Of a stretch of 64,000 bases of DNA, positions 1 to 64,000 are shown in pieces. The notes under the pieces are model-generated. The model did no database searches. It saw only the letters and a program-made list of their open reading frames with translations, and was not told where the DNA came from. The translations under genes and the position numbers were made by a program. Each line of letters begins with the position of its first letter. Position 1 is the first letter of the stretch. Source of the stretch: Nitrosopumilus ureiphilus (GTDB lineage Archaea > Thermoproteota > Nitrososphaeria > Nitrososphaerales > Nitrosopumilaceae); NCBI RefSeq assembly GCF_013407185.1, contig NZ_CP026995.1, forward strand, positions 1,757,913-1,821,912, given 5' to 3'.

Positions 1-268
1 TAGGATTTGCTCGTATGTAATTTAATAAATCATAACCACCAATCATCCCTATGGGATTATGATCATCATCTCTAATTACAATCGAGTCGACTGAGGATTC
101 AAGATATTGAACACACATTTCAGTAGCTATGTACACTTCACGTTCTTTGTTTAGATATACACATGGAGTGTCAGTCAAACTGTCAGAAAATATTTGCTCT
201 AGGGTTAATTCAGAAATATCATATTTTGGAGGGGATATCCAAGGCCTCACAATATTATGCACACACAT
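1..268 (-). CDS. CBS-domain-type protein, C-terminus beyond window
   Basis: Reading leftward from the ATG at 268, the frame stays open to the window edge. It closely matches the N-terminal third of the gene at 388-1221: both contain a QYLES segment followed by DSI, HNPIG and IGG motifs, which is the first half of a CBS-like regulatory module. The frame is open a further 15 codons upstream of this ATG (VILITNNQ...) before a stop, but that stretch holds no ATG, GTG or TTG, so I start at 268. The gene is divergent from its paralogue, with a palindrome at 331-346 between them. CBS pairs usually bind adenine nucleotides; the ligand here is unknown. Confidence 0.7.
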   Translation of the reverse strand, partial: MCVHNIVRPWISPPKYDISELTLEQIFSDSLTDTPCVYLNKEREVYIATEMCVQYLESSVDSIVIRDDDHNPIGMIGGYDLLNYIRANP

Positions 269-330
269 TAATGCTATTTCAAATGCTTTTTGATTATTCG
301 TAATGAGAATAACCTAATTTTTAGTAGATC

Positions 331-346
331 TTATCAAATGTGATAA
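331..346. promoter_or_regulatory. palindrome TTATCAAATGTGATAA, putative operator
   Basis: A 16-base inverted repeat (TTATCA, four-base spacer, TGATAA) lies in the shared promoter of the two divergent CBS genes. Near-identical copies occur at 2519-2534 and 2790-2803, which suggests a common DNA-binding regulator. The regulator is not identified. Confidence 0.5.
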
Positions 347-387
347 TTATTGATTGCTGCTTTATGTAACAAAACCAACTATAGTAT

Positions 388-1221
388 ATGCCACAGAACA
401 TTCCAATAGCAGAAAGAACACTTGGTGAATTACTTCCAGAAAGACTGACATGGTCACTATGTGTCCATATTGACAAAGGAAAAGAAGTGTGGGTTGTAAC
501 TGGAATGCTGGTTCAATACTTGGAATCAGCCACAGATTCAATCATTGTAAGAGATAAGGAACACAATCCAATTGGCACAATTGGAGGAAAAGAAATCATG
601 GAGAATTTGTCAAAGAATCCAACTTTGAGTTTATTCTATGGAACCAAAGTGGAAGACATTATGGAGCCAAATCCAGTTACTGTCTCAAAGGAAACAAAAT
701 ACAAAGATTTGATGAATTTTTGGAAGGAGAGAGGAAGAGCTTATGCTGTAATTCCTAATGAGTGGGGGTTTTACTCTGCAATTTCTGCACAAAAAATTCT
801 AGAGATTGGCAAGAGATGTAAAACTAACCTTACAATTGAAGACTTGCCAAAAAAGAAACCAGTGACCTTCAAAAAAGGAGATACGTTTGGCAGCGTCATT
901 AATTCAATGTTTGATAACAAAGCAAGAAAGATTTTGCTAGAAGGTTCCAACAAGTATCTTAGTGACAGATTGATTATTGAAGCCATTTCAGAGAAAATGA
1001 AGCATCTAAAAGAGACAGATGACTTTCTAAATGAATCAGTCGACATTGTAGATTTAGAAGAAGCAAAAGTAATTGGCGATAATTTGAAAATTAATGAAGT
1101 GGCATCTATGATGCATGATATGGCTCATCCATTTATTATTTACAAAGATTGGCTTGTAACACCGTGGGATATTTGCAAGGTTTTACTGTCTCCAGAAATT
1201 ACAGAATACGTAGTAAAATGA
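388..1221 (+). CDS. CBS-like domain protein, 277 residues
   Basis: The protein is soluble, with no signal or membrane segment. It appears to hold two CBS-like pairs. The first covers about residues 30-145 and includes DSIIV, HNPIGTIGG and DIMEPNPVTVSKETK, the last being a typical CBS beta-strand/helix. A second, more diverged pair follows to the C-terminus. No catalytic domain is fused, so the protein probably acts as a nucleotide-sensing regulator of a partner. It is paralogous to and divergent from the gene ending at 268. The start ATG follows a short AT-rich leader. Family assignment is fairly secure; ligand and partner are unknown. Confidence 0.7.
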   Translation: MPQNIPIAERTLGELLPERLTWSLCVHIDKGKEVWVVTGMLVQYLESATDSIIVRDKEHNPIGTIGGKEIMENLSKNPTLSLFYGTKVEDIMEPNPVTVSKETKYKDLMNFWKERGRAYAVIPNEWGFYSAISAQKILEIGKRCKTNLTIEDLPKKKPVTFKKGDTFGSVINSMFDNKARKILLEGSNKYLSDRLIIEAISEKMKHLKETDDFLNESVDIVDLEEAKVIGDNLKINEVASMMHDMAHPFIIYKDWLVTPWDICKVLLSPEITEYVVK

Positions 1222-1524
1222 AATATTGACTATTTCTTTTAATGGATGGATTTTAGATTCACAGATATTCTCAAATATCTTAGTGGATTCAAACTCATCC
1301 CACTAGAAATGACTTGGAGAACATAATCAAGAGCATAGATGTTACACTTTAGCGAATTTTGTTGTAGGAATTAGACATAGTGAGAATTTTGCATGAAAAA
1401 GTTCAAAGTATTATATTTTCATTAATTTTTAAAAAAATTAGAGAAATTCTATGGTAAATGACATATTGTATTTGTAAGACAGTGTGTACTCAATAGTTAT
1501 ATCAAAATTAAACGAATACAAGGT
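1222..1524. other. intergenic, 303 bases, no gene seen
   Basis: AT-rich sequence with stops in all frames at short intervals. The last 60 bases (ATAGTTATATCAAAATTAAA) probably hold the promoter of the winged-helix gene at 1525. I see no RNA gene or repeat. Confidence 0.5.
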
Positions 1525-1854
1525 ATGCAAACTTTACAACATATCTTCAAAATTGAAGAACAGGAAAGAAAAGACGGCATACTTGAGATTTTATCTGACA
1601 AGTATTGCAGGATCATTTTAGAATCTATTATGCACAAGCCAAAATCTGCAATAGAAATAACAGCCGAGGCCAACATACCAATGAGTACTGTATATAGAAG
1701 AATCCAAACACTTCATGACAATAACTTGGTCAAAACATCAGGAATCATTACAGACGACGGAAAGAGACTATTCCTGTATAAAAGCAAGATAAAAGGAATT
1801 CAAAGCAGATTCAATGATGGAAAAACAGAAGTTGAGTTAATACTCAACAACTAA
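1525..1854 (+). CDS. winged-helix (ArsR-like) transcription regulator
   Basis: A 109-residue protein. After a charged N-terminal helix it has a winged-helix fold: DKYCRIILESIM, then AIEITAEANIPMSTVYRRI (recognition helix), then LHDNNLVKTSG and a wing with DDGKRLFLYKS. There are no cysteine clusters, so it is probably not a metal sensor. It converges on the frameshifted RHH gene ending at 1864. It could recognise one of the local TTATCA palindromes; this is untested. Confidence 0.7.
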   Translation: MQTLQHIFKIEEQERKDGILEILSDKYCRIILESIMHKPKSAIEITAEANIPMSTVYRRIQTLHDNNLVKTSGIITDDGKRLFLYKSKIKGIQSRFNDGKTEVELILNN

Positions 1855-1863
1855 TTTTTGTTT

Positions 1864-2453
1864 CTAATATTCATGTTCGTTAAAGTCATCACCTAATGCA
1901 ATTGTGATAATTACTGTAGTTTCAGTTAATTGTGATTTGACGGTTTGTTCTGGCAAGAATTCATGAAATATCTCCTTTAGGAGTTGTTCAGCAAGTAATG
2001 ACCAATTCATGCCAAGTCCGTGTTGTATGATAAAGTGATGCAAAGATCCTTCTGTTCGGTGGGGTCTGACTTCATTCCAGATGCCATCATGTAATCCTCA
2101 AGTGTTTCCATGCAACGTTTTAGATCATATTTTCCCTTCATGAACATTACATTGTCTTTGATGACAGGTTTTAGAATGTCTACTATCATGTTGATATCCC
2201 GGCTTTCCAAATCAATTCCAAGTGATGTCAAGATTCCTTTTGGAACAGGCATCATCCCAATTTTATCTAAGAATTTATCCCATCGGTTATATTTTTCAAG
2301 AATTTGTTTTACCAAAACATTATGAGATATTCCCTTTTGGATTGCTTCGTTTTCTAGTTCTGAAACCAATTTTTCTGGTAGTCGATAAGTGACGGTTCTT
2401 GTTTTTTCCTTTTTTGTAATGGTGGATTTTGTTTTTACTGTAGAGACATCCAT
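1864..2453 (-). pseudogene. RHH-type regulator, frameshifted near 2040
   Basis: The first frame runs from ATG 2453 to a stop at 2007. It encodes a lysine-rich N-terminus, a ribbon-helix-helix segment (RTVTYRLPEKLVSELENEA) and a domain with WDKF, IDLESRDINMIVDIL and CMETLEDYM. It closely parallels the intact 178-residue gene at 61254-61790. From about 2040 the homologous continuation lies in the next frame (HHFIIQHGLGMNW...QLTETTVIITIA) and ends at TAG 1864. A one-base loss (or two-base gain) around the CTTTGCATC run explains this. Either the gene is recently inactivated, or the assembly has an indel. Confidence 0.7.
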
Positions 2454-2518
2454 GATTCTACAATGTTAAGATCATACTTAAATTAAAATCAACATATTCA
2501 GGATATTAGCAACATGTG

Positions 2519-2534
2519 TTATCAAATATGATAA
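2519..2534. promoter_or_regulatory. palindrome TTATCAAATATGATAA
   Basis: Second copy of the 16-base inverted repeat at 331-346, differing at one base. It lies between the divergent starts of the RHH gene (2453, minus) and the zinc microprotein (2575, plus), where it could control both. Confidence 0.55.
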
Positions 2535-2574
2535 TCTGCGAATTAAGTATATTTTTCAATTCTATAATTGGAAC

Positions 2575-2736
2575 ATGGGCAAATTTTGCAAAAAATGTGG
2601 AAGATTAATGAAGAATATCAGTGCCACACATTGCTCTGATGAATGTCTTTTATCAGATGTTAAGAATAGCAAGTCTCTGGACAAATCATCAAAAGGTGCA
2701 GAAACATGGACTGAAGAAGCAGATCCTTGGAAATAA
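2575..2736 (+). CDS. 53-residue zinc-ribbon microprotein
   Basis: The ATG at 2575 opens a frame that ends at TAA 2734. It starts MGKFCKKCGRLMK and continues with HCSDEC, giving CxxC plus HC-x3-C, a likely zinc knuckle. A polar acidic tail ends DPWK. The type resembles short archaeal 'FCxxCGxLM' ribbons, like the N-terminal ribbon of TFS/RpoM, but the second ribbon is absent. Function unknown. Confidence 0.6.
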   Translation: MGKFCKKCGRLMKNISATHCSDECLLSDVKNSKSLDKSSKGAETWTEEADPWK

Positions 2737-2789
2737 TTTATACATAAAATTTAACACAATTTAAAAAAATTTCTATTTTTTGATCCTGG

Positions 2790-2803
2790 TATCAGATATG
2801 ATA
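2790..2803. promoter_or_regulatory. palindrome TATCAGATATGATA
   Basis: Third, shorter copy of the TTATCA-N4-TGATAA motif. It lies just upstream of the IS200/IS605 remnant and downstream of the microprotein gene, so any regulatory target is unclear. Confidence 0.35.
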
Positions 2804-2829
2804 ATTTTGATCATGTGTTTATGGAATGT

Positions 2830-3110
2830 GAGCGGGAAAACCCAAACCCTTTAGGGTTGGGATGAGAGCGAACACACCACAACTCAAAGCAAAACACAAT
2901 CAAATATTCAAATACAATATGCGTGTAAGAAAACCAATGACATATGATACCACAGGAACTGTGGGAATCATCAAAATACAAACGCCTGAGTCTGAAAAGA
3001 CAATCCCCGACCAAGGGATGCGAGAGCCACAACCACAAACGTCTGCGAAAGCAACTTTGAGGCTCGATGAAGCAGAAAGCCACGATGCTTTGGCGAGTGG
3101 TAGTTCACAT
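2830..3110 (+). mobile_element. internally deleted IS200/IS605-family remnant
   Basis: The left side has the hairpin CCCAAACCCTTTAGGGTTGGG (2841-2861) followed by ATGAG, as at IS200/IS605 ends. The right side (3069-3108) has GAAGCAGAAAGCCACGATGC and ends GTGGTAGTTCAC, the typical right-end hairpin of tnpB elements. The frame from 2862 reads through both ends and resembles a TnpB C-terminal tail (LDEAESHDAL...GSSH). No RuvC motifs or TnpA remain. This is a decayed or MITE-like derivative of about 280 bases; exact termini are uncertain. Confidence 0.55.
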
Positions 3111-3152
3111 GATTATTACATACACATTATGGATAACAGCCAACTGAAATGA

Positions 3153-3473
3153 AAATGATTTGAGTGATCGAGTCAACGTTTGATCTTGGAATCTTTCTAT
3201 GTTCAGAAGACTGTTGTCTATCATCTCCAGAACTAACAAAAAATGTGGAAAGGAAAGTTGTGGAGTTCGTCATATTATGTCAGAACTGCAGGGCATGTAT
3301 CTGCATAGACTGTTAAGAGATGCATCAGAGAACAAGAAAAGTAGGCGATTCATCCACATCAAGTACGGCAGTCATCTTGCCTCAAAATTATAAAATCAGA
3401 CTCAAAAAAAAATCAAAGTCAGACATGATAATTAGGACTGATTCATATTAATAATGACTCCCAATTAACATCA
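3153..3473. other. intergenic, 321 bases, no convincing gene
   Basis: An open frame at 3199-3393 (64 codons, with CGKESCG) has no recognisable family and an unusual residue mix, so I do not call it. The last 60 bases are AT-rich and likely hold the cupredoxin promoter. Confidence 0.4.
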
Positions 3474-4007
3474 TTGATTCAAATCATATTAATTAGAATA
3501 GCCGTATGGTCGATTATTTTTTCAATTTCCACAGTTTATGCTGAAGAGATGATCATTACAATACCTCAAGGGGATCACACCAGAGAATTAAAAACAGTAA
3601 TTGAATGGTATGTTCCAATTAATCACGATGTAGAAATTGGAGATGTAGTAACTTGGAAAAATGATGACATAACAGGACATACTGTTACAAGCGGCAAAGG
3701 AATTGGGTTTTTAGGCGATCCTGAAACAGACAAGGCACAACCAGACGGTTATTTTGATAGTGGAGTAATTTTGCCAGGCAAATCATGGTCATTTACATTC
3801 AAAGAAAAAGGATTTTTTGAATATACATGCATAATTCATCCTTGGGTGGAAAGAAGCATTACTGTATTGGAGCCAGGTGTTCAAATCAAAGACATTAGAA
3901 TAAGCTATGCTCTAATTGGGACGATAAGTACCATCATCGTAATTATTGTAGGTACCATAATTATCATCAATTTAAGACGCAGATATTTAGAAAAAAACCC
4001 TAAATGA
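3474..4007 (+). CDS. membrane-anchored cupredoxin (blue copper protein)
   Basis: 177 residues from a TTG start: an N-terminal hydrophobic signal to about residue 24 (VYA|EE), one cupredoxin domain, and a C-terminal membrane helix (about 145-165) with an RRR anchor. Likely type-1 copper ligands are the His in TGHTV and the Cys and His in YTCIIHPW. Ammonia-oxidising archaea use many such plastocyanin-like proteins as electron carriers instead of cytochromes. No Met follows at the usual axial position, so the site may be three-coordinate or have another axial ligand. The domain probably faces outside the membrane. Confidence 0.85.
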   Translation: MIQIILIRIAVWSIIFSISTVYAEEMIITIPQGDHTRELKTVIEWYVPINHDVEIGDVVTWKNDDITGHTVTSGKGIGFLGDPETDKAQPDGYFDSGVILPGKSWSFTFKEKGFFEYTCIIHPWVERSITVLEPGVQIKDIRISYALIGTISTIIVIIVGTIIIINLRRRYLEKNPK

Positions 4008-4072
4008 ATTACAGAGTATTTAGGATTTAATTAGATAAACAACAAGATCCTAAAGTATTCTGATCTTCAGGA

Positions 4073-4147
4073 TTATTCTTCATCAAGAATTGCCCAAGAC
4101 AGTCCCAGTAGTTGTTCCCAAGATTCAGATGTGTAATCATTTGACAT
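4073..4147 (-). CDS. possible 24-residue ORF
   Basis: In an otherwise empty stretch (4008-4323), ATG 4147 opens a short frame, MSNDYTSESWEQLLGLSWAI, ending LDEE. The composition is protein-like, but it is too short to judge and no family is recognised. The rest of the gap is AT-rich without further structure. Confidence 0.2.
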   Translation of the reverse strand: MSNDYTSESWEQLLGLSWAILDEE

Positions 4148-4323
4148 GACATATAGTTACAAAATTTACTTAAAACCCTAATGAACAAATAATTCATAGG
4201 AATCATCAGTATTCCCTAAATACTAAAATGCCATATTGTATTCAATTGGGACTCTCACCAAGTACATAATCAGTTTTGATCTCAGTTCTAATTATCAAAA
4301 GTTTTAGGATTTATCCTCTGAAA

Positions 4324-4437
4324 TCATATTTTTTCTCCAAACAATTTCAGGCATTTGGGGCAATAGTCTTTGCTTTTACCATCAGGTAATTTTGTATGTA
4401 ATAATTCCACATCTTTGTGAAGAGGACAAAAATCCAT
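4324..4437 (-). CDS. 37-residue zinc-binding microprotein
   Basis: ATG 4437 gives MDFCPLHKDVELLHTKLPDG then DYCPKCLKLFGEKI. The CPLH and CPKC pairs can make one zinc (or copper) site. It begins 14 bases after the stop of the Met-rich cupredoxin and is probably cotranscribed with it, which hints at a metal-handling role. No named family is recognised. Confidence 0.55.
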   Translation of the reverse strand: MDFCPLHKDVELLHTKLPDGKSKDYCPKCLKLFGEKI

Positions 4438-4451
4438 TTAGAATTGGATTG

Positions 4452-5384
4452 TCACCCTAAGACAATCAAAGTTCCAGTCATCATTGGATGATCTGCATCA
4501 CATTGTCCAGTTGCTGAATTAAATGGCAATCCACAGGAAAATGTAAAAGTTCCTGCTTTGTCTGCAACAAACTGAATTGTTTCACTACCTATTCTGGGCT
4601 CAAGAATTTTTGTGCTAACACCAAATTCAGGAATTGTAAATGTATGAGTGTGCTTACGTGGATTTGAGATATTTAATACTATAGTATCACCTTCATTTAC
4701 AACAATAAGATTTGGATTCCATTGGTGGAGCTCCACAAGAGAAGTTGTTTCTTGGCCCTCTTCATTTTCTACTTCAGCAGAAAATTTAACTTCATCTAAA
4801 ATAATATCAAATGTTCTTGTTTGAGGCCCAGTTGATGATTGCAAATCTGCCAATGATGCTGAGCTTTGTGTAGACATTCCACCCATCATCATACCAGAAC
4901 CCATCATGTTATTTCCCATCATGTTTCCACCCATCATGTTATTTCCCATCATGTTTCCACCCATCATGTTCATTATGTCTGGATTATTCATCATAGAATT
5001 CATCATTTCTTGATTGTTCATCATCATGTCCATCATTTGTTGTTGCATCTGTGGGTCATTCATCATGTTATTCATCACAGGGTTCATCATTTGGTTCATC
5101 ATTTGGTTCATGTGTTGAGGATTAGACATCATCATGTCATGCATATATTGCATTGTTTGAGGATCATTCATCATGTTTCCCATCCACTGATTCATGGCTT
5201 GTGGATTTTGCATCATTTGTTTATGCCATTGATTCATAGATGCAGGATCATTCATCATTTGTTGCATCTGTTGAGGAGTCATCATCATGGGTGTTGCTGT
5301 TGATTGTAATGCTGTATATCCTATACCTAAACCTGCAAAAAATACTCCAACTGCAATACCAATCAAAATACCCTGACTTACCAT
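4452..5384 (-). CDS. exported Met-rich protein with C-terminal cupredoxin domain
   Basis: 310 residues: an uncleaved-looking signal/membrane helix (residues 5-25), then about 140 residues dominated by methionine, asparagine and glutamine with MMNDPQ and GGNMMGNNMM repeats. A cupredoxin domain follows (about 190-310) with candidate copper ligands in HTHTFTIP, SCGLPF and DADHPMM. Met-rich stretches bind Cu(I) in CopC/PcoC-type proteins. The protein may thus be an extracytoplasmic copper store or shuttle. It is divergent from a CmtR-like repressor gene at 5480 and leads a two-gene operon with the microprotein at 4324. Substrate is inferred, not shown. Confidence 0.75.
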   Translation of the reverse strand: MVSQGILIGIAVGVFFAGLGIGYTALQSTATPMMMTPQQMQQMMNDPASMNQWHKQMMQNPQAMNQWMGNMMNDPQTMQYMHDMMMSNPQHMNQMMNQMMNPVMNNMMNDPQMQQQMMDMMMNNQEMMNSMMNNPDIMNMMGGNMMGNNMMGGNMMGNNMMGSGMMMGGMSTQSSASLADLQSSTGPQTRTFDIILDEVKFSAEVENEEGQETTSLVELHQWNPNLIVVNEGDTIVLNISNPRKHTHTFTIPEFGVSTKILEPRIGSETIQFVADKAGTFTFSCGLPFNSATGQCDADHPMMTGTLIVLG

Positions 5385-5460
5385 AATATTTAGGAAGTTA
5401 AATTTATCTTATTAAATTTAATGTTTATTTTCAAACGACATAATTATGTATTTATATAAT

Positions 5461-5482
5461 CATATCATTAATTGATGATATG
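5461..5482. promoter_or_regulatory. imperfect palindrome over the arsR-type start codon
   Basis: CATATCAT-TAATTG-ATGATATG is an inverted repeat with eight-base arms whose right arm includes the ATG of the ArsR-family gene. It lies in the 95-base divergent promoter shared with the Met-rich cupredoxin gene. This is a natural place for autoregulation by the ArsR dimer. Confidence 0.55.
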
Positions 5483-5809
5483 TTAAGTCAACAATCAGAC
5501 AAACTCGAACTAAAAGCTAAACTGTTTCGTGGTTTTGGAGATGTTACAAGACTATCCATACTAGAGTCAGTATCTGATGAAGAAAAAACAGTAACTGAAA
5601 TTTCAGAAGAGTTGAAACAGAGTCAGTCAAATATTTCTAATCATCTGTCATGTCTCTCAGAATGTGGATTGGTCAAAAGCAGAAAAGATGGCAAAAATAG
5701 GTTTTATAGTATAGGGAACAAAAGAGTTGCCAAACTTCTCAAACAAGGAGATGATGTGTTAGAAGACATAGCAGATGGAATCTATTCTTGTGTGAATTAC
5801 AAAAAATAG
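5480..5809 (+). CDS. ArsR/SmtB-family metal repressor, CmtR-like
   Basis: A 109-residue winged-helix repressor. The recognition region reads QSQSNISNHLSCLSECGLVK and is followed by a wing, RKDGKNRFYS. Cys58 and Cys62 (C-x3-C in the recognition helix) plus Cys104 in the C-terminal tail match in spacing the Cys57/Cys61/Cys102 Cd/Pb site of actinobacterial CmtR. Other ArsR subgroups place ligands elsewhere. The protein probably releases DNA on binding a soft metal and controls the divergent Met-rich cupredoxin operon. The actual metal could be Cu(I), Cd or Pb. Confidence 0.75.
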   Translation: MLSQQSDKLELKAKLFRGFGDVTRLSILESVSDEEKTVTEISEELKQSQSNISNHLSCLSECGLVKSRKDGKNRFYSIGNKRVAKLLKQGDDVLEDIADGIYSCVNYKK

Positions 5810-5825
5810 ATTCAGATTCAATTTT

Positions 5826-5935
5826 GGAAGCTAGATTGATTATCCTTCATCGGAGGATGGCTTGGTCAGCGAATAATCATTGTGAATATCTAGTCATAAT
5901 TTATAGATGTCAGCCAGCTTTCGAAAATACAATGA
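5826..5935. ncRNA. candidate structured RNA or element
   Basis: In the 484-base gap between the repressor and the next gene, nested complementary arms occur: CTAGAT (5831-5836) with ATCTAG (5888-5893), TGATTAT (5837-5843) with ATAATCA (5873-5879), and ATCCT (5842-5846) with AGGAT (5854-5858). The order is that of one long hairpin; the inner arms overlap by two bases. Strand and function are unknown, and it matches no RNA family I can name. Confidence 0.35.
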
Positions 5936-5973
5936 TCAGTTAATCTAATAAAATTTTGTCACATTAACAGAAA

Positions 5974-6039
5974 AACATCAAATCTCTCAAAGCGTGGAGT
6001 CGTAAAGGATACGATAGTCTTTGAGAGTTTATTGATGTT
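5974..6039. repeat. 66-base near-perfect hairpin
   Basis: Arms AACATCAA (5974-5981) and CTCTCAAAG (5984-5992) pair with CTTTGAGAG (6019-6027) and TTGATGTT (6032-6039). An inner stem TCGTA/TACGA closes the loop AAGGA. No open frame covers it. It could be a terminator, a small RNA or a decayed transposon end. From 6040 to 6293 I see nothing else. Confidence 0.5.
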
Positions 6040-6293
6040 AACAATACTAGATCAAATTGCTTTATTGATTGTTGTATGTGCAAAATAGCCAATCATTTTT
6101 TGACTTTAGATCTATATTTCACTTAGAGATGAAATACGCGGTTATTGAAATTATCACCAGACAACAAAACGTTGTTGGTCTTAAATTTCAATTTTATTTC
6201 TTTAAATAAAATTTTTTGAGAACTTCATAAATCGTCAATATCTAGCAATGGGAGAGATATATGAAATATAATTAGTGTATTTGACAACTTTAA

Positions 6294-6455
6294 CTATAAT
6301 TCAAATTCTTGGCGACATTTTTCACATTTTCCTCTCTCTTGTCCAGGTGGACCTAAAAGGAATACTTTGCCAATTGTTTTACAAACAGGACACATTCCAG
6401 TAGTTGCGTTTTTTGGACCAGTGCGAATAATTTTTTGTGTTTTTCTTCGTCCCAT
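6294..6455 (-). CDS. 53-residue zinc-ribbon protein
   Basis: ATG 6455 to TAG 6294. A basic N-terminus (MGRRKTQKIIRTGPK) is followed by CPVC and, 17 residues later, CEKC, giving a complete four-cysteine zinc ribbon. It resembles small archaeal RNA- or ribosome-associated ribbons. It lies just downstream of and on the same strand as tRNA-Ser. Function unknown. Confidence 0.65.
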   Translation of the reverse strand: MGRRKTQKIIRTGPKNATTGMCPVCKTIGKVFLLGPPGQERGKCEKCRQEFEL

Positions 6456-6491
6456 TGAAAAAACTTCTCAAATCGGTCTATTAAGTTTTAA

Positions 6492-6578
6492 TGGCGCGGG
6501 GAGGGGGATTTGAACCCCCGTGTCCTTGCGGACATAGGATTAGCAATCCTACGCCCTACCAGGCTAGGCGACCCCCGC
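6492..6578 (-). tRNA. tRNA-Ser (anticodon GCT)
   Basis: On the minus strand the 87 bases fold as a class II tRNA. The acceptor is GCGGGGG paired with TCCCCGC, and the anticodon stem-loop is TAGGATTGCTAATCCTA with anticodon GCT. A long variable arm (TGTCCGCAAGGACA) and TpsiC arm GGGGGTTCAAATCCCCC follow, and a CCA is encoded at 6492-6494. The long variable arm supports serine. No intron is seen. Confidence 0.95.
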
Positions 6579-6708
6579 ATAAAGATGCCTAGATTTAATC
6601 TGTAAATAAGTCAAACTTTGTTAGGTATTATTTGCAGTTTACCAGTATACTCAAGTCTATTCGCGGTGTACCACAAGTCTTTTAGCTAAGTAATGTCAAT
6701 TATATCAC

Positions 6709-6954
6709 ATGAAAACAGTGTCAACTAAATTATCTTCAGAAAACTATGAGAAATTCCAAGAAATATGCAATCATGATGGAAAATGTATCTCAGAAGGATT
6801 ACGGGATCTACTGAAAATGGATACTGAAGATTATGAAGAAGAATTAGAATTGGAAGAATCTAAAATTATTGTTGAACCTGTGTCTGAAGAACCCCTGCCA
6901 ATTGCATATGGGAAAATCTTGGATGATTATGAAAATATTATTGGGACATTTTAG
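6709..6954 (+). CDS. small acidic protein with RHH-like start
   Basis: 81 residues. The N-terminal 35 (MKTVSTKLSSENYEKFQEIC...ISEGLRDLL) look like a ribbon-helix-helix strand and helices. The tail is very acidic (EDYEEELELEESK). It may be a DNA-binding regulator of the MetJ/Arc class, but the second helix is weak. The 3' flank carries GAGTTTAGAATCTA, a motif also found at 7415 and 10296. Confidence 0.5.
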   Translation: MKTVSTKLSSENYEKFQEICNHDGKCISEGLRDLLKMDTEDYEEELELEESKIIVEPVSEEPLPIAYGKILDDYENIIGTF

Positions 6955-7180
6955 AAAATAGAGTTTAGAATCTAAGAAACTGATAAAAGAACATCCAGAA
7001 TGTGATTACTCTATTAGACAGATAGTGCATAGTATAGTATCGTAGTGGTGTGAGTTTGCATATCCATTAGGAAGGACTGAATTAACTACTCAGCTACGAA
7101 AAAGAGATTTAGAATCTAATTATCAAATTCTGTTCTATCAAAAACATCACCTACTTCATGATTTTTATTTTTTGTATATC

Positions 7181-7375
7181 TTAAGCGAATAATTTCGTGT
7201 TGTAATCTTGAATTTCTCTATCTTCATCTTTTGTTAGTTCTTCATTTTCAAATGTATGTTGTATTTCTGTAATTAATTCAGTACATTTTTGAACCATTTC
7301 TTCAGGTCTTAAATCATAACTTCTAAGGCTTAGCCATCGGTCTGTTAATTTTTTGAAATCCTTTGAATGACTCAA
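7181..7375 (-). CDS. 64-residue helical hypothetical protein
   Basis: A charged, mostly helical sequence (MSHSKDFKKLTDRWLSLRSYDLRPEEMVQKC...). No family, signal or metal motif is recognised. It may share an orientation unit with the isochorismatase-like gene upstream (stop 7426), 50 bases away. Confidence 0.5.
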   Translation of the reverse strand: MSHSKDFKKLTDRWLSLRSYDLRPEEMVQKCTELITEIQHTFENEELTKDEDREIQDYNTKLFA

Positions 7376-7425
7376 TTACAAATTCCCTACAAGAATTATG
7401 AACTTAAACATTTAGAGTTTAGAAT

Positions 7426-8061
7426 CTAATCTTTGACGTGATTTTGAAAATGCTTTATCAAATCATTTGTAGAGACAATCCAGAGTTGTTCTGGAAATCT
7501 ATCAAATATTCCTCTTGCATGTTTTTGACCTTGTTTTTTACTGCTTGCACATGCATCCATTACTACTATCACATAATATCCTAAATGAATGGCATCTAAC
7601 ACACTTGAAAGAACACAATAATCAGTTTCGATACCTGTAAAAACCAAGATTTTTGTAGATCTCTTTTTTATTTTAGAGTGAAAATTGCCTGCCATGAATA
7701 TTGATGCCGATTTTTTTCTACTGATGACAATTGAATTTGGAATGTACGGGATAAAATCATCAATTAAATTTAATGCTTCAGTTCCCAGAATATTTGGTGT
7801 GATTTTTTGATTTATTCTATAGTATGTTTGCCAAGAATCCTGTTCATGTTCCCAATTCCTAGGAGGTGTGAAGCGAGTAAATATTACATTTTGTATTCCA
7901 ATATTTTTAATTAGTTTTTCAATATTTGGAATTATGGATAATAATTTTTTATTCATCCAAGGAGATTTTTTTTCAGTCAAGAACAATTTCTGCATATCTA
8001 CAACCACTAGTGTTATTTTTGAACTAGTCTTTACATCTACATGCCATTCAGGTTCAGTCAA
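7426..8061 (-). CDS. isochorismatase-like cysteine hydrolase
   Basis: 211 residues. The N-terminal strand TLVVVDMQKLFL gives the catalytic Asp. A Lys lies in the SRKKSASIF region, and the nucleophile Cys sits in GIETDYCVLSS with the DACASS strand after it. This is the Asp-Lys-Cys triad of the isochorismatase/nicotinamidase/N-carbamoylsarcosine amidase superfamily. The zinc-binding Asp-x-His pattern typical of nicotinamidases is not evident, so the substrate stays open. Cytoplasmic and monocistronic. Confidence 0.8.
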   Translation of the reverse strand: MTEPEWHVDVKTSSKITLVVVDMQKLFLTEKKSPWMNKKLLSIIPNIEKLIKNIGIQNVIFTRFTPPRNWEHEQDSWQTYYRINQKITPNILGTEALNLIDDFIPYIPNSIVISRKKSASIFMAGNFHSKIKKRSTKILVFTGIETDYCVLSSVLDAIHLGYYVIVVMDACASSKKQGQKHARGIFDRFPEQLWIVSTNDLIKHFQNHVKD

Positions 8062-8176
8062 AACACTACTAATAATGATATTTGTTTTTCATACTAATGT
8101 GTATGTGTAATCTCAAATTTTTTTTTTCTTTGATAGAGTTGATTTTCAAGATCAACAATCACCTTTTGAAATAAAT

Positions 8177-8632
8177 ATGAAGCATATCTTCTGTTTTTTT
8201 ATGAGTGCTGAGAAAATTATGGTTTGTTTGGATGGTTCAAAAAATTCTCTACGAGGATTAGATGCGGCAATTTTGTTTGCAAAACAATCAGATGCAATGA
8301 TTCTTGGCGTTCATAGTGATACAAGTTTCAGTGCATTTTCTGCTGTTCGTACACCTATACTCCCAGAGGAAAAATGGACAAATGAAGTGAGAGAATTGAT
8401 ACATGTTGCAAAGAAAAAAGTAGAGAAAAATAAAATTAAATTTGAAGGAATTGTTATTGGAGGGCATACTTCAGGGATTGACTTAACCACATTTGCTAAC
8501 AATCCTGCAAACAAGATTGATCAAATTGTTATAGGATCAAGAGGAATGGGATTTCCAAAAGAGTTATTTTTTGGAAGTACATCAAACTTTGTCTTACATA
8601 AAGCAAAGGCTCCTGTAACCATAGTGAAATAA
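8177..8632 (+). CDS. universal stress protein (UspA) domain protein
   Basis: 151 residues. The fold begins EKIMVCLDGSKNSLRGL and ends with the ATP-binding signature VIGSRGMG...GSTSNFVLHKAKAPVTIV (G-2x-G-9x-GS). The ATG at 8201 (MSAEKIM) is a more natural start than 8177, whose extra eight residues are hydrophobic and unlike the family. One of three Usp genes within 3 kb; likely binds ATP and acts as a dimer. Confidence 0.85.
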   Translation: MKHIFCFFMSAEKIMVCLDGSKNSLRGLDAAILFAKQSDAMILGVHSDTSFSAFSAVRTPILPEEKWTNEVRELIHVAKKKVEKNKIKFEGIVIGGHTSGIDLTTFANNPANKIDQIVIGSRGMGFPKELFFGSTSNFVLHKAKAPVTIVK

Positions 8633-8693
8633 TTGTCGAGTTATAATTACAACCTTTAAAGAGATTATTGATTTTTTATTGATATGGTTAGGA

Positions 8694-9569
8694 TTATTTT
8701 GGATAAAATATCCCTTCAACCAATTTTTGTAAGTTTTTTATTCTCTTTTTAGAGATTCCAGTCATTCTTGCAATCTTGGCTTCATCATATCTCAAAAGAT
8801 CTTTTGCAATCATCAGATTGCACTCAGAAAAGATTCCCAGTTCATTTTGAGACAAATTAAGAATTGTGATTGGGTAAAGATTGTGTTTTTCGATTATTTT
8901 TTCCAGACTGTTTGTTGCAGGGTATCTCCAAGAGAATATTTGCTGTCCTACACATTTGGCATATTTTTTTGCATGATTTGAGATTTTGGTGTTGCAAAAA
9001 ACTACCTCACCTGAAAATTTTGGTTGCAGATCAAGAAATCTTGCATGTGTGTATAATGATTCTTTTAGACCAACATATGCTCCACGGAGGGAATGATACT
9101 TGCATTCAATCAGAAATTCTCTATCATCTTTACTTCCTATCAAATCAATTTCATGAGTTGCGCATTTTCCATGAATTTTTGATCTTATGCCTGTTACTCG
9201 ATAATCATAATATTCCAATATAGATGCAATATAATTTTCAAATGCAAATCCTGCAGGACCCATTCTCATAATTGCATCTTTTAATTGATATCTCTGATGC
9301 AAGGCTTTGAGTCCCCTTTCTTCAGAAATAGCTTGAAGAACTTTTTTGTAAATGTCATTTGAGGTCATGTCTCTGTATACTTCAGATTTGACTTTTTTTA
9401 AAATCCGTTTTGCAGTATGCCTACTAGCTCCTGCCCTAATGCATGTGCTGAGAATCTTGTTTTCATTGAATTTGACTCTTCTTCCATCAGATTTGTAGAT
9501 AAAGAATTTTCTAGGTGTTATAACTTGGCTTGATTTTGATGTGATTAATCTTTTACTTTGTAGAATCAG
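8694..9569 (-). CDS. ATP-cone plus restriction-endonuclease-like protein
   Basis: From ATG 9368 the product is 224 residues, but the same frame is open upstream and encodes the first half of an ATP-cone (VITPRKFFIYKSDGRRVKFN, then KILSTCIRAGASR), so the true start must lie near 9569. No ATG, GTG or TTG exists there. A CTG overlaps the stop of the upstream gene as CTGA (9566-9569), mimicking the common ATGA coupling, and gives 291 residues. The C-terminal half has a PD-(D/E)xK-like core (HEIDLIGSK...FLIECKYH). Probably a nucleotide-regulated nuclease or DNA-binding protein. Confidence 0.7.
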   Translation of the reverse strand: MILQSKRLITSKSSQVITPRKFFIYKSDGRRVKFNENKILSTCIRAGASRHTAKRILKKVKSEVYRDMTSNDIYKKVLQAISEERGLKALHQRYQLKDAIMRMGPAGFAFENYIASILEYYDYRVTGIRSKIHGKCATHEIDLIGSKDDREFLIECKYHSLRGAYVGLKESLYTHARFLDLQPKFSGEVVFCNTKISNHAKKYAKCVGQQIFSWRYPATNSLEKIIEKHNLYPITILNLSQNELGIFSECNLMIAKDLLRYDEAKIARMTGISKKRIKNLQKLVEGIFYPK

Positions 9570-10000
9570 TTTTTTTCAATTTCACTTTTTTCTATACTTT
9601 TCAACATAGATTTTCTTACAAGAATTGGAATGTTGTAGTAAGTTGCCAATGCTATGGCATCAGATGCCCTGAAATTTCTAAACACCATGTCCTTTTTTCC
9701 AGTAAAATACAGATTTGCTCTGAAAATCCCTCCACTTTCATAGATTTTGACTCGGACTAGAAGGATTTCATTTTCCTCACAAATTTGCTCAACTAATCGG
9801 TATATCGTTGGTGGATCATCACGTTTTCCATCAACAAAATCAGAGATAATCTTTGCAACTTCAGATGAAAAACCAGACATTACGAATTCAACTTTTTCAT
9901 CTTTGAGTAATACTGCGCCTGTATGTGAATCAACAATTCCAATTTGGTCTACCTTAACTGTCTCGTAATCAGTATCTATTTCATCAATTTTCATTGGCAT
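9566..10000 (-). CDS. bifunctional nuclease family protein (DUF151)
   Basis: 144 residues with the family core: a beta-rich N-terminus, then VRVKIYESGGIFRANLYFTG and RNFRASDAIALATYYNIPI, where the ASDAIALA helix is diagnostic. Plant and bacterial members have been reported as RNase/DNase. It overlaps the ATP-cone nuclease by four bases, which suggests a two-gene nucleic-acid operon. The first ATG (MPMKIDE) or the second, two codons on, could start it. Confidence 0.8.
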   Translation of the reverse strand: MPMKIDEIDTDYETVKVDQIGIVDSHTGAVLLKDEKVEFVMSGFSSEVAKIISDFVDGKRDDPPTIYRLVEQICEENEILLVRVKIYESGGIFRANLYFTGKKDMVFRNFRASDAIALATYYNIPILVRKSMLKSIEKSEIEKN

Positions 10001-10173
10001 TCTTTCATCACTTTTTGGTTTTCTTCATCTGATTTTGATTTTCCAAACAACCCCATGAATATTTTGCAACAATTATGAACTTAAACCCACGTATTATTTT
10101 CAAAAATGAACTTAAGCGTTTTGAAATTTCGGATTTATGCCTTCTTTATGTATGATGAACTGTCTATTACAAT

Positions 10174-10296
10174 ATGATAACAAAAGAACAAAAACTAGAA
10201 ATCTTTGAAGATACAATTTCAGATCTTAGAAAAAAATTCGTTGAATCGAATAAAGAACGCCTATCTGAACAGTATCGAAAACTACCTTTAGACTAG
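10174..10296 (+). CDS. 40-residue charged helical microprotein
   Basis: ATG 10174 to TAG 10294: MITKEQKLEIFEDTISDLRK, then KFVESNKERLSEQY and a short tail. One amphipathic helix, no cysteines. The composition is gene-like and the flanks are non-coding, but no family is recognised. Confidence 0.4.
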   Translation: MITKEQKLEIFEDTISDLRKKFVESNKERLSEQYRKLPLD

Positions 10297-10333
10297 AGTT
10301 TAGAATCCAGCACTTTCTTGAGAATTTTCAGTC

Positions 10334-10468
10334 TCACTCATCAAACTCTGAATGATCGCATTTTGGACAATAGTATTCAGTTGGCATGTTAATTTGTTCA
10401 TTACTTCTCCTCTCTTCTTGTGGGTTTTTGATATTCATTGGAACATCACATTTTTTACAAGTTCTCAA
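10334..10468 (-). CDS. 44-residue two-CxxC zinc microprotein
   Basis: From a TTG start at 10468 (the only start after an in-frame stop): MRTCKKCDVPMN, a charged linker, then EYYCPKCDHSEFDE. CxxC-x(29)-CxxC forms a likely zinc ribbon. It lies 16 bases beyond the stop of a UspA gene on the same strand and may be cotranscribed with it. Confidence 0.5.
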   Translation of the reverse strand: MRTCKKCDVPMNIKNPQEERRSNEQINMPTEYYCPKCDHSEFDE

Positions 10469-10484
10469 TGCGAAGAATCACCCT

Positions 10485-10919
10485 TTATTTTACAATCATA
10501 ACGGGACATTTAGCCATTTGACTTACCTTATTGCTTACACTACCCAAAAGAAATTTGTTAAATCCGCCTCTGCCGTGGGATCCAATAACAATTAGATCTA
10601 TTTTATTTGAATTTGAAAATGTAATTATCTGATTCGAGACAGATTTTGTTTCAAGAATATTTAACGAAATTGGAATGTTTGCATCTTTTGCAGGCTTTTC
10701 CAATTTTGAAAGAAAGTCTTTTGCAAACTTTTTGGCATCGTTCATTATCTTTTTGTTTGTTCTTTTATCAATGTACCATGCACCAACATCTTCCTTTTCT
10801 AAACATGTTAAGACATTGATTTTGGCGTTATTGTTTTTTGCAATATCAAGTGCTATTCTAAATGCTTTTAGTGAATATGTTGACCCATCAACAGGTACAA
10901 GAATTTTTGTTATTGCCAT
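10485..10919 (-). CDS. universal stress protein (UspA family)
   Basis: 144 residues. Starts TKILVPVDGSTYSLKAFRIA and ends VIGSHGRGGFNKFLLGSVSN, the complete ATP-binding G-2x-G-9x-GS motif. Second gene of a tandem pair with 10924-11358; the two are the same length and clearly paralogous, four bases apart. Confidence 0.9.
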   Translation of the reverse strand: MAITKILVPVDGSTYSLKAFRIALDIAKNNNAKINVLTCLEKEDVGAWYIDKRTNKKIMNDAKKFAKDFLSKLEKPAKDANIPISLNILETKSVSNQIITFSNSNKIDLIVIGSHGRGGFNKFLLGSVSNKVSQMAKCPVMIVK

Positions 10920-10923
10920 TTCT

Positions 10924-11358
10924 CTATTTTACCACCATTACCGGACATTTTATTTTTTGTGTAACGCTATTTGCAACACTGCCCAAGATCATTTTATTCA
11001 GACCGGTTCTACCATGAGAACCTATCACAACTAAATCAAATTTGTGTGAGTTGACATAGTTTACAATTGCTTTTGATACGGATGGATCTTGTAAAAGTTT
11101 TAATGAAATCTTAATGTTTTTTTTCTTTGCTAAAGATTCCAAGGTTGAAAATGTTTTTTGGAGAGTTTTAGTATACTTTTCTAGCATTTTCTCACTGTAT
11201 TTCATTGTAAATCCAATAGAGGGTTGGTATACTCCGGTAATAACAGAAGCTATTGTGATTTTGCTTTTGTTTGACTCTGCAACATCCAAAGCACTTTTGA
11301 AAGCCCTGTTTGAAAAGCTTGAAGAATCATATGCTACTAGAATATTATTAAAAACCAC
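10924..11358 (-). CDS. universal stress protein (UspA family)
   Basis: 144 residues, NNILVAYDSSSFSNRAFKSA at the start and VIGSHGRTGLNKMILGSVAN near the end. The ATP-binding loop is intact. First gene of the Usp pair. Archaeal Usp proteins often respond to energy or oxidative stress; no specific signal is visible here. Confidence 0.9.
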   Translation of the reverse strand: MVFNNILVAYDSSSFSNRAFKSALDVAESNKSKITIASVITGVYQPSIGFTMKYSEKMLEKYTKTLQKTFSTLESLAKKKNIKISLKLLQDPSVSKAIVNYVNSHKFDLVVIGSHGRTGLNKMILGSVANSVTQKIKCPVMVVK

Positions 11359-11555
11359 ATATCACCTCATGTTAATTCCAATTAAAGGGGGATAGAAGAT
11401 TATCATGAATGAAAATTGTGTAAGAATATTGCCCTACCAAATTCATTTCTGAGAATTATGGTTTTTTAATCATAAGATTGTAAAAAATAGTATGCGTTAA
11501 TTTTGAAAGTAAACTCAAAATTCAGGATTTCTAGGTACTAATTCTGTAAATAAAT

Positions 11556-12302
11556 TCACTCGTCGGTAAATTGGCTATAATTATTCACGATTTCATCAAT
11601 TGGGAGTCTTTTTCCACCTACTATTTTGAGATCCACGTGAACTTTTTTGTCAGATGTAGTTAGAATGTTGTAGGTGTTTTCAAAAAAACCACGAACACGC
11701 TCAGATGTGGCAGTTCCAGCATTCACCACAGTCAAAGTTCTAAAATTCCAAGCCCATGGTCTATGCTTGTGTCCACATAAAACTACGTCAACTTTTGTAT
11801 CCAAAACAGTTCTTAGTACATCTCCTGCATCAACAACAGTTCGTTGATCAGATCCAGTATCAGGAATTGCAATTAAATGATGATGCATAGCAACAATCTT
11901 TACTTTATCTTTGTATTTTTTCATGGTTCTCTCCAACCACAAATTTTGTCTGTAACCTACTTCACCTTCATTTCTGTCAGGCCTAGCCGTTCCAACTGTA
12001 ACTAAAACAACATCATCATCTAGTTCATTTACAGCTTCGAATGGAAAGAATTTTTTGAATAATAAATAACCCGTATTTCTGTAATCATGATTTCCACTAA
12101 TTGCAATAATTTTTTTTGTATTGAATTTTTCTAACATAGATTTACATTGTTCATATTCTTTCATCAAGCCCTCATTTGTCAAATCACCAGTAATTACAAT
12201 CACATCAGGATTTAGTTCATTAACTTCAGTAACTAGAGTGTCAAATTTGTCTTGTAAAAATTGAGAGCCAACATGTAGATCAGAGATTTGAACTATCTGC
12301 AT
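11556..12302 (-). CDS. calcineurin-like metallophosphoesterase (Icc/CpdA type)
   Basis: 248 residues with the motif series: QISDLHVG (metal 1), DVIVITGDLTNEG (bridging Asp), ISGNHDYR, AMHHHLIAIPD, and GHKHRPW. This is the class III cyclic-nucleotide phosphodiesterase-like set. No signal peptide, so it is cytoplasmic. The substrate could be cAMP or another phosphodiester. Confidence 0.85.
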   Translation of the reverse strand: MQIVQISDLHVGSQFLQDKFDTLVTEVNELNPDVIVITGDLTNEGLMKEYEQCKSMLEKFNTKKIIAISGNHDYRNTGYLLFKKFFPFEAVNELDDDVVLVTVGTARPDRNEGEVGYRQNLWLERTMKKYKDKVKIVAMHHHLIAIPDTGSDQRTVVDAGDVLRTVLDTKVDVVLCGHKHRPWAWNFRTLTVVNAGTATSERVRGFFENTYNILTTSDKKVHVDLKIVGGKRLPIDEIVNNYSQFTDE

Positions 12303-12630
12303 GAGATTACTTTGGCAAATTAGGTATTAAATCATCTCTATAGAAAATATGTAGAAAATAATTCAAGTGCAAGGTAGAATTAACTAGTTTGTCAAGAATT
12401 ACGCATTATTTCTAACTAGATTTATGAATAAAAAAAGGTTCTATTATTTTTTCTGCAAAGTATACCATCAAAACACCATACTTCGTACACCAAAATGGTG
12501 TTTTAGGTATCACGAAATAATAGGATAATTATTTTGATACATGCAGATTCAATATCTTTTATTTTCAACAATAACATAAAAAAGACAAATCATTCATTGT
12601 GGTTAAATACAAAATTTACCTAGAATTAAC
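12303..12630. other. intergenic, 328 bases, with a strong hairpin
   Basis: Contains the divergent promoters of the metallophosphoesterase and the microprotein at 12631. The hairpin AAAACACCAT (12470-12479) / ATGGTGTTTT (12495-12504) has a perfect ten-base stem with a 15-base loop. No other structure is seen. Confidence 0.5.
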
Positions 12631-12750
12631 ATGATGAATGCATGGAAGTGTTACCGTTGTAATCTGTCATTTACCGAAGAATCCTACGCTGACATGCATC
12701 ATCAATTAACAGAACATTCTTCCCGACTAATAGAATGTGTTAGTGCCTAA
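12631..12750 (+). CDS. 39-residue C2H2-type zinc-finger microprotein
   Basis: ATG 12631 (a second ATG follows at once): MMNAWKCYRCNLSFTEESYA, then DMHHQLTEHSSRL. The CxxC, aromatic and His residues are spaced as in a single C2H2 finger. Single-finger microproteins are common in Thaumarchaeota. Role unknown. Confidence 0.55.
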   Translation: MMNAWKCYRCNLSFTEESYADMHHQLTEHSSRLIECVSA

Positions 12751-12771
12751 AGTGATTCAAACATATCTTTG

Positions 12772-12832
12772 GTTCAAATCCCAATAGGTTTGGTTATGTG
12801 GATCATAGTGAGTTTGAATTATAATTGTCATT
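12772..12832. repeat. dispersed repeat, copy 1 (tRNA-arm-like core)
   Basis: GTTCAAATCCCAATAGGT is repeated exactly at 58214-58231. Similarity continues downstream in both (TTATGTGGATCAT here, TGATATGAATCAT there, then GAATTATAATT in both). The core resembles a tRNA TpsiC arm and start of the acceptor strand, as left by integration into a tRNA gene, but the stem is imperfect. Confidence 0.45.
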
Positions 12833-12848
12833 TTCGCATCGTTCTTTT

Positions 12849-12947
12849 CTAAAATTTTGACCAATGACCAAAATCAGTAAAATCACATCTTCGACAATGA
12901 CCTTTACTCATATCATGAAAACCCAAAATACATTTGATTGATTTCAT
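12849..12947 (-). CDS. 32-residue metal-binding microprotein
   Basis: From ATG 12947: MKSIKCILGFHDMSKGHCRR, then CDFTDFGHWSKF. Cys, His and the CRRC pair give a likely zinc site. Its ATG overlaps the TGA of the membrane gene (ATGA), so it is the third gene of the serpin operon. Confidence 0.5.
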   Translation of the reverse strand: MKSIKCILGFHDMSKGHCRRCDFTDFGHWSKF

Positions 12948-13132
12948 TTTCTCTTTTTCCATACACTGAAAATAATTACTAGAATTATTCCTACAATAAG
13001 TACAGTCAGAGGCCAATAAGCAACAATAAGGAAATACCAAGACAATTCATCACTTAAAGCATAAACATTTTCAAAAATTAAAGGAGTAAAAAGAGCCATC
13101 ATCACAACAACTATCAAAAATCTAGTTTTCAT
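12944..13132 (-). CDS. 62-residue small membrane protein
   Basis: A signal-like helix (LIVVVMMALFTPLIF, possible cleavage after YA|LS) and a second helix (ILVIIFSV region, 40-57) ending WKKRK. It starts three bases after the serpin stop, so it is probably cotranscribed. It may anchor or help export the serpin; this is inference from position only. Confidence 0.6.
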   Translation of the reverse strand: MKTRFLIVVVMMALFTPLIFENVYALSDELSWYFLIVAYWPLTVLIVGIILVIIFSVWKKRK

Positions 13133-13135
13133 TTT

Positions 13136-15019
13136 TTATTGTAATGGGTCTACAACTTTACCAATAAACAAAATGCTTCCGGTTTCATTGTCCTGAATGA
13201 TAAAGATGAACGGTCTATCAACCATGAATTCAAATGGACCTGATTGCAACATGGCAATACCTGTAGCTGCAGCTGCCTCTGTTCCTTCCTCATTTATTTC
13301 AACAAAGGCCTTGTGAGCTGCTTTTTCAATGTACAAACCAGAATTTGCGATACCAGTAAAGTCTGCATTGTTAAATGCATCATGAATACCCATCTCTTGC
13401 AACACTGATTTTAGATCATATTCTGTCTCAAGTTTGAACTTTGGCATATACACTTTGGTTTTCATTTTTTGTAATTCTCCTTTCCATTTGTTCAGGTTAT
13501 CGACTGAAAGAGATTCTTCCAGAGAATTCATCCCATCAACATCCCTAGACAACAGGATAAGCATGGAAAAGTTTTCTCCCTCGTATGGCAGTTCCACAAT
13601 TTGCACTAGATCATTTACTGCAATGTTTGGAAAAGTTGTCTTTGATTCCATCATAGGCACCTGAACTGTATTATCTAAACTCACATGAAAATCACCCACA
13701 GTTGTTTTTGTTTTGTCAAATGGGTCTTCCCAAATGCCTTTAAAGTAAATGGCATTTGTAATTACCAATTTTGTGGCAGGATCTAATTCATCAAATATTT
13801 TTTCTATCTTTCCATGTGTTTTCTCATCTACCCACGAATTGATAATATCGACTCCTTTTTCCTTTGAGGAAAAATTAACTGACTCTATCTCACTTCCATA
13901 ATAGGTCTTTGCAGTGTCTACATATTCAGGCAACACTTCAAAATTTTTTGCAACCCACAATGCATTTGCAAGTGATATGGTGTTATTTTGCTGTTTCATG
14001 TTGAGTTGTTTTTGCATGTCTGCAAAACCGATTCTTCTTTTTGACTCATCAGACTCAAACCCAAACACCTCTTTCATCTCAGTTGCAGTGTTGTCTTTTG
14101 CACCTTCATACGCAATTGCAAATGCATTGAAAATACTTGTTGGCGAGAAAAAGACATTACTTTCTTTGTCTTGCGTCACATGTGAATAAAAATTCAATGC
14201 AAATTGGTTGTTTGCACTTGGAATATCAGTAGGGCCAAGATATACAGTTGGGGCCTCTTGATTTACAGCAATATGCCGAGTTAGAGTCCAACCGCGTTCG
14301 TATAATGCTATGGCAGATTCTGGGGTTACACATGCAGGGAAATTATTTGAATATTTTAAAATTAGTTCAAGTTCATTCTTGCATTTTATCTCAAATGAAT
14401 ACAATCCAGATTTAATTTGTTTTAATGGAGCAGGGTAAAAGACATCCATTTGATTGAACCGATCCATATTTTTATCAAAAAGTTCCAGGGCACATGGGTC
14501 ATAGATTATTTTTGATATTATACCGTCATCATTTCTTTCCAACACTGCTAATCCGGACATGACAAATGTATCAACAACATCAATTTTATCAGAATTTGGA
14601 AGTGTGTAATCTACATACTTTGCAAATACAATACTATTATCAATTGTACGTATTCTTTTACCTGGACTTGAATCAGTAGTTGTGAAAAATACATTTGACT
14701 CAAATATGCCCGTATCTTTACCAGTTTCAGTTACAATGTAATCAATTACTCTATTTTCAAAATCAGACTCTACATCAAAATCAGACCATATGTTAATATT
14801 GAATTGTTCAATTTTTTCATGATCTCTATTCATGTCATAGTCAGTTATCCTGATAGTAATATCGGAACCAGTCATGTTGCATCGGCTTACCCATTCAACA
14901 ATTCCCTCATGAAAACCACCTTTGGTTTCTTGAGTGTTAGTTATATCAGATTCTGCAAATGCATTGGGAGTTAACAGAGTGAATACCAACACAATTATGA
15001 ATAAAAATTTACGGTTCAT
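13136..15019 (-). CDS. secreted serpin with long N-terminal domain
   Basis: 627 residues: signal peptide (to about 22, AFA|ES), a unique domain of about 240 residues, then a full serpin fold (about 265-627). Serpin marks include NVFFSPTSIFNAFAIAYEGA, LVITNAIYFKGIWEDPF, VYMPKFKLE and DRPFIFII. The hinge EEGTEAAAAT matches inhibitory serpins (P17-P8, small residues), so the protein should trap a protease. By length the P1 site falls near LQSGP, which is not basic and would not suit trypsin-like enzymes. Archaeal serpins are uncommon. First gene of a three-gene operon. Confidence 0.9.
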   Translation of the reverse strand: MNRKFLFIIVLVFTLLTPNAFAESDITNTQETKGGFHEGIVEWVSRCNMTGSDITIRITDYDMNRDHEKIEQFNINIWSDFDVESDFENRVIDYIVTETGKDTGIFESNVFFTTTDSSPGKRIRTIDNSIVFAKYVDYTLPNSDKIDVVDTFVMSGLAVLERNDDGIISKIIYDPCALELFDKNMDRFNQMDVFYPAPLKQIKSGLYSFEIKCKNELELILKYSNNFPACVTPESAIALYERGWTLTRHIAVNQEAPTVYLGPTDIPSANNQFALNFYSHVTQDKESNVFFSPTSIFNAFAIAYEGAKDNTATEMKEVFGFESDESKRRIGFADMQKQLNMKQQNNTISLANALWVAKNFEVLPEYVDTAKTYYGSEIESVNFSSKEKGVDIINSWVDEKTHGKIEKIFDELDPATKLVITNAIYFKGIWEDPFDKTKTTVGDFHVSLDNTVQVPMMESKTTFPNIAVNDLVQIVELPYEGENFSMLILLSRDVDGMNSLEESLSVDNLNKWKGELQKMKTKVYMPKFKLETEYDLKSVLQEMGIHDAFNNADFTGIANSGLYIEKAAHKAFVEINEEGTEAAAATGIAMLQSGPFEFMVDRPFIFIIQDNETGSILFIGKVVDPLQ

Positions 15020-15120
15020 TTTCTTTTTTCAGTAATATTCATAATAAATAATCTTTCCAGTTAACAAAGTTATTTTAAATTTTTTATTAATATAAAAAAG
15101 AAAAAAGAGGTATCCTTCAG

Positions 15121-15655
15121 TTAGAAGGGACCTATACCTGTGGTTGAACTTTTAATGTTTTCCCAAGGGATGAACATTGAATTGAATGTAGATTGATGTT
15201 GTCCTTTATGGGTTCCATAAAATGTGTTTTTTGTTGTGTTGGTATATGGAGCACCACTATCATATGATTGTGAGATGTATGTTGTTAATTCAACAACATC
15301 AAAAGCATAGGTACATGAGGGACAAGTAATCTTTTTGAGATTTCCCTCGTTTGGCCTTTAGTGGTCGTCCGGCACCATTTCCACTAACAGTACGAATTTC
15401 AAGATGATCCTCACTAATCCATTCTCTAAATCTATGTAATAGTATGATTGGTGCTCTAGTATCTCTGTTCTTTTTGAATTCATTAGATAAATCATTTAAC
15501 ACTTCTAACCGTGGTTTTTTGAATTGATCCTGGGTAAAATATTCAAAGTTTGACAATGCAGACTTTAGAACTTGAACAGAATCATTTGATTTTCCTTTAT
15601 CAAATGTTAGTTTGAATAGTTGTTCTTCTGTTAACTTATCACTCAGATAACCCAT
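15121..15655 (-). pseudogene. hypothetical DNA-binding-like protein, frameshifted near 15345
   Basis: The ATG frame (15655-15299) encodes 118 residues: helical, with VLKSALSNFEYF, LLHRFREW and an AT-hook-like GNGAGRPLKAKRGK, then loses sense. The next frame continues naturally as RGNLKKITCPSCTYAFDVVE and ends about 50 residues later at TAA 15121 (IGPF*). One extra A in GGGAAATCTC would explain it. The first half slightly recalls the SAM-like core-binding domain of tyrosine recombinases, but I cannot name the family. Either a decayed gene or an assembly indel. Confidence 0.55.
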
Positions 15656-15745
15656 TTCTTAAACTACATACTAACAACTTAGATAAGCATATGCCATTTT
15701 TGGCAAGTTAGAATTAAATAATAAACTTCTCAAAATCATTCAGTT

Positions 15746-16777
15746 TTGGGTAAAAAAGCAGCAGTAATGAAAGGAGATGGCATTGGCCCTGAAGTAGTAG
15801 AGTCAATGCTCAAAGTTTTGAAAGAATGCAATGCCCAATCAGAAATTATCCTATGTGAAGCAGGCTCTGAGCAATGGGATAAAAATGGAAGAAAAGACAA
15901 ATCATACATTCCTGATGAGACAATTAAGATTTTAGAAGAATCCGATGCATGTTTTAAGGGACCAACTACAACAATACCAGTACCAGGTGCTCCAAAAAGT
16001 GTAGCAGTTACTTTACGTCAAAAATTTGAATTATATGCCAACATTAGACCAACTAAAACTTATGATAGATTAACTCCAGATAGAAAATTAGACTGTGTAT
16101 GTTTTAGAGAAGCAACTGAAGGATTGTACACTGGTTTTGAAGCAAAAATTACAGATGATGTAGCAATTGCAATTAGAAAAATTACAAGGCAGGGTTGTGA
16201 TAGATTCTTAAATTCTGCAATGAAATGGGCAAAACAACACAATATGAAAAAAATGGTTGCAATTACCAAAAGAAATATTCTAAAAGAGACAGACGGAATA
16301 TTTTGGAGCTCTGCTCAAAAAGCCGTTGAAGGATCAGATGTAGAATTATCAGAGATTTACATTGACAACATGGCACAACAAATGGTAGTAGCCCCTGAGC
16401 AATTTAACGGCGCAGTTCTTGTAAGTACCAATTTGTTTATGGATATAATTTCTGAATTAGCTTCTGGATTAGTGGGATCTATTGGATTGATTTATTCTGC
16501 AAACATGGGAGATAGTTTTGCAATGTTTGAGGCTGCACATGGAAGTGCACCACAATTTGCAGGACAAAATAAAGTAAATCCTACTGCGACTGTTCTATCA
16601 GGAGCTTGGATGGCAGAATATCTTGGCGAGAAAGAAATTAGAGATGCAATCTTTGATGCAACCTATCAAGTGATTAATGAGGGAAAAACAGTAACTTGGG
16701 ACATCGGAGGTAATGCATCAACTACACAAATGACAGATGCAATTATCACATATGCAAAAGAAAAACTAAGAAAATAG
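15746..16777 (+). CDS. isocitrate/isopropylmalate dehydrogenase family enzyme
   Basis: 343 residues from a TTG start at 15746. Family marks: GDGIGPEVVESML at the N-terminus, a substrate-binding segment with TLRQKFELYANIRP, ENxR-like REATEGLYTG, the catalytic Lys/Asp region (NMAQQMVVAPEQF, MDIISEL) and the NAD loop GSAPQFAGQNKVNP. Oxidative decarboxylation of a 2-hydroxyacid with NAD(P) is certain for the family. Isocitrate, 3-isopropylmalate or homoisocitrate cannot be told apart here. Monocistronic, converging on the HemK-like gene with no spacer. Confidence 0.85.
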   Translation: MGKKAAVMKGDGIGPEVVESMLKVLKECNAQSEIILCEAGSEQWDKNGRKDKSYIPDETIKILEESDACFKGPTTTIPVPGAPKSVAVTLRQKFELYANIRPTKTYDRLTPDRKLDCVCFREATEGLYTGFEAKITDDVAIAIRKITRQGCDRFLNSAMKWAKQHNMKKMVAITKRNILKETDGIFWSSAQKAVEGSDVELSEIYIDNMAQQMVVAPEQFNGAVLVSTNLFMDIISELASGLVGSIGLIYSANMGDSFAMFEAAHGSAPQFAGQNKVNPTATVLSGAWMAEYLGEKEIRDAIFDATYQVINEGKTVTWDIGGNASTTQMTDAIITYAKEKLRK

Positions 16778-17311
16778 TTAGTTAGTAGCCTCTACCAGAA
16801 TTAATTCCTCAAAGAAAAGTTTCTTTTTTGCCATAATTCGTGTTTTCAAACCCAATTTTTGAGCATAATCAATTAATTTTTGATAGTTGGACAAGGATGA
16901 TGTCACAAATACAAATTTTCCATTTTCTGCAATATTATTAATTACAGAATCAAAGATTTTTTTTGGAATCTCAAATCCCTCTGCACCACCATCTGTTGCA
17001 ATATCCAATATTTCGTCAGTTGCAAGATATGGTAGATTACATACAATAAAATTAAATTTTATTTTTAATGCATCAGAACCACTACAGCAAACAAGGTTTT
17101 TTGTTTTGTAAGTTTGATCGTTTAAGACTTTATAGTTGATGTCAGTACCAACTACAAAAGAAAAATTCTCTGAAAGTAATTTTGTCAGATATCCAGAACC
17201 ACTTCCAATATCCAAAGCAAAATTTCCTTTTTCATTTTCAATATTGTTTACTATGAAAAAAGTATCCTCAGAAGGAGGATACTCTTCATTTTTCAAGAAT
17301 TTGGTTTGCAA
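16778..17311 (-). CDS. HemK/PrmC-like N5-glutamine methyltransferase
   Basis: 177 residues. SAM-binding ALDIGSGSGYLTKL, then the catalytic VCNLPYLA (NPPY-type motif with Leu) seen in glutamine methyltransferases. It lacks the N-terminal domain of bacterial PrmC, as in archaeal/eukaryotic Mtq2, which methylates the GGQ motif of release factor aRF1/eRF1. Overlaps ksgA by 26 bases in the translation cluster, which supports this role. Confidence 0.8.
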   Translation of the reverse strand: MQTKFLKNEEYPPSEDTFFIVNNIENEKGNFALDIGSGSGYLTKLLSENFSFVVGTDINYKVLNDQTYKTKNLVCCSGSDALKIKFNFIVCNLPYLATDEILDIATDGGAEGFEIPKKIFDSVINNIAENGKFVFVTSSLSNYQKLIDYAQKLGLKTRIMAKKKLFFEELILVEATN

Positions 17312-17993
17312 GATTAATTATTTCATCCCCAGAAAGATCATCCACTCTTTTATCTATTACACTTTCTTTATTGAGTTGTTTTAAAATATTTCTGACAGTT
17401 TTCCTTCTATACGAAAAAATTTTGTTAATTGTATGAATTAGATCTTTGTTCATGAGATTTTTTTTGATTATTTCTAAAATCACAGAGTCAACTTTTGGAA
17501 CAGGCGAAAAATTATTTTTTCCCACATTAGAAAGTATTTTAATTTCAAAGGCATGATCAGCTATTACACTTATTGCTTTGCGTTTTTTTGATGATTTTGC
17601 AAGTAATTTTTCAGCAAATTCTTTTTGAACCATAATCACTCCATGTGAAAAAGAAGATTCGGCAAGCCATTCTATTGCTTTTTTACTCTTAGAATATGGA
17701 AGATTCGAGACAAAAATCGAGAATGAGTCTTTTGTCTTAAAGCCATCACCTGATTTTAAAACTAAATTATCTATGTTTGAGAACAAGGATTTTGCATTTT
17801 CAATTAGTTGCTTGTCTACATCAACTGAGATTACCTTGTTTGCCTTCTCACATAGTAATGGGGTTAAGATGCCCAATCCGGTTCCTAATTCAAAAACAAC
17901 ATCATTTTTTGTAATTTTAGCCTCAGAAACAATAGATTTTGCTATTGAATTTGAGTTGAGAAAGTGTTGTCCAAATCGTTTTCGTTTTATCAT
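17286..17993 (-). CDS. ksgA: 16S rRNA dimethyladenosine transferase
   Basis: 235 residues. GQHFLNSNSIAKSIVSEA, VVFELGTGLGILTPLL (SAM motif I) and FVSNLPYSKSK (motif IV) are typical of KsgA/Dim1, which dimethylates two adenines of the terminal small-subunit rRNA helix. Slightly short at the C-terminus, as in many archaea. It follows DUF655 with a four-base overlap in the conserved L21e-Rpb4-DUF655-KsgA-HemK cluster. Confidence 0.92.
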   Translation of the reverse strand: MIKRKRFGQHFLNSNSIAKSIVSEAKITKNDVVFELGTGLGILTPLLCEKANKVISVDVDKQLIENAKSLFSNIDNLVLKSGDGFKTKDSFSIFVSNLPYSKSKKAIEWLAESSFSHGVIMVQKEFAEKLLAKSSKKRKAISVIADHAFEIKILSNVGKNNFSPVPKVDSVILEIIKKNLMNKDLIHTINKIFSYRRKTVRNILKQLNKESVIDKRVDDLSGDEIINLANQILEK

Positions 17994-18556
17994 CTCTTGA
18001 CAAAGAGATTCATCCTGCTTTCGCCAGTGATTTCATCCATGATTCGTTCTGAAATGTGTTTAACTGGTTCTTTGAATCCAACTCTTTCTTGTAAATCAGC
18101 ATAACTTTCAAATTTTTTCTTTTCTCGTTCCTCCAACATTGTTTTCATGTAGGTCTTTCCAATCCCAGGAATTAATTCAAGAGCATGAATTCGTGGTGTT
18201 AATGGTTGTGCTTTGTTTAGGTATTCTACGAATTTGGATTCATTATTAGTTACAATGTTTTCTACAACTGTTGGCAATTCACTTTGTGCAGATGATGAGA
18301 TTTTTTCATATTCCATTTTTCCTAAAACAGAGAGAACTTTAGTTCTTCCATCTTTTCCGATATAGATTTTCTCACCTATTTCAAAAGTAGAATTTGGAAT
18401 TCCAAGAACTTCTAAAAGAGTAAGACGATCTTCTCCGATTGCAGTTACAATAATTCCTTCTCTTCCTCTTACCGTTGATGATTTCCCTCTAGGATTAAAA
18501 TCTAGAACATATGCATGTTCCTCATATTTTCTAGGTGGGGATTGTGCCCTATACAA
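17990..18556 (-). CDS. DUF655 family RNA-binding protein
   Basis: 188 residues: an N-terminal OB-like beta region (AYVLDFNPRGKSSTVRGREG) and a C-terminal helix-hairpin-helix (LELIPGIGKTYMKTMLEERE). DUF655 is archaeal and almost always sits between Rpb4 and KsgA. It is thought to bind RNA or DNA in translation or rRNA processing, but no activity is established. Confidence 0.88.
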   Translation of the reverse strand: MYRAQSPPRKYEEHAYVLDFNPRGKSSTVRGREGIIVTAIGEDRLTLLEVLGIPNSTFEIGEKIYIGKDGRTKVLSVLGKMEYEKISSSAQSELPTVVENIVTNNESKFVEYLNKAQPLTPRIHALELIPGIGKTYMKTMLEEREKKKFESYADLQERVGFKEPVKHISERIMDEITGESRMNLFVKR

Positions 18557-18576
18557 AATTAAATTCTCCGAAAAAC

Positions 18577-18912
18577 TTACGATTGCCCCTTGATTATCTT
18601 GAGCATTTTTTCTAGAGTTTCAGCAAGAATTAGTTTTTTCCAACCGAATGTAAATGAACGTAGTTCAGCTAAACTTGTAGGTCTAATGTTAACAATTTCA
18701 ACAGCTTCGTCTTCTGTTAATTCACATTCTTTGATGAGTTGTTTTTTCATTGCTTTTGCATCCTTTGGTTCAATTGATGCAAATTTTGAAACATAATCAT
18801 AGGTCCATCGCTGGATTTGATCCATATCTTCAGGATCAACTTTACCTAAGATTTCTTTAACTTCTGAAAGTGAAATGGCTTGTTTCTTTTGTACTTCTTC
18901 CATGTTATACAC
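18577..18912 (-). CDS. rpoF: RNA polymerase subunit Rpb4 (RpoF)
   Basis: 111 residues, all-helical, with the family core ITLSEVKEIL-like N-terminus (AISLSEVKEILGK) and C-terminal HRDC-like ECELTEDEAVEIVNIRPTSL. Rpb4 pairs with Rpb7 as the stalk of archaeal RNA polymerase. It overlaps the L21e gene by eight bases; the ATG at 18906 (third codon, MEEVQ) is an alternative start. Confidence 0.9.
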   Translation of the reverse strand: MYNMEEVQKKQAISLSEVKEILGKVDPEDMDQIQRWTYDYVSKFASIEPKDAKAMKKQLIKECELTEDEAVEIVNIRPTSLAELRSFTFGWKKLILAETLEKMLKIIKGQS

Positions 18913-19204
18913 CGAATGGTTTAATGTGATCCAATCTAGTGATTAAGGTTTTCGATTTTTCACCTAATTTCACATCAAGTGTGATTGCACGTCTACCAAC
19001 ACTTGTAATGACACCTACTTTACCATGATATCTTCTGTGTGGCAATCCTTTGTGCTGTCTAGGATCAATAATGACAAGTGCTTGTTGTCCTTCTTGGTAT
19101 TCACGTAACAAGAATGAGACTCCTCTAGGGGCCTTTTTCTTCATAACAGATCGAGATTTGTGTTTAAATCCATGTGAACGACCATGAGATTTCTTAGTTG
19201 CCAT
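18905..19204 (-). CDS. rpl21e: 50S ribosomal protein L21e
   Basis: 99 residues from ATG 19204 (MATKKSHGRSHGFKHKSRSV), the canonical start for L21e; an earlier in-frame ATG at 19222 would add six atypical residues. The core GVSFLLREYQEGQ and GLPHRRYHGKVGVI match the family. It leads the translation/transcription operon that runs to the HemK-like gene. Confidence 0.95.
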   Translation of the reverse strand: MATKKSHGRSHGFKHKSRSVMKKKAPRGVSFLLREYQEGQQALVIIDPRQHKGLPHRRYHGKVGVITSVGRRAITLDVKLGEKSKTLITRLDHIKPFGV

Positions 19205-19261
19205 TAAGTGTAAAATCTCCAAAAGCCCTATTTTAAGACTTAGAACAAGATTTACTAAAAA

Positions 19262-20317
19262 CTAGCCAATAATGTCGGTTCTGAGTTGTCCACAAGCAGC
19301 TGAGATCTCAGTTCCTTTTTCCACCCTTATAGTACAATTTACCCCTGCATTAGATAAAATTCGTTCAAATCCAAGTACTCTATTTTTTGATGGACGTTTA
19401 AAATCCCCTGCAGTGGGATTAATTGGGATTAGATTGACATGAGAGCCATTACCTTTCAAAAGTCTAGCTAGTTCTTCTGCAATTTCAGGGGAGTCATTAA
19501 TCCCTTCCATCAGAGCGTATTCAAACGTCACACGTCTTCCAGTTTTTTTGAAATAACGTCTTCCTGCCTCAATAATATCTTCGACTGAATTTGGCCCTGC
19601 AGTTGGGACAAGTTCTTTTCTTAATTTGTTGTTTGGAGAATGAAGTGAGATGGCAAGACCAATCTGTAAATTTTCTTCAGCAAGTTTATCAATTCCAGAT
19701 ACAATACCTATGGTAGAAATTGTTATGTGTCGTTGACCAAGTCCAAATCCTCGATCATGTGTTAAAATTCGTATGGCCCTAATCATCTCATCATAGTTTG
19801 CCATTGGTTCACCCATTCCCATAAATACCAAATTTGTTACATGTTCTCCTCGTTTCTCCAAAATTTCTGCAAAATGAATTACTTGAGATACAATATGTTC
19901 TGCAGTAAGATTTGTTTTAAAACCCATCTGCCCTGTTGCACAAAATACGCATCCCATGGCACAACCAATTTGAGTAGAAACACAAATCGTTGATCTTGGA
20001 TGACCTCCAATCTTGGATGAAGTGTATTGCATAAGAACTGTCTCTACAGCATTGTTATCATTTAGATTAAGTAAAAGTTTAGTTGTCTCCCCGTCATCAC
20101 TTACAACTCTATGAGTTTCTTTTGCAGAACCAATAGTATATCCAGCTTTAGTCAGTTCTTCTCTTAATTTTTTTGGGAGTTGTGGTATGTCATCAATGTC
20201 TTTAGGGAATTTGTAATATAATGGAAGTAGAATTTGATCTGCACGATATCTAGGGTAACCCATATCAATTACTAATTGTTCCATCTCTTCTGGAAGTAAT
20301 CGATAGAGATCTGTCAT
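19262..20317 (-). CDS. rlmN: 23S rRNA/tRNA A2-methyltransferase RlmN
   Basis: 351 residues, radical SAM enzyme. The cluster cysteines are C119, C123 and C126 (CAMGCVFC). C112 (STICVST) and C342 (ISAACGQL) match the two mechanistic cysteines of E. coli RlmN in spacing. NLVFMGMGEPMANYD and EYALMEGIND are also diagnostic. RlmN is mainly bacterial; archaeal copies like this one probably came by transfer. It methylates A2503 of 23S rRNA in bacteria. Confidence 0.93.
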   Translation of the reverse strand: MTDLYRLLPEEMEQLVIDMGYPRYRADQILLPLYYKFPKDIDDIPQLPKKLREELTKAGYTIGSAKETHRVVSDDGETTKLLLNLNDNNAVETVLMQYTSSKIGGHPRSTICVSTQIGCAMGCVFCATGQMGFKTNLTAEHIVSQVIHFAEILEKRGEHVTNLVFMGMGEPMANYDEMIRAIRILTHDRGFGLGQRHITISTIGIVSGIDKLAEENLQIGLAISLHSPNNKLRKELVPTAGPNSVEDIIEAGRRYFKKTGRRVTFEYALMEGINDSPEIAEELARLLKGNGSHVNLIPINPTAGDFKRPSKNRVLGFERILSNAGVNCTIRVEKGTEISAACGQLRTDIIG

Positions 20318-20410
20318 TATGTATTGATAGTCTCAAATGATATTATAATTTAATCAATAGTATTGAAAATAAAAGAAAATTCAAAAAGAAATGAAGAGAA
20401 AGGAGAAGGA

Positions 20411-21685
20411 TTACTCTTCAATTGGTTCTGAATCTTCTGATTCATCATTTATTGTGGCTTCTACTGTAGCCTCTACCTCAGGTGCTTCTACTGTAGCCTC
20501 TACCTCAGGTGCTTCTACTGTAGCCTCTACCTCAGGTGCTTCTACTGTAGCCTCTACCTCAGGTGCTTCTACTGTAGCCTCTACCTCAGGTGCTTCTACT
20601 GTAGCCTCTACCTCAGGTGCTTCTACTGTAGCCTCTACCTCAGGTGCTTCTACTGTAGCCTCTACCTCAGGCTCTTTTGCTGCCTTTGTTTTTTTGGTAG
20701 TCTTTTTCGTCTTTTTCTCAGCGTCTTCAGGATCTATAACACCTGCTTCACCTAGAGCAAAGATCACTTCTTCTTCAGGGTGGTGAGGACTATCTACCAT
20801 TCTGGCAATTCGTTTCTTACCTGATTTCTTAAAGTAGATTCTATAGGTACTTGTATGTGCAACTACGTTTCCACCAATAGGTCGTGTTGGATCTCCAAAG
20901 AAGACATCAGGCGATGCCATAACTTGGTTGGTTGCAATTGCAGCACAATTGTATGTCTCTGCAATTCTGGATAGCAAATGAACAAAATGATTTAGTTTTT
21001 GTTGTCTAACAGACAATGTTCCCCTTCCAAGATATTCAGCACGGAATAATCCAACTGCAGAATCTGCAACAATTAGTTTAACATTGTTTTCTTCAATTAT
21101 AGGACCGGCTTCTTCAAGAATTAACACTTGATGTGCACTGTTATATGCACGTGCAACTATGATGTTATCTAGAACTTTTTCTGGATCCATGTCATGAGCT
21201 TTGGCAATAGATACAATTCTTTCAGGTCTGAAAGTGTTTTCAGTATCAATGTACAAAACACTTCCTTCAAGGCCACCTTCTTCTTTAGTTTTTTGAACCA
21301 TCACAGACATTGTATGGGCAAATTGTGTTTTACCACAACCAAATTCACCATAGACTTCTGTTAATGCTTGAGTCTCAATACCACCGTCAAATAATGTATC
21401 AAGACAGTTTGTACCGGTTGTAATTTTACCAATACTTTGTCGGTGTTTGTAAATTTCAGTTGCACTAACAAAGTGTTTAGCAATTAATCCCCCATCAACT
21501 AAATGTTGTCGGGCTTTATTGACAATTTTTTCAGCAGTGTCCTTTTCCATTCCAGTTATTTCTGCAATTTCTACAGGGCCTCTGACGATGAGATCCATGA
21601 CGTTGTGGACACCTGCATCGGATAATTTTCTTGTAGTTACAGGACCTACGCCCTCTAAACTATCTAATCTTAAATCTTCTACCAT
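20411..21685 (-). CDS. radA: DNA recombinase RadA with repetitive acidic tail
   Basis: 424 residues. The N-terminal helix-hairpin-helix domain (LEGVGPVTTRKLSDAG), Walker A GEFGCGKTQ, Walker B LIVADSAV and L1/L2-region ATNQVMASPDVFFGDP identify the archaeal Rad51 orthologue, which forms filaments on single-stranded DNA. The core ends near residue 330. It then has a Lys-rich linker and eight copies of a nine-residue (A/E)PEVEATVE repeat before a short acidic end. Such a tail is absent from most RadA proteins. The gene's promoter abuts the left end of the mobile island. Confidence 0.97.
   Translation of the reverse strand: MVEDLRLDSLEGVGPVTTRKLSDAGVHNVMDLIVRGPVEIAEITGMEKDTAEKIVNKARQHLVDGGLIAKHFVSATEIYKHRQSIGKITTGTNCLDTLFDGGIETQALTEVYGEFGCGKTQFAHTMSVMVQKTKEEGGLEGSVLYIDTENTFRPERIVSIAKAHDMDPEKVLDNIIVARAYNSAHQVLILEEAGPIIEENNVKLIVADSAVGLFRAEYLGRGTLSVRQQKLNHFVHLLSRIAETYNCAAIATNQVMASPDVFFGDPTRPIGGNVVAHTSTYRIYFKKSGKKRIARMVDSPHHPEEEVIFALGEAGVIDPEDAEKKTKKTTKKTKAAKEPEVEATVEAPEVEATVEAPEVEATVEAPEVEATVEAPEVEATVEAPEVEATVEAPEVEATVEAPEVEATVEATINDESEDSEPIEE
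20457..20672. repeat. 27-base minisatellite, 8 copies, in radA
   Basis: Tandem in-frame units of GCTTCTACTGTAGCCTCTAC plus CTCAGGT, essentially identical, coding for the RadA tail. Base-level identity at synonymous sites points to recent expansion by slippage or unequal recombination. Confidence 0.95.
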
Positions 21686-21715
21686 ACCGTATGATACGGT
21701 ACCAGTACTTTATAA
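21685..21715 (-). promoter_or_regulatory. radA promoter with perfect palindrome
   Basis: A TATA element (TTATAAAG on the minus strand, 21708-21715) lies about 25 bases before the ATG, consistent with a near-leaderless transcript. Between them is TACCGTATGATACGGTA (21685-21701), a perfect palindrome around a central G that could bind a repressor at the initiator. The mobile island begins only about 6 bases farther upstream. Confidence 0.6.
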
Positions 21716-21788
21716 GAGTGTTGTTTCGAGGTTCTGTTACCTCTTAGGTGGGAAATGCTACTGTTACCTGTCGGTTGGTTAGTATCCT

Positions 21789-21995
21789 CTAGCTAATCCC
21801 ATAAGCACCATAGTGTTTCTGATCCCAAAAAATGGTGTTTTTGTTGTTACAGTTATTGCACTCATATTTGATTTCTATACAATCATTATCATCACATTGT
21901 TTGTTTTGTGCTATATGAAATACATCATTTGGCGGATACGCATCATAGGGATGACCACAATTAATACACGAAAATTTTCGTGGTTCATTTGTCAT
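21789..21995 (-). CDS. zinc-ribbon protein, unit 1 operon, third gene
   Basis: 68 residues with FSCINCGHPYDAYPPND, then CDDNDC and ECNNCNN: three cysteine pairs. Paralogous in layout to the next gene (22147-22386), which has the same GCDNC...PDD...CDNC plan. A 16-base perfect palindrome (CACGAAAATTTTCGTG, 21967-21982) lies inside the early coding region. Possible DNA- or RNA-binding accessory factor; function unknown. Confidence 0.6.
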   Translation of the reverse strand: MTNEPRKFSCINCGHPYDAYPPNDVFHIAQNKQCDDNDCIEIKYECNNCNNKNTIFWDQKHYGAYGIS

Positions 21996-22035
21996 AGTTA
22001 TAGTTCTTCTATACTAGTATATTACTATTAGGTAT

Positions 22036-22161
22036 ATGATAAAAGCAAATATCAAAACAATGGACAATCTAACAGAAGATCAACTAATGAAACTGATTGA
22101 AGGATTGAAAAAGATAGACGGATTTGAGTTTTTTGTATCCAACGGATTAATAATCCGATAA
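22036..22161 (+). CDS. 41-residue microprotein, homologue at 33029
   Basis: ATG 22036 gives MIKANIKTMDNLTEDQLMKL, then IEGLKKIDGFEFF and a short tail. A second small gene at 33029-33121 encodes a related start (MVKAYIKTHENITEEQLKKL), so the family is real. TATACTAGTATA (22010-22021) lies upstream, between this start and the divergent one at 21995. The 3' end overlaps the neighbour at 22147 on the opposite strand by 15 bases. Confidence 0.55.
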   Translation: MIKANIKTMDNLTEDQLMKLIEGLKKIDGFEFFVSNGLIIR

Positions 22162-22386
22162 CTCTCTATCCAAATCATCTTTTGAAAGACCAGCACTTAC
22201 GACAAATGAGTGACGTATGCACCAATAACGAACATTTCTAAAATCACAATTATCACATTCAATCTTTCTTTCAATACTTTCTCCACAACAGGTTTTCATG
22301 AAAAAATTAGTGTAACTGTCATCTGGTGAAATTGCAATCAGCTTACGACCGCAATTATCACAACCAAATTCTTTCTCTACCATCAT
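22147..22386 (-). CDS. zinc-ribbon protein, unit 1 operon, second gene
   Basis: 79 residues from ATG 22386, which forms an ATGA overlap with the preceding gene's stop; an ATG at 22410 is possible but would overlap more. Motifs FGCDNCGRKL, TCCGES and ECDNCDF form two zinc knuckles. Similar in plan to 21789-21995. Confidence 0.6.
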   Translation of the reverse strand: MMVEKEFGCDNCGRKLIAISPDDSYTNFFMKTCCGESIERKIECDNCDFRNVRYWCIRHSFVVSAGLSKDDLDRELSDY

Positions 22387-22553
22387 CTCATCCTCTTTTT
22401 TTGTTTCCAATCTTGGTTCTTATCTGATTGTCTTGGCTTGTCCCAGTATGGAGATTTACATTTTGGGCACACCATTGGTTTACCTGCATCTCTTGGAACC
22501 CAAGTATGGTTACATCTAATGCATTGATAACCTTTCAATGTTATTTCTGGCAT
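22383..22553 (-). CDS. 56-residue zinc ribbon, unit 1 operon leader
   Basis: ATG 22553: MPEITLKGYQCIRCNHTWVP, then CPKCKSPYWDKPR and a basic tail. CxxC-x(17)-CxxC zinc ribbon with the HTWVPR...SPYWDKPR signature shared with the gene leading the unit 2 operon (25226-25441). Such ribbon proteins fit a DNA-binding regulator of the divergent transposase promoter. Confidence 0.7.
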   Translation of the reverse strand: MPEITLKGYQCIRCNHTWVPRDAGKPMVCPKCKSPYWDKPRQSDKNQDWKQKKRMR

Positions 22554-22637
22554 AATTACACTATATACCTACCAGTATATAAGCACTAAGAGTAATGTTT
22601 ATTTAGATTAGTAGTATATTACTAATAGGTAAGTCAC

Positions 22638-23750
22638 ATGACAGAAAATAAAAGACAACAAAAAGGAAAGGAAATCGCACTCAAAAGCGACCTTATCCGC
22701 CTTTCTGATTATCATTATCATGTACACTCACAGACATCTAACAGAGATTATGATGTAATTAAGACTGGAACTGTCTGGACTTGTAACTGTGCAGATCATA
22801 AGTTTCGTCACGTATGCTGTAAGCATATTCATGCTGTAGAGTTCAGCTTGGAGTATAGAAAAGAAGTAAGAGAGCAAAACAAGGTTATCCTATCACCAAT
22901 AACTGTCAATTCGTGCTCATTCTGTCATTCTCAGAGTATCGCCAAAGCTGGAATTAGACATAACAAATCAGGTGATATTCAAAGATTCTCATGTCAAGAT
23001 TGTAAAAAGACATTCTCAATCAATCTTGGATTTGAAAAGATGAAGAATAGTCCAGAGGCAATTACAAACGCACTACAACTTTACTTTACAGGAGAATCCT
23101 TACGCAATGTTCAGAAATTCTTGAAATTGCAGGGAGTCAATGTCTCTCACAAGACAGTCTACAAGTGGATTGTAAAATATACCCGACTAATGAAAGAACA
23201 TCTAAACAAGATTACACCACAAGTCGGTGACGCATGGAGAGCTGATGAGGTTTACACAAGGATTAGAGGAGAGATGAAATACGTATTTTCTCTAATGGAT
23301 GATGAGACACGTTTCTGGATTGCACAGGAAGTTCTAAACAGGAAAGAGGGAGCTGATGCTTCAAGCTTGTTCAGACTTGGCAAAGAGATTACACAGACAA
23401 AACCTAAAGTGATTATTACTGACGGATTACATTCTTACTCGGAAGCTTATCGAAAAGAGTTTTGGACTGTACAAAGAGAGAATCGAACTATCCATATCCG
23501 TAATGTCCACTTGCAGGGTGACATGAATAACAACAAGATGGAGAGATTAAACGGTGAATTTAGAGACAGGGAAAAAGTAGTACGTGGAATCAAAAAGGTT
23601 GATTCTGTAATTATCGATGGCTATCAGCTATATCACAACTACGTAAGACCACACATGGCACTAGAGGGCAAGACACCAGCTGATCTTTGCGGTATTGACA
23701 TTAAAGGAGATAACAAATGGATGACGCTAATTCAAAACGCAAGCTTGTAA
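22638..23750 (+). CDS. SWIM-zinc-finger DDE transposase, unit 1
   Basis: 370 residues in three parts. Residues about 15-70 form a SWIM-type finger (WTCNCADH...VCCKHIHA, CxC-xn-CxH). Residues 92-125 form a zinc ribbon (SCSFCHSQ...FSCQDCKKTFS). The rest is an IS6/IS240-like DDE domain with WRADEVY (Asp), ITDGLHSY (Asp) and MERLNGEFRDRE (Glu), plus a YHNYVRPH tail. All catalytic residues are present, so it may be active. Very similar to 25541 and 29379. SWIM fingers are not a usual part of IS6-type transposases as I know them. Confidence 0.9.
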   Translation: MTENKRQQKGKEIALKSDLIRLSDYHYHVHSQTSNRDYDVIKTGTVWTCNCADHKFRHVCCKHIHAVEFSLEYRKEVREQNKVILSPITVNSCSFCHSQSIAKAGIRHNKSGDIQRFSCQDCKKTFSINLGFEKMKNSPEAITNALQLYFTGESLRNVQKFLKLQGVNVSHKTVYKWIVKYTRLMKEHLNKITPQVGDAWRADEVYTRIRGEMKYVFSLMDDETRFWIAQEVLNRKEGADASSLFRLGKEITQTKPKVIITDGLHSYSEAYRKEFWTVQRENRTIHIRNVHLQGDMNNNKMERLNGEFRDREKVVRGIKKVDSVIIDGYQLYHNYVRPHMALEGKTPADLCGIDIKGDNKWMTLIQNASL

Positions 23751-23815
23751 AATCCGCAGTAGAGTACGGGTACAAGATAGCTACTGTGATCAAAGTTATT
23801 ACTTGGTTTTTCTAA
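23717..23815 (+). CDS. 32-residue ORF overlapping transposase end, unit 1
   Basis: In the +1 frame of the transposase tail, ATG 23717 opens MDDANSKRKLVKSAVEYGYK, then IATVIKVITWFF. It runs 65 bases past the transposase stop. Unit 2 has a matching ORF at 26623 (31 residues) with the same plan: acidic start, SxRK, basic middle and a hydrophobic, Trp-containing end. Overlap with the transposase could force some of the similarity, but both continue well beyond it. Possible membrane-active or regulatory peptide. Confidence 0.45.
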   Translation: MDDANSKRKLVKSAVEYGYKIATVIKVITWFF

Positions 23816-24372
23816 TCTATAACGTGCGATGTAACTGTAAAAAATGTCAATTTGTTTGGGATCAAGTTGGATTTACTGATGAAAACGGAATACCTATTGA
23901 ATCTAGTTATCATTGTCCTAGATGTAAAACAGAAAATGGTGTTTCTATGAAAGATAGGATACGTGAAATATCCAAAAAGATGGGATTGAATGAACCCCAG
24001 TTTTATGAATGAGTTATACCAACCAACAGGTAACACTAACAATTTCAACCTAAGAGGTAACAGCACCTGTTTCGAGATTCTGTCAAATCTACGTCGGTTT
24101 TTCTCACTGTCAAAATCCGTCGGATCAGATTTGTCAAATTGATCAATAAGATAATCTGCTTTCTCAAGCATTCTTATCAATTCCCCCTTTTTGGGCAAGA
24201 CAGTACCAAATTTTTCAGAATGTTTAACTAAATAATACAAAGAACCGATCAGATGTTCATACAAATTTTCATTTAACTTCTTTAATCTTATCGCATCATC
24301 ATATTTTTCAATTGCCTTTCGTAAAATATCAATTTCGCTAGTCAAATTCTTTATGTTCCTGACGTTCGTCAA
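23812..24372 (-). pseudogene. protein B, 3' end replaced at unit 1 junction
   Basis: Residues 1-102 are helical and parallel the intact B gene at 28502-28810: LYEHLIGSLYYLVKH against LSEHLANSVKWLNHY, LPKKGELIRMLEKA against LPDQDKINEIVDKA, then RRRFDRISKQV against RRLYRASKQV. Just after SKQV (about 24067) the frame reads the complement of unit 1's inverted repeat and the opposite strand of the zinc-ribbon gene, giving a 79-residue nonsense tail. The natural 3' end was thus lost when unit 1 was joined here. Confidence 0.65.
23824..24012 (+). CDS. zinc-ribbon protein, end of unit 1
   Basis: 62 residues from GTG 23824 (VRCNCKKCQFVWDQVG), with a TTG seven codons earlier as alternative. C-x-C-x2-C and CPRC give a four-cysteine ribbon; the tail is basic and helical (MKDRIREISKKMG). 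Lies between the transposase and the right inverted repeat, so it is cargo of unit 1. Confidence 0.55.
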   Translation: MRCNCKKCQFVWDQVGFTDENGIPIESSYHCPRCKTENGVSMKDRIREISKKMGLNEPQFYE

Positions 24373-24868
24373 AAAATCTCTTTGTGAATTTGATATAATT
24401 TTTCGTTTTACGGAATTCTTTTAAATCTTCATCTTGTTGTTTTAACTTATTCTGTAATTTTGAAACAACTTTTGAGTTTTCTTTAGTTTTTTGAATAGAT
24501 TTTATAATTTTACTAACATCTTTACGAAATTCTACCTGATTAAGTGCTAAGGCTTCAAGATAATTCCATTGATCCATATCCTCTTTTCTTTCATATTTTA
24601 TAAAAAAACACAACATCTTATACAAATATTTTATCTCATTACTGGTATTAAGATGAGAAATATTTTCTTCCATATCATCTAAAACCTTAATCTTGTCTTT
24701 TGTATCACGTCTTATCCCATCAAATAGAAGAGGTATTGCATATGGGTCTTGCATTAATTTTCTGGTTATTTTAAGATCTAATTCTTCAGGAATATTCTTA
24801 AGAAAATCTTCATTTTCCAGACCTACTTGTTTGAAATATTCCCACTGTTCGTCAGTTAGTGTAGGCAA
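24338..24868 (-). CDS. helical/coiled-coil protein, unit 2 operon
   Basis: 176 residues, wholly helical and charged: LTDEQWEYFKQVGLENEDF, ITRKLMQDPYAIPLLFDGIR, then a long coiled coil (VVSKLQNKLKQQDEDLKEF). It resembles the 121-residue gene at 28794 of unit 3 in position and in an 'MxNDEAIxxI...'-like early segment, but homology is weak. It overlaps B by 35 bases and follows 24874 by five bases. Function unknown. Confidence 0.55.
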   Translation of the reverse strand: MPTLTDEQWEYFKQVGLENEDFLKNIPEELDLKITRKLMQDPYAIPLLFDGIRRDTKDKIKVLDDMEENISHLNTSNEIKYLYKMLCFFIKYERKEDMDQWNYLEALALNQVEFRKDVSKIIKSIQKTKENSKVVSKLQNKLKQQDEDLKEFRKTKNYIKFTKRFFDERQEHKEFD

Positions 24869-24873
24869 AAAGT

Positions 24874-25239
24874 TTACTCCTCAGTAACATCAGAGGCGTT
24901 GTAGTTATTCATATCATGTAGATGTTTGATATCAGGTTCATATTTTCTAATAATGTTTTCAAGGTGTTGAATATGTTGCATCATAGCACCATAGCTATTT
25001 TCTACATGTGTATTATTTTTGATCGTTTTTTTAGATTCAAGCGAAGTTACTGCCAAATTAGATAATGTTGTATTCTTGTTACGTTGTATATTTTGAATTT
25101 GGGATCTGGTATGTGGGTATTTGAGTAATGCAGACAAATTGAAATGAATGTTCTCTTCATTCTCGATTTGATCTATATTGAAAGAATCATGTTTATTTCG
25201 AGAACCAAAAATTTGATTTGTAGAATTATACTTCGTCAT
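24874..25239 (-). CDS. hypothetical protein, unit 2 operon
   Basis: 121 residues rich in Asn, Lys and His (FGSRNKHDSFNIDQIENEEN), with a helical C-terminus (MMQHIQHLENIIRKYEPDIK). No known domain. Overlaps the zinc-ribbon leader by 14 bases, so translation is probably coupled. Confidence 0.5.
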   Translation of the reverse strand: MTKYNSTNQIFGSRNKHDSFNIDQIENEENIHFNLSALLKYPHTRSQIQNIQRNKNTTLSNLAVTSLESKKTIKNNTHVENSYGAMMQHIQHLENIIRKYEPDIKHLHDMNNYNASDVTEE

Positions 25240-25441
25240 GAGATCTCCTCTTCTTTTTTAACATCATAGATGCTCTAGCTTGTTCAACCTCATTTTTTGC
25301 GAGGTCAATTCGTCTAGGTTTGTTCCAATACGCACTTTTGCATTTTGGACAAATTGCTGGAAGTTCTTCAGTTTGCAATCTAGGATACCATTCATGACTA
25401 CATCTATCACAACGATATGCCTGCTTTTCTATTACTGCCAT
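25226..25441 (-). CDS. zinc ribbon, unit 2 operon leader
   Basis: 71 residues: YRCDRCSHEWYPRL, then CPKCKSAYWNKPRRID and a basic helical tail (MMLKKKRRSHDEV). Clear homologue of the unit 1 leader (22383-22553). Position next to the divergent transposase promoter with its palindrome (25511-25527) fits a regulator. Confidence 0.7.
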   Translation of the reverse strand: MAVIEKQAYRCDRCSHEWYPRLQTEELPAICPKCKSAYWNKPRRIDLAKNEVEQARASMMLKKKRRSHDEV

Positions 25442-25510
25442 CTAATATACTAAGAATCATCATTACGTATAAACTTTCAGTTAACCTAACAAGTAAAGTT
25501 AATATAATGA

Positions 25511-25527
25511 TTTACCTAATAGGTAAA
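25511..25527. promoter_or_regulatory. palindrome TTTACCTAATAGGTAAA before transposase 2
   Basis: Eight-base arms around a central A, 13 bases before the transposase ATG at 25541 and in the divergent promoter of the zinc-ribbon operon. Related CCTAATAGG or CTAATAGG cores occur before the unit 1 transposase (22622-22629) and the microprotein at 33029. Confidence 0.6.
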
Positions 25528-25540
25528 CGTAAGAAGTAAT

Positions 25541-26659
25541 ATGACAGAAACAAACCCAAGACAAGAAAAAGGAAAACAAATCGCTTTGAAATCTGACTTG
25601 ATTAGAGTATCAGATATTCACTATCATGTCCACTCCCAAACTACTAACAGAGATTATGACGTAATCAAAGTTGGTTCTAACTGGACTTGTACTTGTCCTG
25701 ATCACAAGTTTAGAAAAGTTTGTTGTAAACACATTCACGCCATTGAATATTCTATCAGAATAAGAGAGGAAGTAAGAAAGCAAAATAAAATAACCATATC
25801 TCCAATTACCTCACAGGATTGTATTCATTGTAAATCTAGTAACATTGTCAAAGACGGATTACGCCACAACAAAAAAGGCGACATTCAGAAATGGTTCTGT
25901 AAGAATTGTAACAGTTACTTTACAATTAACATCGGCTTTGAAAAAATGAAGCATGACCCTCAAGGAATTACGATGGCTATGCAGTTATACTTTAGTGGTG
26001 AATCATTACGCAACGTTTCAAAGGCACTAAAATTAATCGGTATGGAAGTAACACACCAAACAGTTTACAATTGGATTGTAAAATATACAAAACTACTCAA
26101 AGAACATCTAAACAAGATTACTCCCGAAGTCGGCGACGCTTGGCGTGCTGATGAGGTATTTGTAAAGGTTAGAGGTGAATTGTGTTATGTTTTTTCAGTA
26201 ATGGATGATGAGACTCGTTTCTGGATTGCACAGGAAGTCGCAAACAGAAAGGAGGGACACAACGCAAGAGGTCTTTTACAAAAAGCCAAAGAGGTTACTG
26301 GAACTAAACCCAAAGTTTTCATCACTGACGGTCTAGGGTCATATGCTGAAGCATATCAAAAGGAATTTTGGACAGTAAAGAGACGAGATAGAACACTACA
26401 TATCAAACACATTCACCTACAAGGCGATATGAACAATAACAAGATGGAGAGATTGAACGGTGAGTTTAGAGACAGGGAAAAAGTAGTTAGAGGAATCAAA
26501 AAGGAAGATACTGCAATCATTGACGGTTATCAGATTTATCATAATTATGTTAGACCACATATGGGGCTAGACGGCAAGACGCCTGCCGAAGCCTGCGGTA
26601 TAGAGATTCAAGGAAGTAACAAATGGAAAACCCTGATTCAGAACGCAAGCAGAAGATAA
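25541..26659 (+). CDS. SWIM-zinc-finger DDE transposase, unit 2
   Basis: 372 residues with the same three-part plan as 22638: SWIM finger (WTCTCPDH...VCCKHIHA), zinc ribbon (CIHCKSS...WFCKNCNSYFT) and DDE core with WRADEVF, ITDGLGSY and MERLNGEFRDRE. All catalytic residues are kept. The zinc ribbon and SWIM region differ more from the other copies than the catalytic core does. Confidence 0.9.
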   Translation: MTETNPRQEKGKQIALKSDLIRVSDIHYHVHSQTTNRDYDVIKVGSNWTCTCPDHKFRKVCCKHIHAIEYSIRIREEVRKQNKITISPITSQDCIHCKSSNIVKDGLRHNKKGDIQKWFCKNCNSYFTINIGFEKMKHDPQGITMAMQLYFSGESLRNVSKALKLIGMEVTHQTVYNWIVKYTKLLKEHLNKITPEVGDAWRADEVFVKVRGELCYVFSVMDDETRFWIAQEVANRKEGHNARGLLQKAKEVTGTKPKVFITDGLGSYAEAYQKEFWTVKRRDRTLHIKHIHLQGDMNNNKMERLNGEFRDREKVVRGIKKEDTAIIDGYQIYHNYVRPHMGLDGKTPAEACGIEIQGSNKWKTLIQNASRR

Positions 26660-26718
26660 AGAAAATAGCCAAACTAGGCGTGAAATGTGCTTGGTTAGTT
26701 GTGGATTGGTTAGTTTAA
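26623..26718 (+). CDS. 31-residue ORF overlapping transposase end, unit 2
   Basis: +1 frame ORF from ATG 26623: MENPDSERKQKIKKIAKLGV, then KCAWLVVDWLV. It extends 59 bases past the transposase stop. Counterpart of 23717-23815 with the same layout of charged start, basic middle and Trp/Val-rich end. In unit 3 the equivalent ATG gives only MDYIDSKCK before a stop. Confidence 0.45.
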   Translation: MENPDSERKQKIKKIAKLGVKCAWLVVDWLV

Positions 26719-26749
26719 GTTATTACTTTCATAGATTAGAAAATGAGTT

Positions 26750-27523
26750 ATGACCTTTCATGAAATTTGGTCAATTGTTATTCCCTCAGTAGTTGGAGTT
26801 GTAGGTGTGTTAAGTGGTATTTGGATTGGTCAACATCTTTCTGACAGAAAAGAAGAAAGAAAAGAAAATGAAGTAATGGAAAAAATGAGATATTTGTTAA
26901 ATGCAGATTATACCTTGATTAATAGAATGATTACAAACTACGAAAAAAGCCTAAAAGAATGGAATGATGTAATAGCCAAAAATGATCAAATTGCAACACT
27001 GTATGTTTCAGATCTAAACAATATGAGAGATTTAATTGTAGCAATGGGAGTCAAATTAGGATACTTCACTTATTGGGACACGATAACTTCTAGTGGAAAT
27101 TTAATGAAATTAAAACCAGATGAATTGAGAATTGTTAATGCAACACATAATTCGGTTTCTCAAATAAGAAATATGCAAGATGAATCATTTAGAGTATTTT
27201 CTAATGATGTTCTAACTCAAATTTTTCAAAACACAAACATGAATCAAAGAATATCTATTTTGAGACAAAAAATTTCACTTTACATTACAAATTCACTAGA
27301 AGCATGTAGAATAATTAAAGAACATATGATAAATGTAAAACAAAATATTTCTTGGGTCGATTTAAAAACAGAGCCTATTTTAGCATACAAAGGAGTTTCA
27401 AACCAAAGTAATAAAATAAAAAAAGAAATTTTTGTTAGAGAAGATGGAGTAACAGTATATCCAAGTGGAATGGAAGTAGATAGAAAAGGCACAATATTGA
27501 AAATGGAGAAAAACAATGCCTGA
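26750..27523 (+). CDS. membrane-tethered coiled-coil protein, cargo pair gene 1
   Basis: 257 residues. One N-terminal membrane helix (IVIPSVVGVVGVLSGIWIG), a charged stretch (DRKEERKENEVMEK), then a long helical cytoplasmic region. A short beta-like C-terminal motif follows (IFVREDGVTVYPSGMEVDRK). No enzyme motif. It overlaps the next membrane gene by eight bases, so the two probably act together. Such pairs are common as accessory or defence-type cargo, but nothing here proves that. Confidence 0.65.
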   Translation: MTFHEIWSIVIPSVVGVVGVLSGIWIGQHLSDRKEERKENEVMEKMRYLLNADYTLINRMITNYEKSLKEWNDVIAKNDQIATLYVSDLNNMRDLIVAMGVKLGYFTYWDTITSSGNLMKLKPDELRIVNATHNSVSQIRNMQDESFRVFSNDVLTQIFQNTNMNQRISILRQKISLYITNSLEACRIIKEHMINVKQNISWVDLKTEPILAYKGVSNQSNKIKKEIFVREDGVTVYPSGMEVDRKGTILKMEKNNA

Positions 27524-28172
27524 CACATGCAAATTATGTACTTGGGGAACTATTCCCATCGTTGTAGGATATTTTGTAATTTATCTAATTACAAGATTTA
27601 TTGAAAAACAACCATTTGAACAATATTTGGAATATCAAGATAGCATATTGGCGGGGGTAGGAATTATTTTTGGTGTGTTAGGAGTGGTTACTTTTTACTA
27701 TATTGGAAAATATCATGATCATTCAAAAGAAATAATCAAAGCAAGATCTGAACATTCCGAGAATTTTAAAAAAATGATATTATTGTCGGAAATAAAAAAA
27801 ATTAACATCTCAGAAGAATTAAAGAGAGACATTGAACATGAAAAGGGATTTGAACCAGATTATAATGAACAAAAAGATATTGCAAAAGAAGTTCATAATA
27901 AGATTCTCAAACAAGGTATTATCATTGGAGGGTTTCTTACATGGATTTTGATAGGTTTTTTCACAAGTAGTTATGATCCAACATTAAACAATTTCATCAA
28001 CATAATTGCTGGATTGGCAACTGGAATAATTCTTTTTGTTGTAGGGTGGATTTTATATGATCATCTTCTGGAACGATTAACAGATATTTTAGATTTAGAT
28101 TATCAAGTTAATGTAAACATCAAAATTATAATTTACAAATTGGAAAAAACATTAGAAGGTCATTATGATTAG
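27516..28172 (+). CDS. four-helix membrane protein, cargo pair gene 2
   Basis: 218 residues: membrane helices at about 10-26 (IPIVVGYFVIYLI), 43-65 (ILAGVGIIFGVLGVVTFYYI), 134-150 (GIIIGGFLTWILIGFF) and 160-180 (IIAGLATGIILFVVGWILY). A charged loop of about 65 residues lies in the middle. The N-terminus has CKLC. No transporter or kinase motif is seen. Coupled to 26750-27523. Confidence 0.65.
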   Translation: MPDTCKLCTWGTIPIVVGYFVIYLITRFIEKQPFEQYLEYQDSILAGVGIIFGVLGVVTFYYIGKYHDHSKEIIKARSEHSENFKKMILLSEIKKINISEELKRDIEHEKGFEPDYNEQKDIAKEVHNKILKQGIIIGGFLTWILIGFFTSSYDPTLNNFINIIAGLATGIILFVVGWILYDHLLERLTDILDLDYQVNVNIKIIIYKLEKTLEGHYD

Positions 28173-28216
28173 AAACAAGTTTTAAAAGAACTGTTTTATT
28201 AAAAAACAAAAAAAGA

Positions 28217-28402
28217 TCAGAGTGGTCGTACATAAGTCCAATATGCACCTTTACCACATGATTTGATCGGTGGAAACGTATTTCCTTTCACCATTGAAAT
28301 ATCACCTTCATTAGAAGTAGGATGACAACCAATACTTCCATCAGTGTGACCTGCAAATTTGTAATGTCCAGGCAAAGTGCAAGTTTCGCCAGTTTTTGTC
28401 AT
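28217..28402 (-). CDS. YjzC-like small protein
   Basis: 61 residues from ATG 28402 (MTKTGETCTLPGHYKFAGHT); three more codons upstream are possible. The TGETC..PG.Y start and the KGNTFPPIKSCGKGAYWTYV end resemble the YjzC-like family, with conserved Cys/His. Function unknown. Lies at the right edge of unit 2. Confidence 0.55.
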   Translation of the reverse strand: MTKTGETCTLPGHYKFAGHTDGSIGCHPTSNEGDISMVKGNTFPPIKSCGKGAYWTYVRPL

Positions 28403-28501
28403 ACATATCAATAAAACTTTCAGATATAGAAAAGAGGGTAATTACATAATAACTCAATTAGTACGGTACTGCTCAAAACCCCACCCGACGAATTTTGACA
28501 C

Positions 28502-28810
28502 CTAGAATATCTGACGATAAGTTGACAGAACCTGTTTCGAGGCTCTGTAAAGTCTACGGTGTATACCGTCTTCTGTAAATTTTCGGTTGAAATCGTCGTT
28601 TAATTTGACTGCTTTATCCACGATTTCATTAATCTTATCTTGATCTGGTAATGGAATGTTGTTTGTCTTGCAATAATGATTTAACCATTTAACACTATTT
28701 GCAAGATGCTCTGATAATTCATATGTTAATTTTTCTACTTCTAAGGCATAATTGAGTTTTTCAAGAGCTGACTTCTCAATGTAAGTATCAGAGTTATCCA
28801 ATATAGTCAA
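28502..28810 (-). CDS. protein B (intact), unit 3 operon
   Basis: 102 residues, all helical: LEVEKLTYELSEHLANSVKW, then LPDQDKINEIVDKAVKL and RRLYRASKQVLSTYRQIF. It overlaps gene A by 17 bases. Its last codons are written over the conserved terminal palindrome of the unit, so the end sequence does double duty. Homologous to the truncated gene ending near 24067 and to remnants near 31017 and 33225. Confidence 0.65.
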   Translation of the reverse strand: MTILDNSDTYIEKSALEKLNYALEVEKLTYELSEHLANSVKWLNHYCKTNNIPLPDQDKINEIVDKAVKLNDDFNRKFTEDGIHRRLYRASKQVLSTYRQIF

Positions 28811-29159
28811 CCTTCCTGTTTTTGGATTCTTCTAGAGCCTCAGATAATTTCTTGATAGGAAGAAGTGTTTCAATGGATTCTTTTCGTTGTTGGGCTAATT
28901 CGTGTTTTACTGCTTCAAACTCTTTAGTATCAGGTAGTTTATCCAATAAGACTCTAATTCTGTTAGTTTCTTTCATCTCATTTTCTATTACAACATACAA
29001 TATCTTAATTGCAGTTTGTACATCAATAAGGTAATATTGTATTTTAGATATTGCTTCATCATTATTCATTCCATTTAGCATTTTTTGCCAGTTTTCATTG
29101 CTTAATGTTTTTGAAAAACCCATTACATCTTTCATAAAATTTTCAGGATATGTCGTCAT
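28794..29159 (-). CDS. helical protein A, unit 3 operon
   Basis: 121 residues: MTTYPENFMKDVMGFSKTLS, a helix with NDEAISKIQYYLIDVQTA, and a coiled coil (FEAVKHELAQQRKESIETL). No known domain. Its ATG follows the RHH stop directly (TAAATG), so it is cotranscribed and translationally coupled. Confidence 0.55.
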   Translation of the reverse strand: MTTYPENFMKDVMGFSKTLSNENWQKMLNGMNNDEAISKIQYYLIDVQTAIKILYVVIENEMKETNRIRVLLDKLPDTKEFEAVKHELAQQRKESIETLLPIKKLSEALEESKNRKVDYIG

Positions 29160-29303
29160 TTATTTTCCCCTCGTGTAACGTTCTAGTGCTTTTTCAACCA
29201 ATACAGACAAATCAATGTCCTCTTTGATAGCTTCAATCTTTGCCTTTTTCCACACATCGGGTCTAATCTTGATCGATGTAGTTGTTCTCTCTACTTTAGC
29301 CAT
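29160..29303 (-). CDS. 47-residue ribbon-helix-helix protein, unit 3 leader
   Basis: ATG 29303: MAKVERTTTSIKIRPDVWKK, then AKIEAIKEDIDLSVLVEKAL and a short basic end. Strand RTTTSIKI and two helices make a complete RHH domain (Arc/MetJ/CopG). It takes the place held by zinc ribbons in units 1 and 2 and likely binds the perfect palindrome at 29364-29381. Confidence 0.75.
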   Translation of the reverse strand: MAKVERTTTSIKIRPDVWKKAKIEAIKEDIDLSVLVEKALERYTRGK

Positions 29304-29363
29304 ATAATATAATACTACTCATAGTATATAATATTTTTCAACAGTGTTTAAGTAATAGTATTA

Positions 29364-29381
29364 CATACTACTAGTAGTATG
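29364..29381. promoter_or_regulatory. perfect palindrome over transposase 3 start codon
   Basis: CATACTACTAGTAGTATG is an 18-base perfect palindrome whose last three bases are the transposase ATG. Binding by a dimeric or tetrameric RHH protein here would block the transposase start and, with the divergent promoter 60 bases away, its own operon. Confidence 0.7.
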
Positions 29382-30491
29382 AATCAAAGAGAAACAAAAG
29401 GAAAACAAATTGCACTCAAAAGCGATCTAATCAGAGTATCAGACTATCATTATCATGTACATTCCCAGACTACAAACAGGGATTATGATGTTATCAAAAT
29501 ATACAATCAATGGCATTGCAACTGTGCCGATCACACTTTCAGAAAGGTATGCTGTAAGCACATTCACGCAATAGAATTTTCACTCAAAATCAGAGAGGAA
29601 GTGAGGGAGAGAAACAAGGTAACAATCGAGCCTGTAAGTGTGGATTCATGTAGATTCTGCCATTCAAAGAACCTAAAGAAATACGGCATCAGAAGAAACA
29701 AACACACGGCAATTCAGAGATTCTCATGTTCTGATTGTCACAAGACATTCTCAATGAATCTAGGCTTTGAGAAGATGAAACACAATCCTAAAGGAATCAC
29801 TACTGCCATGCAACTATACTTTTCAGGCGAGTCATTAAGAAACGTGGCTAAATCTTTGAAGTTATTGGGTATGGATGTAACACACCAAACAGTTTACAAC
29901 TGGATTAACAAATACACAAAACTCATGAATCAATACCTAGACAAGATAGTTCCACATGTTGGAGATGCTTGGAGAGCAGATGAGATTTATGTCAAGATTC
30001 GTGGTGAGTTGAAATATGTATTTGCAATGATGGACGATGAAACTCGTTTCTGGATTGCACAAGAAGTCGCAGACAGAAAGGAAGGACATGATGCAAGTAC
30101 GTTATTACAAAAATCAAAACAAGTTACACAGACAAAACCCAAAGTGTTCATTACTGATGGATTAGGATCATACCATGAAGCATACAAAAAAGAATTTTGG
30201 ACATTGAAAAGACAACACAGGACATTACACATCAGACACATTCACTTACAAGGTGACATGAACAACAACAAGATGGAAAGACTGAATGGAGAAATTCGTG
30301 ATAGAGAGAAAACAATGAGAGGAATAAAGAAAATGGATTCTGTAACACTAACAGGTTATCAACTGTTTCACAATTACATTAGACCTCATAGTGCATTAGA
30401 CAACATGACACCAAGTGAAAAATGCGGAATTACCATTAACGGTGATAACAAATGGATTACATTGATTCAAAATGCAAGTAGAGAAAAATAA
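29379..30491 (+). CDS. SWIM-zinc-finger DDE transposase, unit 3
   Basis: 370 residues, the same family as 22638 and 25541: SWIM finger WHCNCADH...VCCKHIHA, ribbon CRFCHSK...FSCSDCHKTFS, DDE residues in WRADEIY, ITDGLGSY and MERLNGEIRDRE, tail FHNYIRPHSAL. Intact. Fragments of closely related genes lie at 31064 and 31929. Confidence 0.9.
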   Translation: MNQRETKGKQIALKSDLIRVSDYHYHVHSQTTNRDYDVIKIYNQWHCNCADHTFRKVCCKHIHAIEFSLKIREEVRERNKVTIEPVSVDSCRFCHSKNLKKYGIRRNKHTAIQRFSCSDCHKTFSMNLGFEKMKHNPKGITTAMQLYFSGESLRNVAKSLKLLGMDVTHQTVYNWINKYTKLMNQYLDKIVPHVGDAWRADEIYVKIRGELKYVFAMMDDETRFWIAQEVADRKEGHDASTLLQKSKQVTQTKPKVFITDGLGSYHEAYKKEFWTLKRQHRTLHIRHIHLQGDMNNNKMERLNGEIRDREKTMRGIKKMDSVTLTGYQLFHNYIRPHSALDNMTPSEKCGITINGDNKWITLIQNASREK

Positions 30492-30728
30492 TTATGGTCT
30501 TAAATCAAAATTAACGAATTTCCATATTTTTCTATCATACAATATTTTACATTCTTCATCATAGGCAATGAATTTCTCATCTCCACATTCTGTAACACGT
30601 GGAGGATTATGATTATTAATCAAGGACATTAACTGTTCTATCAAAATACCATCCGCCCTATTTGGCAAACTAGATAATTTTTTTATAAATTCGTTTGAAG
30701 GTTCAAACGCTGGTTCGTCATTACTCAA
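30492..30728 (-). CDS. 78-residue hypothetical protein, downstream of pair
   Basis: From a TTG start at 30728 that overlaps the TGA of the upstream gene (TTGA): MSNDEPAFEPSNEFIKKLSS, a helix, then beta-rich ECGDEKFIAYDEECKILYDR and KIWKFVNF. It converges on the transposase with no spacer. With its 53-residue partner it has toxin-antitoxin-like size and layout, but no family is recognised. Confidence 0.5.
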   Translation of the reverse strand: MSNDEPAFEPSNEFIKKLSSLPNRADGILIEQLMSLINNHNPPRVTECGDEKFIAYDEECKILYDRKIWKFVNFDLRP

Positions 30729-30886
30729 TAAGGAAGTGATTGTACAATCTGTTTTATATCTTCCATTGTATATGGTTGGTTGGTTTCTGGATTTATTGCA
30801 GTGCCACTTTTCATACCTTCATCATATAATATGTCATCTGCTGGTGTCCAATATTTACATTGATTTAACCATTCTTGAGTTTCCAT
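30725..30886 (-). CDS. 53-residue hypothetical protein, first of pair
   Basis: ATG 30886: METQEWLNQCKYWTPADDIL, then YDEGMKSGTAINPETNQPYT and a helical end. Preceded at once by three direct repeats of ATATCG at eight-base spacing (30889-30910). The composition is gene-like; no named family. Confidence 0.5.
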   Translation of the reverse strand: METQEWLNQCKYWTPADDILYDEGMKSGTAINPETNQPYTMEDIKQIVQSLPY

Positions 30887-30888
30887 GT

Positions 30889-30910
30889 ATATCGATATAT
30901 CGACATATCG
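30889..30910. promoter_or_regulatory. three ATATCG direct repeats at 8-base spacing
   Basis: ATATCG occurs at 30889, 30897 and 30905, ending two bases before the TATA-rich stretch and starting three bases from the ATG of 30725-30886. Iterated half-sites of this kind suit cooperative binding of a small repressor. Confidence 0.5.
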
Positions 30911-30978
30911 ATTATATAATAATATGGTATGATTGCCTGATCATTCATACTTAATAGTACGGTACCGCCTAAATACCG

Positions 30979-31032
30979 TCAACCGATTGTTTACGCCTGA
31001 AACACCAACCGCAGGCTTGACAGAACCTGTTT
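30979..31032. repeat. 54-base direct repeat, copy 1 (copy 2 at 33191)
   Basis: 49 of 54 bases match 33191-33244. On the minus strand it ends a decayed protein-B gene (SKQVLSSLRLVFQA, then stop). It runs into the perfect hairpin TTGACAGAACC / GGTTCTGTCAA (31017-31046) with loop TGTTTCGA. Confidence 0.75.
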
Positions 31033-31063
31033 CGAGGTTCTGTCAAATCTACAGCACATCTCC

Positions 31064-31143
31064 CTAATTCTTCTCCGTGTCAAGTGTCGGCACATATCTT
31101 GCATTTTGAATGATAGTAAGCCACTTACCACTGAAAGATTCAT
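31064..31143 (-). pseudogene. transposase C-terminal remnant
   Basis: The minus strand reads FSGKWLTIIQNARYVPTLDT, then EKN and a stop at 31064. This equals the last residues of the three transposases (NKWxTLIQNAS). Nothing upstream of it resembles the rest of the gene. Confidence 0.6.
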
Positions 31144-31262
31144 GACTAGCGGCAGATACGTCGATAGACCTTTTTGAGGTTAGCGTCTATTTAACCGCCA
31201 AAACTTGTTTAGAATATTTAAGCAACATAACTGTTAAATCTGGATTCTGTTATACGTATAAC

Positions 31263-31406
31263 ATGGCATTAAGAGAAATCAAACCATTAGATGAGAAAGA
31301 TTGGAACACCCTAATCAGTGATTTAGAACAGGGTCAAACAGAAGAACAAATGAAGATTTTACAAAATTCTCTTGAGCATGCAAGTAAATTAAAAATTTCT
31401 CAGTAA
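31263..31406 (+). CDS. 47-residue putative antitoxin of GNAT module
   Basis: ATG 31263 directly follows the perfect palindrome GTTATACGTATAAC (31249-31262). Product: MALREIKPLDEKDWNTLISD, then LEQGQTEEQMKILQNSLEHA and a short Lys-rich end. Helical and acidic. It precedes the acetyltransferase start by four bases. Size, order and operator position fit a toxin-antitoxin antitoxin, though it is not a recognisable DUF1778 RHH protein. Confidence 0.55.
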   Translation: MALREIKPLDEKDWNTLISDLEQGQTEEQMKILQNSLEHASKLKISQ

Positions 31407-31410
31407 TTAA

Positions 31411-31926
31411 TTGTCAGTAATAGATTTTGATAAGATAGTTGTTACTAAGCTTAGTGATAACACTATTGGGATAAATTCTTTTGACAATAAAAATCTCGAC
31501 ATGATTAAACATATCAAAGAAGATGCATTACGTGATCAAGAGAAAAAAGTAGGCACTACATGGGTTTGGGTTTATGACAATAAAATCGCAGTAGGATATA
31601 TCTCTCTTGCAATGTTTTCAATTGACAGAAAGGAAATAATCAAAGAAAAAAGATCAAAATATCCATACAGTACAATACCTTCTTTGCTAATTGGTCAAAT
31701 TGCAACTCATAAAGATTATGAATGTAATTCCATAGGTTCGTCAATGATTTCATGGGCTTTTGCACAAGCCAAACAATATTCTGAGAAGATAGGGTGTAGA
31801 ACTGTTGCATTGCATCCGTTACAAGAAGTTATACCGTGGTATCAAGAGAAATTTAAATTTAAATTAATTAAAAGAGAAGACAAACAAGACATTATGTATT
31901 TTGATCTTTTACAAAAACAATCCTAG
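31411..31926 (+). CDS. GNAT N-acetyltransferase, TacT-like putative toxin
   Basis: 171 residues from a TTG start. GNAT features: strand VWVYDNKIAVGYISLAMFSI, a loop YPYSTIPSLLIGQIATHKDY (the 'P-x3-L-G-R/Q-L-A' stretch of TacT/AtaT toxins), the acetyl-CoA loop Y-E-C-N-S-I-G-S-S, and WYQEKFKFKLI at the end. Toxins of this group acetylate aminoacyl-tRNA. The acetyl-CoA loop (ECNSIGSS against the usual Q/R-x-x-G-x-G/A) is degenerate, so activity needs testing. Sits in the mobile island. Confidence 0.7.
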   Translation: MSVIDFDKIVVTKLSDNTIGINSFDNKNLDMIKHIKEDALRDQEKKVGTTWVWVYDNKIAVGYISLAMFSIDRKEIIKEKRSKYPYSTIPSLLIGQIATHKDYECNSIGSSMISWAFAQAKQYSEKIGCRTVALHPLQEVIPWYQEKFKFKLIKREDKQDIMYFDLLQKQS

Positions 31927-31928
31927 TT

Positions 31929-32050
31929 TTATTTACTTGCATTTTGAATCAGTGTCAACCATTTGTTATCTCCTTTAATCTCCATACCGCATTTCTCACT
32001 AGGTGTTTGTCCATCTAATGCACTATGAGGTCTGATGTAATTGTGCTGAG
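31929..32050 (-). pseudogene. transposase C-terminal remnant 2
   Basis: Minus strand reads QHNYIRPHSALDGQTPSEKC, then GMEIKGDNKWLTLIQNASK and stop at 31929: the last 40 residues of the SWIM-DDE transposase. The match ends abruptly near 32050. Confidence 0.8.
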
Positions 32051-32098
32051 ACTCACAGCTCCCGTTAAAATAAATACCAGACATTCACAAGTTAATAC

Positions 32099-32341
32099 AT
32101 GAACAAAATTACAATTCTTGGAATCTCAATAGCTGTAATCATTGCACTTGCATATGTAGGATATTCATCATCAGAAAAAGATGCTGCAGAGAAACAAAAA
32201 CTGTCAGACCTGATAGATTCACAAAACCTGTTATTTGACATTATTAATCTTGACACCCTGGATTACAATGATGATGGAAATTCAATCACAATGTTCAATG
32301 CAAAATATGCACTAAACCCTGAAAAAAACGACATCTACTAA
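32099..32341 (+). CDS. small membrane-anchored protein
   Basis: 80 residues: N-terminal membrane helix (ITILGISIAVIIALAYVGYS) and a short polar extracytoplasmic part with DYNDDGNSITMF. It lies 17 bases before the secreted gene at 32359 and probably shares its transcript. No known family. Confidence 0.55.
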   Translation: MNKITILGISIAVIIALAYVGYSSSEKDAAEKQKLSDLIDSQNLLFDIINLDTLDYNDDGNSITMFNAKYALNPEKNDIY

Positions 32342-32358
32342 GAGATAATCCTCAAAAC

Positions 32359-32922
32359 ATGGTTGTAATATTTCCAATATTTACCTCATCAGCTTATGCA
32401 GACAACGGATTCTATTCATACTATAAGGGGGAATGTAGTTTTGAATGTCTAACAGTACCGATAAGGGATGACGTAAGATCAGAAGCTTCAGGTGCAGGAG
32501 CACAAGTCTTGAAACTGCTAGGCTATGACATTATTGCAGACACACATGTAGCAAAGAATCCAGACATTCTGAAAACATACGACAAGGTAATCTTACTGCA
32601 CAATGAATATGTCACACAGGAAGAGTTTGATGTAATCACATCACACCCAAAAGTAATCTATCTCTATCCAAATGCACTGTATGGGAAGGTAACATATGAT
32701 GAGAACTCAGATACTATCACTCTGGTTCGTGGTCATGGATACCCTGAAACAACAATCGCAAACGGCTTTGACTGGGAATTTGATAATACACCAATGGAGT
32801 ACGATTCAACGTGTGAAAACATACAATTCTACCCAATTAATAACGGAATAATGCTGAATTGTTATCCTGAGCAGTTAATGACCTATGACGGCTCTTTGTT
32901 GAAGACAATCAAAGAATTCTGA
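32359..32922 (+). CDS. secreted thaumarchaeal-type hypothetical protein
   Basis: 187 residues; very short signal sequence (VVIFPIFTSSAYA|DN). The mature part has CSFEC, a Rossmann-like stretch (AGAQVLKLLGYDII...VILLHNEYVTQEEFDVI...VIYLYPNALYG) and a C-terminal Cys pair. It could be a decayed or catalytically inert hydrolase-like domain. Function unknown. Among transposon remnants, so possibly mobile cargo. Confidence 0.6.
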   Translation: MVVIFPIFTSSAYADNGFYSYYKGECSFECLTVPIRDDVRSEASGAGAQVLKLLGYDIIADTHVAKNPDILKTYDKVILLHNEYVTQEEFDVITSHPKVIYLYPNALYGKVTYDENSDTITLVRGHGYPETTIANGFDWEFDNTPMEYDSTCENIQFYPINNGIMLNCYPEQLMTYDGSLLKTIKEF

Positions 32923-33028
32923 CACATAAAGATGGTTCTGTCAACTTGACGGTAAAAAATTCCACCGGTTAACCTTAGGTTGATCTGCTGAATAGTTCTC
33001 CAATACAGGACATGCCTAATAGGCAAAT

Positions 33029-33121
33029 ATGGTTAAAGCATATATAAAAACACACGAAAACATAACAGAAGAACAACTCAAGAAACTAACCAATTTTACT
33101 CTCAAACGGGTGTGTGCCTAA
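33029..33121 (+). CDS. 30-residue microprotein, homologue of 22036
   Basis: MVKAYIKTHENITEEQLKKL, then TNFTLKRVCA. The first 20 residues parallel the unit 1 microprotein; the end diverges and is shorter, so it may be truncated. The palindrome TGCCTAATAGGCA lies just upstream (33013-33025). Confidence 0.45.
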   Translation: MVKAYIKTHENITEEQLKKLTNFTLKRVCA

Positions 33122-33190
33122 AAACAGGTTTTGATCTTCATGGCTATGATTTTTAGGAATGAAATTTAGTGCGATACTGGAAAAATCATA

Positions 33191-33244
33191 TCAACCGATT
33201 CTTTACGCCTGAAATACCAACTGTAGGCTTGACAGAATCTGTTT
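33191..33244. repeat. 54-base direct repeat, copy 2
   Basis: Matches 30979-31032 at 49 of 54 positions. Complement codes LKQILSSLQLVFQA and stop, a protein-B end. The palindrome's second arm is lost here (TGTTTTAAAAAATG). This marks the right edge of the island, about 40 bases from S30e. Confidence 0.7.
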
Positions 33245-33286
33245 TAAAAAATGATCGCAAAATGATAAAATTTTAACAAGAGTCGA

Positions 33287-33469
33287 TTAACGTCTCTTTC
33301 TTCTTTGTCCTGGTTTGTTCTGACCAGGAAATCTACCTAGGACAAATCTCTTTTTGAAGTTACTTTTGTTTCTAAGACTAGAACTAGTACCCACAATCTT
33401 TCGTCCTTCAACTTTTGGTGTCTGTCCTCTTACTTTACCTGCTTTGGTAAGTGAACCGTGTGTTGCCAT
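33287..33469 (-). CDS. rps30e: 30S ribosomal protein S30e
   Basis: 60 residues: MATHGSLTKAGKVRGQTPKV, a basic middle and C-terminal RFPGQNKPGQRRKRR. Size and GSLTRAGKVRxQTPKV core are diagnostic for eS30, the only Fubi-like-free archaeal form. Confidence 0.93.
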   Translation of the reverse strand: MATHGSLTKAGKVRGQTPKVEGRKIVGTSSSLRNKSNFKKRFVLGRFPGQNKPGQRRKRR

Positions 33470-33509
33470 GTTTTAAAATAGGAATTAGTGAATTTATGTA
33501 TTTGTATGA

Positions 33510-35243
33510 CTACCAGTACTTTGCTTTAACAGTCTCAATTACTTTTTCGTGTTCCTTACTCTTTCTACGAGCATACCTTTCCATGGCACCAAGAGGAACA
33601 CCGCCAAGAGATCTTGCTATAGCATTAAAGAAGTATCTTTGAGGACCTTTTGAACCAGTCTTGGTCATGAATTTTTGAATACCATATTTGAAATTGTGCT
33701 GCCAAGTCTTGTAAAGAACACCTAGTTGAGCAGGAGTCATTTCATTTCCAATGTTAAAGAAATCAGATTTTTCCAACAATCCAATAGGAACAAAGGTTAG
33801 TGCAGTAGCTGTAAACATAGAGTCAGGCTGCTCATTTTCTAATTCACTGAGCAAACGTATAGTCTCCCAAGAGTCTTCAGGAGTTTCATCATTGTCAAGA
33901 CCCATGATTAATGTGAATGCTGGAATCCAATAGTCTTGGTTCAATGTCTTGACACCTTCTTTTACAACCCAGTGCCATTCATCAGGAGAATATGGTGCAA
34001 GTTTTCTATCAGCGTATTTGCCAATCAATCTAAGACTGCCAGTTTCAAATCCAGCTTGGATACCAATCATGTTATCAGGACTTGATTTAATAATTTTAGA
34101 AAGATTTGGAATTAGTTTTTCATCAGCAATTGCTCCTGCCAAAGTACCGTGTGTTGGGTTTGTATGTTCAACACCAGTTGACATGATTGCTGTGAATAAT
34201 TCTTCTAGTGCTTCTCTGTTTGGTTCCATTCCTTTTGCAGTTCTAGGATCCATTCCATAAACGAAAATATCATCACTGTGAATCCATGCAGATTTAGAAC
34301 CACCTTTCTTTATGTTAACTTCAATTTCTCTTTTGACTTTTTCAGGAGAATAGTATCTCAATGATCTTAATGTAACATCACAGAATTTACAACCTCTACC
34401 ACAACCACGCATTACCTCAACCATTCCATGCATACTTGGTTCTACAATGTCAGGAATTTCTTCAAGTTCAGGCCTATCCCAGAAATTAACAAATCGTCCA
34501 TGGATTTTTTTGCCATTTCTTTCAAATTCTTTAATGTTAACCTTAAAGTCACTTCTCTTTCTGAAAGGATCCATATTTTCAAAGTCACCGTTAATCAAAT
34601 AGTTGAAGAATCTTCCAGCATGTCCATCAATTTCAGGTGCGATTCCACCTAATTCTCCTTCTAGAATTGCATAGATTCCAAATTCTTCAATTTTTCCCGG
34701 ATCATAATTGTATTGCCAAGTTCCTGATGCCCCAGAAATTACTTTGGCTTTACTTCCAGTTTTTAATTTAGCAGCTTTGATTCTATGATGTAATTCAGTA
34801 TTGTAAAATTCATCATAGGATGTTTGTTTTCTACCATAAGTAAATGTCATAGTTACAGGACCCATTCCAAGAGGATCCATTTCATATGTTCCAACGACTT
34901 CAGTTTGAGGGCCAATGAATTGCTCAATGTGATCAGGATGGGCAACGACTACATCTTGTCTACTAAATCCATCTCGGAGTAAACCGGCTTCCAATTTTCT
35001 CAAGCCATATGGCGCATAGTTTGCCACACCGTTTGTGTGTGGAATATAATTACAGATAAAATCAAATAGAATTTTTGGAGTTACTTGTTTTCCAAGTATT
35101 TTGTACCAAAAACTGCTTTTATCTCGATTAGGATCAATGGCTGGCGCACATCCAAAAAATGTTGCCAGTGAAAGACCTCTATATGGAGACATCAAAGTTC
35201 GATCTGCAGTTAAAACAATTTTTGGAGTTCCCATATCCGTCAT
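33510..35243 (-). CDS. radical SAM protein with B12-binding-like N-terminus
   Basis: 577 residues. C281, C285 and C288 (CGRGCKFC) bind the 4Fe-4S cluster, with the GxGGxK-like SAM and HGTLAGAIADE regions after it. The N-terminal 130 residues (APYGLRKLEAGLLRDGFSRQ, VVVAHPDH) look like the degenerate cobalamin-binding domain of B12-radical SAM enzymes, but no DxHxxG motif is seen. Conserved in archaea next to translation genes; the reaction is unknown. Methylthiolation and lipid chemistry are both possible. Confidence 0.75.
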   Translation of the reverse strand: MTDMGTPKIVLTADRTLMSPYRGLSLATFFGCAPAIDPNRDKSSFWYKILGKQVTPKILFDFICNYIPHTNGVANYAPYGLRKLEAGLLRDGFSRQDVVVAHPDHIEQFIGPQTEVVGTYEMDPLGMGPVTMTFTYGRKQTSYDEFYNTELHHRIKAAKLKTGSKAKVISGASGTWQYNYDPGKIEEFGIYAILEGELGGIAPEIDGHAGRFFNYLINGDFENMDPFRKRSDFKVNIKEFERNGKKIHGRFVNFWDRPELEEIPDIVEPSMHGMVEVMRGCGRGCKFCDVTLRSLRYYSPEKVKREIEVNIKKGGSKSAWIHSDDIFVYGMDPRTAKGMEPNREALEELFTAIMSTGVEHTNPTHGTLAGAIADEKLIPNLSKIIKSSPDNMIGIQAGFETGSLRLIGKYADRKLAPYSPDEWHWVVKEGVKTLNQDYWIPAFTLIMGLDNDETPEDSWETIRLLSELENEQPDSMFTATALTFVPIGLLEKSDFFNIGNEMTPAQLGVLYKTWQHNFKYGIQKFMTKTGSKGPQRYFFNAIARSLGGVPLGAMERYARRKSKEHEKVIETVKAKYW

Positions 35244-35285
35244 GGAAATAATTTTGTGATTTATTTTAAACCTTGCTAGTAAAAT

Positions 35286-36098
35286 TCAGTATTTTTCTAA
35301 AATTCCAGCCTTATTCCTGTAAAAATGACCAAATTCCTTGTTTGAAGAAAGATGGTCTCCATCAAAAACAGTTCCATCCCTGCATACTAGATCTTCCCCA
35401 ACACAGCAGCTTCCACAAATTCCAACACCACATTTCATCATTCTCTCAAGACTTGCTTGAACAAACATATTCCTGGAATGAGCTGATCGCACAGTTTTGT
35501 ACATCATTATTTCAGGTCCACATGCATACACCCCATCAAAATTAGATTCATTAACAAGTTTTTCAACTAGATCAGTGACAAATCCTTTTTCACCGTAACT
35601 TCCATCATCAGTTGAAACTATTACTTTGTGAGGATTATTTTTCAACATATTATTTGCCAAGTCTTCAAAGAATACTTCGTCTTTTGATTTTGCACCTATT
35701 AGAACGGTAACATCATCTGTTGATTTTACAAAAGAAAGTAATCGCATCATTGGAACAAGACCCGTTCCACCACCAACTAACAAAAGTTTTCCTTCTTTGA
35801 GATCAAATGAGTTTCCATATGGGCCACGAATTCCAATTTGTTGTCCTTCTTTAACATTAAACAAACCAGTTGAAGCCGGACCATGTTTTCTTACAGTAAA
35901 TGCAGCCTTTCCAGGTTCTTTAGAAATCATCACACTCATAGGTAATTCATTAACGCCCGGAATCCAAACCATCGCAAATTGCCCAGGAAGAACATTGGAC
36001 ATCCTATCATCTGAAAAAATCAGAGTTCTAACAGTAGGTGTTTCATCAATTACTTTTTCAATTGTAACAATTGTTGTATGATTATGATTTCTTTGCAA
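35286..36098 (-). CDS. pyrK: dihydroorotate dehydrogenase electron-transfer subunit
   Basis: 270 residues: FAD domain with LPGQFAMVWIPG, NAD domain GKLLLVGGGTGLVPMMRLL, and the 2Fe-2S cysteines in MKCGVGICGSCCVGEDLVC. PyrK passes electrons from PyrD to NAD in class 1B DHOD. It overlaps pyrD by 17 bases, which confirms the pair. Pyrimidine synthesis. Confidence 0.92.
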   Translation of the reverse strand: MQRNHNHTTIVTIEKVIDETPTVRTLIFSDDRMSNVLPGQFAMVWIPGVNELPMSVMISKEPGKAAFTVRKHGPASTGLFNVKEGQQIGIRGPYGNSFDLKEGKLLLVGGGTGLVPMMRLLSFVKSTDDVTVLIGAKSKDEVFFEDLANNMLKNNPHKVIVSTDDGSYGEKGFVTDLVEKLVNESNFDGVYACGPEIMMYKTVRSAHSRNMFVQASLERMMKCGVGICGSCCVGEDLVCRDGTVFDGDHLSSNKEFGHFYRNKAGILEKY

Positions 36099-37035
36099 GA
36101 CCCACCATATCCTTTATTGAAGAGTAATTTTTTCTTTTCATGTATTGTAATATTCCGTTATTGATTTCACTAAAAACATCAATCCAATCATTACCCACTG
36201 CACTGCCAAGTTGAATTGCAGAAGCGCCTGCTAAGAAAAATTCTACTGCATCTTCCCATGTAGAAACACCACCACATCCAATTATTGGAATGTCATGTTT
36301 TGAAGAAATCTCATACACACATCTCAATGCAATTGGTTTGATTGGAGTTCCAGATAATCCTCCAAATTTATTACTAAGAATCGGTCGTTGTGTTTCAACA
36401 TCTATGGCCATTGCTCTAACTGTATTGATTGCAGTTATTGCATCAATTCCAGAATCTATTGCAGTATTTACAGTGTTAAGATAATGCGTGGTGCCCAGAC
36501 CTACTTTTGCAATTATAGGAATATCAGTAGTGTTTTTTGCAATAGTTACAATCTTCCTAACTAATTCTGGATCATCACCAACTTCTAAACCAACTTTGGC
36601 AACATGAGGGCAGGAGAGATTAAGCTCATATGCTATAACTTTACAATTTTCAAACTGTTGTATCATCATTTCAAAATCTTCAGGGATTGAACCTACTAGA
36701 CTAACTACTATTGGAACTTCTTGGTTAGGTTCAATCATTTTAGCAAAATTAGGAGCTCCAGGATTTGAGAGACCTACGGCATTTATCCAGCCACCACCTT
36801 TCACACTGAAGATAGTTGGATTTGGATAGCCTTCCCATGGTTCTGTACTTAGTGATTTAGTTACAACTGCACCTGCACCTGAGCGATATAATCGATTAAA
36901 AACATCCAAGGATATACCTAAAATTCCAGATGCCAGCATTACAGGCCTATCTAATTGAATTTGGCCTATGGAAGTTGCAAGACTGGGTTCCACTTTGAAT
37001 AATGAACTTAGTTTCGAATATAATAGTTGATTCAC
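36082..37035 (-). CDS. pyrD: dihydroorotate dehydrogenase, catalytic subunit (1B)
   Basis: 317 residues. FMN barrel with PVMLASGILG, VVTKSLSTEPWEGYPNPT, the catalytic-Cys loop ELNLSCPHVAK and GCGGVSTWEDAVEFFLAGAS. The active-site Cys (NLSCPH) marks the class 1 enzymes. First gene of the pyrDK operon; divergent from nop5. Confidence 0.93.
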   Translation of the reverse strand: MNQLLYSKLSSLFKVEPSLATSIGQIQLDRPVMLASGILGISLDVFNRLYRSGAGAVVTKSLSTEPWEGYPNPTIFSVKGGGWINAVGLSNPGAPNFAKMIEPNQEVPIVVSLVGSIPEDFEMMIQQFENCKVIAYELNLSCPHVAKVGLEVGDDPELVRKIVTIAKNTTDIPIIAKVGLGTTHYLNTVNTAIDSGIDAITAINTVRAMAIDVETQRPILSNKFGGLSGTPIKPIALRCVYEISSKHDIPIIGCGGVSTWEDAVEFFLAGASAIQLGSAVGNDWIDVFSEINNGILQYMKRKNYSSIKDMVGLAKKS

Positions 37036-37078
37036 GATTCTGGTACCTTTTTTAAAGGTGATTTAGAATCAACTAGTC

Positions 37079-38560
37079 ATGTATTCTGTGATATTAACAG
37101 AATTGGGAATCTCAATTTTCAATGAAGGAAAGCTTGAAAAAGCATTTCCATTCTCAAATCCAGTTAAAGAATATCTCTTAGTAAAAAATAAAGAATCAAA
37201 ACTAAATGAATTAATCAATTATCTAGCTTCAATTCAAAGAGGAGTTTCTGTAAGTGATGAATCATTACTTGTAATTTTAAAAAAATATTCTATTGATTGT
37301 TACTTGATGGAATCCTCAGAGTTAGATAACATTCAAGCAACAAAACCACAGATTATTGTCGATTCAGGATTTGCTTCTAATTTACAGGATACATTAGGAA
37401 AACTAAGAGAGTTTGCTTTAGGACTATCATCATCTAAAGTTACCGAAGTTTCTGAAAGTCCAGACCTACACATCATTCAAGCAATCAATTCATTAGACGA
37501 AATCGACAAGATTGCAAATGGTCTAAGTTCAAGACTTCGAGAATGGTACGGATTACATTTTCCCGAATTAGACAACATTATTGATAGTATTAACGGATAT
37601 GCACAAATCGTACTTGCTGGAAAACGAGAATCATTAACAAAACAAGTCTTTGAAGATGCAGGATTTCCAGAATCAAAAGTGGAGATGCTATCTTTAATTT
37701 CTTCAAAAAGTAGAGGTGGAGATATTTCTGATGTCAATTTAGCTATAGTTCAATCAATTGCAAAACAAATTTTAGATTTTCATGAATTACGTAAAAAACT
37801 TGAAGAGCATGTTGAAACCGCAATGCAAGAAATTGCACCAAATCTTTCAGCAATTCTTGGTAGTGCAGTAGGTGCAAGAATTTTAGGAAGAGCAGGAAGT
37901 CTCAAAAGATTAGCTTCACTTCCTGCTAGTACAATACAAGTCCTAGGAGCTGAAAAAGCATTGTTTAGATCATTGAAGACAGGGTCTCAACCACCAAAAC
38001 ACGGATTGCTATTTCAACATGCAATGGTTCATGCGGCCCCTAGATGGCAAAGAGGCAAAATTGCACGAGCAGTTGCTGCCAAGGCAGTGATTGCTGCAAG
38101 AGTAGATGTCTATGGTGAAGGACTAAACCAAACACTTCTTGAAAAACTCAACATCAGAGTTAATGAGATTGGCAAAAAGTATGAAAATCCAACTGAAAAA
38201 GACATCAGAAAACCTCAATCATTTAGACGCGAAGGTGGAAACTTTGGTGATAGAAGAAGAGAAGGTGGTGATAGAAGAAGAGAAGGTGGTGATAGAAGAA
38301 GAGAAGGTGGTGATAGAAGAAGAGAAGGTGGTGATAGAAGAAGAGAAGGTGGTGATAGAAGAAGAGAAGGTGGTGATAGAAGAAGAGAAGGTGGTGATAG
38401 AAGAAGAGAAGGTGGTGATAGAAGAAGAGAAGGTGGTGATAGAAGAAGAGAAGGTGGTGATAGAAGAAGAGAAGGTGGTGATAGAAGAAGAGAAGGTGGT
38501 AGTTCAAAGTATGAAAGACCAGATTCAAATAAAAAGAGAAAGAAGTTTGGAAGAAGATAA
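37079..38560 (+). CDS. nop5: C/D box RNP protein NOP5/NOP56 with RG-rich repeat tail
   Basis: 493 residues. NOP domain ILGSAVGARILGRAGSLKRL and GAEKALFRSLKTG...PKHGLLFQH binds the C/D guide RNA and L7Ae, with a coiled coil at about 120-235 for dimerisation. After residue 380 the C-terminus carries 12 perfect DRRREGG repeats and a basic end. The RGG-like tail probably adds RNA binding. Overlaps fibrillarin; the pair directs 2'-O-methylation of rRNA and tRNA. Confidence 0.95.
   Translation: MYSVILTELGISIFNEGKLEKAFPFSNPVKEYLLVKNKESKLNELINYLASIQRGVSVSDESLLVILKKYSIDCYLMESSELDNIQATKPQIIVDSGFASNLQDTLGKLREFALGLSSSKVTEVSESPDLHIIQAINSLDEIDKIANGLSSRLREWYGLHFPELDNIIDSINGYAQIVLAGKRESLTKQVFEDAGFPESKVEMLSLISSKSRGGDISDVNLAIVQSIAKQILDFHELRKKLEEHVETAMQEIAPNLSAILGSAVGARILGRAGSLKRLASLPASTIQVLGAEKALFRSLKTGSQPPKHGLLFQHAMVHAAPRWQRGKIARAVAAKAVIAARVDVYGEGLNQTLLEKLNIRVNEIGKKYENPTEKDIRKPQSFRREGGNFGDRRREGGDRRREGGDRRREGGDRRREGGDRRREGGDRRREGGDRRREGGDRRREGGDRRREGGDRRREGGDRRREGGDRRREGGSSKYERPDSNKKRKKFGRR
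38249..38500. repeat. 21-base minisatellite, 12 copies, in nop5
   Basis: GATAGAAGAAGAGAAGGTGG plus T, repeated 12 times without visible change. In-frame (DRRREGG). The other frames are also open through the repeat, which creates long spurious ORFs there. Such identity suggests recent slippage. Confidence 0.97.
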
Positions 38561-39221
38561 TCAATCATATTTTTGGATAAAATCAGAAGGCGAAAAAAAA
38601 TTAGCTACTGAAAATCTAGTTCCTGGAAATCAAGTGTATAAAGAAAAACTAATTATCAAAAAAGGAGTAGAATACAGATTATGGGATGCCTTTAGAAGTA
38701 AATTAGCAGCAGCCATAATGAATGATCTGGAATATTTTCCATTTGAAAATAAAAGTAAAGTACTGTATTTAGGAGCATCAACTGGAACTACTGTAAGTCA
38801 CATTTCAGACATTGTCGGCCCTAGTGGAATAATTTTTGGAGTTGAACATGCCAGCAGAGTAGCAAGAGATTTTCTTGATAGAGTTGCATCATACAGATCA
38901 AATATTATTCCAATATTGCAAGATGCAAGAAAACCAAAAGAATACTTTTCAGTATTTGGAAAAGTTGACATAGTGTATGTGGATATAGCACAACCAGATC
39001 AAACACAAATTGCGTTGGACAATTGTGAAATGTATCTAAAAAAAGGAGGTTATTTCTTTTTAGTAATTAAAACACGTAGTATTGATGTGACAAAATCACC
39101 AAGAAGAATTATTGAAGAAGAAACAGAGAAACTAAAAGCAAATTTCGATATTTTACAATCTATTGATTTGTACCCATACGACAAAGATCATGCAATGGTA
39201 ATTGCAAAATATAAAAACTAA
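38547..39221 (+). CDS. flpA: fibrillarin-like rRNA/tRNA 2'-O-methyltransferase
   Basis: 224 residues from TTG 38547, which overlaps the nop5 stop by 14 bases; ATG 38511 is in frame but adds 12 residues of nop5-tail translation. SAM motif VLYLGASTGTTVSHISDIVG, VEHASRVARD, DARKPKEY and VDIVYVDIAQPDQ are the fibrillarin series. Catalytic subunit of the C/D box RNP. Confidence 0.93.
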   Translation: MEEDNQSYFWIKSEGEKKLATENLVPGNQVYKEKLIIKKGVEYRLWDAFRSKLAAAIMNDLEYFPFENKSKVLYLGASTGTTVSHISDIVGPSGIIFGVEHASRVARDFLDRVASYRSNIIPILQDARKPKEYFSVFGKVDIVYVDIAQPDQTQIALDNCEMYLKKGGYFFLVIKTRSIDVTKSPRRIIEEETEKLKANFDILQSIDLYPYDKDHAMVIAKYKN

Positions 39222-39859
39222 TTATTTCCCATTATTTTCTGAACAGGTTTCCAACTTTTACGCACAAATTTAGGCATTTCATGATGTTTTTTGTAATATT
39301 TTTTTACAAATTTTACAGTTACAGAATCAGATGGATAGCCACTGCCTAAATTATGATCTTTTCCTAATTTCATAATGGCCCTATCTCTACTAACTTTAGC
39401 TAGAATAGATGCCGCAGAAACTACTACAAATCTACTATCTGCACGATGATATGATTTGATCTTATGATTATCAGACAATTTAGAAATTTCTCTTCCAAAT
39501 CGAGTTGGATCAACATCACATGAATCAACATATGAGATATCAGGATTTAATTTTGAAACTACTTTTGCCATGTATTTTGCCTCTAAACCATTCAAACAAT
39601 GTTTCTTTACACTAGCATCAATTAATCTAGGAGAAATTTTTGCAATATAGTAATCATCGACAATTTCAATAATTTTCTTGTAGAGATGTTCACGTAATTT
39701 AGGAGTGAGTTTTTTTGAATCTTTTACACCTAAAGCGCTTAATTTTTTTATATTTTTTTTATCTAATGAAATTCCAGCTATTACCAATGGTCCCAACATA
39801 GGACCACGTCCAGCATCATCAATACCGCAAATTTGCACGAATTGTGTCTTAATCCACAA
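39218..39859 (-). CDS. rnhB: ribonuclease HII
   Basis: 213 residues. ICGIDDAGRGPMLGPLVIAG at the N-terminus, SYVDSCDVDP and DSRFVVVSAASILAKV DR. Removes RNA from RNA-DNA hybrids and single ribonucleotides. Note: the usual Asp-Glu of DEAGRG is Asp-Asp here, a change in a catalytic carboxylate that likely keeps activity. Converges on flpA with a four-base overlap. Confidence 0.9.
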   Translation of the reverse strand: MWIKTQFVQICGIDDAGRGPMLGPLVIAGISLDKKNIKKLSALGVKDSKKLTPKLREHLYKKIIEIVDDYYIAKISPRLIDASVKKHCLNGLEAKYMAKVVSKLNPDISYVDSCDVDPTRFGREISKLSDNHKIKSYHRADSRFVVVSAASILAKVSRDRAIMKLGKDHNLGSGYPSDSVTVKFVKKYYKKHHEMPKFVRKSWKPVQKIMGNN

Positions 39860-39899
39860 GTATTAAACCGTTATACGTTTAGAAAAAATTGAAAGTTAG

Positions 39900-41048
39900 T
39901 TGGAAATTCCAAATGATTCTTTTCAAGAAATTATTGAGGGTAAAACAAAGTTGTTAGTACCAAAAAAATCACTAATAGAAAAAGTCCCACCAAAAAAACC
40001 TGCATTCTTTAATCCAAAAGCAAAATTGAATAGAGATTTTTCAATAATTGCGTATGCTGCTTTTCTAAAAAATTTTCACGGTCCAAAAATTCTCTTGGAA
40101 GGGTTATCAGGAATTGGTGCAAGAGGATTAAGAGTTGGAAATGAGTTAAAAGTAGAAAAAATAGTGATCAATGATCTAAATCCAAGTGCTCTAAAAATGG
40201 CAGAATATTCAGTTAATCTAAATAATTTAGAAAATATAGAATTTTCTAAAAAAGAAGTATGTAGATTTTTGAGCAAATATTCAAAAAAAGGCCAAAGAGG
40301 CTCGATTGTAGATATTGATCCCTTTGGCTCACCTGCAGCATTTTTTGATTGTGGAATTAGAGCAACCATGCATGGGGGAATTTTATCTACTGCTGCAACA
40401 GATCTTCAAGTTCTAAACGGACTCTTTCAGAGTGCATGCAAAAGAAAATACGGCGGAATTCCAGTAAGAGCAAAGTATGGAAACGAAATAGCAATCAGGT
40501 TAATCTTAGGTTGTCTTAGAGGCGTTGCTGCAAGATTAGGTGTAGAAATTATTCCATTATTTGTTGAAAGTGAAATGCACTACTATAGAACTTATGTCAA
40601 AGTTCTAAACAGACCAGATCAGGAAGAAAATATAGGATATATTTTACATTGTAAAAATTGTGGTCATAGAAAAATATCATTAGAGCAAGAACAAGAATGT
40701 GATTTATGCAGTCAGAAAATTAGTATTGCAGGGCCTCTATGGATAGGGAAAATTTTTGATAAAGAATTTATTCAAAATATGATTCTAGAAATTCCAAATT
40801 TACAAGTAGACAAGATTTGTGAGAAAATACTTGCCAAATGTCTTGCAGAATCAGAAATGCCAGGAACTTATTTTACATTAGATGAGATTGCATCAAAAAT
40901 GAAATCTTCACCACCTAAACTTGAAAATGCAATATTAAATTTACAAAAAAATAATTTTTTAGCAAGTATCACATCATTTTGTCCAACAGGATTTAGGACA
41001 AATGCTAACATTAATGAAATAATTAAGATTTTTCAGACTAGCCAATAA
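39900..41048 (+). CDS. trm1: tRNA (guanine-26,N2) dimethyltransferase Trm1
   Basis: 382 residues from a TTG start. FFNPKAKLNRDFS, LEGLSGIGARGLRVGNEL (SAM site), SIVDIDPFGSPAAFFD (catalytic) and YGGIPVRAKYGNE identify Trm1. A zinc finger (CKNCGHR...CDLC) lies in the C-terminal part. Modifies G26 of tRNA. Converges with rlmE by 11 bases. Confidence 0.93.
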   Translation: MEIPNDSFQEIIEGKTKLLVPKKSLIEKVPPKKPAFFNPKAKLNRDFSIIAYAAFLKNFHGPKILLEGLSGIGARGLRVGNELKVEKIVINDLNPSALKMAEYSVNLNNLENIEFSKKEVCRFLSKYSKKGQRGSIVDIDPFGSPAAFFDCGIRATMHGGILSTAATDLQVLNGLFQSACKRKYGGIPVRAKYGNEIAIRLILGCLRGVAARLGVEIIPLFVESEMHYYRTYVKVLNRPDQEENIGYILHCKNCGHRKISLEQEQECDLCSQKISIAGPLWIGKIFDKEFIQNMILEIPNLQVDKICEKILAKCLAESEMPGTYFTLDEIASKMKSSPPKLENAILNLQKNNFLASITSFCPTGFRTNANINEIIKIFQTSQ

Positions 41049-41631
41049 AACCTAAACAAACAAGGTATAATTCACTACTTTGTTTTCTACTTGCACTAGG
41101 TTTTGTAAGATTTATTCTAGCAAATTTTTTCTTAACATAGTCTCTAAATTCCATAGAGTATTCACCATCAAAAACTTTGAATACAGCATTACCTTTGTTT
41201 GCTAAAACTTTGTCCATTATTTTGGTGCAATCATAATTTAATGAAATTTGTTTAGCATGATCAACTGACCAATTTCCACTAACTTGAGGAGAAAGATCAC
41301 AAATTACAGCATTGACTTTACGCCCAAAATAGGTCATGACCTCATCAATTACATGTTCATCTTCAATATTTTCTCTAATAATATGAGCACCTGGAATCTC
41401 TTCAACATAAGATAAATCAACACCCATTACTTTGCCTTGATTTCCTGCTAATTTTACAGCCATCTGAGTCCAACCACCAGGAGCACATCCAAGATCAAGT
41501 ACGTAAAATCCAGGACCAATAATACGATAAGATTTGTTTAATTCTTGTAGTTTGAATGCAGCTCTACTTCGATAACCTTGTTCATGAGCTAATCTGCGGT
41601 AATGATCTTTGCGAGCATCAATTAATTTCAT
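41038..41631 (-). CDS. rlmE: RrmJ/FtsJ-type 2'-O-ribose methyltransferase
   Basis: 197 residues. KDHYRRLAHEQGYRSRAAFK (first catalytic Lys), YVLDLGCAPGGWTQMAVKL, the Asp in VICDLSPQVSGNW, and VFKVFDGEY give the K-D-K-E tetrad. The target is U2552-equivalent of 23S rRNA or a tRNA. It overlaps the RPC34-like gene by four bases. Confidence 0.9.
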   Translation of the reverse strand: MKLIDARKDHYRRLAHEQGYRSRAAFKLQELNKSYRIIGPGFYVLDLGCAPGGWTQMAVKLAGNQGKVMGVDLSYVEEIPGAHIIRENIEDEHVIDEVMTYFGRKVNAVICDLSPQVSGNWSVDHAKQISLNYDCTKIMDKVLANKGNAVFKVFDGEYSMEFRDYVKKKFARINLTKPSASRKQSSELYLVCLGFIG

Positions 41632-42350
41632 TTGATCTTCGTAGGTTTTTTCATCTCAGCAATGACCCAATCTTCAATGAATTGACAGTTCCTAGGACTA
41701 ATTTCACCTTCAAGTGAACATTTCTGTTCAACAGGACATACCAAACATGGAGCATTTTCAATTGATTGAGTACTAATCGGAGTTTTCTTTAAAATTAATT
41801 TGTAAGTCCAGCGTCCTTTCTCTAGAAGTTTTTCCCTAGTAATAGTTCCCATTCTTTCAAGTTTTAATGCTAAACGTGAACCATCACGACTTGTAAGTTT
41901 AAGTTTTTTCCAAAGTTCACTTTGAAACATTCCATCAGATTCACGTTCTGCTAGAATATCACAAACTTTGTTAGTTAGTCTTTCCATGTCAACTTTTTCG
42001 ATTTGAAAGTTTTCAATTTCTTCATCAGAAAGTTGTTCTTCTAATTCTTCTTCCAATGTTTTTTCTGCTTCTTTCTTTGCTTCTTCTAATTCTTTTTTAG
42101 TTAATTTTTTCTCTTTTGGTGGCTTTGGCTCAGCTTTTTTCTTTGCTGGTTTTACTTTAGCTTTTTTCTTTGCTGGTTTTACTTTAGCTTTTTTCTTTGC
42201 TGGTTTTACTTTAGCTTTTTTCTTTGCTGGTTTTACTTTAGCTTTTTTCTTTGGTGATGAATCTAGAACTTTCTTTTTCTTTTTTAATTCATCCAGTTCT
42301 GCCTTTATTTTTGCAGCTTCATCAGTTAGAGTATCTTTTTTCTTTGCCAT
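41628..42350 (-). CDS. RPC34-like winged-helix Fe-S protein with Lys-rich repeats
   Basis: 240 residues. The N-terminal half is Lys-rich with four AKVKPAKKK copies and an acidic coil. The C-terminal half has a winged helix (MFQSELWKKLKLTSRDGSRL) and a four-cysteine motif (PCLVCPVEQKCSLEGEISPR then NC). This matches archaeal homologues of the RNA polymerase III subunit RPC34/hRPC39, whose cysteines bind a 4Fe-4S cluster. Found in Crenarchaeota and Thaumarchaeota. Probably a transcription factor; the histone-tail-like N-terminus may bind DNA. Confidence 0.8.
   Translation of the reverse strand: MAKKKDTLTDEAAKIKAELDELKKKKKVLDSSPKKKAKVKPAKKKAKVKPAKKKAKVKPAKKKAKVKPAKKKAEPKPPKEKKLTKKELEEAKKEAEKTLEEELEEQLSDEEIENFQIEKVDMERLTNKVCDILAERESDGMFQSELWKKLKLTSRDGSRLALKLERMGTITREKLLEKGRWTYKLILKKTPISTQSIENAPCLVCPVEQKCSLEGEISPRNCQFIEDWVIAEMKKPTKIK
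42132..42249. repeat. 27-base minisatellite, about 4 copies
   Basis: TTTCTTTGCTGGTTTTACTT plus TAGCTTT, tandem and nearly identical, coding the AKVKPAKKK repeats of the RPC34-like protein. Third such in-frame repeat in core genes of this window. Confidence 0.9.
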
Positions 42351-42405
42351 TAAATCACCTTATTTTTTAAATTCAAGTTCTTATTTATCATAGAAAAATT
42401 CATGC

Positions 42406-42867
42406 CTATTTAACAGTAAATGTTCCTCTTGTTGAGATATTCTGTAATTGTTTTGAAACCATTTCTGCGACTATTTCATATGAGCCTGGAGTGTCAATGA
42501 CTTTGGAAAATTTATCATTAATAGGAATGATTGAATTTCCTTTTTCAAAGCATTGCTCAAAAAAGCCACCTTGAGTAACCGCATCATTTGCAGATGAGTA
42601 AATTGTGATATATAGATCGCCACAATCAAAAGAAGAGTCGACGATTTTAATTTGAATTTCTACAGGTACTGAAGTAGAATATTGTTTAGCAAGACCGATT
42701 ATTTCAATTGAAGATTTATGGGTTGGAAATCCTTCTGAGGAAGACATTGGCCACATGTTTAATTCCCTGCCAGGTTTTTCTAAGATATCACTCATTACAG
42801 CAGAACCAAATACTACTGAAAAGATTACAGGTAAGACAAATACTACAAAAATTCTTTTAGACACCAT
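42406..42867 (-). CDS. exported hypothetical protein
   Basis: 153 residues: signal/anchor helix (IFVVFVLPVIFSVVFGSAVM), then a single beta-rich domain with two cysteines (SFDCGDLYITIY, EQCFEKGN) that may pair. Ig-like layout (VEIQIKIVDS...GSYEIVAEM). Typical of secreted thaumarchaeal beta-sandwich proteins. Function unknown. Confidence 0.65.
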   Translation of the reverse strand: MVSKRIFVVFVLPVIFSVVFGSAVMSDILEKPGRELNMWPMSSSEGFPTHKSSIEIIGLAKQYSTSVPVEIQIKIVDSSFDCGDLYITIYSSANDAVTQGGFFEQCFEKGNSIIPINDKFSKVIDTPGSYEIVAEMVSKQLQNISTRGTFTVK

Positions 42868-42970
42868 TTTGTTTTAAGACCTATGATTCCCTTATATCTA
42901 TTTAGCAAAATTTGAAACTTCAGATCAATTTGACGAATGAGTTAAATCGTAGCCGACTAAATATCGCTAG

Positions 42971-45064
42971 ATGCGACTTAGAAAATTCAGAGTTAGGGCA
43001 TATCGTTGTATTCATGATTCTGGAGAGATTACAGTTGGAGATTTAGCTGCCTTTGTTGGTAGAAATGAAAGTGGTAAAACCACCATTCTTCAAGCGTTAA
43101 CCTTGTTAAACAGAGATGAGCAGGTTTCAGAGTTAGATCTTTGTGATGAAATGAATGAGGAGCTCAAAGAAGAAATTAGATTAGCAGAAGGAGAATTTGA
43201 TCTAAATCAGCATGAAAGAGAGTTGATAAAAGAAAAATTCCCAAGTTTACCGGAAATTAAAAAAATTAAATTAATTAGGACAAACAGAAGACCAAAAGTT
43301 CAATACGAATTCGAAGACATTGAACTTAGTGAAGATGAAAGTCAAGGAATCAATTCATGGGAAAATTTCTCAAGACAGATTCTAGGATTTTTAGATACCA
43401 TTCCAAACCATCTGAGAATACAAATTAATACAAAATTCTTTGAAGGACCAGTTCCAAAGAATCAAGAGACTTTTGATAGTGGGATGGCAGAATTTAGTAA
43501 TCAGTTTCACGTAATTGCAATTCAAGAACCAAAAGTTATTGAAGAGTGGGAAAAAATCTATGAAAATCCAGAGAATCAATTTTCAAATTTGCTAAGTGGT
43601 GAAAGCATAAAGACTGCCTTGGAGAATTTTATTGCATCTGATTTGCATCCAAGATTTGTCTATTTTTCAGATTATAAAAAAATCTATGGCAACATCAATC
43701 TTAATGAATTTCTCAGAGAAGAGAGAGGAGAAAGAGCAGATTCGATTGAATATATTGAAGAATTTGATAAAGCAGAGACTGTAAGAAATCTATTTTATCT
43801 TGCGGAACTTGATATGAAAGAACTAGATGAAATAAAAGAGAGTCCTTCAAAATGCATCAAACTTCTAAATGCTGCAAGCAACAGATTAACCAATAAACTG
43901 AATCCAGCATGGAAAGGAGATCCCATCCACGTAGATTTGAGATACAATCCAGGTAATATCATGAGTGTGGTAATTTCAGATGTTCACAAAGATGGAACAA
44001 TAACAAACACAGGATTACTAAACAGAAGAGCAGAGGGATTCAAATGGACATTTTCATTTATTGTAAACTTTGCAGCTGAAACGCAAAGAGCAGAATTAAA
44101 AGAAGCATTATTACTTTTAGATGAACCTGCAAGAAATCTTCATCCAACTCAACAAATGGGAATTTCAGACTTGTTGAAAAATTTAGCTGGATCAAACCAA
44201 GTTTTGTATGCAACACATTCCCCATTTATGATATTTGATTATACACCAGGCAACTTGCTAGTCGTAGAATTGGACAGAAGAAAACATCTCAGTAGAATCT
44301 TTTATGATTATTGGAATGCAGACGATAAAACATTAACACCAATTTTGTATGGATTATCTAGAGGACAAGTTGAATCTATTGTAGATAGGGAAATTGGAAC
44401 AAACTCCAGACCAATAATTATTGTGGAGACGATGTCAGATGCGATGTATCTTAATGCTTTTGACAAATTTTTACAGGATCCAAATATTTCAATGAACCCT
44501 CTCAATGTTGTTGCAGCTTATAACAAAAACTCTGTTTTACCGCTAGCGATTTTCTACAGAAATCATGGCTACAGAACATTTGTATTATTAGATAATTCTG
44601 AAGAGTCAAAGCAAATTTCTGCCCAGTTAGTATCAAATGAATTTTCATCCATTCAAACTATTTTCTTTGAAAAGGAAGGAAAGAAACTAGAATCAATTGA
44701 AGACTATATTGCACTTGAAGATTATTTGCATCCAGTGAATCAGACTTATGAGATAAAGTTAAGACGCGAAGGATTTTCAAATCTTACTCCTGAAGAGGTT
44801 GCATCTAAAGAAGGCAAAGGAGTATTAGAAAAATTGAAAAAAATATGGCAAGACCACAGAGAAGATGATTGGGGGGAATTTGATAATGAAGAAATTACTA
44901 GATACATATGTGAAAAAATTGCCCTCGAAGACACTAGTTTTCTTACAGATAAAACCAAGGATCAATTTAGATCATTATACAGATTAATTGCTGAAAGAAT
45001 AAGACAATATCAGAATATAGCTGCCAAGCCTGACCCTAGTAAATTTCAAAAGGCCAAGGCTTAA
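42971..45064 (+). CDS. OLD-family-type ATPase with TOPRIM domain
   Basis: 697 residues. An SMC-like N-terminus with Walker A FVGRNESGKTTIL (G30-T37), a long helical insert, then the ABC signature region and Walker B LLLLDEPARNLHP with TQQMGISDLL. His-loop ATHSPFMIF follows. The C-terminus has a TOPRIM-like strand PIIIVETMSDAMYLNAF, as in OLD nucleases, with Glu and SD. OLD proteins act in DNA repair or phage defence. No GajB-like helicase or reverse transcriptase is adjacent, so a class 1 stand-alone OLD is likely. Confidence 0.8.
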   Translation: MRLRKFRVRAYRCIHDSGEITVGDLAAFVGRNESGKTTILQALTLLNRDEQVSELDLCDEMNEELKEEIRLAEGEFDLNQHERELIKEKFPSLPEIKKIKLIRTNRRPKVQYEFEDIELSEDESQGINSWENFSRQILGFLDTIPNHLRIQINTKFFEGPVPKNQETFDSGMAEFSNQFHVIAIQEPKVIEEWEKIYENPENQFSNLLSGESIKTALENFIASDLHPRFVYFSDYKKIYGNINLNEFLREERGERADSIEYIEEFDKAETVRNLFYLAELDMKELDEIKESPSKCIKLLNAASNRLTNKLNPAWKGDPIHVDLRYNPGNIMSVVISDVHKDGTITNTGLLNRRAEGFKWTFSFIVNFAAETQRAELKEALLLLDEPARNLHPTQQMGISDLLKNLAGSNQVLYATHSPFMIFDYTPGNLLVVELDRRKHLSRIFYDYWNADDKTLTPILYGLSRGQVESIVDREIGTNSRPIIIVETMSDAMYLNAFDKFLQDPNISMNPLNVVAAYNKNSVLPLAIFYRNHGYRTFVLLDNSEESKQISAQLVSNEFSSIQTIFFEKEGKKLESIEDYIALEDYLHPVNQTYEIKLRREGFSNLTPEEVASKEGKGVLEKLKKIWQDHREDDWGEFDNEEITRYICEKIALEDTSFLTDKTKDQFRSLYRLIAERIRQYQNIAAKPDPSKFQKAKA

Positions 45065-45162
45065 GATTTAAGAAGTTTGCTTATGAAAGATACTGAATTA
45101 AAAAATAGCAGAGCAGGGAAAAATCTCTAAGGTTTAAGAGAGAGATGGATAATTTGGTGAAC

Positions 45163-47292
45163 ATGCACAAATCCTCAGTGAGAGGAATCGTCCTTTCAAT
45201 TGCAGTATTACTTTCAATAACATTTACAGTTGTTCCATCTTATGCAGAGGAAATTGATGTAACAAGTATCGCTTTAGAAGAAACTACAATTATTGAATTA
45301 ACAAATGAACAAAATGAGGATATCAATACTTTCAGAATTTGGGTTAGTAGTGATTTTAATTTCAAATCTTTTAAAACTGAAAAAGGGTGGGTAGGAGAGA
45401 AAACACCCCAAGGAGTAATTGTTTTCACATCATCTGAACCAATCAAAAAAGGCGAATCTGTGAAATTTGGTGTTAAAACAGATAAAGTAAATTCAGGAAT
45501 TAATTGGAAAGCATTAGACAGTAAAAACAAACAAATTGACACAGGTAAAGTATTACCAAAAGAATTATCAAAAGTGACTCAAAATCCAGATAATGGTCAA
45601 GTTGAAAAAAGTACAGGGCCCAGCATTTCTGCAGAATCAATCTTTAGAATAGTTCCAGAAAAACCAAACATAGGTTCATCAATTAGAGTTACAGGAGATA
45701 AATTTGGAGTATCCCAAGAATTTGATTTTTACATCAATTCAAAAAAGATTGGAAGTTTTGTGACAGATAAAGATGGACACTTTATGACTACAATGAAAAT
45801 TCCAGAGGAGCAAAAGGCAGATAGAGCAGATTTTATTATCAAGGATAAAGAAGGTGAAGAAAAAAAACTCAGTCTTAGAATAGGTGAGATACCAAATAGA
45901 ATTCCACCAGAAAATATCAAACTCACAGTACAAGGTATTCCAAATATTGTGCATAGGGGAGATTTATTAGAGATTTTTGGAACAGGTTCTCCAGGCAAAG
46001 GAATTTCAATAACGATCACTTCACCAGATGGAGAAGTAATCAGGACAAGAACAACAGAAGTTGATAGTAAAGGAAACTGGGAATTAGAACCACTCTTAGT
46101 TCCATTGGATAGGCCCTTTGGCAAATACATGGGTGTTATTTCAGATGGAAAGCAAAATGAATCGATTAGCTGGACAATCGAATCAGACAAAGTAATCATC
46201 ATTACACCCACTAGTTTGAAATTTGAACCAGGGGAAATTATTAGATTTAATGGAACCGCACTACCAAACAAATCAATTGAATTAGTATTAGAAGATCCTT
46301 TAGGAACAGAAATATTTTCAGATATTATTGAAATTGATGAATCAGGAAGTATAGAGTTTGAATTTCCAACTACTCAAAGCACTGCAGAAGGAACTTACAC
46401 ATTAATTGCAACGCAAGAAAAAAAGAAAGAATTAATTTTTGTAGGATTAGGGCAGTTACCCACAATTCCAGTTAACTTGGAGTTTGATAAATTAAATTAT
46501 AAATCAGGGGACAGTGCCATTATTTCACTAACAGGAAAGGCATCAGAAATCATTAATTTGTTAATTATTGATCCCTCGGATAAACCAAAAGGAGAATCCC
46601 AATCCATTAAACTGGCAGCTGATGGAAGAGCAAGTATCACTCTTGATTTGAAAGGGTATGCGACAGGAGTATACACTGCAGTTATTAGTAAAGGAGGAGA
46701 ACAAAGTGAAGAAATTTTCACAGTTGGTTTGCTAACAGGTTCAGGAGAGATCAATATCAACACTACAAAACTAAGTTATCATACAGGTGATCCAATTTTG
46801 ATTTTAGGCAATACAGCACCAAATGTTCTTCTAACTGTAACTATGACTGATCCAGATGGGAAGATAGTAAAAACAAAAGAGACATTTTCAAACAAAAATG
46901 GGAAAATTTCTGAGGGTTCATTTAGGATCCCTTCAGATGGTAAATCAGGAACATGGACACTAAAGGCAACAAGTGGTTCAAATTTTGACAATACAGATAT
47001 CGAAGTTCAAGCAGTTGCAACAGAAGGAATGATAGTCTCAATTACAGAAGGAGCAGATATTCCAGGATATGGAAAGACAGTAAATATCTCCATAGTAGGA
47101 GCTCAACAAACAGTACAAATAGAAATTATTGGAGAAAATAATAATGTGATTGAAGAATTATCATTTCCTGCATCAAAATCAGGAGAAATTAAGCAACCAT
47201 GGATCGTGCCTAAAGATACTGAACCTGGAATATATACAATAAAAGCAAAAGATGCGTTTAATTCAGCTGAAACTACTTTTGAGATAAAATAG
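45163..47292 (+). CDS. secreted multi-domain Ig-like protein
   Basis: About 709 residues from ATG 45163 (MHKSSVRGIVLSIAVLL); an ATG six codons earlier is possible. Signal peptide ends near PSYA|EE. The mature part is a row of about six beta-sandwich repeats, each with forms of 'Y.TGD.I.I.G...N.....V.DP.G', for example LNYKSGDSAIISLTGKAS and LSYHTGDPILILGNTAP. No anchor at the C-terminus. Probably a cell-surface or S-layer-associated protein. Confidence 0.75.
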   Translation: MHKSSVRGIVLSIAVLLSITFTVVPSYAEEIDVTSIALEETTIIELTNEQNEDINTFRIWVSSDFNFKSFKTEKGWVGEKTPQGVIVFTSSEPIKKGESVKFGVKTDKVNSGINWKALDSKNKQIDTGKVLPKELSKVTQNPDNGQVEKSTGPSISAESIFRIVPEKPNIGSSIRVTGDKFGVSQEFDFYINSKKIGSFVTDKDGHFMTTMKIPEEQKADRADFIIKDKEGEEKKLSLRIGEIPNRIPPENIKLTVQGIPNIVHRGDLLEIFGTGSPGKGISITITSPDGEVIRTRTTEVDSKGNWELEPLLVPLDRPFGKYMGVISDGKQNESISWTIESDKVIIITPTSLKFEPGEIIRFNGTALPNKSIELVLEDPLGTEIFSDIIEIDESGSIEFEFPTTQSTAEGTYTLIATQEKKKELIFVGLGQLPTIPVNLEFDKLNYKSGDSAIISLTGKASEIINLLIIDPSDKPKGESQSIKLAADGRASITLDLKGYATGVYTAVISKGGEQSEEIFTVGLLTGSGEININTTKLSYHTGDPILILGNTAPNVLLTVTMTDPDGKIVKTKETFSNKNGKISEGSFRIPSDGKSGTWTLKATSGSNFDNTDIEVQAVATEGMIVSITEGADIPGYGKTVNISIVGAQQTVQIEIIGENNNVIEELSFPASKSGEIKQPWIVPKDTEPGIYTIKAKDAFNSAETTFEIK

Positions 47293-47331
47293 TATCAAAC
47301 AATTTTATTTCACTTCAGAAGACAGATAGTC

Positions 47332-47844
47332 ATGAATTTAAAAGATAAAATAGCAGAATATCCAAATTTTCCTAAAAAAGGAATTTTATTTAGAGATTTT
47401 AGTCCAATTTTGAAGGATCCGTCAGCATTATCTGAAATTGCAGATGAGTTTTCAAAGTATTTTCATACTAAAGATATTGATGTATTTGCAGGAATTGAAT
47501 CACGTGGATTCATTCTTGCATGTATTTTAGCTTCAAGATACAACAAAGGAATGATGATGATTAGAAAGGCAGGAAAATTACCTGGAAAGACTATAAAATT
47601 GGCATATACTGTTGAATATGGAAAAGACACCATTGAAATTCAAAAAGACATTATCGAGAAAGAACAAAGGGTGCTAATCTGCGATGATTTACTGGCTACA
47701 GGAGGTACAGCAAAAGCCTCAGCAAAATTAATTGAAAAAGTAGGGGGTAAAATTGCGGGTTTTGCATTCATCATAGAATTAACAGAATTAAATGGAATTA
47801 AAGGAATTAGCAAATACAATTGTAAATCATTGGTGAAGTATTAA
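47332..47844 (+). CDS. apt: adenine phosphoribosyltransferase
   Basis: 170 residues: [33 protein letters not shown] and the PRPP loop [17 protein letters not shown]. Converts adenine and PRPP to AMP. Its stop overlaps the next start (TAATG), coupling it to mtnP, which releases adenine from methylthioadenosine, so the two form a salvage pathway. Confidence 0.93.
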
Positions 47845-48635
47845 TGGAAAAAGATGTAGAGATTGGGATTTTTGGAGGAACAGGAATTTATGATTCAGGA
47901 TTACTTGAAAATGCACAAGAGATTGATATTGTTACACCTTATGGAAAGCCTTCAGATACTATCACTGTAGGAATTTTTAATGGAAGAAAAATTGCTTTTC
48001 TTCCAAGACATGGAAAAAAACACACAATTCCCCCACATATGATTAATTTCAAGGCAAACATTTGGGCATTCAAGGAATTAGGAGTTACAAGAATCATCGC
48101 ACCGTCTGCAGTTGGAAGTCTTAAAGAAGAATTGGAACCAGGACACTTTGCATTGCCATCACAATTTCTAGATTTTACAAAATCTAGAAAAGGTTCGTTT
48201 TCAGAAGAAGGAAGAGTTATCCACATTTCTGTTGCAGATCCTTTTTGTCCAGAATTACAATCATCCATTCTTCAAGTTATAGAAAATCAGGATTTGAAAA
48301 TGCATAAAGATTGTACTTATATCTGCATTGAGGGTCCTCGATTTTCAACCAAAGCAGAATCAAAATTCTACAGAACGACTGGAGCAGATATTATTGGAAT
48401 GACACTCGTTCCAGAATGCCAGCTAGCACGAGAAGCACAAATGTGTTATGTATCAATTTCAACTGTAACAGATTATGATGTATGGGCAGAAAAACCCGTT
48501 ACTGCCAAAGAAGTTTTAGAGACACTATCAAAAAATGTAGAGAAAACAAAGAGAGTCTTAACAGAATTAATTGATCAAATCCCTAAAACTAGAAATTGTT
48601 CCTGTGCAAAGGCATTAGAAGAAGCAGAATTTTAG
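47844..48635 (+). CDS. mtnP: S-methyl-5'-thioadenosine phosphorylase
   Basis: 263 residues: [35 protein letters not shown], and [20 protein letters not shown]. Splits methylthioadenosine (from polyamine or radical SAM chemistry) to adenine and methylthioribose-phosphate. One-base overlap with apt. The C-terminal CSCAKAL cysteine pair is also seen in thermophilic MTAP, where it forms a disulfide. Confidence 0.93.
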
Positions 48636-48680
48636 TCATCAATAACTAGTGTATAGTGACTTTGTTTCATCGGTCTTTAA

Positions 48681-49187
48681 GTAATTCAGAAAAAAATACC
48701 AAATCAATGCAAGCGCAGACTCTACAAGACAAGAGAGACTAGAATTACTCATATCTCATCTGAAGCAGTAAGTGCTCTTAGAGATTATCTATCTAGAAAG
48801 AAAATAGAGATAAAAAATGAAAGATATTTGTTTTTATTCCAACACGGAGACGGACTGGAGATTCTCAAAAAAAAGACTAGTCAAAAGTGTTCATCAACAT
48901 GCCATAATCTAGAAAAGCAGTTATCAACAGTATTGAAGAACATTCCTGAGATTTCTGAAAAAAATGAGAACGGTAGAAATTCTATCTATTTTCATGCCCT
49001 TCGTGCATGGTTTAAAACACAGGTGACGGATGCACATCAATCTGATTTTGCAGAAGCATTGATGGATCACAAGTCTCTAAAATTAGTGTATTATTGCCAA
49101 AATGATAAAGATAGAGCACAAACATATCTTGATGTGGAATATGCACTGACAATTGCAGAAACTGAAAAGATTGATAATAATTATTAA
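48681..49187 (+). pseudogene. tyrosine recombinase (integrase) C-terminal remnant
   Basis: An open frame without a proper early start begins after TAA 48680 (VIQKKIPNQCKRRLYKTRET). It continues with ITHISSEAVSALRDYLSRK, then FHALRAWFKTQV, ALMDHKSL, and YYCQNDKDRAQTYLDVEYAL. These are the R-x-W, H-K and Tyr regions of the recombinase active site; the first catalytic Arg is missing with the N-terminus. A TTG at 48828 could express 119 residues. Relic of an integrated element. Confidence 0.7.
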
Positions 49188-49190
49188 GAG

Positions 49191-49289
49191 ATGCAAAGAA
49201 GCAATCAAGAACTTAGAGGAATTGTTGATTCGTTATCAAAACAGTTACAAAATATAGAGAAAAGAATAAGAAATTCAAAAACAAAGTAG
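49191..49289 (+). CDS. 32-residue coiled-coil microprotein
   Basis: ATG 49191: MQRSNQELRGIVDSLSKQLQ, then NIEKRIRNSKTK. One amphipathic helix, four bases from the next gene. Could be a small adaptor or part of the same transcript; uncertain. Confidence 0.4.
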   Translation: MQRSNQELRGIVDSLSKQLQNIEKRIRNSKTK

Positions 49290-49293
49290 AATT

Positions 49294-49512
49294 ATGTCAG
49301 ACTCATATTTACGGTTAAAATGTAACAAATGTGATAGTCCAAAACTGGTCATGATGGAAGAATTAGTTTGTACAAATTGTGGCTCAAAGGATTGGGGGTT
49401 TCTGGTAGATGAAAATAATCCACTTGATGTTCTAAAAATGCAACTTGTTAAGGGAGACATTTCTAGAAACGAATATGAAAAGATGAAAAAAGAGTTGCAA
49501 AATGGAAAGTAG
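49294..49512 (+). CDS. zinc-ribbon protein with SHOCT-like tail
   Basis: 72 residues: LKCNKCDSPKLVMMEELVCT then NCGSKDWG (two CxxC pairs), followed by DVLKMQLVKGDISRNEYEKM, a SHOCT-type oligomerisation helix pair. The combination suggests a small regulatory or sensor scaffold. Its coding strand is clear; function unknown. Confidence 0.7.
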   Translation: MSDSYLRLKCNKCDSPKLVMMEELVCTNCGSKDWGFLVDENNPLDVLKMQLVKGDISRNEYEKMKKELQNGK

Positions 49513-49518
49513 ATGATG

Positions 49519-50208
49519 TTATTGAAAATTCATTCTTTCTTCGCATGATTTTATGGCTTCTTGAATATTTGGAGTATCTGGATTAAGTTCAAGAGTTTGT
49601 CTCAAGCAATTCAGAGCACCCTTAAACATTCCCCTATTACGTAATGCCAATCCTTTGAACATGAGAGCCTCAATAAATTCAGGATTATGATTTAGCACCA
49701 TATCAAAATACTTTGTAGATTCACCATACTTTTCTAAACGATAAAGAGAAACTCCTTTTCTAAACATTGCACCATAATGATTTGGAGATTTTTTGATAAC
49801 CTTATCATAGAAGTGTATAGCTTCTTTGTCTTTTTTTAAACCGGCTAATGTCATTCCTTTCAAGAATAACACGTCAATATTATTAGGTTCTATTTTTTGG
49901 GCTTTATCAATTTGGTAAAGTGCAGTATGAAAATCTCGAAACATTACAAGAGCCTCTGTTTGAGATGTAAGTGCATGAATATTTTTTGGATCAATTCTCA
50001 ATACCCTATCAAAAGCATCTACTGCCTCAGGGTATTTTCCAATTCCAGTTAATGCATATCCAACCATATTCATAACATAGATATCGTTTGGTTTTATCTC
50101 TAAGGCTTTTTCATAGCATTCTAAAGCTTTGGCATAATCTCCTTGTTGTTCGGCTGCATAACCTTCATCAACTAATACATCAATTTTTTGTTCATTTATG
50201 TCATCCAT
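49519..50208 (-). CDS. TPR repeat protein
   Basis: 229 residues from ATG 50208 (MDDINEQKIDVLVDEGYAAE), which overlaps the previous gene's stop by eight bases; ATG 50214 is also possible. About six tetratricopeptide repeats (ALECYEKALEIKPNDIYVMN, AVDAFDRVLRIDPKNIHALT and so on). Likely a protein-interaction scaffold that works with the secreted protein upstream. Confidence 0.85.
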   Translation of the reverse strand: MDDINEQKIDVLVDEGYAAEQQGDYAKALECYEKALEIKPNDIYVMNMVGYALTGIGKYPEAVDAFDRVLRIDPKNIHALTSQTEALVMFRDFHTALYQIDKAQKIEPNNIDVLFLKGMTLAGLKKDKEAIHFYDKVIKKSPNHYGAMFRKGVSLYRLEKYGESTKYFDMVLNHNPEFIEALMFKGLALRNRGMFKGALNCLRQTLELNPDTPNIQEAIKSCEERMNFQ

Positions 50209-52783
50209 GTTCATCTGTGGATAATTTGTTAAAAAAGAACTTTCTAAACATGACAATTACAATAGCAGGTGTGACAAAATACATTCCAACATTAAGTAAT
50301 ATCAAACTAATTCCATAACCTAAAACTTCAATCTCTGAATCCATATCCACATAATTCAAAATAGACAAACTAGAAATCATTGGAGTAATTGTAATCTTGA
50401 CCATTTCTTTGAATAATGGATTTTCACGTTCATAATCAGCAATTATTGGTGAAAATGAATAATAGAAATCATTGAATGTTTCCATGAATGAAATTCCTGA
50501 TTCCGTTTGTAATAATGAATTATCTCTTAACTCTCGTAGTTGTTGAACCTGTGGTGCTAGTTCTGAGCCATAAGTTGCAGTGGCAATGAGACAACCACCT
50601 TTATCTGATTTAGGCTGAGACATTGTAGAGGGTTTTTTTGTTACTGAAAATGAAGTGATTGCGTTTTCTAGAATTTCTTGAGGCATGTTTAACAAATCAT
50701 CTTTAGCGGTAAACAAACCAATCTCCCAAGTATCGGCATTATCTAGAATTTCATATCTTGCAGAAGCTGCATTAAAAGTAGAACCGTCTGAATATGTCTC
50801 ATCTTGAAAATAAACAATATAGTACATTGTTTGACCTTTGTTTGTGATAGTACTGCCCTTGTCAAGTAAAGAAAAATTTTTACAAGTATATCCATCAGTA
50901 TCTAAAGTTGCCTCGTTACATTTACTTTGATAATCATCGTCAAGCTTGTCAATGTATTGCTTAGTGTTTAATCCTCTATAATCCAAGTCATTTTCGTATT
51001 TTGATACCGAAATCTGAGTATCATAGTTATTAAATTCAGGAGTAAACCAAACATAGGTGAAATAATTTTCGTCTTGTATAACTTCATCATCAACGTACCA
51101 ATCAGATGGATAATTTATCGAAAAACCGTAATTGCTTTCATACGTAGTAAATGTATCTGTGGGCAAAGTTGATTCTTGTTCTAATTCAAAAATATTCATA
51201 GAACCAATCATTTCTGCATATAGTTCACTGTAAAGATCCCACTCCTCTAATGATGAATCATAAACAAATTGCCAAGCCTGATTATTAATTGGAATTTCAG
51301 TTTCAAGATAAATGCGATCTTCCATAACCCCCACAGAATCTAAAGTAGAATAGTAAAAGGCAATAGCATATGCAGAAAGTCCATCTTCTGTTAAAATATC
51401 TGACTGGATTAACTCAAAATCGCTGCATGATAATCCATCTTCTTGGATTGAAAGCGATGCACATGATTGTTTTTCTTCTTGTATTAGATCATTTAGATAT
51501 TGATTACCCGAAAGACCAGTAATTCTATACGTATCATCTATTATTGAAACGCCAAAAAATGCATCCCCCTCCAGGGTTGGAGAAAACGAAACTATTCCCA
51601 CCCAATTTTCATCGTGATAAATTTGATCATTTACAAACCAATTATTTGGATAGTCAATTGAAAACTCATATTCATCACTTGTAAAAGTCTGAAAAGACTG
51701 TAGAGATTTTGGTAATTGTACGGTACTCTGAGATAGAGGGGGTTTAGTGGTCACAGTAAATGAGACAGAGTTGAATCGTTCATTTCCATAATAACCTTTT
51801 ACAGAATAGGTTCCTTGTTGTGAATTATGATCAAGCGTAAGAAGAATAGATTGAAAATCACCATTTCGTGTTACCACTGTTCCTTGAGTTTTTTGTGTTC
51901 CATCAGGATATGTTATTGTCAAAACAAAAGGAGTGCCTCTTTCATAAGATTCAACTTCTCCTGAAACGGTAACTTGTGAGGTATGTGTCCTTGAAACTGT
52001 AAATGAATTATCATTTAGAACAAGATTACCAGTTATTTTTTCAGATGGAGCAGGTATTGGTTCAGCCTTAGGTGGTATCGGCTCTATTGGTTGTGGCACT
52101 TGTATTTCTTGTTCCTCATCGGAGGTGAGGCTTAAACAGTAATTTGTTGGACCGTTGTTTTGCAACATGCAATCAATTTTTAAATTCCAATCTTCTTGTT
52201 TATTTTTATTCGTGCTGTGTCCTGTCTCATCATCATAAAGTGCATTCATGTCTGTCATACCATCTACATATGTTTGAAAAATTTGAACTGTAATTTTATT
52301 TATTTTTTCACTGTCAAAAACCCCATCTGGACATGAAAATGTTTTACCTAGCAAGTCGTGTTCAAATCCTCTTGCTTGAATTTCTGTTATATCCAAATGT
52401 CTTTGTTCGTGATTTAACAGATACTGATTATTCTTACTATTTTTTGCATCTTCTTTCACCCAAGAATCAGTAGGATAAAATGATGCAGTGCCGTCAACTT
52501 GGGTAATTTCATACCTACAACTACCAGAGTCTATTTTCTTAAATTTCCAGTTTCCAGATAAATTTGTCCATGTAAAAGCTGAAAAATCACTTTTTTCTCC
52601 TTTATAGTTTTCAGGCCACACACCAGGTGTTCCCTGAAAATTTGACCAACCTAATTGTTTGTATGGAATTTTTGGAGACTGGGCAAAAATTTCAACTGGA
52701 GGAGATAATGTGATCAAAGACAGCAAAATGAAAACGAAGAATAATGATGTAATTTTTTTATCCATTATTTTACCCGTAGCCAA
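50201..52783 (-). CDS. large secreted protein: DUF922-like, PsbP-like and CFI-box domains
   Basis: 860 residues. Signal peptide (SLFFVFILLSLITLSPPVEI). A DUF922-type domain with NHEQRHLDITEIQARGFE (HExxH-like HEQRHxD, possible Zn protease), a Pro-rich linker, one Ig-like domain, then two PsbP-like repeats (FSIDYPNNWFVND, FSINYPSDWYVDD). Near the end is the CFI-box GGCLIATATYGSELAPQVQQ with LRELRD, typical of secreted archaeal proteins, and a final membrane helix. Probably a cell-surface protease or binding protein. Confidence 0.8.
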   Translation of the reverse strand: MATGKIMDKKITSLFFVFILLSLITLSPPVEIFAQSPKIPYKQLGWSNFQGTPGVWPENYKGEKSDFSAFTWTNLSGNWKFKKIDSGSCRYEITQVDGTASFYPTDSWVKEDAKNSKNNQYLLNHEQRHLDITEIQARGFEHDLLGKTFSCPDGVFDSEKINKITVQIFQTYVDGMTDMNALYDDETGHSTNKNKQEDWNLKIDCMLQNNGPTNYCLSLTSDEEQEIQVPQPIEPIPPKAEPIPAPSEKITGNLVLNDNSFTVSRTHTSQVTVSGEVESYERGTPFVLTITYPDGTQKTQGTVVTRNGDFQSILLTLDHNSQQGTYSVKGYYGNERFNSVSFTVTTKPPLSQSTVQLPKSLQSFQTFTSDEYEFSIDYPNNWFVNDQIYHDENWVGIVSFSPTLEGDAFFGVSIIDDTYRITGLSGNQYLNDLIQEEKQSCASLSIQEDGLSCSDFELIQSDILTEDGLSAYAIAFYYSTLDSVGVMEDRIYLETEIPINNQAWQFVYDSSLEEWDLYSELYAEMIGSMNIFELEQESTLPTDTFTTYESNYGFSINYPSDWYVDDEVIQDENYFTYVWFTPEFNNYDTQISVSKYENDLDYRGLNTKQYIDKLDDDYQSKCNEATLDTDGYTCKNFSLLDKGSTITNKGQTMYYIVYFQDETYSDGSTFNAASARYEILDNADTWEIGLFTAKDDLLNMPQEILENAITSFSVTKKPSTMSQPKSDKGGCLIATATYGSELAPQVQQLRELRDNSLLQTESGISFMETFNDFYYSFSPIIADYERENPLFKEMVKITITPMISSLSILNYVDMDSEIEVLGYGISLILLNVGMYFVTPAIVIVMFRKFFFNKLSTDEHG

Positions 52784-52982
52784 TAATGATTTATAGAGCA
52801 GATAGACTTAAGCGTGTCTCTGATTATTAGATAAATTTAAAATCTAATTAAGAGAAATTTCCTTTTGATACTGTTCAAAAAGTAGAATCTCAAAGCTTGA
52901 AGACCATACGGAATTGGTTCAGTGGAAAATAAAATCACAATTGAATTTTAAAGTATCTACATAAAATTACTACAAAGTTTAT

Positions 52983-53267
52983 TTAGTCATCAACAAATGA
53001 CTCTTTTTTGAGACCCTCTGGGAGTGTCAGATCTCCTTGAAGTAAATTCTTCTGAAGCAAAAGAATTACGTCTTCAACATCATATCCTAATTTTTCTAAT
53101 TCTTTCTCAGTATTTTTTGAAATTTTTGCACCAATATTTTGCCCACCTATTCTACCAAATGCAATTGCAGTAAAACGAAATTCATTACCATCCAGAGTAA
53201 AATTTCCGGTAATTTTTGCAGCCATCTGGCTTCCATGAACATTGTTAATGTGAACTTTAAGATCCAT
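52983..53267 (-). CDS. hypothetical beta-alpha protein, 94 residues
   Basis: MDLKVHINNVHGSQMAAKIT then a beta-rich core (LDGNEFRFTAIAFGRIGGQN) and a helical end. Cytoplasmic. Nine bases after the next gene on the same strand (53276), so likely cotranscribed with it. Confidence 0.6.
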   Translation of the reverse strand: MDLKVHINNVHGSQMAAKITGNFTLDGNEFRFTAIAFGRIGGQNIGAKISKNTEKELEKLGYDVEDVILLLQKNLLQGDLTLPEGLKKESFVDD

Positions 53268-53275
53268 TTTAGAAA

Positions 53276-53674
53276 TTAAATTTCTACTGCCTTGTTAATA
53301 TTATCATCAATTAAAAAGCTCCAATGCTTGTCATCTTCAATTTTGAAATTATTTATTTTGAGTGGAATAATTTGCTCATCTAAGCATTCATGCTTTATTT
53401 CTCCATTTTCTTTTAGTCTCACTAATTTCCATTTGTATTTTCCTTGTTGTAATTTGCATATTGTTACTGCCCATTTTGCATCAGGATCGATTTTTGGCAT
53501 TCCTACCAGATCAGCTATTTCTTCAATGCCCAATTGTTTTTCTTCACAAAATCTTTTCTTACAAACACCACATCTCCAAACATCAACAGAACCAATAGTT
53601 CTCTCATCCACGTTGATGTTTACTACTCCAAAGTAAACTGGCTGATGTTTACAGGTTTCAGTGGCAATACTCAA
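53276..53674 (-). CDS. hypothetical protein with zinc-like motif
   Basis: 132 residues. CKHQ near the N-terminus and CGVCKKRFC (CxxC-x4-C) probably bind zinc; a helix (EEIADLVGMP) and beta-rich C-terminus follow. No known family. The stop lies just before the start of 52983-53267, giving a two-gene unit. Confidence 0.6.
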   Translation of the reverse strand: MSIATETCKHQPVYFGVVNINVDERTIGSVDVWRCGVCKKRFCEEKQLGIEEIADLVGMPKIDPDAKWAVTICKLQQGKYKWKLVRLKENGEIKHECLDEQIIPLKINNFKIEDDKHWSFLIDDNINKAVEI

Positions 53675-53696
53675 TGTTGGTCATCCATCATTAGTA

Positions 53697-54050
53697 TTAT
53701 TTAGTTCTTGCATCATCGTAAGGCTTTTCTAAAATTACCCCTATATTATCAACAATTTTATTTCGTCCAAAGGCAATATTTTCTCGCTCACACATTCTTC
53801 TATACATATTAACTGCAGTAAATCTAGGATGCATTGCCTCAAATTCACTTTCAGTAATATCAATAAAAGCTCCCAGAATCATTAAATCCTTAGATGCTTT
53901 TTGAGCATCTCCTTGAGATATGTCTAATTTTTCAGCAATTTTTGCTGCAGACATTTTTCCATGACATGTAATTAGTAAATACACTTTGGCTTGAACAGGT
54001 TGTAATTTAATTTCAGAGATCAAATCATTTTCAATTTTTGAGAAATCCAT
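53697..54050 (-). CDS. winged-helix regulator, TrmB-like
   Basis: 117 residues: LQPVQAKVYLLITCHGKMSA, AKIAEKLDISQGDAQKASKD (helix-turn-helix) and LMILGAFIDITE. The HTH matches the TrmB/MarR-like fold without a sugar-binding domain. May control the genes downstream (53276, 52983). Confidence 0.65.
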   Translation of the reverse strand: MDFSKIENDLISEIKLQPVQAKVYLLITCHGKMSAAKIAEKLDISQGDAQKASKDLMILGAFIDITESEFEAMHPRFTAVNMYRRMCERENIAFGRNKIVDNIGVILEKPYDDARTK

Positions 54051-54084
54051 TATTTTGAAAATAAGTCACAATGAAATAAATGAT

Positions 54085-54303
54085 CTATTTTTTGACTGAT
54101 AATTTCTTAGAAATTTTTAAAGAGAACCCCATAGCAATAAAATGAACAAAAGCACCCAATATCACTCCTAAAAATAAATCATCAAGAATTATCCACACTA
54201 GAACAAAAGTAGAAAGTGATGGAATAGTAACAATCAAGGCAATGATGGTTCCTTTTAAGGCAATATCACGAATTGAAAGTTTAGAGGACTCATTACCTGT
54301 CAA
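54085..54303 (-). CDS. small two-helix membrane protein
   Basis: 72 residues with two membrane helices (GTIIALIVTIPSLSTFVLVW, LFLGVILGAFVHFIAMGFSL) and a basic end. Layout recalls small ATP-synthase-assembly or AtpZ-like proteins, but no motif supports that. Confidence 0.6.
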   Translation of the reverse strand: MTGNESSKLSIRDIALKGTIIALIVTIPSLSTFVLVWIILDDLFLGVILGAFVHFIAMGFSLKISKKLSVKK

Positions 54304-54359
54304 TGGTAAAAATTTGAAAAATGGTAATAAAAACCAAAGATTAGTCAGAAAATATTGTC

Positions 54360-54812
54360 CTAATTTTTTACTTGATTTTTCTGAGAACTTGTAAAATTAC
54401 TGAATTGAGATAATGCTGTTGCATAGGATTCCATCATTATGTGTAAAAAATTATCATATGTTTTCAATCCAGATATCTGTATTTGAGTAATTTCTTGCCC
54501 ATATTTTGCATACATGTCAATTTGATCTAGATATGATTGTGTTGGTGTTTGTGCTAGTTTTTGAAATGTTTTCAAAATATTTTGGTCAATGTTTAGTTTA
54601 TCAAAAAATTCCTTTTCAGACACACAACATGAACCAATTGCATCATCCAAAGTGTAAAGGTAAGTGGAATAAAGATCAGAATATTGTTGAACTCTTGAGG
54701 GTATTTGTGACTCTAATTTTTGAATAATTTGAGAAGAATTATTTTTCATTATATCACAGATAGAGATTTTTTCCTTAGAAGTGTCTTTTTGAGGGACATC
54801 AGTTTTACTCAC
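54360..54812 (-). CDS. helical phasin-like protein
   Basis: 150 residues, all amphipathic helices: ISICDIMKNNSSQIIQKLES, EKEFFDKLNIDQNILKTFQK, and GLKTYDNFLHIMMESYATAL. Clearly homologous to 63173-63607 across its length. The helical, apolar-face pattern resembles phasins or PhaE of polyhydroxyalkanoate granules; Thaumarchaeota are known to carry PHA synthase. The granule link is inference. Confidence 0.6.
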   Translation of the reverse strand: MSKTDVPQKDTSKEKISICDIMKNNSSQIIQKLESQIPSRVQQYSDLYSTYLYTLDDAIGSCCVSEKEFFDKLNIDQNILKTFQKLAQTPTQSYLDQIDMYAKYGQEITQIQISGLKTYDNFLHIMMESYATALSQFSNFTSSQKNQVKN

Positions 54813-54983
54813 ACCATAATATAGACAATAATGCGTTTAACTAAATTCCCAAATTGAAATTAAATACATTGTAAGACAAAACAATAGAAATCTTCAAAAA
54901 TTATCTCAACAATAGTTTTGTAACCAAGAATTTATTTTCCAAATTGGATAAATTGTTTTATCATTTCAGGATTTACAAAAAGA

Positions 54984-55142
54984 ATGGGCTGGTTTTCACG
55001 TAAAAAAGAAGTCATTATAGGAAATATTTGTCCAAAATGCGATATGGAATTTTCAGATCCTGAAAGAACTTTACGTCATATTGAAAAAGCCCATAAACCT
55101 AAAAAGAGATTTGATTGTGATTCATGTGGATTTAAAAATTGA
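54984..55142 (+). CDS. 52-residue zinc-finger protein
   Basis: MGWFSRKKEVIIGNICPKCD, then MEFSDPERTLRHIEKAHKPK and RFDCDSCGFKN. The first finger is C2H2 (CPKC-x16-H-x4-H); the second is a CxxC half-site. Small DNA/RNA-binding candidate. Confidence 0.6.
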   Translation: MGWFSRKKEVIIGNICPKCDMEFSDPERTLRHIEKAHKPKKRFDCDSCGFKN

Positions 55143-55182
55143 TCGAGGTTTTAACAAATATCAATAGTTGGTGAAAATAGTA

Positions 55183-55386
55183 ATGAACAACAAAGATAGA
55201 ATCAACAAAATTTCAGGAATTGCAGTTCTTGTAATGTTAGCAGTGGTAATATCAGGATACATTACAGGAAGTGTTTCGTTATTAGGAATTTCAAATGACA
55301 CTTTACTTTATGTTGTTATGCCAACAGGATTAATCTGGTTTGCTACTAGGAAAAATGGTTGTGGCAGTTGTAACCAAATTTCTTAA
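55183..55386 (+). CDS. small membrane protein
   Basis: 67 residues from ATG 55183 (MNNKDRINKISGIAVLVMLA); TTG 55168 or GTG 55171 would add four or five residues. Two membrane helices (ISGIAVLVMLAVVISGYI and the LLYVVMPTGLIWF stretch) and a C-terminal CGSCN that could bind metal. Confidence 0.6.
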   Translation: MNNKDRINKISGIAVLVMLAVVISGYITGSVSLLGISNDTLLYVVMPTGLIWFATRKNGCGSCNQIS

Positions 55387-55524
55387 TTTTAAAAATTTCC
55401 AATATCTAAAAAATTTGTAAAAATATTATCAAACGAAATTACCTAGTTTTGGATATTTGGTTAAATGCTATTAAATTACATTTAGTATACTAGATTGGTA
55501 CGAATCTATCTAGACAATTGTTCA

Positions 55525-55566
55525 TTCGTGTATGTGTTGTGATACAAAAAGTAATACATACACGAA
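55525..55566. terminator. inverted repeat between convergent genes
   Basis: TTCGTGTATGT (55525-55535) and ACATACACGAA (55556-55566) form an 11-base perfect stem with a 20-base loop. It lies between the ends of convergent genes (55386 and 55591), followed by A-rich sequence. A shared bidirectional terminator is the simplest reading; archaeal terminators rarely need hairpins. Confidence 0.5.
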
Positions 55567-55590
55567 GATAGAAAAAAAGAATTTGTGATC

Positions 55591-56880
55591 CTATTGGAAT
55601 GGATCAATAAATGGACAGTTAACAATATGGTCACTATCCATTGGTCTAGCAATACCGATGTCAATCAAGCCAGCTTTCTTGTATGCATTCATGTCATCAA
55701 TGGTTTCTAGCAATTGTGCACTAGAAGGATCATTCCATCCTATCATGAAGATTCGCCACATAGGTGAATAGTTTGCATCACCTGGAGCTCCTGCTGCAAT
55801 TCCTGCTTGGAATCCCAGAGGACCAGAACCTTTCAGACCATTTTTGAACTGATACAAATCCACAGCTGCTGCATTGGCAATCAAACTAGCTGACGTTGGT
55901 GCACTTGTAACTCCCATCATATTTGCAGGACCACTTGGCGTTGCATCTGTTACAATGTAATAGATGGTCCTACCATCAGGACCCCATCCACGATGAGCTA
56001 TAAACGTTACAGTCTTTTTCTTTTTGTCAATATCAAGGACTTGTCCACCACCGTACGGTGTTTCATCAGTCAGTGTCTTGTCTTCTTTGACTGTCATCTG
56101 ACCATCAGGCCAAACTATCTGAGGCATGTTCAAAACTACAGAGATTTCGGTAAGTGTGACGTCACCGCTTTCAGATGCAGATTGAATCTTTGCTTCAGAA
56201 TCAAGTACTCTTGGCTGTGCTCCATCATTCCATGTAACATGTACGTGTGAAGTTAGTGCACTGTACACATCTGCTTGTGCAGGAGTACTGGTGAAAACTT
56301 CGCCTTGGAATCCATGAACACCGTCACCACTAACACCATTTACAAACATGTATGTTTTTGATAGTGCAGCTTTTGGTGCTTTTGCCAAAATAGGAGCAAG
56401 TTCTACTTTCCAACCTTGGTTCTTTGAAATTGTGTCTGCATGTGTGGCATCACTAGAATCAGTAATGATATAGTATACTTCACCACCGTTGTAGAATCCC
56501 TTATGCATTGGAATTTCGGTTGGAATATTTGCTCTTGACAATCTAAGAACAGAACCTAGATCTTTTTCTGTTACATCTGTTGTTTCAGTAGTTGTTTCTG
56601 CTTTTGTAGTTGTTTTTTGAGTGGGTTGAGGAACTTTGGCTGTAACTTTTCCTTGATCTGCTTCCCATCCTGCCTTACCGCCAGGATAGTCTTTACAGAG
56701 AACGTCACCACAAACAACACCATTATTGGCAGAACCATATGAGTTAGTACCTATTCGTCCAGGAGCATTACTACCTTGACTTTTAGCTGCATCAGCTTCA
56801 GTAAAATAATTTGAAGCCATTCCTGCTGTAAACAAAGGTATCAGAGCCAGTATTGCTATGTATCTTAGACTCTTATTCAT
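55591..56880 (-). CDS. secreted thaumarchaeal protein with two similar domains
   Basis: 429 residues. Signal peptide (IAILALIPLFTAGMASNYFT, cleavage near ADA|AK), a Cys pair (VVCGDVLCKD), a Thr-rich linker and two similar domains. Each holds YY-I(I/V)TD and a later HGFQG or LGFQAG motif (YYIITDSSDATHADT, then YYIVTDATPSGPANM). Tandem DUF7482-like arrangement, typical of abundant exported AOA proteins. Function unknown. Confidence 0.7.
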   Translation of the reverse strand: MNKSLRYIAILALIPLFTAGMASNYFTEADAAKSQGSNAPGRIGTNSYGSANNGVVCGDVLCKDYPGGKAGWEADQGKVTAKVPQPTQKTTTKAETTTETTDVTEKDLGSVLRLSRANIPTEIPMHKGFYNGGEVYYIITDSSDATHADTISKNQGWKVELAPILAKAPKAALSKTYMFVNGVSGDGVHGFQGEVFTSTPAQADVYSALTSHVHVTWNDGAQPRVLDSEAKIQSASESGDVTLTEISVVLNMPQIVWPDGQMTVKEDKTLTDETPYGGGQVLDIDKKKKTVTFIAHRGWGPDGRTIYYIVTDATPSGPANMMGVTSAPTSASLIANAAAVDLYQFKNGLKGSGPLGFQAGIAAGAPGDANYSPMWRIFMIGWNDPSSAQLLETIDDMNAYKKAGLIDIGIARPMDSDHIVNCPFIDPFQ

Positions 56881-57167
56881 TGATTATAAGATTGAATTTT
56901 CATTAAAAAGAGTTTTTCCAGATCAAAAAAAAGTGTCAAATGAAAGGTGTAAAGTAATTTGGGAATCAAGTTAAATACTAAAATAATATTTACAGTAATT
57001 GCTAAAAGAATACAATAACTCGTGATGAAAATATCCTAAAAAAATTTGTAATAAAGAAACAAAATTAGTCAAAGAAAATACGATATCGTTTAGATTCACC
57101 AATAGAGAAATAAATCAAACTTTAGAAAATTATAACTAAAATTTACGTCTATACTGTCCAAAAGATA

Positions 57168-58091
57168 TTAGCATACGAATATTTTGATATAGGATTGTTG
57201 ATTGGCCGTGTAGAAACCATGCCAAACTAACAAACTATCCCTAGTAATCCTGTAACAATTATACGCAATCATTCTATACATTACCTCCCTGTTCTGCGTA
57301 ATGATGTGTCTGGACATCACGTACTCGCCTAGCATCCTCTTTATCACAGAAAATATTGTCTCTGTCTTGCTTCTCTGGTGATACGTATCCCAGTCAAAAC
57401 GTCTCTTCATGTTCTTTCTGTGGAATCCCCTGGTCTTGTAGATTTGTAGCGTCTCATGTTTGGGACGTATTATGGTATATTGTATTCCCAGATTTTTTGT
57501 CATGACGTGGTTCTGCTCTGAATCATAGCCGCGGTCTGCAACGACTGTCTCTACTGGGATTATCTTGGCAGCACATTGCAGTAACGAGACAAAATCAACG
57601 CTGTCGTGTCTCCTGCGATGCCGTATCTTAACTACACAAACAAGCTGTCGTTTCATGTCCGAGCAAACTGAGATTTTGACAAACTTCCTTCGCAGTCTGG
57701 CACGTTTGGTGTAGTAATATGATGACTGACCGTGCGAGAGTCCTGTTGAATCGATTCCTGCAAACATTTTGCGTATTCTGGCATGAATCACAAATGATTC
57801 CAGGATTTTCTGCAGCATGCCGTGTGTCAGTCTTGCAGCTGCCTTTTGCAGCGTGGTGTAGTGTGGGATTTTACACAATCCAAGGAATTGTTGTACACCA
57901 AAACATTCATGTAAAAAATCAACGAATCTTCGGTAACTCTTAGACTCGTACTGACGCAGTACAAGCAAGACAAGGTGCTGCCATACCGTATACACATGGT
58001 TGGAACGTTTGTGAAGGTATGGTGGTATTCTTGCCCTTTTGATTATACTCATCATGCTACGAGCCATTCTCACATATCGAGATGACTTCAT
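57168..58091 (-). CDS. IS5-like (IS4 superfamily) transposase
   Basis: 307 residues: N-terminal helical domain (HLVLLVLRQYESKSYRRFVD), catalytic D in AGIDSTGLSHG, D in VVADRGYDSEQNH and E in RSKTETIFSVIKR, the DDE set of IS5/IS4 enzymes. The gene is intact. It has visibly higher GC and more CG-containing codons than its neighbours, which suggests recent arrival. No clear inverted repeats or target duplication were found in the flanks by eye. Confidence 0.88.
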   Translation of the reverse strand: MKSSRYVRMARSMMSIIKRARIPPYLHKRSNHVYTVWQHLVLLVLRQYESKSYRRFVDFLHECFGVQQFLGLCKIPHYTTLQKAAARLTHGMLQKILESFVIHARIRKMFAGIDSTGLSHGQSSYYYTKRARLRRKFVKISVCSDMKRQLVCVVKIRHRRRHDSVDFVSLLQCAAKIIPVETVVADRGYDSEQNHVMTKNLGIQYTIIRPKHETLQIYKTRGFHRKNMKRRFDWDTYHQRSKTETIFSVIKRMLGEYVMSRHIITQNREVMYRMIAYNCYRITRDSLLVWHGFYTANQQSYIKIFVC

Positions 58092-58397
58092 GGTATCGTG
58101 TAACGATGTGGTTAGCTTTAGATCTGCCTATGGAATCGGATCTACAAGTTTGTTAAAATTAGATGGTTTCTACAGAGCCATTATTTCATATTTGACTTAA
58201 TATGATTATTACTGTTCAAATCCCAATAGGTATATTGATATGAATCATTTTAGAATTATAATTATTTTATTAAGAACATATGTAATAACATCCGATGATG
58301 TGATTTTTTCATTCTATGATTTTAGAATAATATTAAAGTGCAATACATTGCAAACAGAAAACTTAGTTTATATATCAAAAAATTTTATTCGTGGTTT
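58092..58397. other. intergenic, 306 bases, with dispersed repeat and motif
   Basis: Holds copy 2 of the dispersed repeat (GTTCAAATCCCAATAGGT, 58214-58231; copy 1 at 12772) and the palindromic motif TGCAATACATTGCA (58339-58352), about 45 bases before the next start. The IS5-like element probably ends within the first 100 bases. Confidence 0.55.
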
Positions 58398-58823
58398 ATG
58401 AGCAAACAAATCCAAACAGAATCAACAGTTGATATCTATAATGTCTACAAACAAAATGTAGAAAAATACTTTGATAGTGTAGAAAGTACTGTACCACAAT
58501 ATTTTCAATCATTAACAGGTATAGAAGAAGAATGGTGCAAGACTTGTAAGAATACGGCCATTTCGGCAATCTCTTTGCAACAGGAATTTGCAAAAAAGAC
58601 AGGAATTAATCTTGACATTCCAGAAGCAGCACGAAATGCAATTATAGACACCAACAAACAAATCATTAAAGTAAGATCTGTGCAAAGCCAGATAATACAA
58701 GCAGCAGGCAAAGCAATCCAACAAAACATCAAAACATGGAATGATAATGCAAGTGTTTTTTCTGATTTGAATAGAAATATTCTTCAATCATGGATTTCTA
58801 CATTCACACAAACAAGAAACTAG
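58398..58823 (+). CDS. helical phasin-like protein
   Basis: 141 residues from ATG 58398 (MSKQIQTESTVDIYNVYKQN); the frame is open upstream to GTG 58338 but that would swallow the promoter motif. All helix, with coiled regions (VSQIIQAAGKAIQQNIKTWN-like end). Similar in size and helical profile to 54360, 61777 and 63173. PHA-granule or carrier role is possible. Confidence 0.6.
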   Translation: MSKQIQTESTVDIYNVYKQNVEKYFDSVESTVPQYFQSLTGIEEEWCKTCKNTAISAISLQQEFAKKTGINLDIPEAARNAIIDTNKQIIKVRSVQSQIIQAAGKAIQQNIKTWNDNASVFSDLNRNILQSWISTFTQTRN

Positions 58824-59067
58824 TGTGATTTTTTTCTTTTTTATTATTCAAAGTAAAGATGAAGATATCAGGTCTATTTTATCCTAGTAATTTGACATTA
58901 CAAAATTCCCAGATTTATTCCAAATGTCTAAAATTGCTCATCTTATTAGATTATTATTTTAATGGAAAAATTCACCCAATTTTTATTCACAAAATAGAAT
59001 TTATTCAGTATCATAACATCTGTTTGTGTGTTGAAATAAAAAAATTATTGGGATATTTGGAATAAAT

Positions 59068-59523
59068 TTACACTTCATATCCCATAATTTTGGCATCAAT
59101 TAAGGCAGGATCAACTGCTTTAACCAAAACAGTGATGGTAGAGTGTTGTATATCTAGCCAACCTGAAAGTTTTGCATCAACAGTCTCCGTGTCAGAATGT
59201 ACACTTATCAGTATATTTTTCACATCAGTTGTGCCATCATTTTGGATTCTGTAAACAATTCGATAGGTTATTGCATCAGAATCTGCGCTTGCTGGAACAT
59301 AGCCTTTTGTTGATTTAACTGAAACCTCAGAACTTTTTTGAGGTTCTGTAACTTGGATTAGACTCAAGTCCACATCGGGTTCTGGTTCATCTAATACAAC
59401 ATGTCTGTCCCTGACTAATTTTGCATCTGCCTCATCAATACTTCCAGATATGGTTGCAATTGCAAATATTGCTACAATAGCAACCAATCCAATGTATTTT
59501 GTTTCTTGTTTCATAATTAACAT
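59068..59523 (-). CDS. exported hypothetical protein
   Basis: 151 residues; signal (YIGLVAIVAIFAIATISGSI, cleavage near ADA|KL). The mature part has a beta-rich stretch with TYRIVYRIQNDGTTDVKNIL and STITVLVKAVDPALIDAKIM, an Ig-like or DUF11-like pattern. No cysteines. The first or second Met (MLIM) may start it. Confidence 0.65.
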   Translation of the reverse strand: MLIMKQETKYIGLVAIVAIFAIATISGSIDEADAKLVRDRHVVLDEPEPDVDLSLIQVTEPQKSSEVSVKSTKGYVPASADSDAITYRIVYRIQNDGTTDVKNILISVHSDTETVDAKLSGWLDIQHSTITVLVKAVDPALIDAKIMGYEV

Positions 59524-59561
59524 TATAGAAAATACAATTTATCAAAATTCCCAGATTCATT

Positions 59562-59590
59562 CCAATTGCTTTGTGATACATTGCAATTGG
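59562..59590. promoter_or_regulatory. inverted repeat CCAATTGC/GCAATTGG
   Basis: Eight-base arms (59562-59569, 59583-59590) around 13 bases that include ATACATT; the right part reads ATACATTGCAA, half of the motif at 58339 and 60638. Lies between the divergent starts at 59523 and 59638. Confidence 0.45.
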
Positions 59591-59637
59591 ATATAATGTG
59601 GGAATTGGATTAAATCAAATGTTGTCTAAATAAGGGT

Positions 59638-60156
59638 ATGGTTTCATCAGTAACCAAAAGTAAAGGTACATCGACTGAAAAACATATTGGAATTATAACC
59701 GTAATTCTTCTTCTCTTTGTAATTTTCATTGCAGCATATTTAACAGAGGCAGATGGCTACAAACAATCAGGTCAATTAGAAAAAACACCCCAAACATTTT
59801 ACATGCGAGGGGACTTGAGTGAAAAAACTCAAGAAAAATCTTATGGGGGAGATATTATTGGGGATTTTACCATTATTGTAAATGTTAATGATGTAAAGAT
59901 ATTAGCATCACTTGATGATTACACCCAACATAGAATAATGGATGCATGGCTAATTGATTCAAATACAGATCAAATGATAAACATAGGAACCTTTGATGGG
60001 AATAAACTAACCAACAATATTACGATAAAAATTTGGTCATACAATGTCATATTAATCACAGAAAAAATATATGATGAGAATTCTAAAATTGATGTTCCCA
60101 TAGGCGGATCTTTGTTAGAAAAAGAGCCAGAATACAAAAGTTGTAAGTGTGGATAA
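59638..60156 (+). CDS. membrane-anchored exported protein
   Basis: 172 residues. N-terminal anchor (HIGIITVILLLFVIFIAAYL), then a beta-rich extracytoplasmic domain (GDFTIIVNVNDVKILASLDD, NITIKIWSYNVILITEKIYD) ending CKCG. Divergent from 59068-59523. No family recognised. Confidence 0.6.
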   Translation: MVSSVTKSKGTSTEKHIGIITVILLLFVIFIAAYLTEADGYKQSGQLEKTPQTFYMRGDLSEKTQEKSYGGDIIGDFTIIVNVNDVKILASLDDYTQHRIMDAWLIDSNTDQMINIGTFDGNKLTNNITIKIWSYNVILITEKIYDENSKIDVPIGGSLLEKEPEYKSCKCG

Positions 60157-60195
60157 GCTTCTTTTGAGTATATTCAAAAAAGTGTTTTTGATTCT

Positions 60196-60606
60196 TTAGA
60201 GATAGGTTTTCTTTTGGTTTATTTTACTGTCTGCTTTTTTCAAAACAATATCTAATACATTTAGATTTTTCATTAATAGTTCGGATACAAAATACATCTT
60301 CCCATACTTCTCTCCAAAAGTATCCACCAAGTTATTTTTATGTAAAATCTTCATGTTGTGCTGAATTCCTTTGTACTCCATTCCTAATTTTTGGGATATT
60401 TGATTGATGTTGGATGGCTCTTCAATCAATATTTTGATGATTTTCAGTCTGGTGTATCTTCCACTCATTCCAGTGAAGACTTCGATAAATAATTTCATTG
60501 CATATGGATCTGGGTTTTGTTCATCAATTGTAAAATATTTAGAAATAAATTTGGAAAATCCATTCCCTACCAAACTACAAACAACATCATCATTATGTCT
60601 AATCAT
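60196..60606 (-). CDS. ArsR-like winged-helix regulator
   Basis: 136 residues: TGMSGRYTRLKIIKILIEEP, SNINQISQKLGMEYKGIQHN (HTH) and LHKNNLVDTFG with a wing (EKYGKMYFVSE). The perfect palindrome ATTGCAATGCATTGCAAT lies 32 bases upstream (60638-60655); autoregulation is likely. The same core recurs before the helical protein at 58398. Confidence 0.7.
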   Translation of the reverse strand: MIRHNDDVVCSLVGNGFSKFISKYFTIDEQNPDPYAMKLFIEVFTGMSGRYTRLKIIKILIEEPSNINQISQKLGMEYKGIQHNMKILHKNNLVDTFGEKYGKMYFVSELLMKNLNVLDIVLKKADSKINQKKTYL

Positions 60607-60637
60607 AATATTGTCATGTCATAATGTATGATAAAGT

Positions 60638-60655
60638 ATTGCAATGCATTGCAAT
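60638..60655. promoter_or_regulatory. perfect palindrome ATTGCAATGCATTGCAAT
   Basis: An 18-base perfect palindrome upstream of the regulator at 60606. The inner TGCAATGCATTGCA differs by one base from 58339-58352 and matches half of 59562-59590. Operator candidate for a small local regulon. Confidence 0.65.
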
Positions 60656-60834
60656 ATAATTTGATAATTTAGATAAATCCAACTAAATATGATGAAGTCT
60701 AGACACTATACGGATATAAAAAACGATGAATCGTAATTCTCGGAAATAGAAAAAAAATTGTCTTGCAGTGAACAACAATGCATTTGGAAGTAATATGGCA
60801 ATTTGATTATACGTAATTCTTACGTAAATTAATT

Positions 60835-61179
60835 ATGAATGAAAGAAAAAGAATAGATAAAAACATGGAGAATCTATTTTTTAGAACCGATGGAATAAGA
60901 AAAATAATTTGTAAAAAATGGTCATTAGAAATAATAAATATAATTGATAAGAGAAAACAATTAAGATACAAAGATATAGCATCCATGTTTGAAGGTATTA
61001 GTCCTACTGCATTAAGTTCAGTACTAAAAGAGCTTGAGATGGAGAAAATTATCAAAAAAGAAAAATTTAATGAAATCCCTCCAAGAACAGAATATTCGTT
61101 ATTACAAAGAGGGGAAGATCTTTTGCATGCAATAACACCATTAAAAAAATGGATAATGGTAGATAAAAGAACTACATAA
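60835..61179 (+). CDS. HxlR-family winged-helix regulator
   Basis: 114 residues: KIICKKWSLEIINIIDKRKQ, LRYKDIASMFEGISPTALSS and VLKELEMEKIIKKEKFNEIP, with the PPRTEYSLLQRGEDLL end of HxlR proteins. Dimeric DNA binding is expected. Inducer unknown. It precedes the RHH gene at 61254 by 74 bases. Confidence 0.8.
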   Translation: MNERKRIDKNMENLFFRTDGIRKIICKKWSLEIINIIDKRKQLRYKDIASMFEGISPTALSSVLKELEMEKIIKKEKFNEIPPRTEYSLLQRGEDLLHAITPLKKWIMVDKRTT

Positions 61180-61253
61180 TTTTGTAGTATAGAAGTTTTG
61201 AACAGATTTTGGGCAATTCTTTAAAAATCATTATTTATGTGTAAGAGCGTCAA

Positions 61254-61790
61254 ATGGAAAAAGATTCAAAAATTAAAACCCGTACCGTTTCATTTCGAAT
61301 TCCAGAAGATGTTCTTCATGAAATTGAAAAAGTGGCAAAAACAAAACTAATCTCCACAAATGGATTAATCAATCAGATCTTAACGCAGTATACATCATGG
61401 GATAAATACGAAGATAGGATTACAATGTTTCGAGTGCCAGGAGAAAGTTTGCAACATATTTTATTACATCTTGATGAAGTACGAAGAGGAGAAGCAGTTG
61501 ACATTATCTTCAACATTATACGCGACTGGACACTAGTATCAAAGAAAAAATTTGACATATTCTCTTGTTTAGATACACTTGAGGTTTACTGTAGAATGGT
61601 AGGGGTTTCAATAGAAGATCGTGTTTCAAATGGAGTACGATCATTTGTTATCATGCACAATCTAGGCCAAAATGCCTCAATTTTAATCAGTGATTTGGCA
61701 CACAAAATATTTTGGGAATTAACAAGGAAAAAAATAGAAACTGAATTGACTAAAACAACAGTGATTGCAAAAGTCACTACTGATTTTTAG
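61254..61790 (+). CDS. RHH-type regulator with C-terminal domain, intact
   Basis: 178 residues: RTVSFRIPEDVLHEIEKVAK forms the ribbon and first helix; a C-terminal domain follows with WDKYEDRITMFRVP, LDTLEVYCRM and SFVIMHNLGQNASILISDL. Same family as the frameshifted gene at 1864-2453, and the intact copy shows what that one lost. Overlaps the phasin-like gene 61777 by 14 bases at the convergent ends. Confidence 0.7.
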   Translation: MEKDSKIKTRTVSFRIPEDVLHEIEKVAKTKLISTNGLINQILTQYTSWDKYEDRITMFRVPGESLQHILLHLDEVRRGEAVDIIFNIIRDWTLVSKKKFDIFSCLDTLEVYCRMVGVSIEDRVSNGVRSFVIMHNLGQNASILISDLAHKIFWELTRKKIETELTKTTVIAKVTTDF

Positions 61791-62265
61791 CATTTATTTC
61801 ATGAATGTCTGACTGTTTTTGTGTTATTTTAGATTCTGATTCATTTTTAATGATTGTTGGTGTGTTTTCAAAAAAATCACATCCTCTTTGCAATGCTTGA
61901 ATGTATAAAACGGCATTACTATTAATTGACCTCATATTATTTTTCAAATTCTTTAAACTCTCAACATATAGAGTATCTATATTTTGGATTAAATGGATCC
62001 AAGCAGTGGTATTTTGCTTTACAATTCCTGTAGGGATATGTGGAATTAGTAGAGAACCATATTGATTTGACATTTTATTTTGTAATTCTAAACTATGCTG
62101 TATAACGTTCAGAGATCCATACAAAAATTCTGAACTTACCTGACCACACATACCGAAAACTCTCTTTGTGAGATTATCTATCTCATCTATACTTTTTGCA
62201 TAGTCTTCTTTTAAAAGATCTACAGTTTTTTCCTGTTCATTTGATTTAATTTCATGTTTAGTCAA
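61777..62265 (-). CDS. helical phasin-like protein
   Basis: 162 residues, all helix: KTVDLLKEDYAKSIDEIDNL, QVSSEFLYGSLNVIQHSLEL and SLKNLKNNMRSINSNAVLYI. Polar ends, amphipathic centre, like the phasin family in profile. No catalytic motif. One of four such genes between 54 and 64 kb. Confidence 0.55.
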   Translation of the reverse strand: MTKHEIKSNEQEKTVDLLKEDYAKSIDEIDNLTKRVFGMCGQVSSEFLYGSLNVIQHSLELQNKMSNQYGSLLIPHIPTGIVKQNTTAWIHLIQNIDTLYVESLKNLKNNMRSINSNAVLYIQALQRGCDFFENTPTIIKNESESKITQKQSDIHEINAKNQ

Positions 62266-62382
62266 TTTTTAAATCCAAATAAAATATAGTATTATTTATC
62301 ATAAAAAGATATACCCACATCTGCAAAGAAGTAATTGCAACTGTTTGCACGGATTTATAACTATTAAAACAAATTTGATGTA

Positions 62383-62784
62383 ATGTCAGTTATTGTTTCA
62401 GAGGAATCAGGAATTCTTTCCAGAGAAATAATGTCATCTGAAATAGAATTCATCTGTCTAATTAATACAAGAGGAAGATTGGTTGACTCTCTTGGGATTG
62501 ATTGTATTGATATGCCACAAAGCAGCAGAGAAATGTTCTTTATGAAAATTGCACTTCGAAATTCAATGCAAAGAGACTTTGATGATTATTTAGGTCATGT
62601 AGATTATTGCATGACCCAACGTGGAAATAAAAAATTCATTACAATTCCACTTTCTGATAAAAACACAATTTTAGCTGTAATTGACAAAGAGTCTAATCAG
62701 AATAATGTGATTCTAAACATCATCGAGATGGTAAGAAGAAATGAACAAGATCTAGATAAAAATATTCTGGAGGTTAAATCCTAG
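62383..62784 (+). CDS. roadblock-like hypothetical protein
   Basis: 133 residues: EFICLINTRGRLVDSLGIDC, MALRNS-like helix, and TQRGNKKFITIPLSDKNTIL with AVIDKESN. The alternation of strands and helices resembles roadblock/LC7-type small regulators found across archaea, here unfused. Followed directly by the zinc microprotein at 62786. Confidence 0.5.
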   Translation: MSVIVSEESGILSREIMSSEIEFICLINTRGRLVDSLGIDCIDMPQSSREMFFMKIALRNSMQRDFDDYLGHVDYCMTQRGNKKFITIPLSDKNTILAVIDKESNQNNVILNIIEMVRRNEQDLDKNILEVKS

Positions 62785-62785
62785 A

Positions 62786-62980
62786 TTGAATCTTTATGAT
62801 TCAAAAACAATTCGTTGTGTGCAATGTGACAAGGTAGTTGGTGAAATCGATTTTGACGCCCAAGTTATTCGTCCAATGTGTGGCCAGTGTGATGACCCAA
62901 AACCTGATGTACTAGATCAACTATCCTACAGAATAAAAATCCATTCTAACAAAAAGGTAGAAAATCCCATTCCCATTTAA
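62786..62980 (+). CDS. 64-residue zinc-ribbon protein
   Basis: From a TTG start one base after the previous stop: IRCVQCDKVVGEIDFDAQVI, then RPMCGQCDDPKPD. CxxC-x(17)-CxxC ribbon. Same orientation and tight spacing suggest cotranscription with 62383. Confidence 0.6.
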   Translation: MNLYDSKTIRCVQCDKVVGEIDFDAQVIRPMCGQCDDPKPDVLDQLSYRIKIHSNKKVENPIPI

Positions 62981-63172
62981 TATTCAATCATAATTTTTTA
63001 AAAGAAAATACAATAGTGTTCAGTTAACAAAAATAATATTTTATACATAATTGTATATAATTTAAAAATACTTTTGTAAAAAAGTATCCGATAAATCATT
63101 TATAAAATTGGTAGTTCTGTCATGTAATTAATTTGGAAAACTAGTTAAATCTCAGTAACACTGTTTTGTATT

Positions 63173-63607
63173 ATGGAAAACAAAAATGAGAGCACCACAC
63201 ATGAAGAAAACAGGATTTCTATTTGCGATGTAATGAAAGATGGAACATCAGAGATAACTCAGAAACTAGAATCACAGGTGCCCACATTTGTTCAAAACTT
63301 TTCAGATTGGTATACTGAATATCTTCACATGTATGATGATCTTTTTGGAACATGTTATATGGCAGAAAAAGAATTTTTTGACAAGTTAAACTTAGATCAG
63401 AAAATGCTAAAAGAGTTAAAAAGGAATTTTGATATTTTGAAAAAAACTTATCTGGATGGTATAGACATGTCAACAAATTTTTTTAATGCATACACTAAGA
63501 TTAGAATAGATGCAATAAAATCTTTTGATAATTATGTTCATGTCTTGATGGAGTCATATGCAAAAAACCTTTCACAATATAATGAGTACATAAAACAATT
63601 CAAGTAA
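63173..63607 (+). CDS. helical phasin-like protein, paralogue of 54360
   Basis: 144 residues: ISICDVMKDGTSEITQKLES, EKEFFDKLNLDQKMLKELKR and AIKSFDNYVHVLMESYAKNL. Matches 54360-54812 in every segment. Nine bases before the alpha/beta hydrolase start, so the two are probably one operon. That supports a storage-polymer or acyl-ester role. Confidence 0.65.
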   Translation: MENKNESTTHEENRISICDVMKDGTSEITQKLESQVPTFVQNFSDWYTEYLHMYDDLFGTCYMAEKEFFDKLNLDQKMLKELKRNFDILKKTYLDGIDMSTNFFNAYTKIRIDAIKSFDNYVHVLMESYAKNLSQYNEYIKQFK

Positions 63608-63616
63608 TTTTTGGGA

Positions 63617-64000
63617 ATGACTGTTGAAAAATTTGTCATGGTGAATGATCAGAAAATAAGATATCTTGAAGGAGGTGATGGATTCACATTGATACTGATT
63701 CATGGTCTTGGGGCTTCAGCAGACAGATGGTTATCTGTGATTCCTTATTTAGAGAAAAATTTTCATTTGATAGTACCTGATCTAATTGGGTTTGGAGACA
63801 GCGATAAACCTAACGTAAATTATACCATGGAGTTTTTTGTACAATTTTTGCAGAATTTTGTAGATGCCATCAAAGTAGGACAATTTGACATTATTGGTTC
63901 TTCGTTTGGAGGTCAAATAGTTGCAGAATATTCTGTCATTCATGGTAATAACATAAAGAAGATGGTCTTGGTGTCTCCTTCAGGAATAAATCCTCGCCTT
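63617..64000 (+). CDS. alpha/beta hydrolase, 3' end beyond window
   Basis: First 128 residues: TLILIHGLGASADRWLSVIP (oxyanion HGLG), LIVPDLIGFGDSDKPN and the nucleophile elbow IIGSSFGGQIVA (GSSFG, Ser). Belongs to the fold's esterase/lipase/depolymerase group. The Ser elbow excludes a PhaC synthase, which uses Cys. With the phasin-like gene upstream a polyester depolymerase or thioesterase is conceivable. The catalytic Asp/His lie beyond the edge. Confidence 0.8.
   Translation, partial: MTVEKFVMVNDQKIRYLEGGDGFTLILIHGLGASADRWLSVIPYLEKNFHLIVPDLIGFGDSDKPNVNYTMEFFVQFLQNFVDAIKVGQFDIIGSSFGGQIVAEYSVIHGNNIKKMVLVSPSGINPRL

Follow-up and report, generated by a model that had tools for sequence, protein, structure and literature searches.

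Promoter-directed transposition by DDE enzymes is known from bacteria, where sigma-A promoters are the targets, and integration guided by a promoter complex is known from yeast. The Mutator-like DDE elements TnGBS, ISLre2 and ISKra4 insert upstream of promoters with constant spacing, and contact with the transcription initiation machinery has been proposed for them; TnGBS and related IS lie 15-17 bp from the -35 of sigma-A promoters and are mostly oriented (PMC3942029). Integration of yeast Ty3 is guided by TFIIIB/TFIIIC (cited in PMC3942029). ISAjo2 of the IS1202 family targets the XerC sites of dif/pdif and generates a 5-bp duplication (PMC10132070). In the IS6 family, a 2021 review describes clade h with a zinc finger, clade i with a zinc finger and an extra N-terminal domain, and one member with a passenger, ISDsp3 (PMC7986276). 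Composite DNA transposons with passenger genes went undetected in archaea in a 2019 survey (PMC6563490).

We analyzed a 64,000-nt stretch of Nitrosopumilus ureiphilus DNA (GCF_013407185.1, NZ_CP026995.1, positions 1,757,913-1,821,912 of the forward strand; the window), in which four head-to-tail, cargo-carrying DNA transposons, E1-E4, are stacked at one 8-bp spot by the radA promoter. From sequence comparison we consider it highly probable that these are four IS6-related, passenger-carrying transposons inserted serially at the same 8 bp by the radA core promoter, and that their family integrates at a fixed spacing from TATA. Each has IS6-type inverted repeats (GGTTCTGTCAA...), and neighbors are separated by an identical 8-bp target-site duplication, TGTTTCGA. 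The strict end motif occurs four times forward and four times in reverse within the array, and once elsewhere in the 64 kb, which delimits four elements.

The array begins beside radA, whose minus-strand ORF has its start at 21685. Its TATA box, CTTATAAAG (21708..21716, minus strand), is conserved in 54 genomes of the genus and lies 5 bp from the duplicated target, of which the radA-proximal copy (21722..21729, 8 bp) is the current one. E1 (21730..24067, 2338 bp, plus strand) is bounded by the inverted repeats GGTTCTGTTACCTC and GGTGCTGTTACCTC, with 86% complementarity between its 51-bp arms. The next copy of TGTTTCGA (24068..24075) leads to E2 (24076..28532, 4457 bp, plus strand), a further copy (28533..28540) to E3 (28541..31027, 2487 bp, plus strand), and another (31028..31035) to E4 (31036..33239, 2204 bp). 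E4 is decayed with both ends retained; it holds 3’ transposase remnants (31098-31126 and 31927-32068, minus strand) and an ORF judged by eye to be acetyltransferase-like cargo (31411-31926). Past the outermost target copy, TGTTTTAA (33240..33247), the sequence up to S30e (33287-33469) matches the empty sites of sister species. The junctions are palindromic, ACAGAACCT-GTTTCG-AGGTTCTGT, but a dif/Xer-like interpretation was rejected, as half of this arrangement is missing at the outer ends and empty sites contain one 8-mer.

An earlier note on this DNA had described three intact paralogous transposases in a head-to-tail array, each facing a divergent gene for a small DNA-binding protein, and these descriptions were borne out. 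E1, E2 and E3 each encode a transposase with a SWIM motif, a zinc ribbon and an IS6-like DDE domain (22638..23750, 25541..26659 and 29379..30491, all plus strand), together with the divergent gene and passenger genes. The transposase ORFs are 370-372 aa long and ~72% identical, and fall on different branches of the transposase tree. The SWIM residues C50, C52, C62 and H64 and the zinc-ribbon residues C94, C97, C120 and C123 are invariant in 35/35 aligned relatives. The core is RNase H-like and matches DDE_Tnp_IS240 (E 6e-16 to 5e-19); scores against NCBIfam transpos_IS6 were borderline (115.9, 124.7 and 125.9 bits, cut-off 125). Membership of TnGBS/ISLre2, with their Mutator-type, IS256-like transposase, was rejected: the IS256 model scored 25-39 bits against a cut-off of 150, and the best families were IS6/IS240. 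A PDB sequence search gave no match, and no plasmid homologue covered 80% of the query, all being below 60% identity (24-31% among the matches listed).

The proposal that this combination belongs to no standard IS family requires qualification. The catalytic part, the GG...cTGT inverted repeats (GG tips with CTGT) and the 8-bp duplication are those of IS6, whose clades h and i are already listed (PMC7986276). The array transposases, with a ribbon and an N-terminal SWIM invariant in 35 rows, are 370 aa long, against ~450 aa in the description of clade i. Unlike IS26 and other IS6 elements, the array family combines SWIM with a zinc ribbon, mostly carries passengers and inserts in a promoter-directed manner.

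The divergent leader of E1 (22381..22553) encodes a zinc-ribbon protein, MPEITLKGYQCIRCNHTWVPRD..., as does that of E2 (25226..25441), and the leader of E3 (29160..29303) a ribbon-helix-helix protein, all on the minus strand. E1 cargo comprises two Cys-rich proteins of one cluster (22147..22410, with homologues in L012 and L209, and 21789..21995; both minus strand). In E2, a probably helical protein without a confident family (24874..25239, minus strand) precedes an ORF (24338..24868, minus strand) with a homologue in an element of another species at another target (L069); two putative membrane proteins, judged by eye, are encoded on the plus strand (26750..27523, without a Pfam family, and 27516..28172). 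E3 carries another probably helical protein without a confident family (28794..29159, minus strand). The ORFs previously named protein B are present (23812-24372 and 28502-28810), but their C-termini are junction sequence, because each ORF reads across the inverted repeat and 8-mer and ends in the adjoining element.

Across the family, elements have a median length of 3.2 kb against a 1.1-kb transposase gene. Most are therefore not IS consisting of a transposase gene only, and, in contrast with the 2019 survey (PMC6563490), they carry passengers, including restriction-modification genes. Other defence-like genes are also found in cargo. PADLOC gave a single weak match in the window cargo, to a type I specificity subunit, and no resolvase family appeared among the reported matches of the 127 cargo ORFs scanned. 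Zinc-ribbon, AbrB-like and ribbon-helix-helix leaders all occur at radA, and classes are mixed at other shared targets; the leader protein as target selector is thus unsupported.

A search for similar elements at unrelated loci yielded 74 insertions with resolved ends at many genes, in Nitrososphaeria, Methanoperedens, Bathyarchaeota and Thermoplasmata, and exact 8-bp duplications were present at both ends in all 74. In the first set, defined ends with exact duplications were found at 48/78 loci, compared with 2/150 mismatched pairings; ends were unresolvable in ~40% of first-set copies and in a larger share of later sets. Neither the defined ends of the array elements nor promoter-directed insertion had been recognized in the earlier note.

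The position of the TATA box was scored with the octamer TTTAWAWR, at a strict (>=7/8) and a looser (6/8) threshold. At the strict threshold, 32/74 insertions had it at a distance of exactly 5 bp to the duplication, whereas no other offset among the 41 gave more than 5 insertions (range 0-5); at the looser threshold the count at 5 bp was 54/74. These counts include related insertions at one gene, which are not statistically independent. The pattern was discovered on the first set of loci. The second set agreed more loosely, with TATA offsets of 5-7, and 7/10 insertions of the third set had TATA at exactly 5. Distant lineages likewise showed offsets of 5-7, and a minority of sites (e.g., L050, L191 and L327) had no clear TATA at 5 bp. 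The gene lies on the TATA side: where a start codon was found on a single flank, this was the TATA flank in 25 cases and the other flank in 1 (p 8e-7), and the usual distance between TATA and start codon was 31-36 nt. Insertions occur in both orientations relative to the promoter. Because the duplication ends 5 bp before the TATA start, the BRE/TATA core and the gene remain intact. Targets are often housekeeping genes and include radA, TFB, EF-1alpha, thermosome and rpL12. With most resolved insertions ~5 bp upstream of a TATA box, the family resembles a mobile element that seeks out promoters and inserts next to essential genes while leaving them unbroken.

Insertions that disrupt genes are certainly selected against, and random insertion with survival only in harmless intergenic places would need no targeting. 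We regard this explanation as extremely improbable, as single-nucleotide spacing is not easily set by selection and one nucleotide was hit in 18 species. Moreover, classical IS6 elements of the same order (207-225 aa, n=16, from four genomes only) showed no such peak, with TATA at 5 bp in 0/16, or 2/16 at the looser threshold (Fisher p 4e-4 and 1e-5).

Comparison of the radA-S30e interval among relatives revealed an element end at the identical nucleotide in 18/54 genomes and no element at radA in 36/54. The 8-mer at this site varies between species, yet the two ends of any one resolved element share the same 8-mer, indicating separate insertions at radA. A preference for TGTTTYRR as the cause of specificity was rejected; the motif reflects sequence conservation upstream of radA, and the 8-mers of other insertions are unrelated to it. 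The persistent association with radA and the defence-like cargo might instead suggest a host system, for radA regulation or defence, with a recruited transposase, rather than a mobile element. This would correspond to the earlier suggestion of a transposase-like enzyme used for something else, and we judge it very improbable. Empty sites and exact target duplications argue strongly against it, decayed copies exist, copies adjoin many other genes, and cargo and leader class vary while the target stays. The alternative suggestion of a regulated transposon fits the defined inverted repeats, the exact duplications, the empty sites in sister species and the recurring divergent DNA-binding genes.

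We infer that the transposase finds its target through contact, probably by an N-terminal zinc domain, either with promoter-bound TBP/TFB or with the TATA/BRE DNA. Targeting may not depend on the SWIM as such, because three SWIM-less ribbon transposases likewise lie beside a TATA; a further search for SWIM-less copies gave one resolved case, L327, without a clear TATA. Transposition would follow the replicative route of IS6, and the divergent DNA-binding protein would repress the transposase. A variant of this promoter-proximal model, in which the sequence or shape of TATA/BRE is read directly with no transcription factor, is a real possibility, although we incline against it. The fixed spacing and the A-rich 5-bp stretch that precedes TATA at insertion sites are consistent with direct reading, and the main radA transposase clade, with 11/12 rows at radA, suggests that extra DNA sequence is recognized. 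Some targets also share a downstream palindrome, GTACNGTANNRTACGGTA, but two other promoters bearing it in this genome are unoccupied, and it was rejected as sole determinant. Against direct reading, AT-rich genomes contain many TATA octamers, but the identified targets are genuine promoters, typically followed by a start codon 31-36 nt downstream.

Pursuing the analogy with Ty3, the family might be an archaeal counterpart that uses an IS6 enzyme and docks on the TBP/TFB pre-initiation complex, its subclades being adapted to individual promoters (radA, a secreted protein and others) and array order recording successive insertions; we give this extended proposal as much credence as doubt. Both integrate beside a TBP-type promoter complex and leave the gene usable, protein contact being conjectural for the array family; Ty3, however, uses a retrotransposon integrase at Pol III tRNA genes of a eukaryote. 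TnGBS-like elements, with Ty3 the nearest precedents, share the fixed promoter distance and the intact gene, but have another transposase family and bacterial sigma-A targets, as opposed to archaeal TATA at 5 bp in both orientations. Like IS1202/ISAjo2, the array family has no additional genes for targeting, inserts at a constant distance of 5 bp from a site bound by protein and has a second repeat within each end, whereas the XerC targets, 5-bp duplication and transposase of ISAjo2 are different. According to a limited literature search, this would be the first clear archaeal case of promoter-directed insertion, with single-nucleotide spacing in several archaeal phyla, and it sits in the enzyme family of the clinically important IS26. 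TBP/TFB-guided integration becomes a testable question in a simple reconstituted transcription system, and the promoters of radA, TFB and EF-1alpha become recognizable docking sites for mobile cargo.

Serial insertion predicts that each new copy would land at the promoter-proximal 8-mer, producing layered arrays, and all inner junctions are indeed the radA-proximal 8-mer. An array could also be built by duplication, by homologous recombination or by joining circular units in the manner of IS26; a single 8-mer between neighbors is equally expected from circle insertion. IS26 units form arrays. Recombination of IS6-family elements with existing copies is possible (PMC7986276). We nevertheless consider such an origin unlikely: E1-E3 are not simple duplicates, because their cargo and transposase lineages differ, and separate elements of other species use the identical site. 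Adjacency is also seen outside this array, as ~14 other resolved elements adjoin an element end on the far side of their target-site duplication.

The array occupies 21722-33247, with radA (minus strand, start 21685) on one side and S30e (33287-33469) on the other. The host genome is a single contig of 2.17 Mb and has Nitrosopumilus genomes as its neighbours. A strict end motif occurs in the array four times in forward and four times in reverse orientation; the rest of the 64-kb window has one further copy. The array copies pair up to give four elements: E1 (21730-24067), E2 (24076-28532) and E3 (28541-31027), each with an intact transposase, and E4 (31036-33239), in which only 3’ remnants of the transposase are left. 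Adjoining elements are separated by a single TGTTTCGA copy, and the right outer flank of the array is TGTTTTAA. At every element end a second, related repeat lies ~27-28 bp inward, as if the transposase had two sites per end. The final minus-strand cargo ORFs of E2 (23812-24372) and E3 (28502-28810) continue across both inverted repeat and 8-mer and enter the adjoining element, so that their stop codon comes from whatever adjoins. Near its 3’ end, radA itself carries an in-frame 27-bp tandem repeat (EVEATVEAP) of about 8 copies (20403-20726).

The transposase has an IS240-type DDE core and scores at the cut-off of the NCBIfam IS6 model. Its SWIM CxC...CxH and zinc-ribbon CxxC...CxxC motifs are invariant among 35 relatives, and its AlphaFold model (mean pLDDT 84) finds DDE transposases and retroviral integrases as top fold matches. 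Outside E1-E3, the same genome holds one more full copy (at 1616691); of three remnant matches, one lies in E4. Relatives were found in Nitrososphaeria, Methanoperedens, Bathyarchaeota and Thermoplasmata; a plasmid search returned only distant IS6 proteins, none matching over 80% of the query.

A GGTTCTGT-like inverted-repeat pair with an exact 8-bp duplication was present at 48 of 78 loci, compared with 2/150 mismatched flank pairings. Together with two further sets, minus one duplicate, the first set gave 74 distinct insertions. We joined the flanks of all resolved insertions and matched a TATA octamer at offsets 0 to 40 from the duplication. The octamer started exactly 5 bp away in 32/74 insertions at 7 of 8 matches (54/74 at 6 of 8), and in 0-5 insertions at any other single offset. 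This rule was discovered on the first set; of those that came afterwards, the second agreed more loosely (offsets 5-7) and the third had TATA at exactly 5 bp in 7/10. Classical IS6 elements of the same order (207-225-aa transposases, 8-bp duplications) had it in 0/16, or 2/16 under looser matching. Where a TATA was present and the flanks were of sufficient length, a gene started on the TATA side alone in 25 instances and on the opposite side alone in one; starts typically lay 31-36 nt from the TATA, as in archaeal promoters whose transcripts have a short leader or none. Elements sat at these sites in both orientations. Targets, named by eye from recognisable sequence, included radA, TFB (5 cases), a secreted protein, a conserved small protein, thermosome, EF-1alpha, rpL12 and biotin synthase. 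The elements upstream of TFB (TFIIB) genes (L049, L077, L093, L206, L215) belong to different branches of the transposase tree; TFB, the target of five elements, may also be the factor that guides them.

An element end lay at exactly the same nucleotide upstream of radA in 18 of 54 genus genomes; the other 36 lacked one, most with the site unbroken into S30e. The 8-mer here is the host’s own and varies among species (TGTTTTAG, TGTTTTGA, TGTTCTAG, TGTTTGAC), yet is identical at both ends of every resolved element, indicating separate insertions. The site is also used in Nitrosarchaeum (L040), other thaumarchaeal lineages (L041, L048, L051, L293) and another family (L199), and in one species (G054) the element is reversed. 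In the main radA clade of the transposase tree (support 99/92), 11/12 rows are at radA; rows at two other recurrent targets cluster as well. In two genomes (L154 in G009, L155 in G010), element-like ends on the radA side enclose 4.8 and 10.7 kb, in which the cargo ORFs are large and the transposase is mostly or wholly gone. The radA-promoter palindrome GTACCGTANNATACGGTA recurs at two promoter-like places in its own genome, both without an element (778794 and 1178226; near 1501 in L187 and 1500 in L188), and a similar motif is present in another recurrent target (L059, L060, L069, L080, L228). The palindrome may be the operator of a small regulon.

Insertion probably proceeds as follows. The transposase would carry the element ends to a promoter and join them on the upstream side of the TATA; with the upstream edge rebuilt by the 8-bp duplication, BRE and TATA would stay whole. 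Because each insertion would regenerate the promoter-proximal target copy, the next element would land between the promoter and the older element. Such serial insertion would explain why each junction has a single common 8-mer, why E1-E3 come from different lineages and why the outermost E4 has decayed; we infer the insertion order of the array elements. The outermost TGTTTTAA fits a first insertion that predated the site’s change to TGTTTCGA. At the target, the transposase may read either TBP/TFB or the DNA itself.

An IS6 review already recognises zinc-finger clades h and i, and one passenger-carrying member (PMC7986276); a thaumarchaeal mobile-element survey detected no passenger-carrying composite transposons in archaea (PMC6563490). 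The passages of PMC3942029 consulted describe promoter-targeted DDE elements of bacteria and note an AT-rich target for archaeal ISH6, giving no fixed TATA spacing for it. The literature searched, with most subscription journals outside its scope, yielded no archaeal precedent for promoter-targeted insertion.

Among 65 elements whose transposase is full-length, 48 also had a small divergent gene of a recognisable class (zinc ribbon, AbrB-like or RHH), and several of the remaining elements had similar small proteins missed by that search. Since these classes swap at one and the same target, a role in regulating the transposase is more likely for this gene than one in picking the site. Element length (median 3.2 kb) implies that most carry passengers. 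Among 127 cargo ORFs scanned, Pfam matched proteasome-like hydrolases (7), DNA methylases (5 and 4), HNH nucleases, GmrSD, type I specificity, helicases and Fic, and PADLOC reported restriction-modification families and mad2. The proteasome-beta-like NTN-hydrolase genes recur as cargo (L013, L077, L110 and others, with the 7 Pfam hits), and cargo clusters 18 and 28 resemble them.
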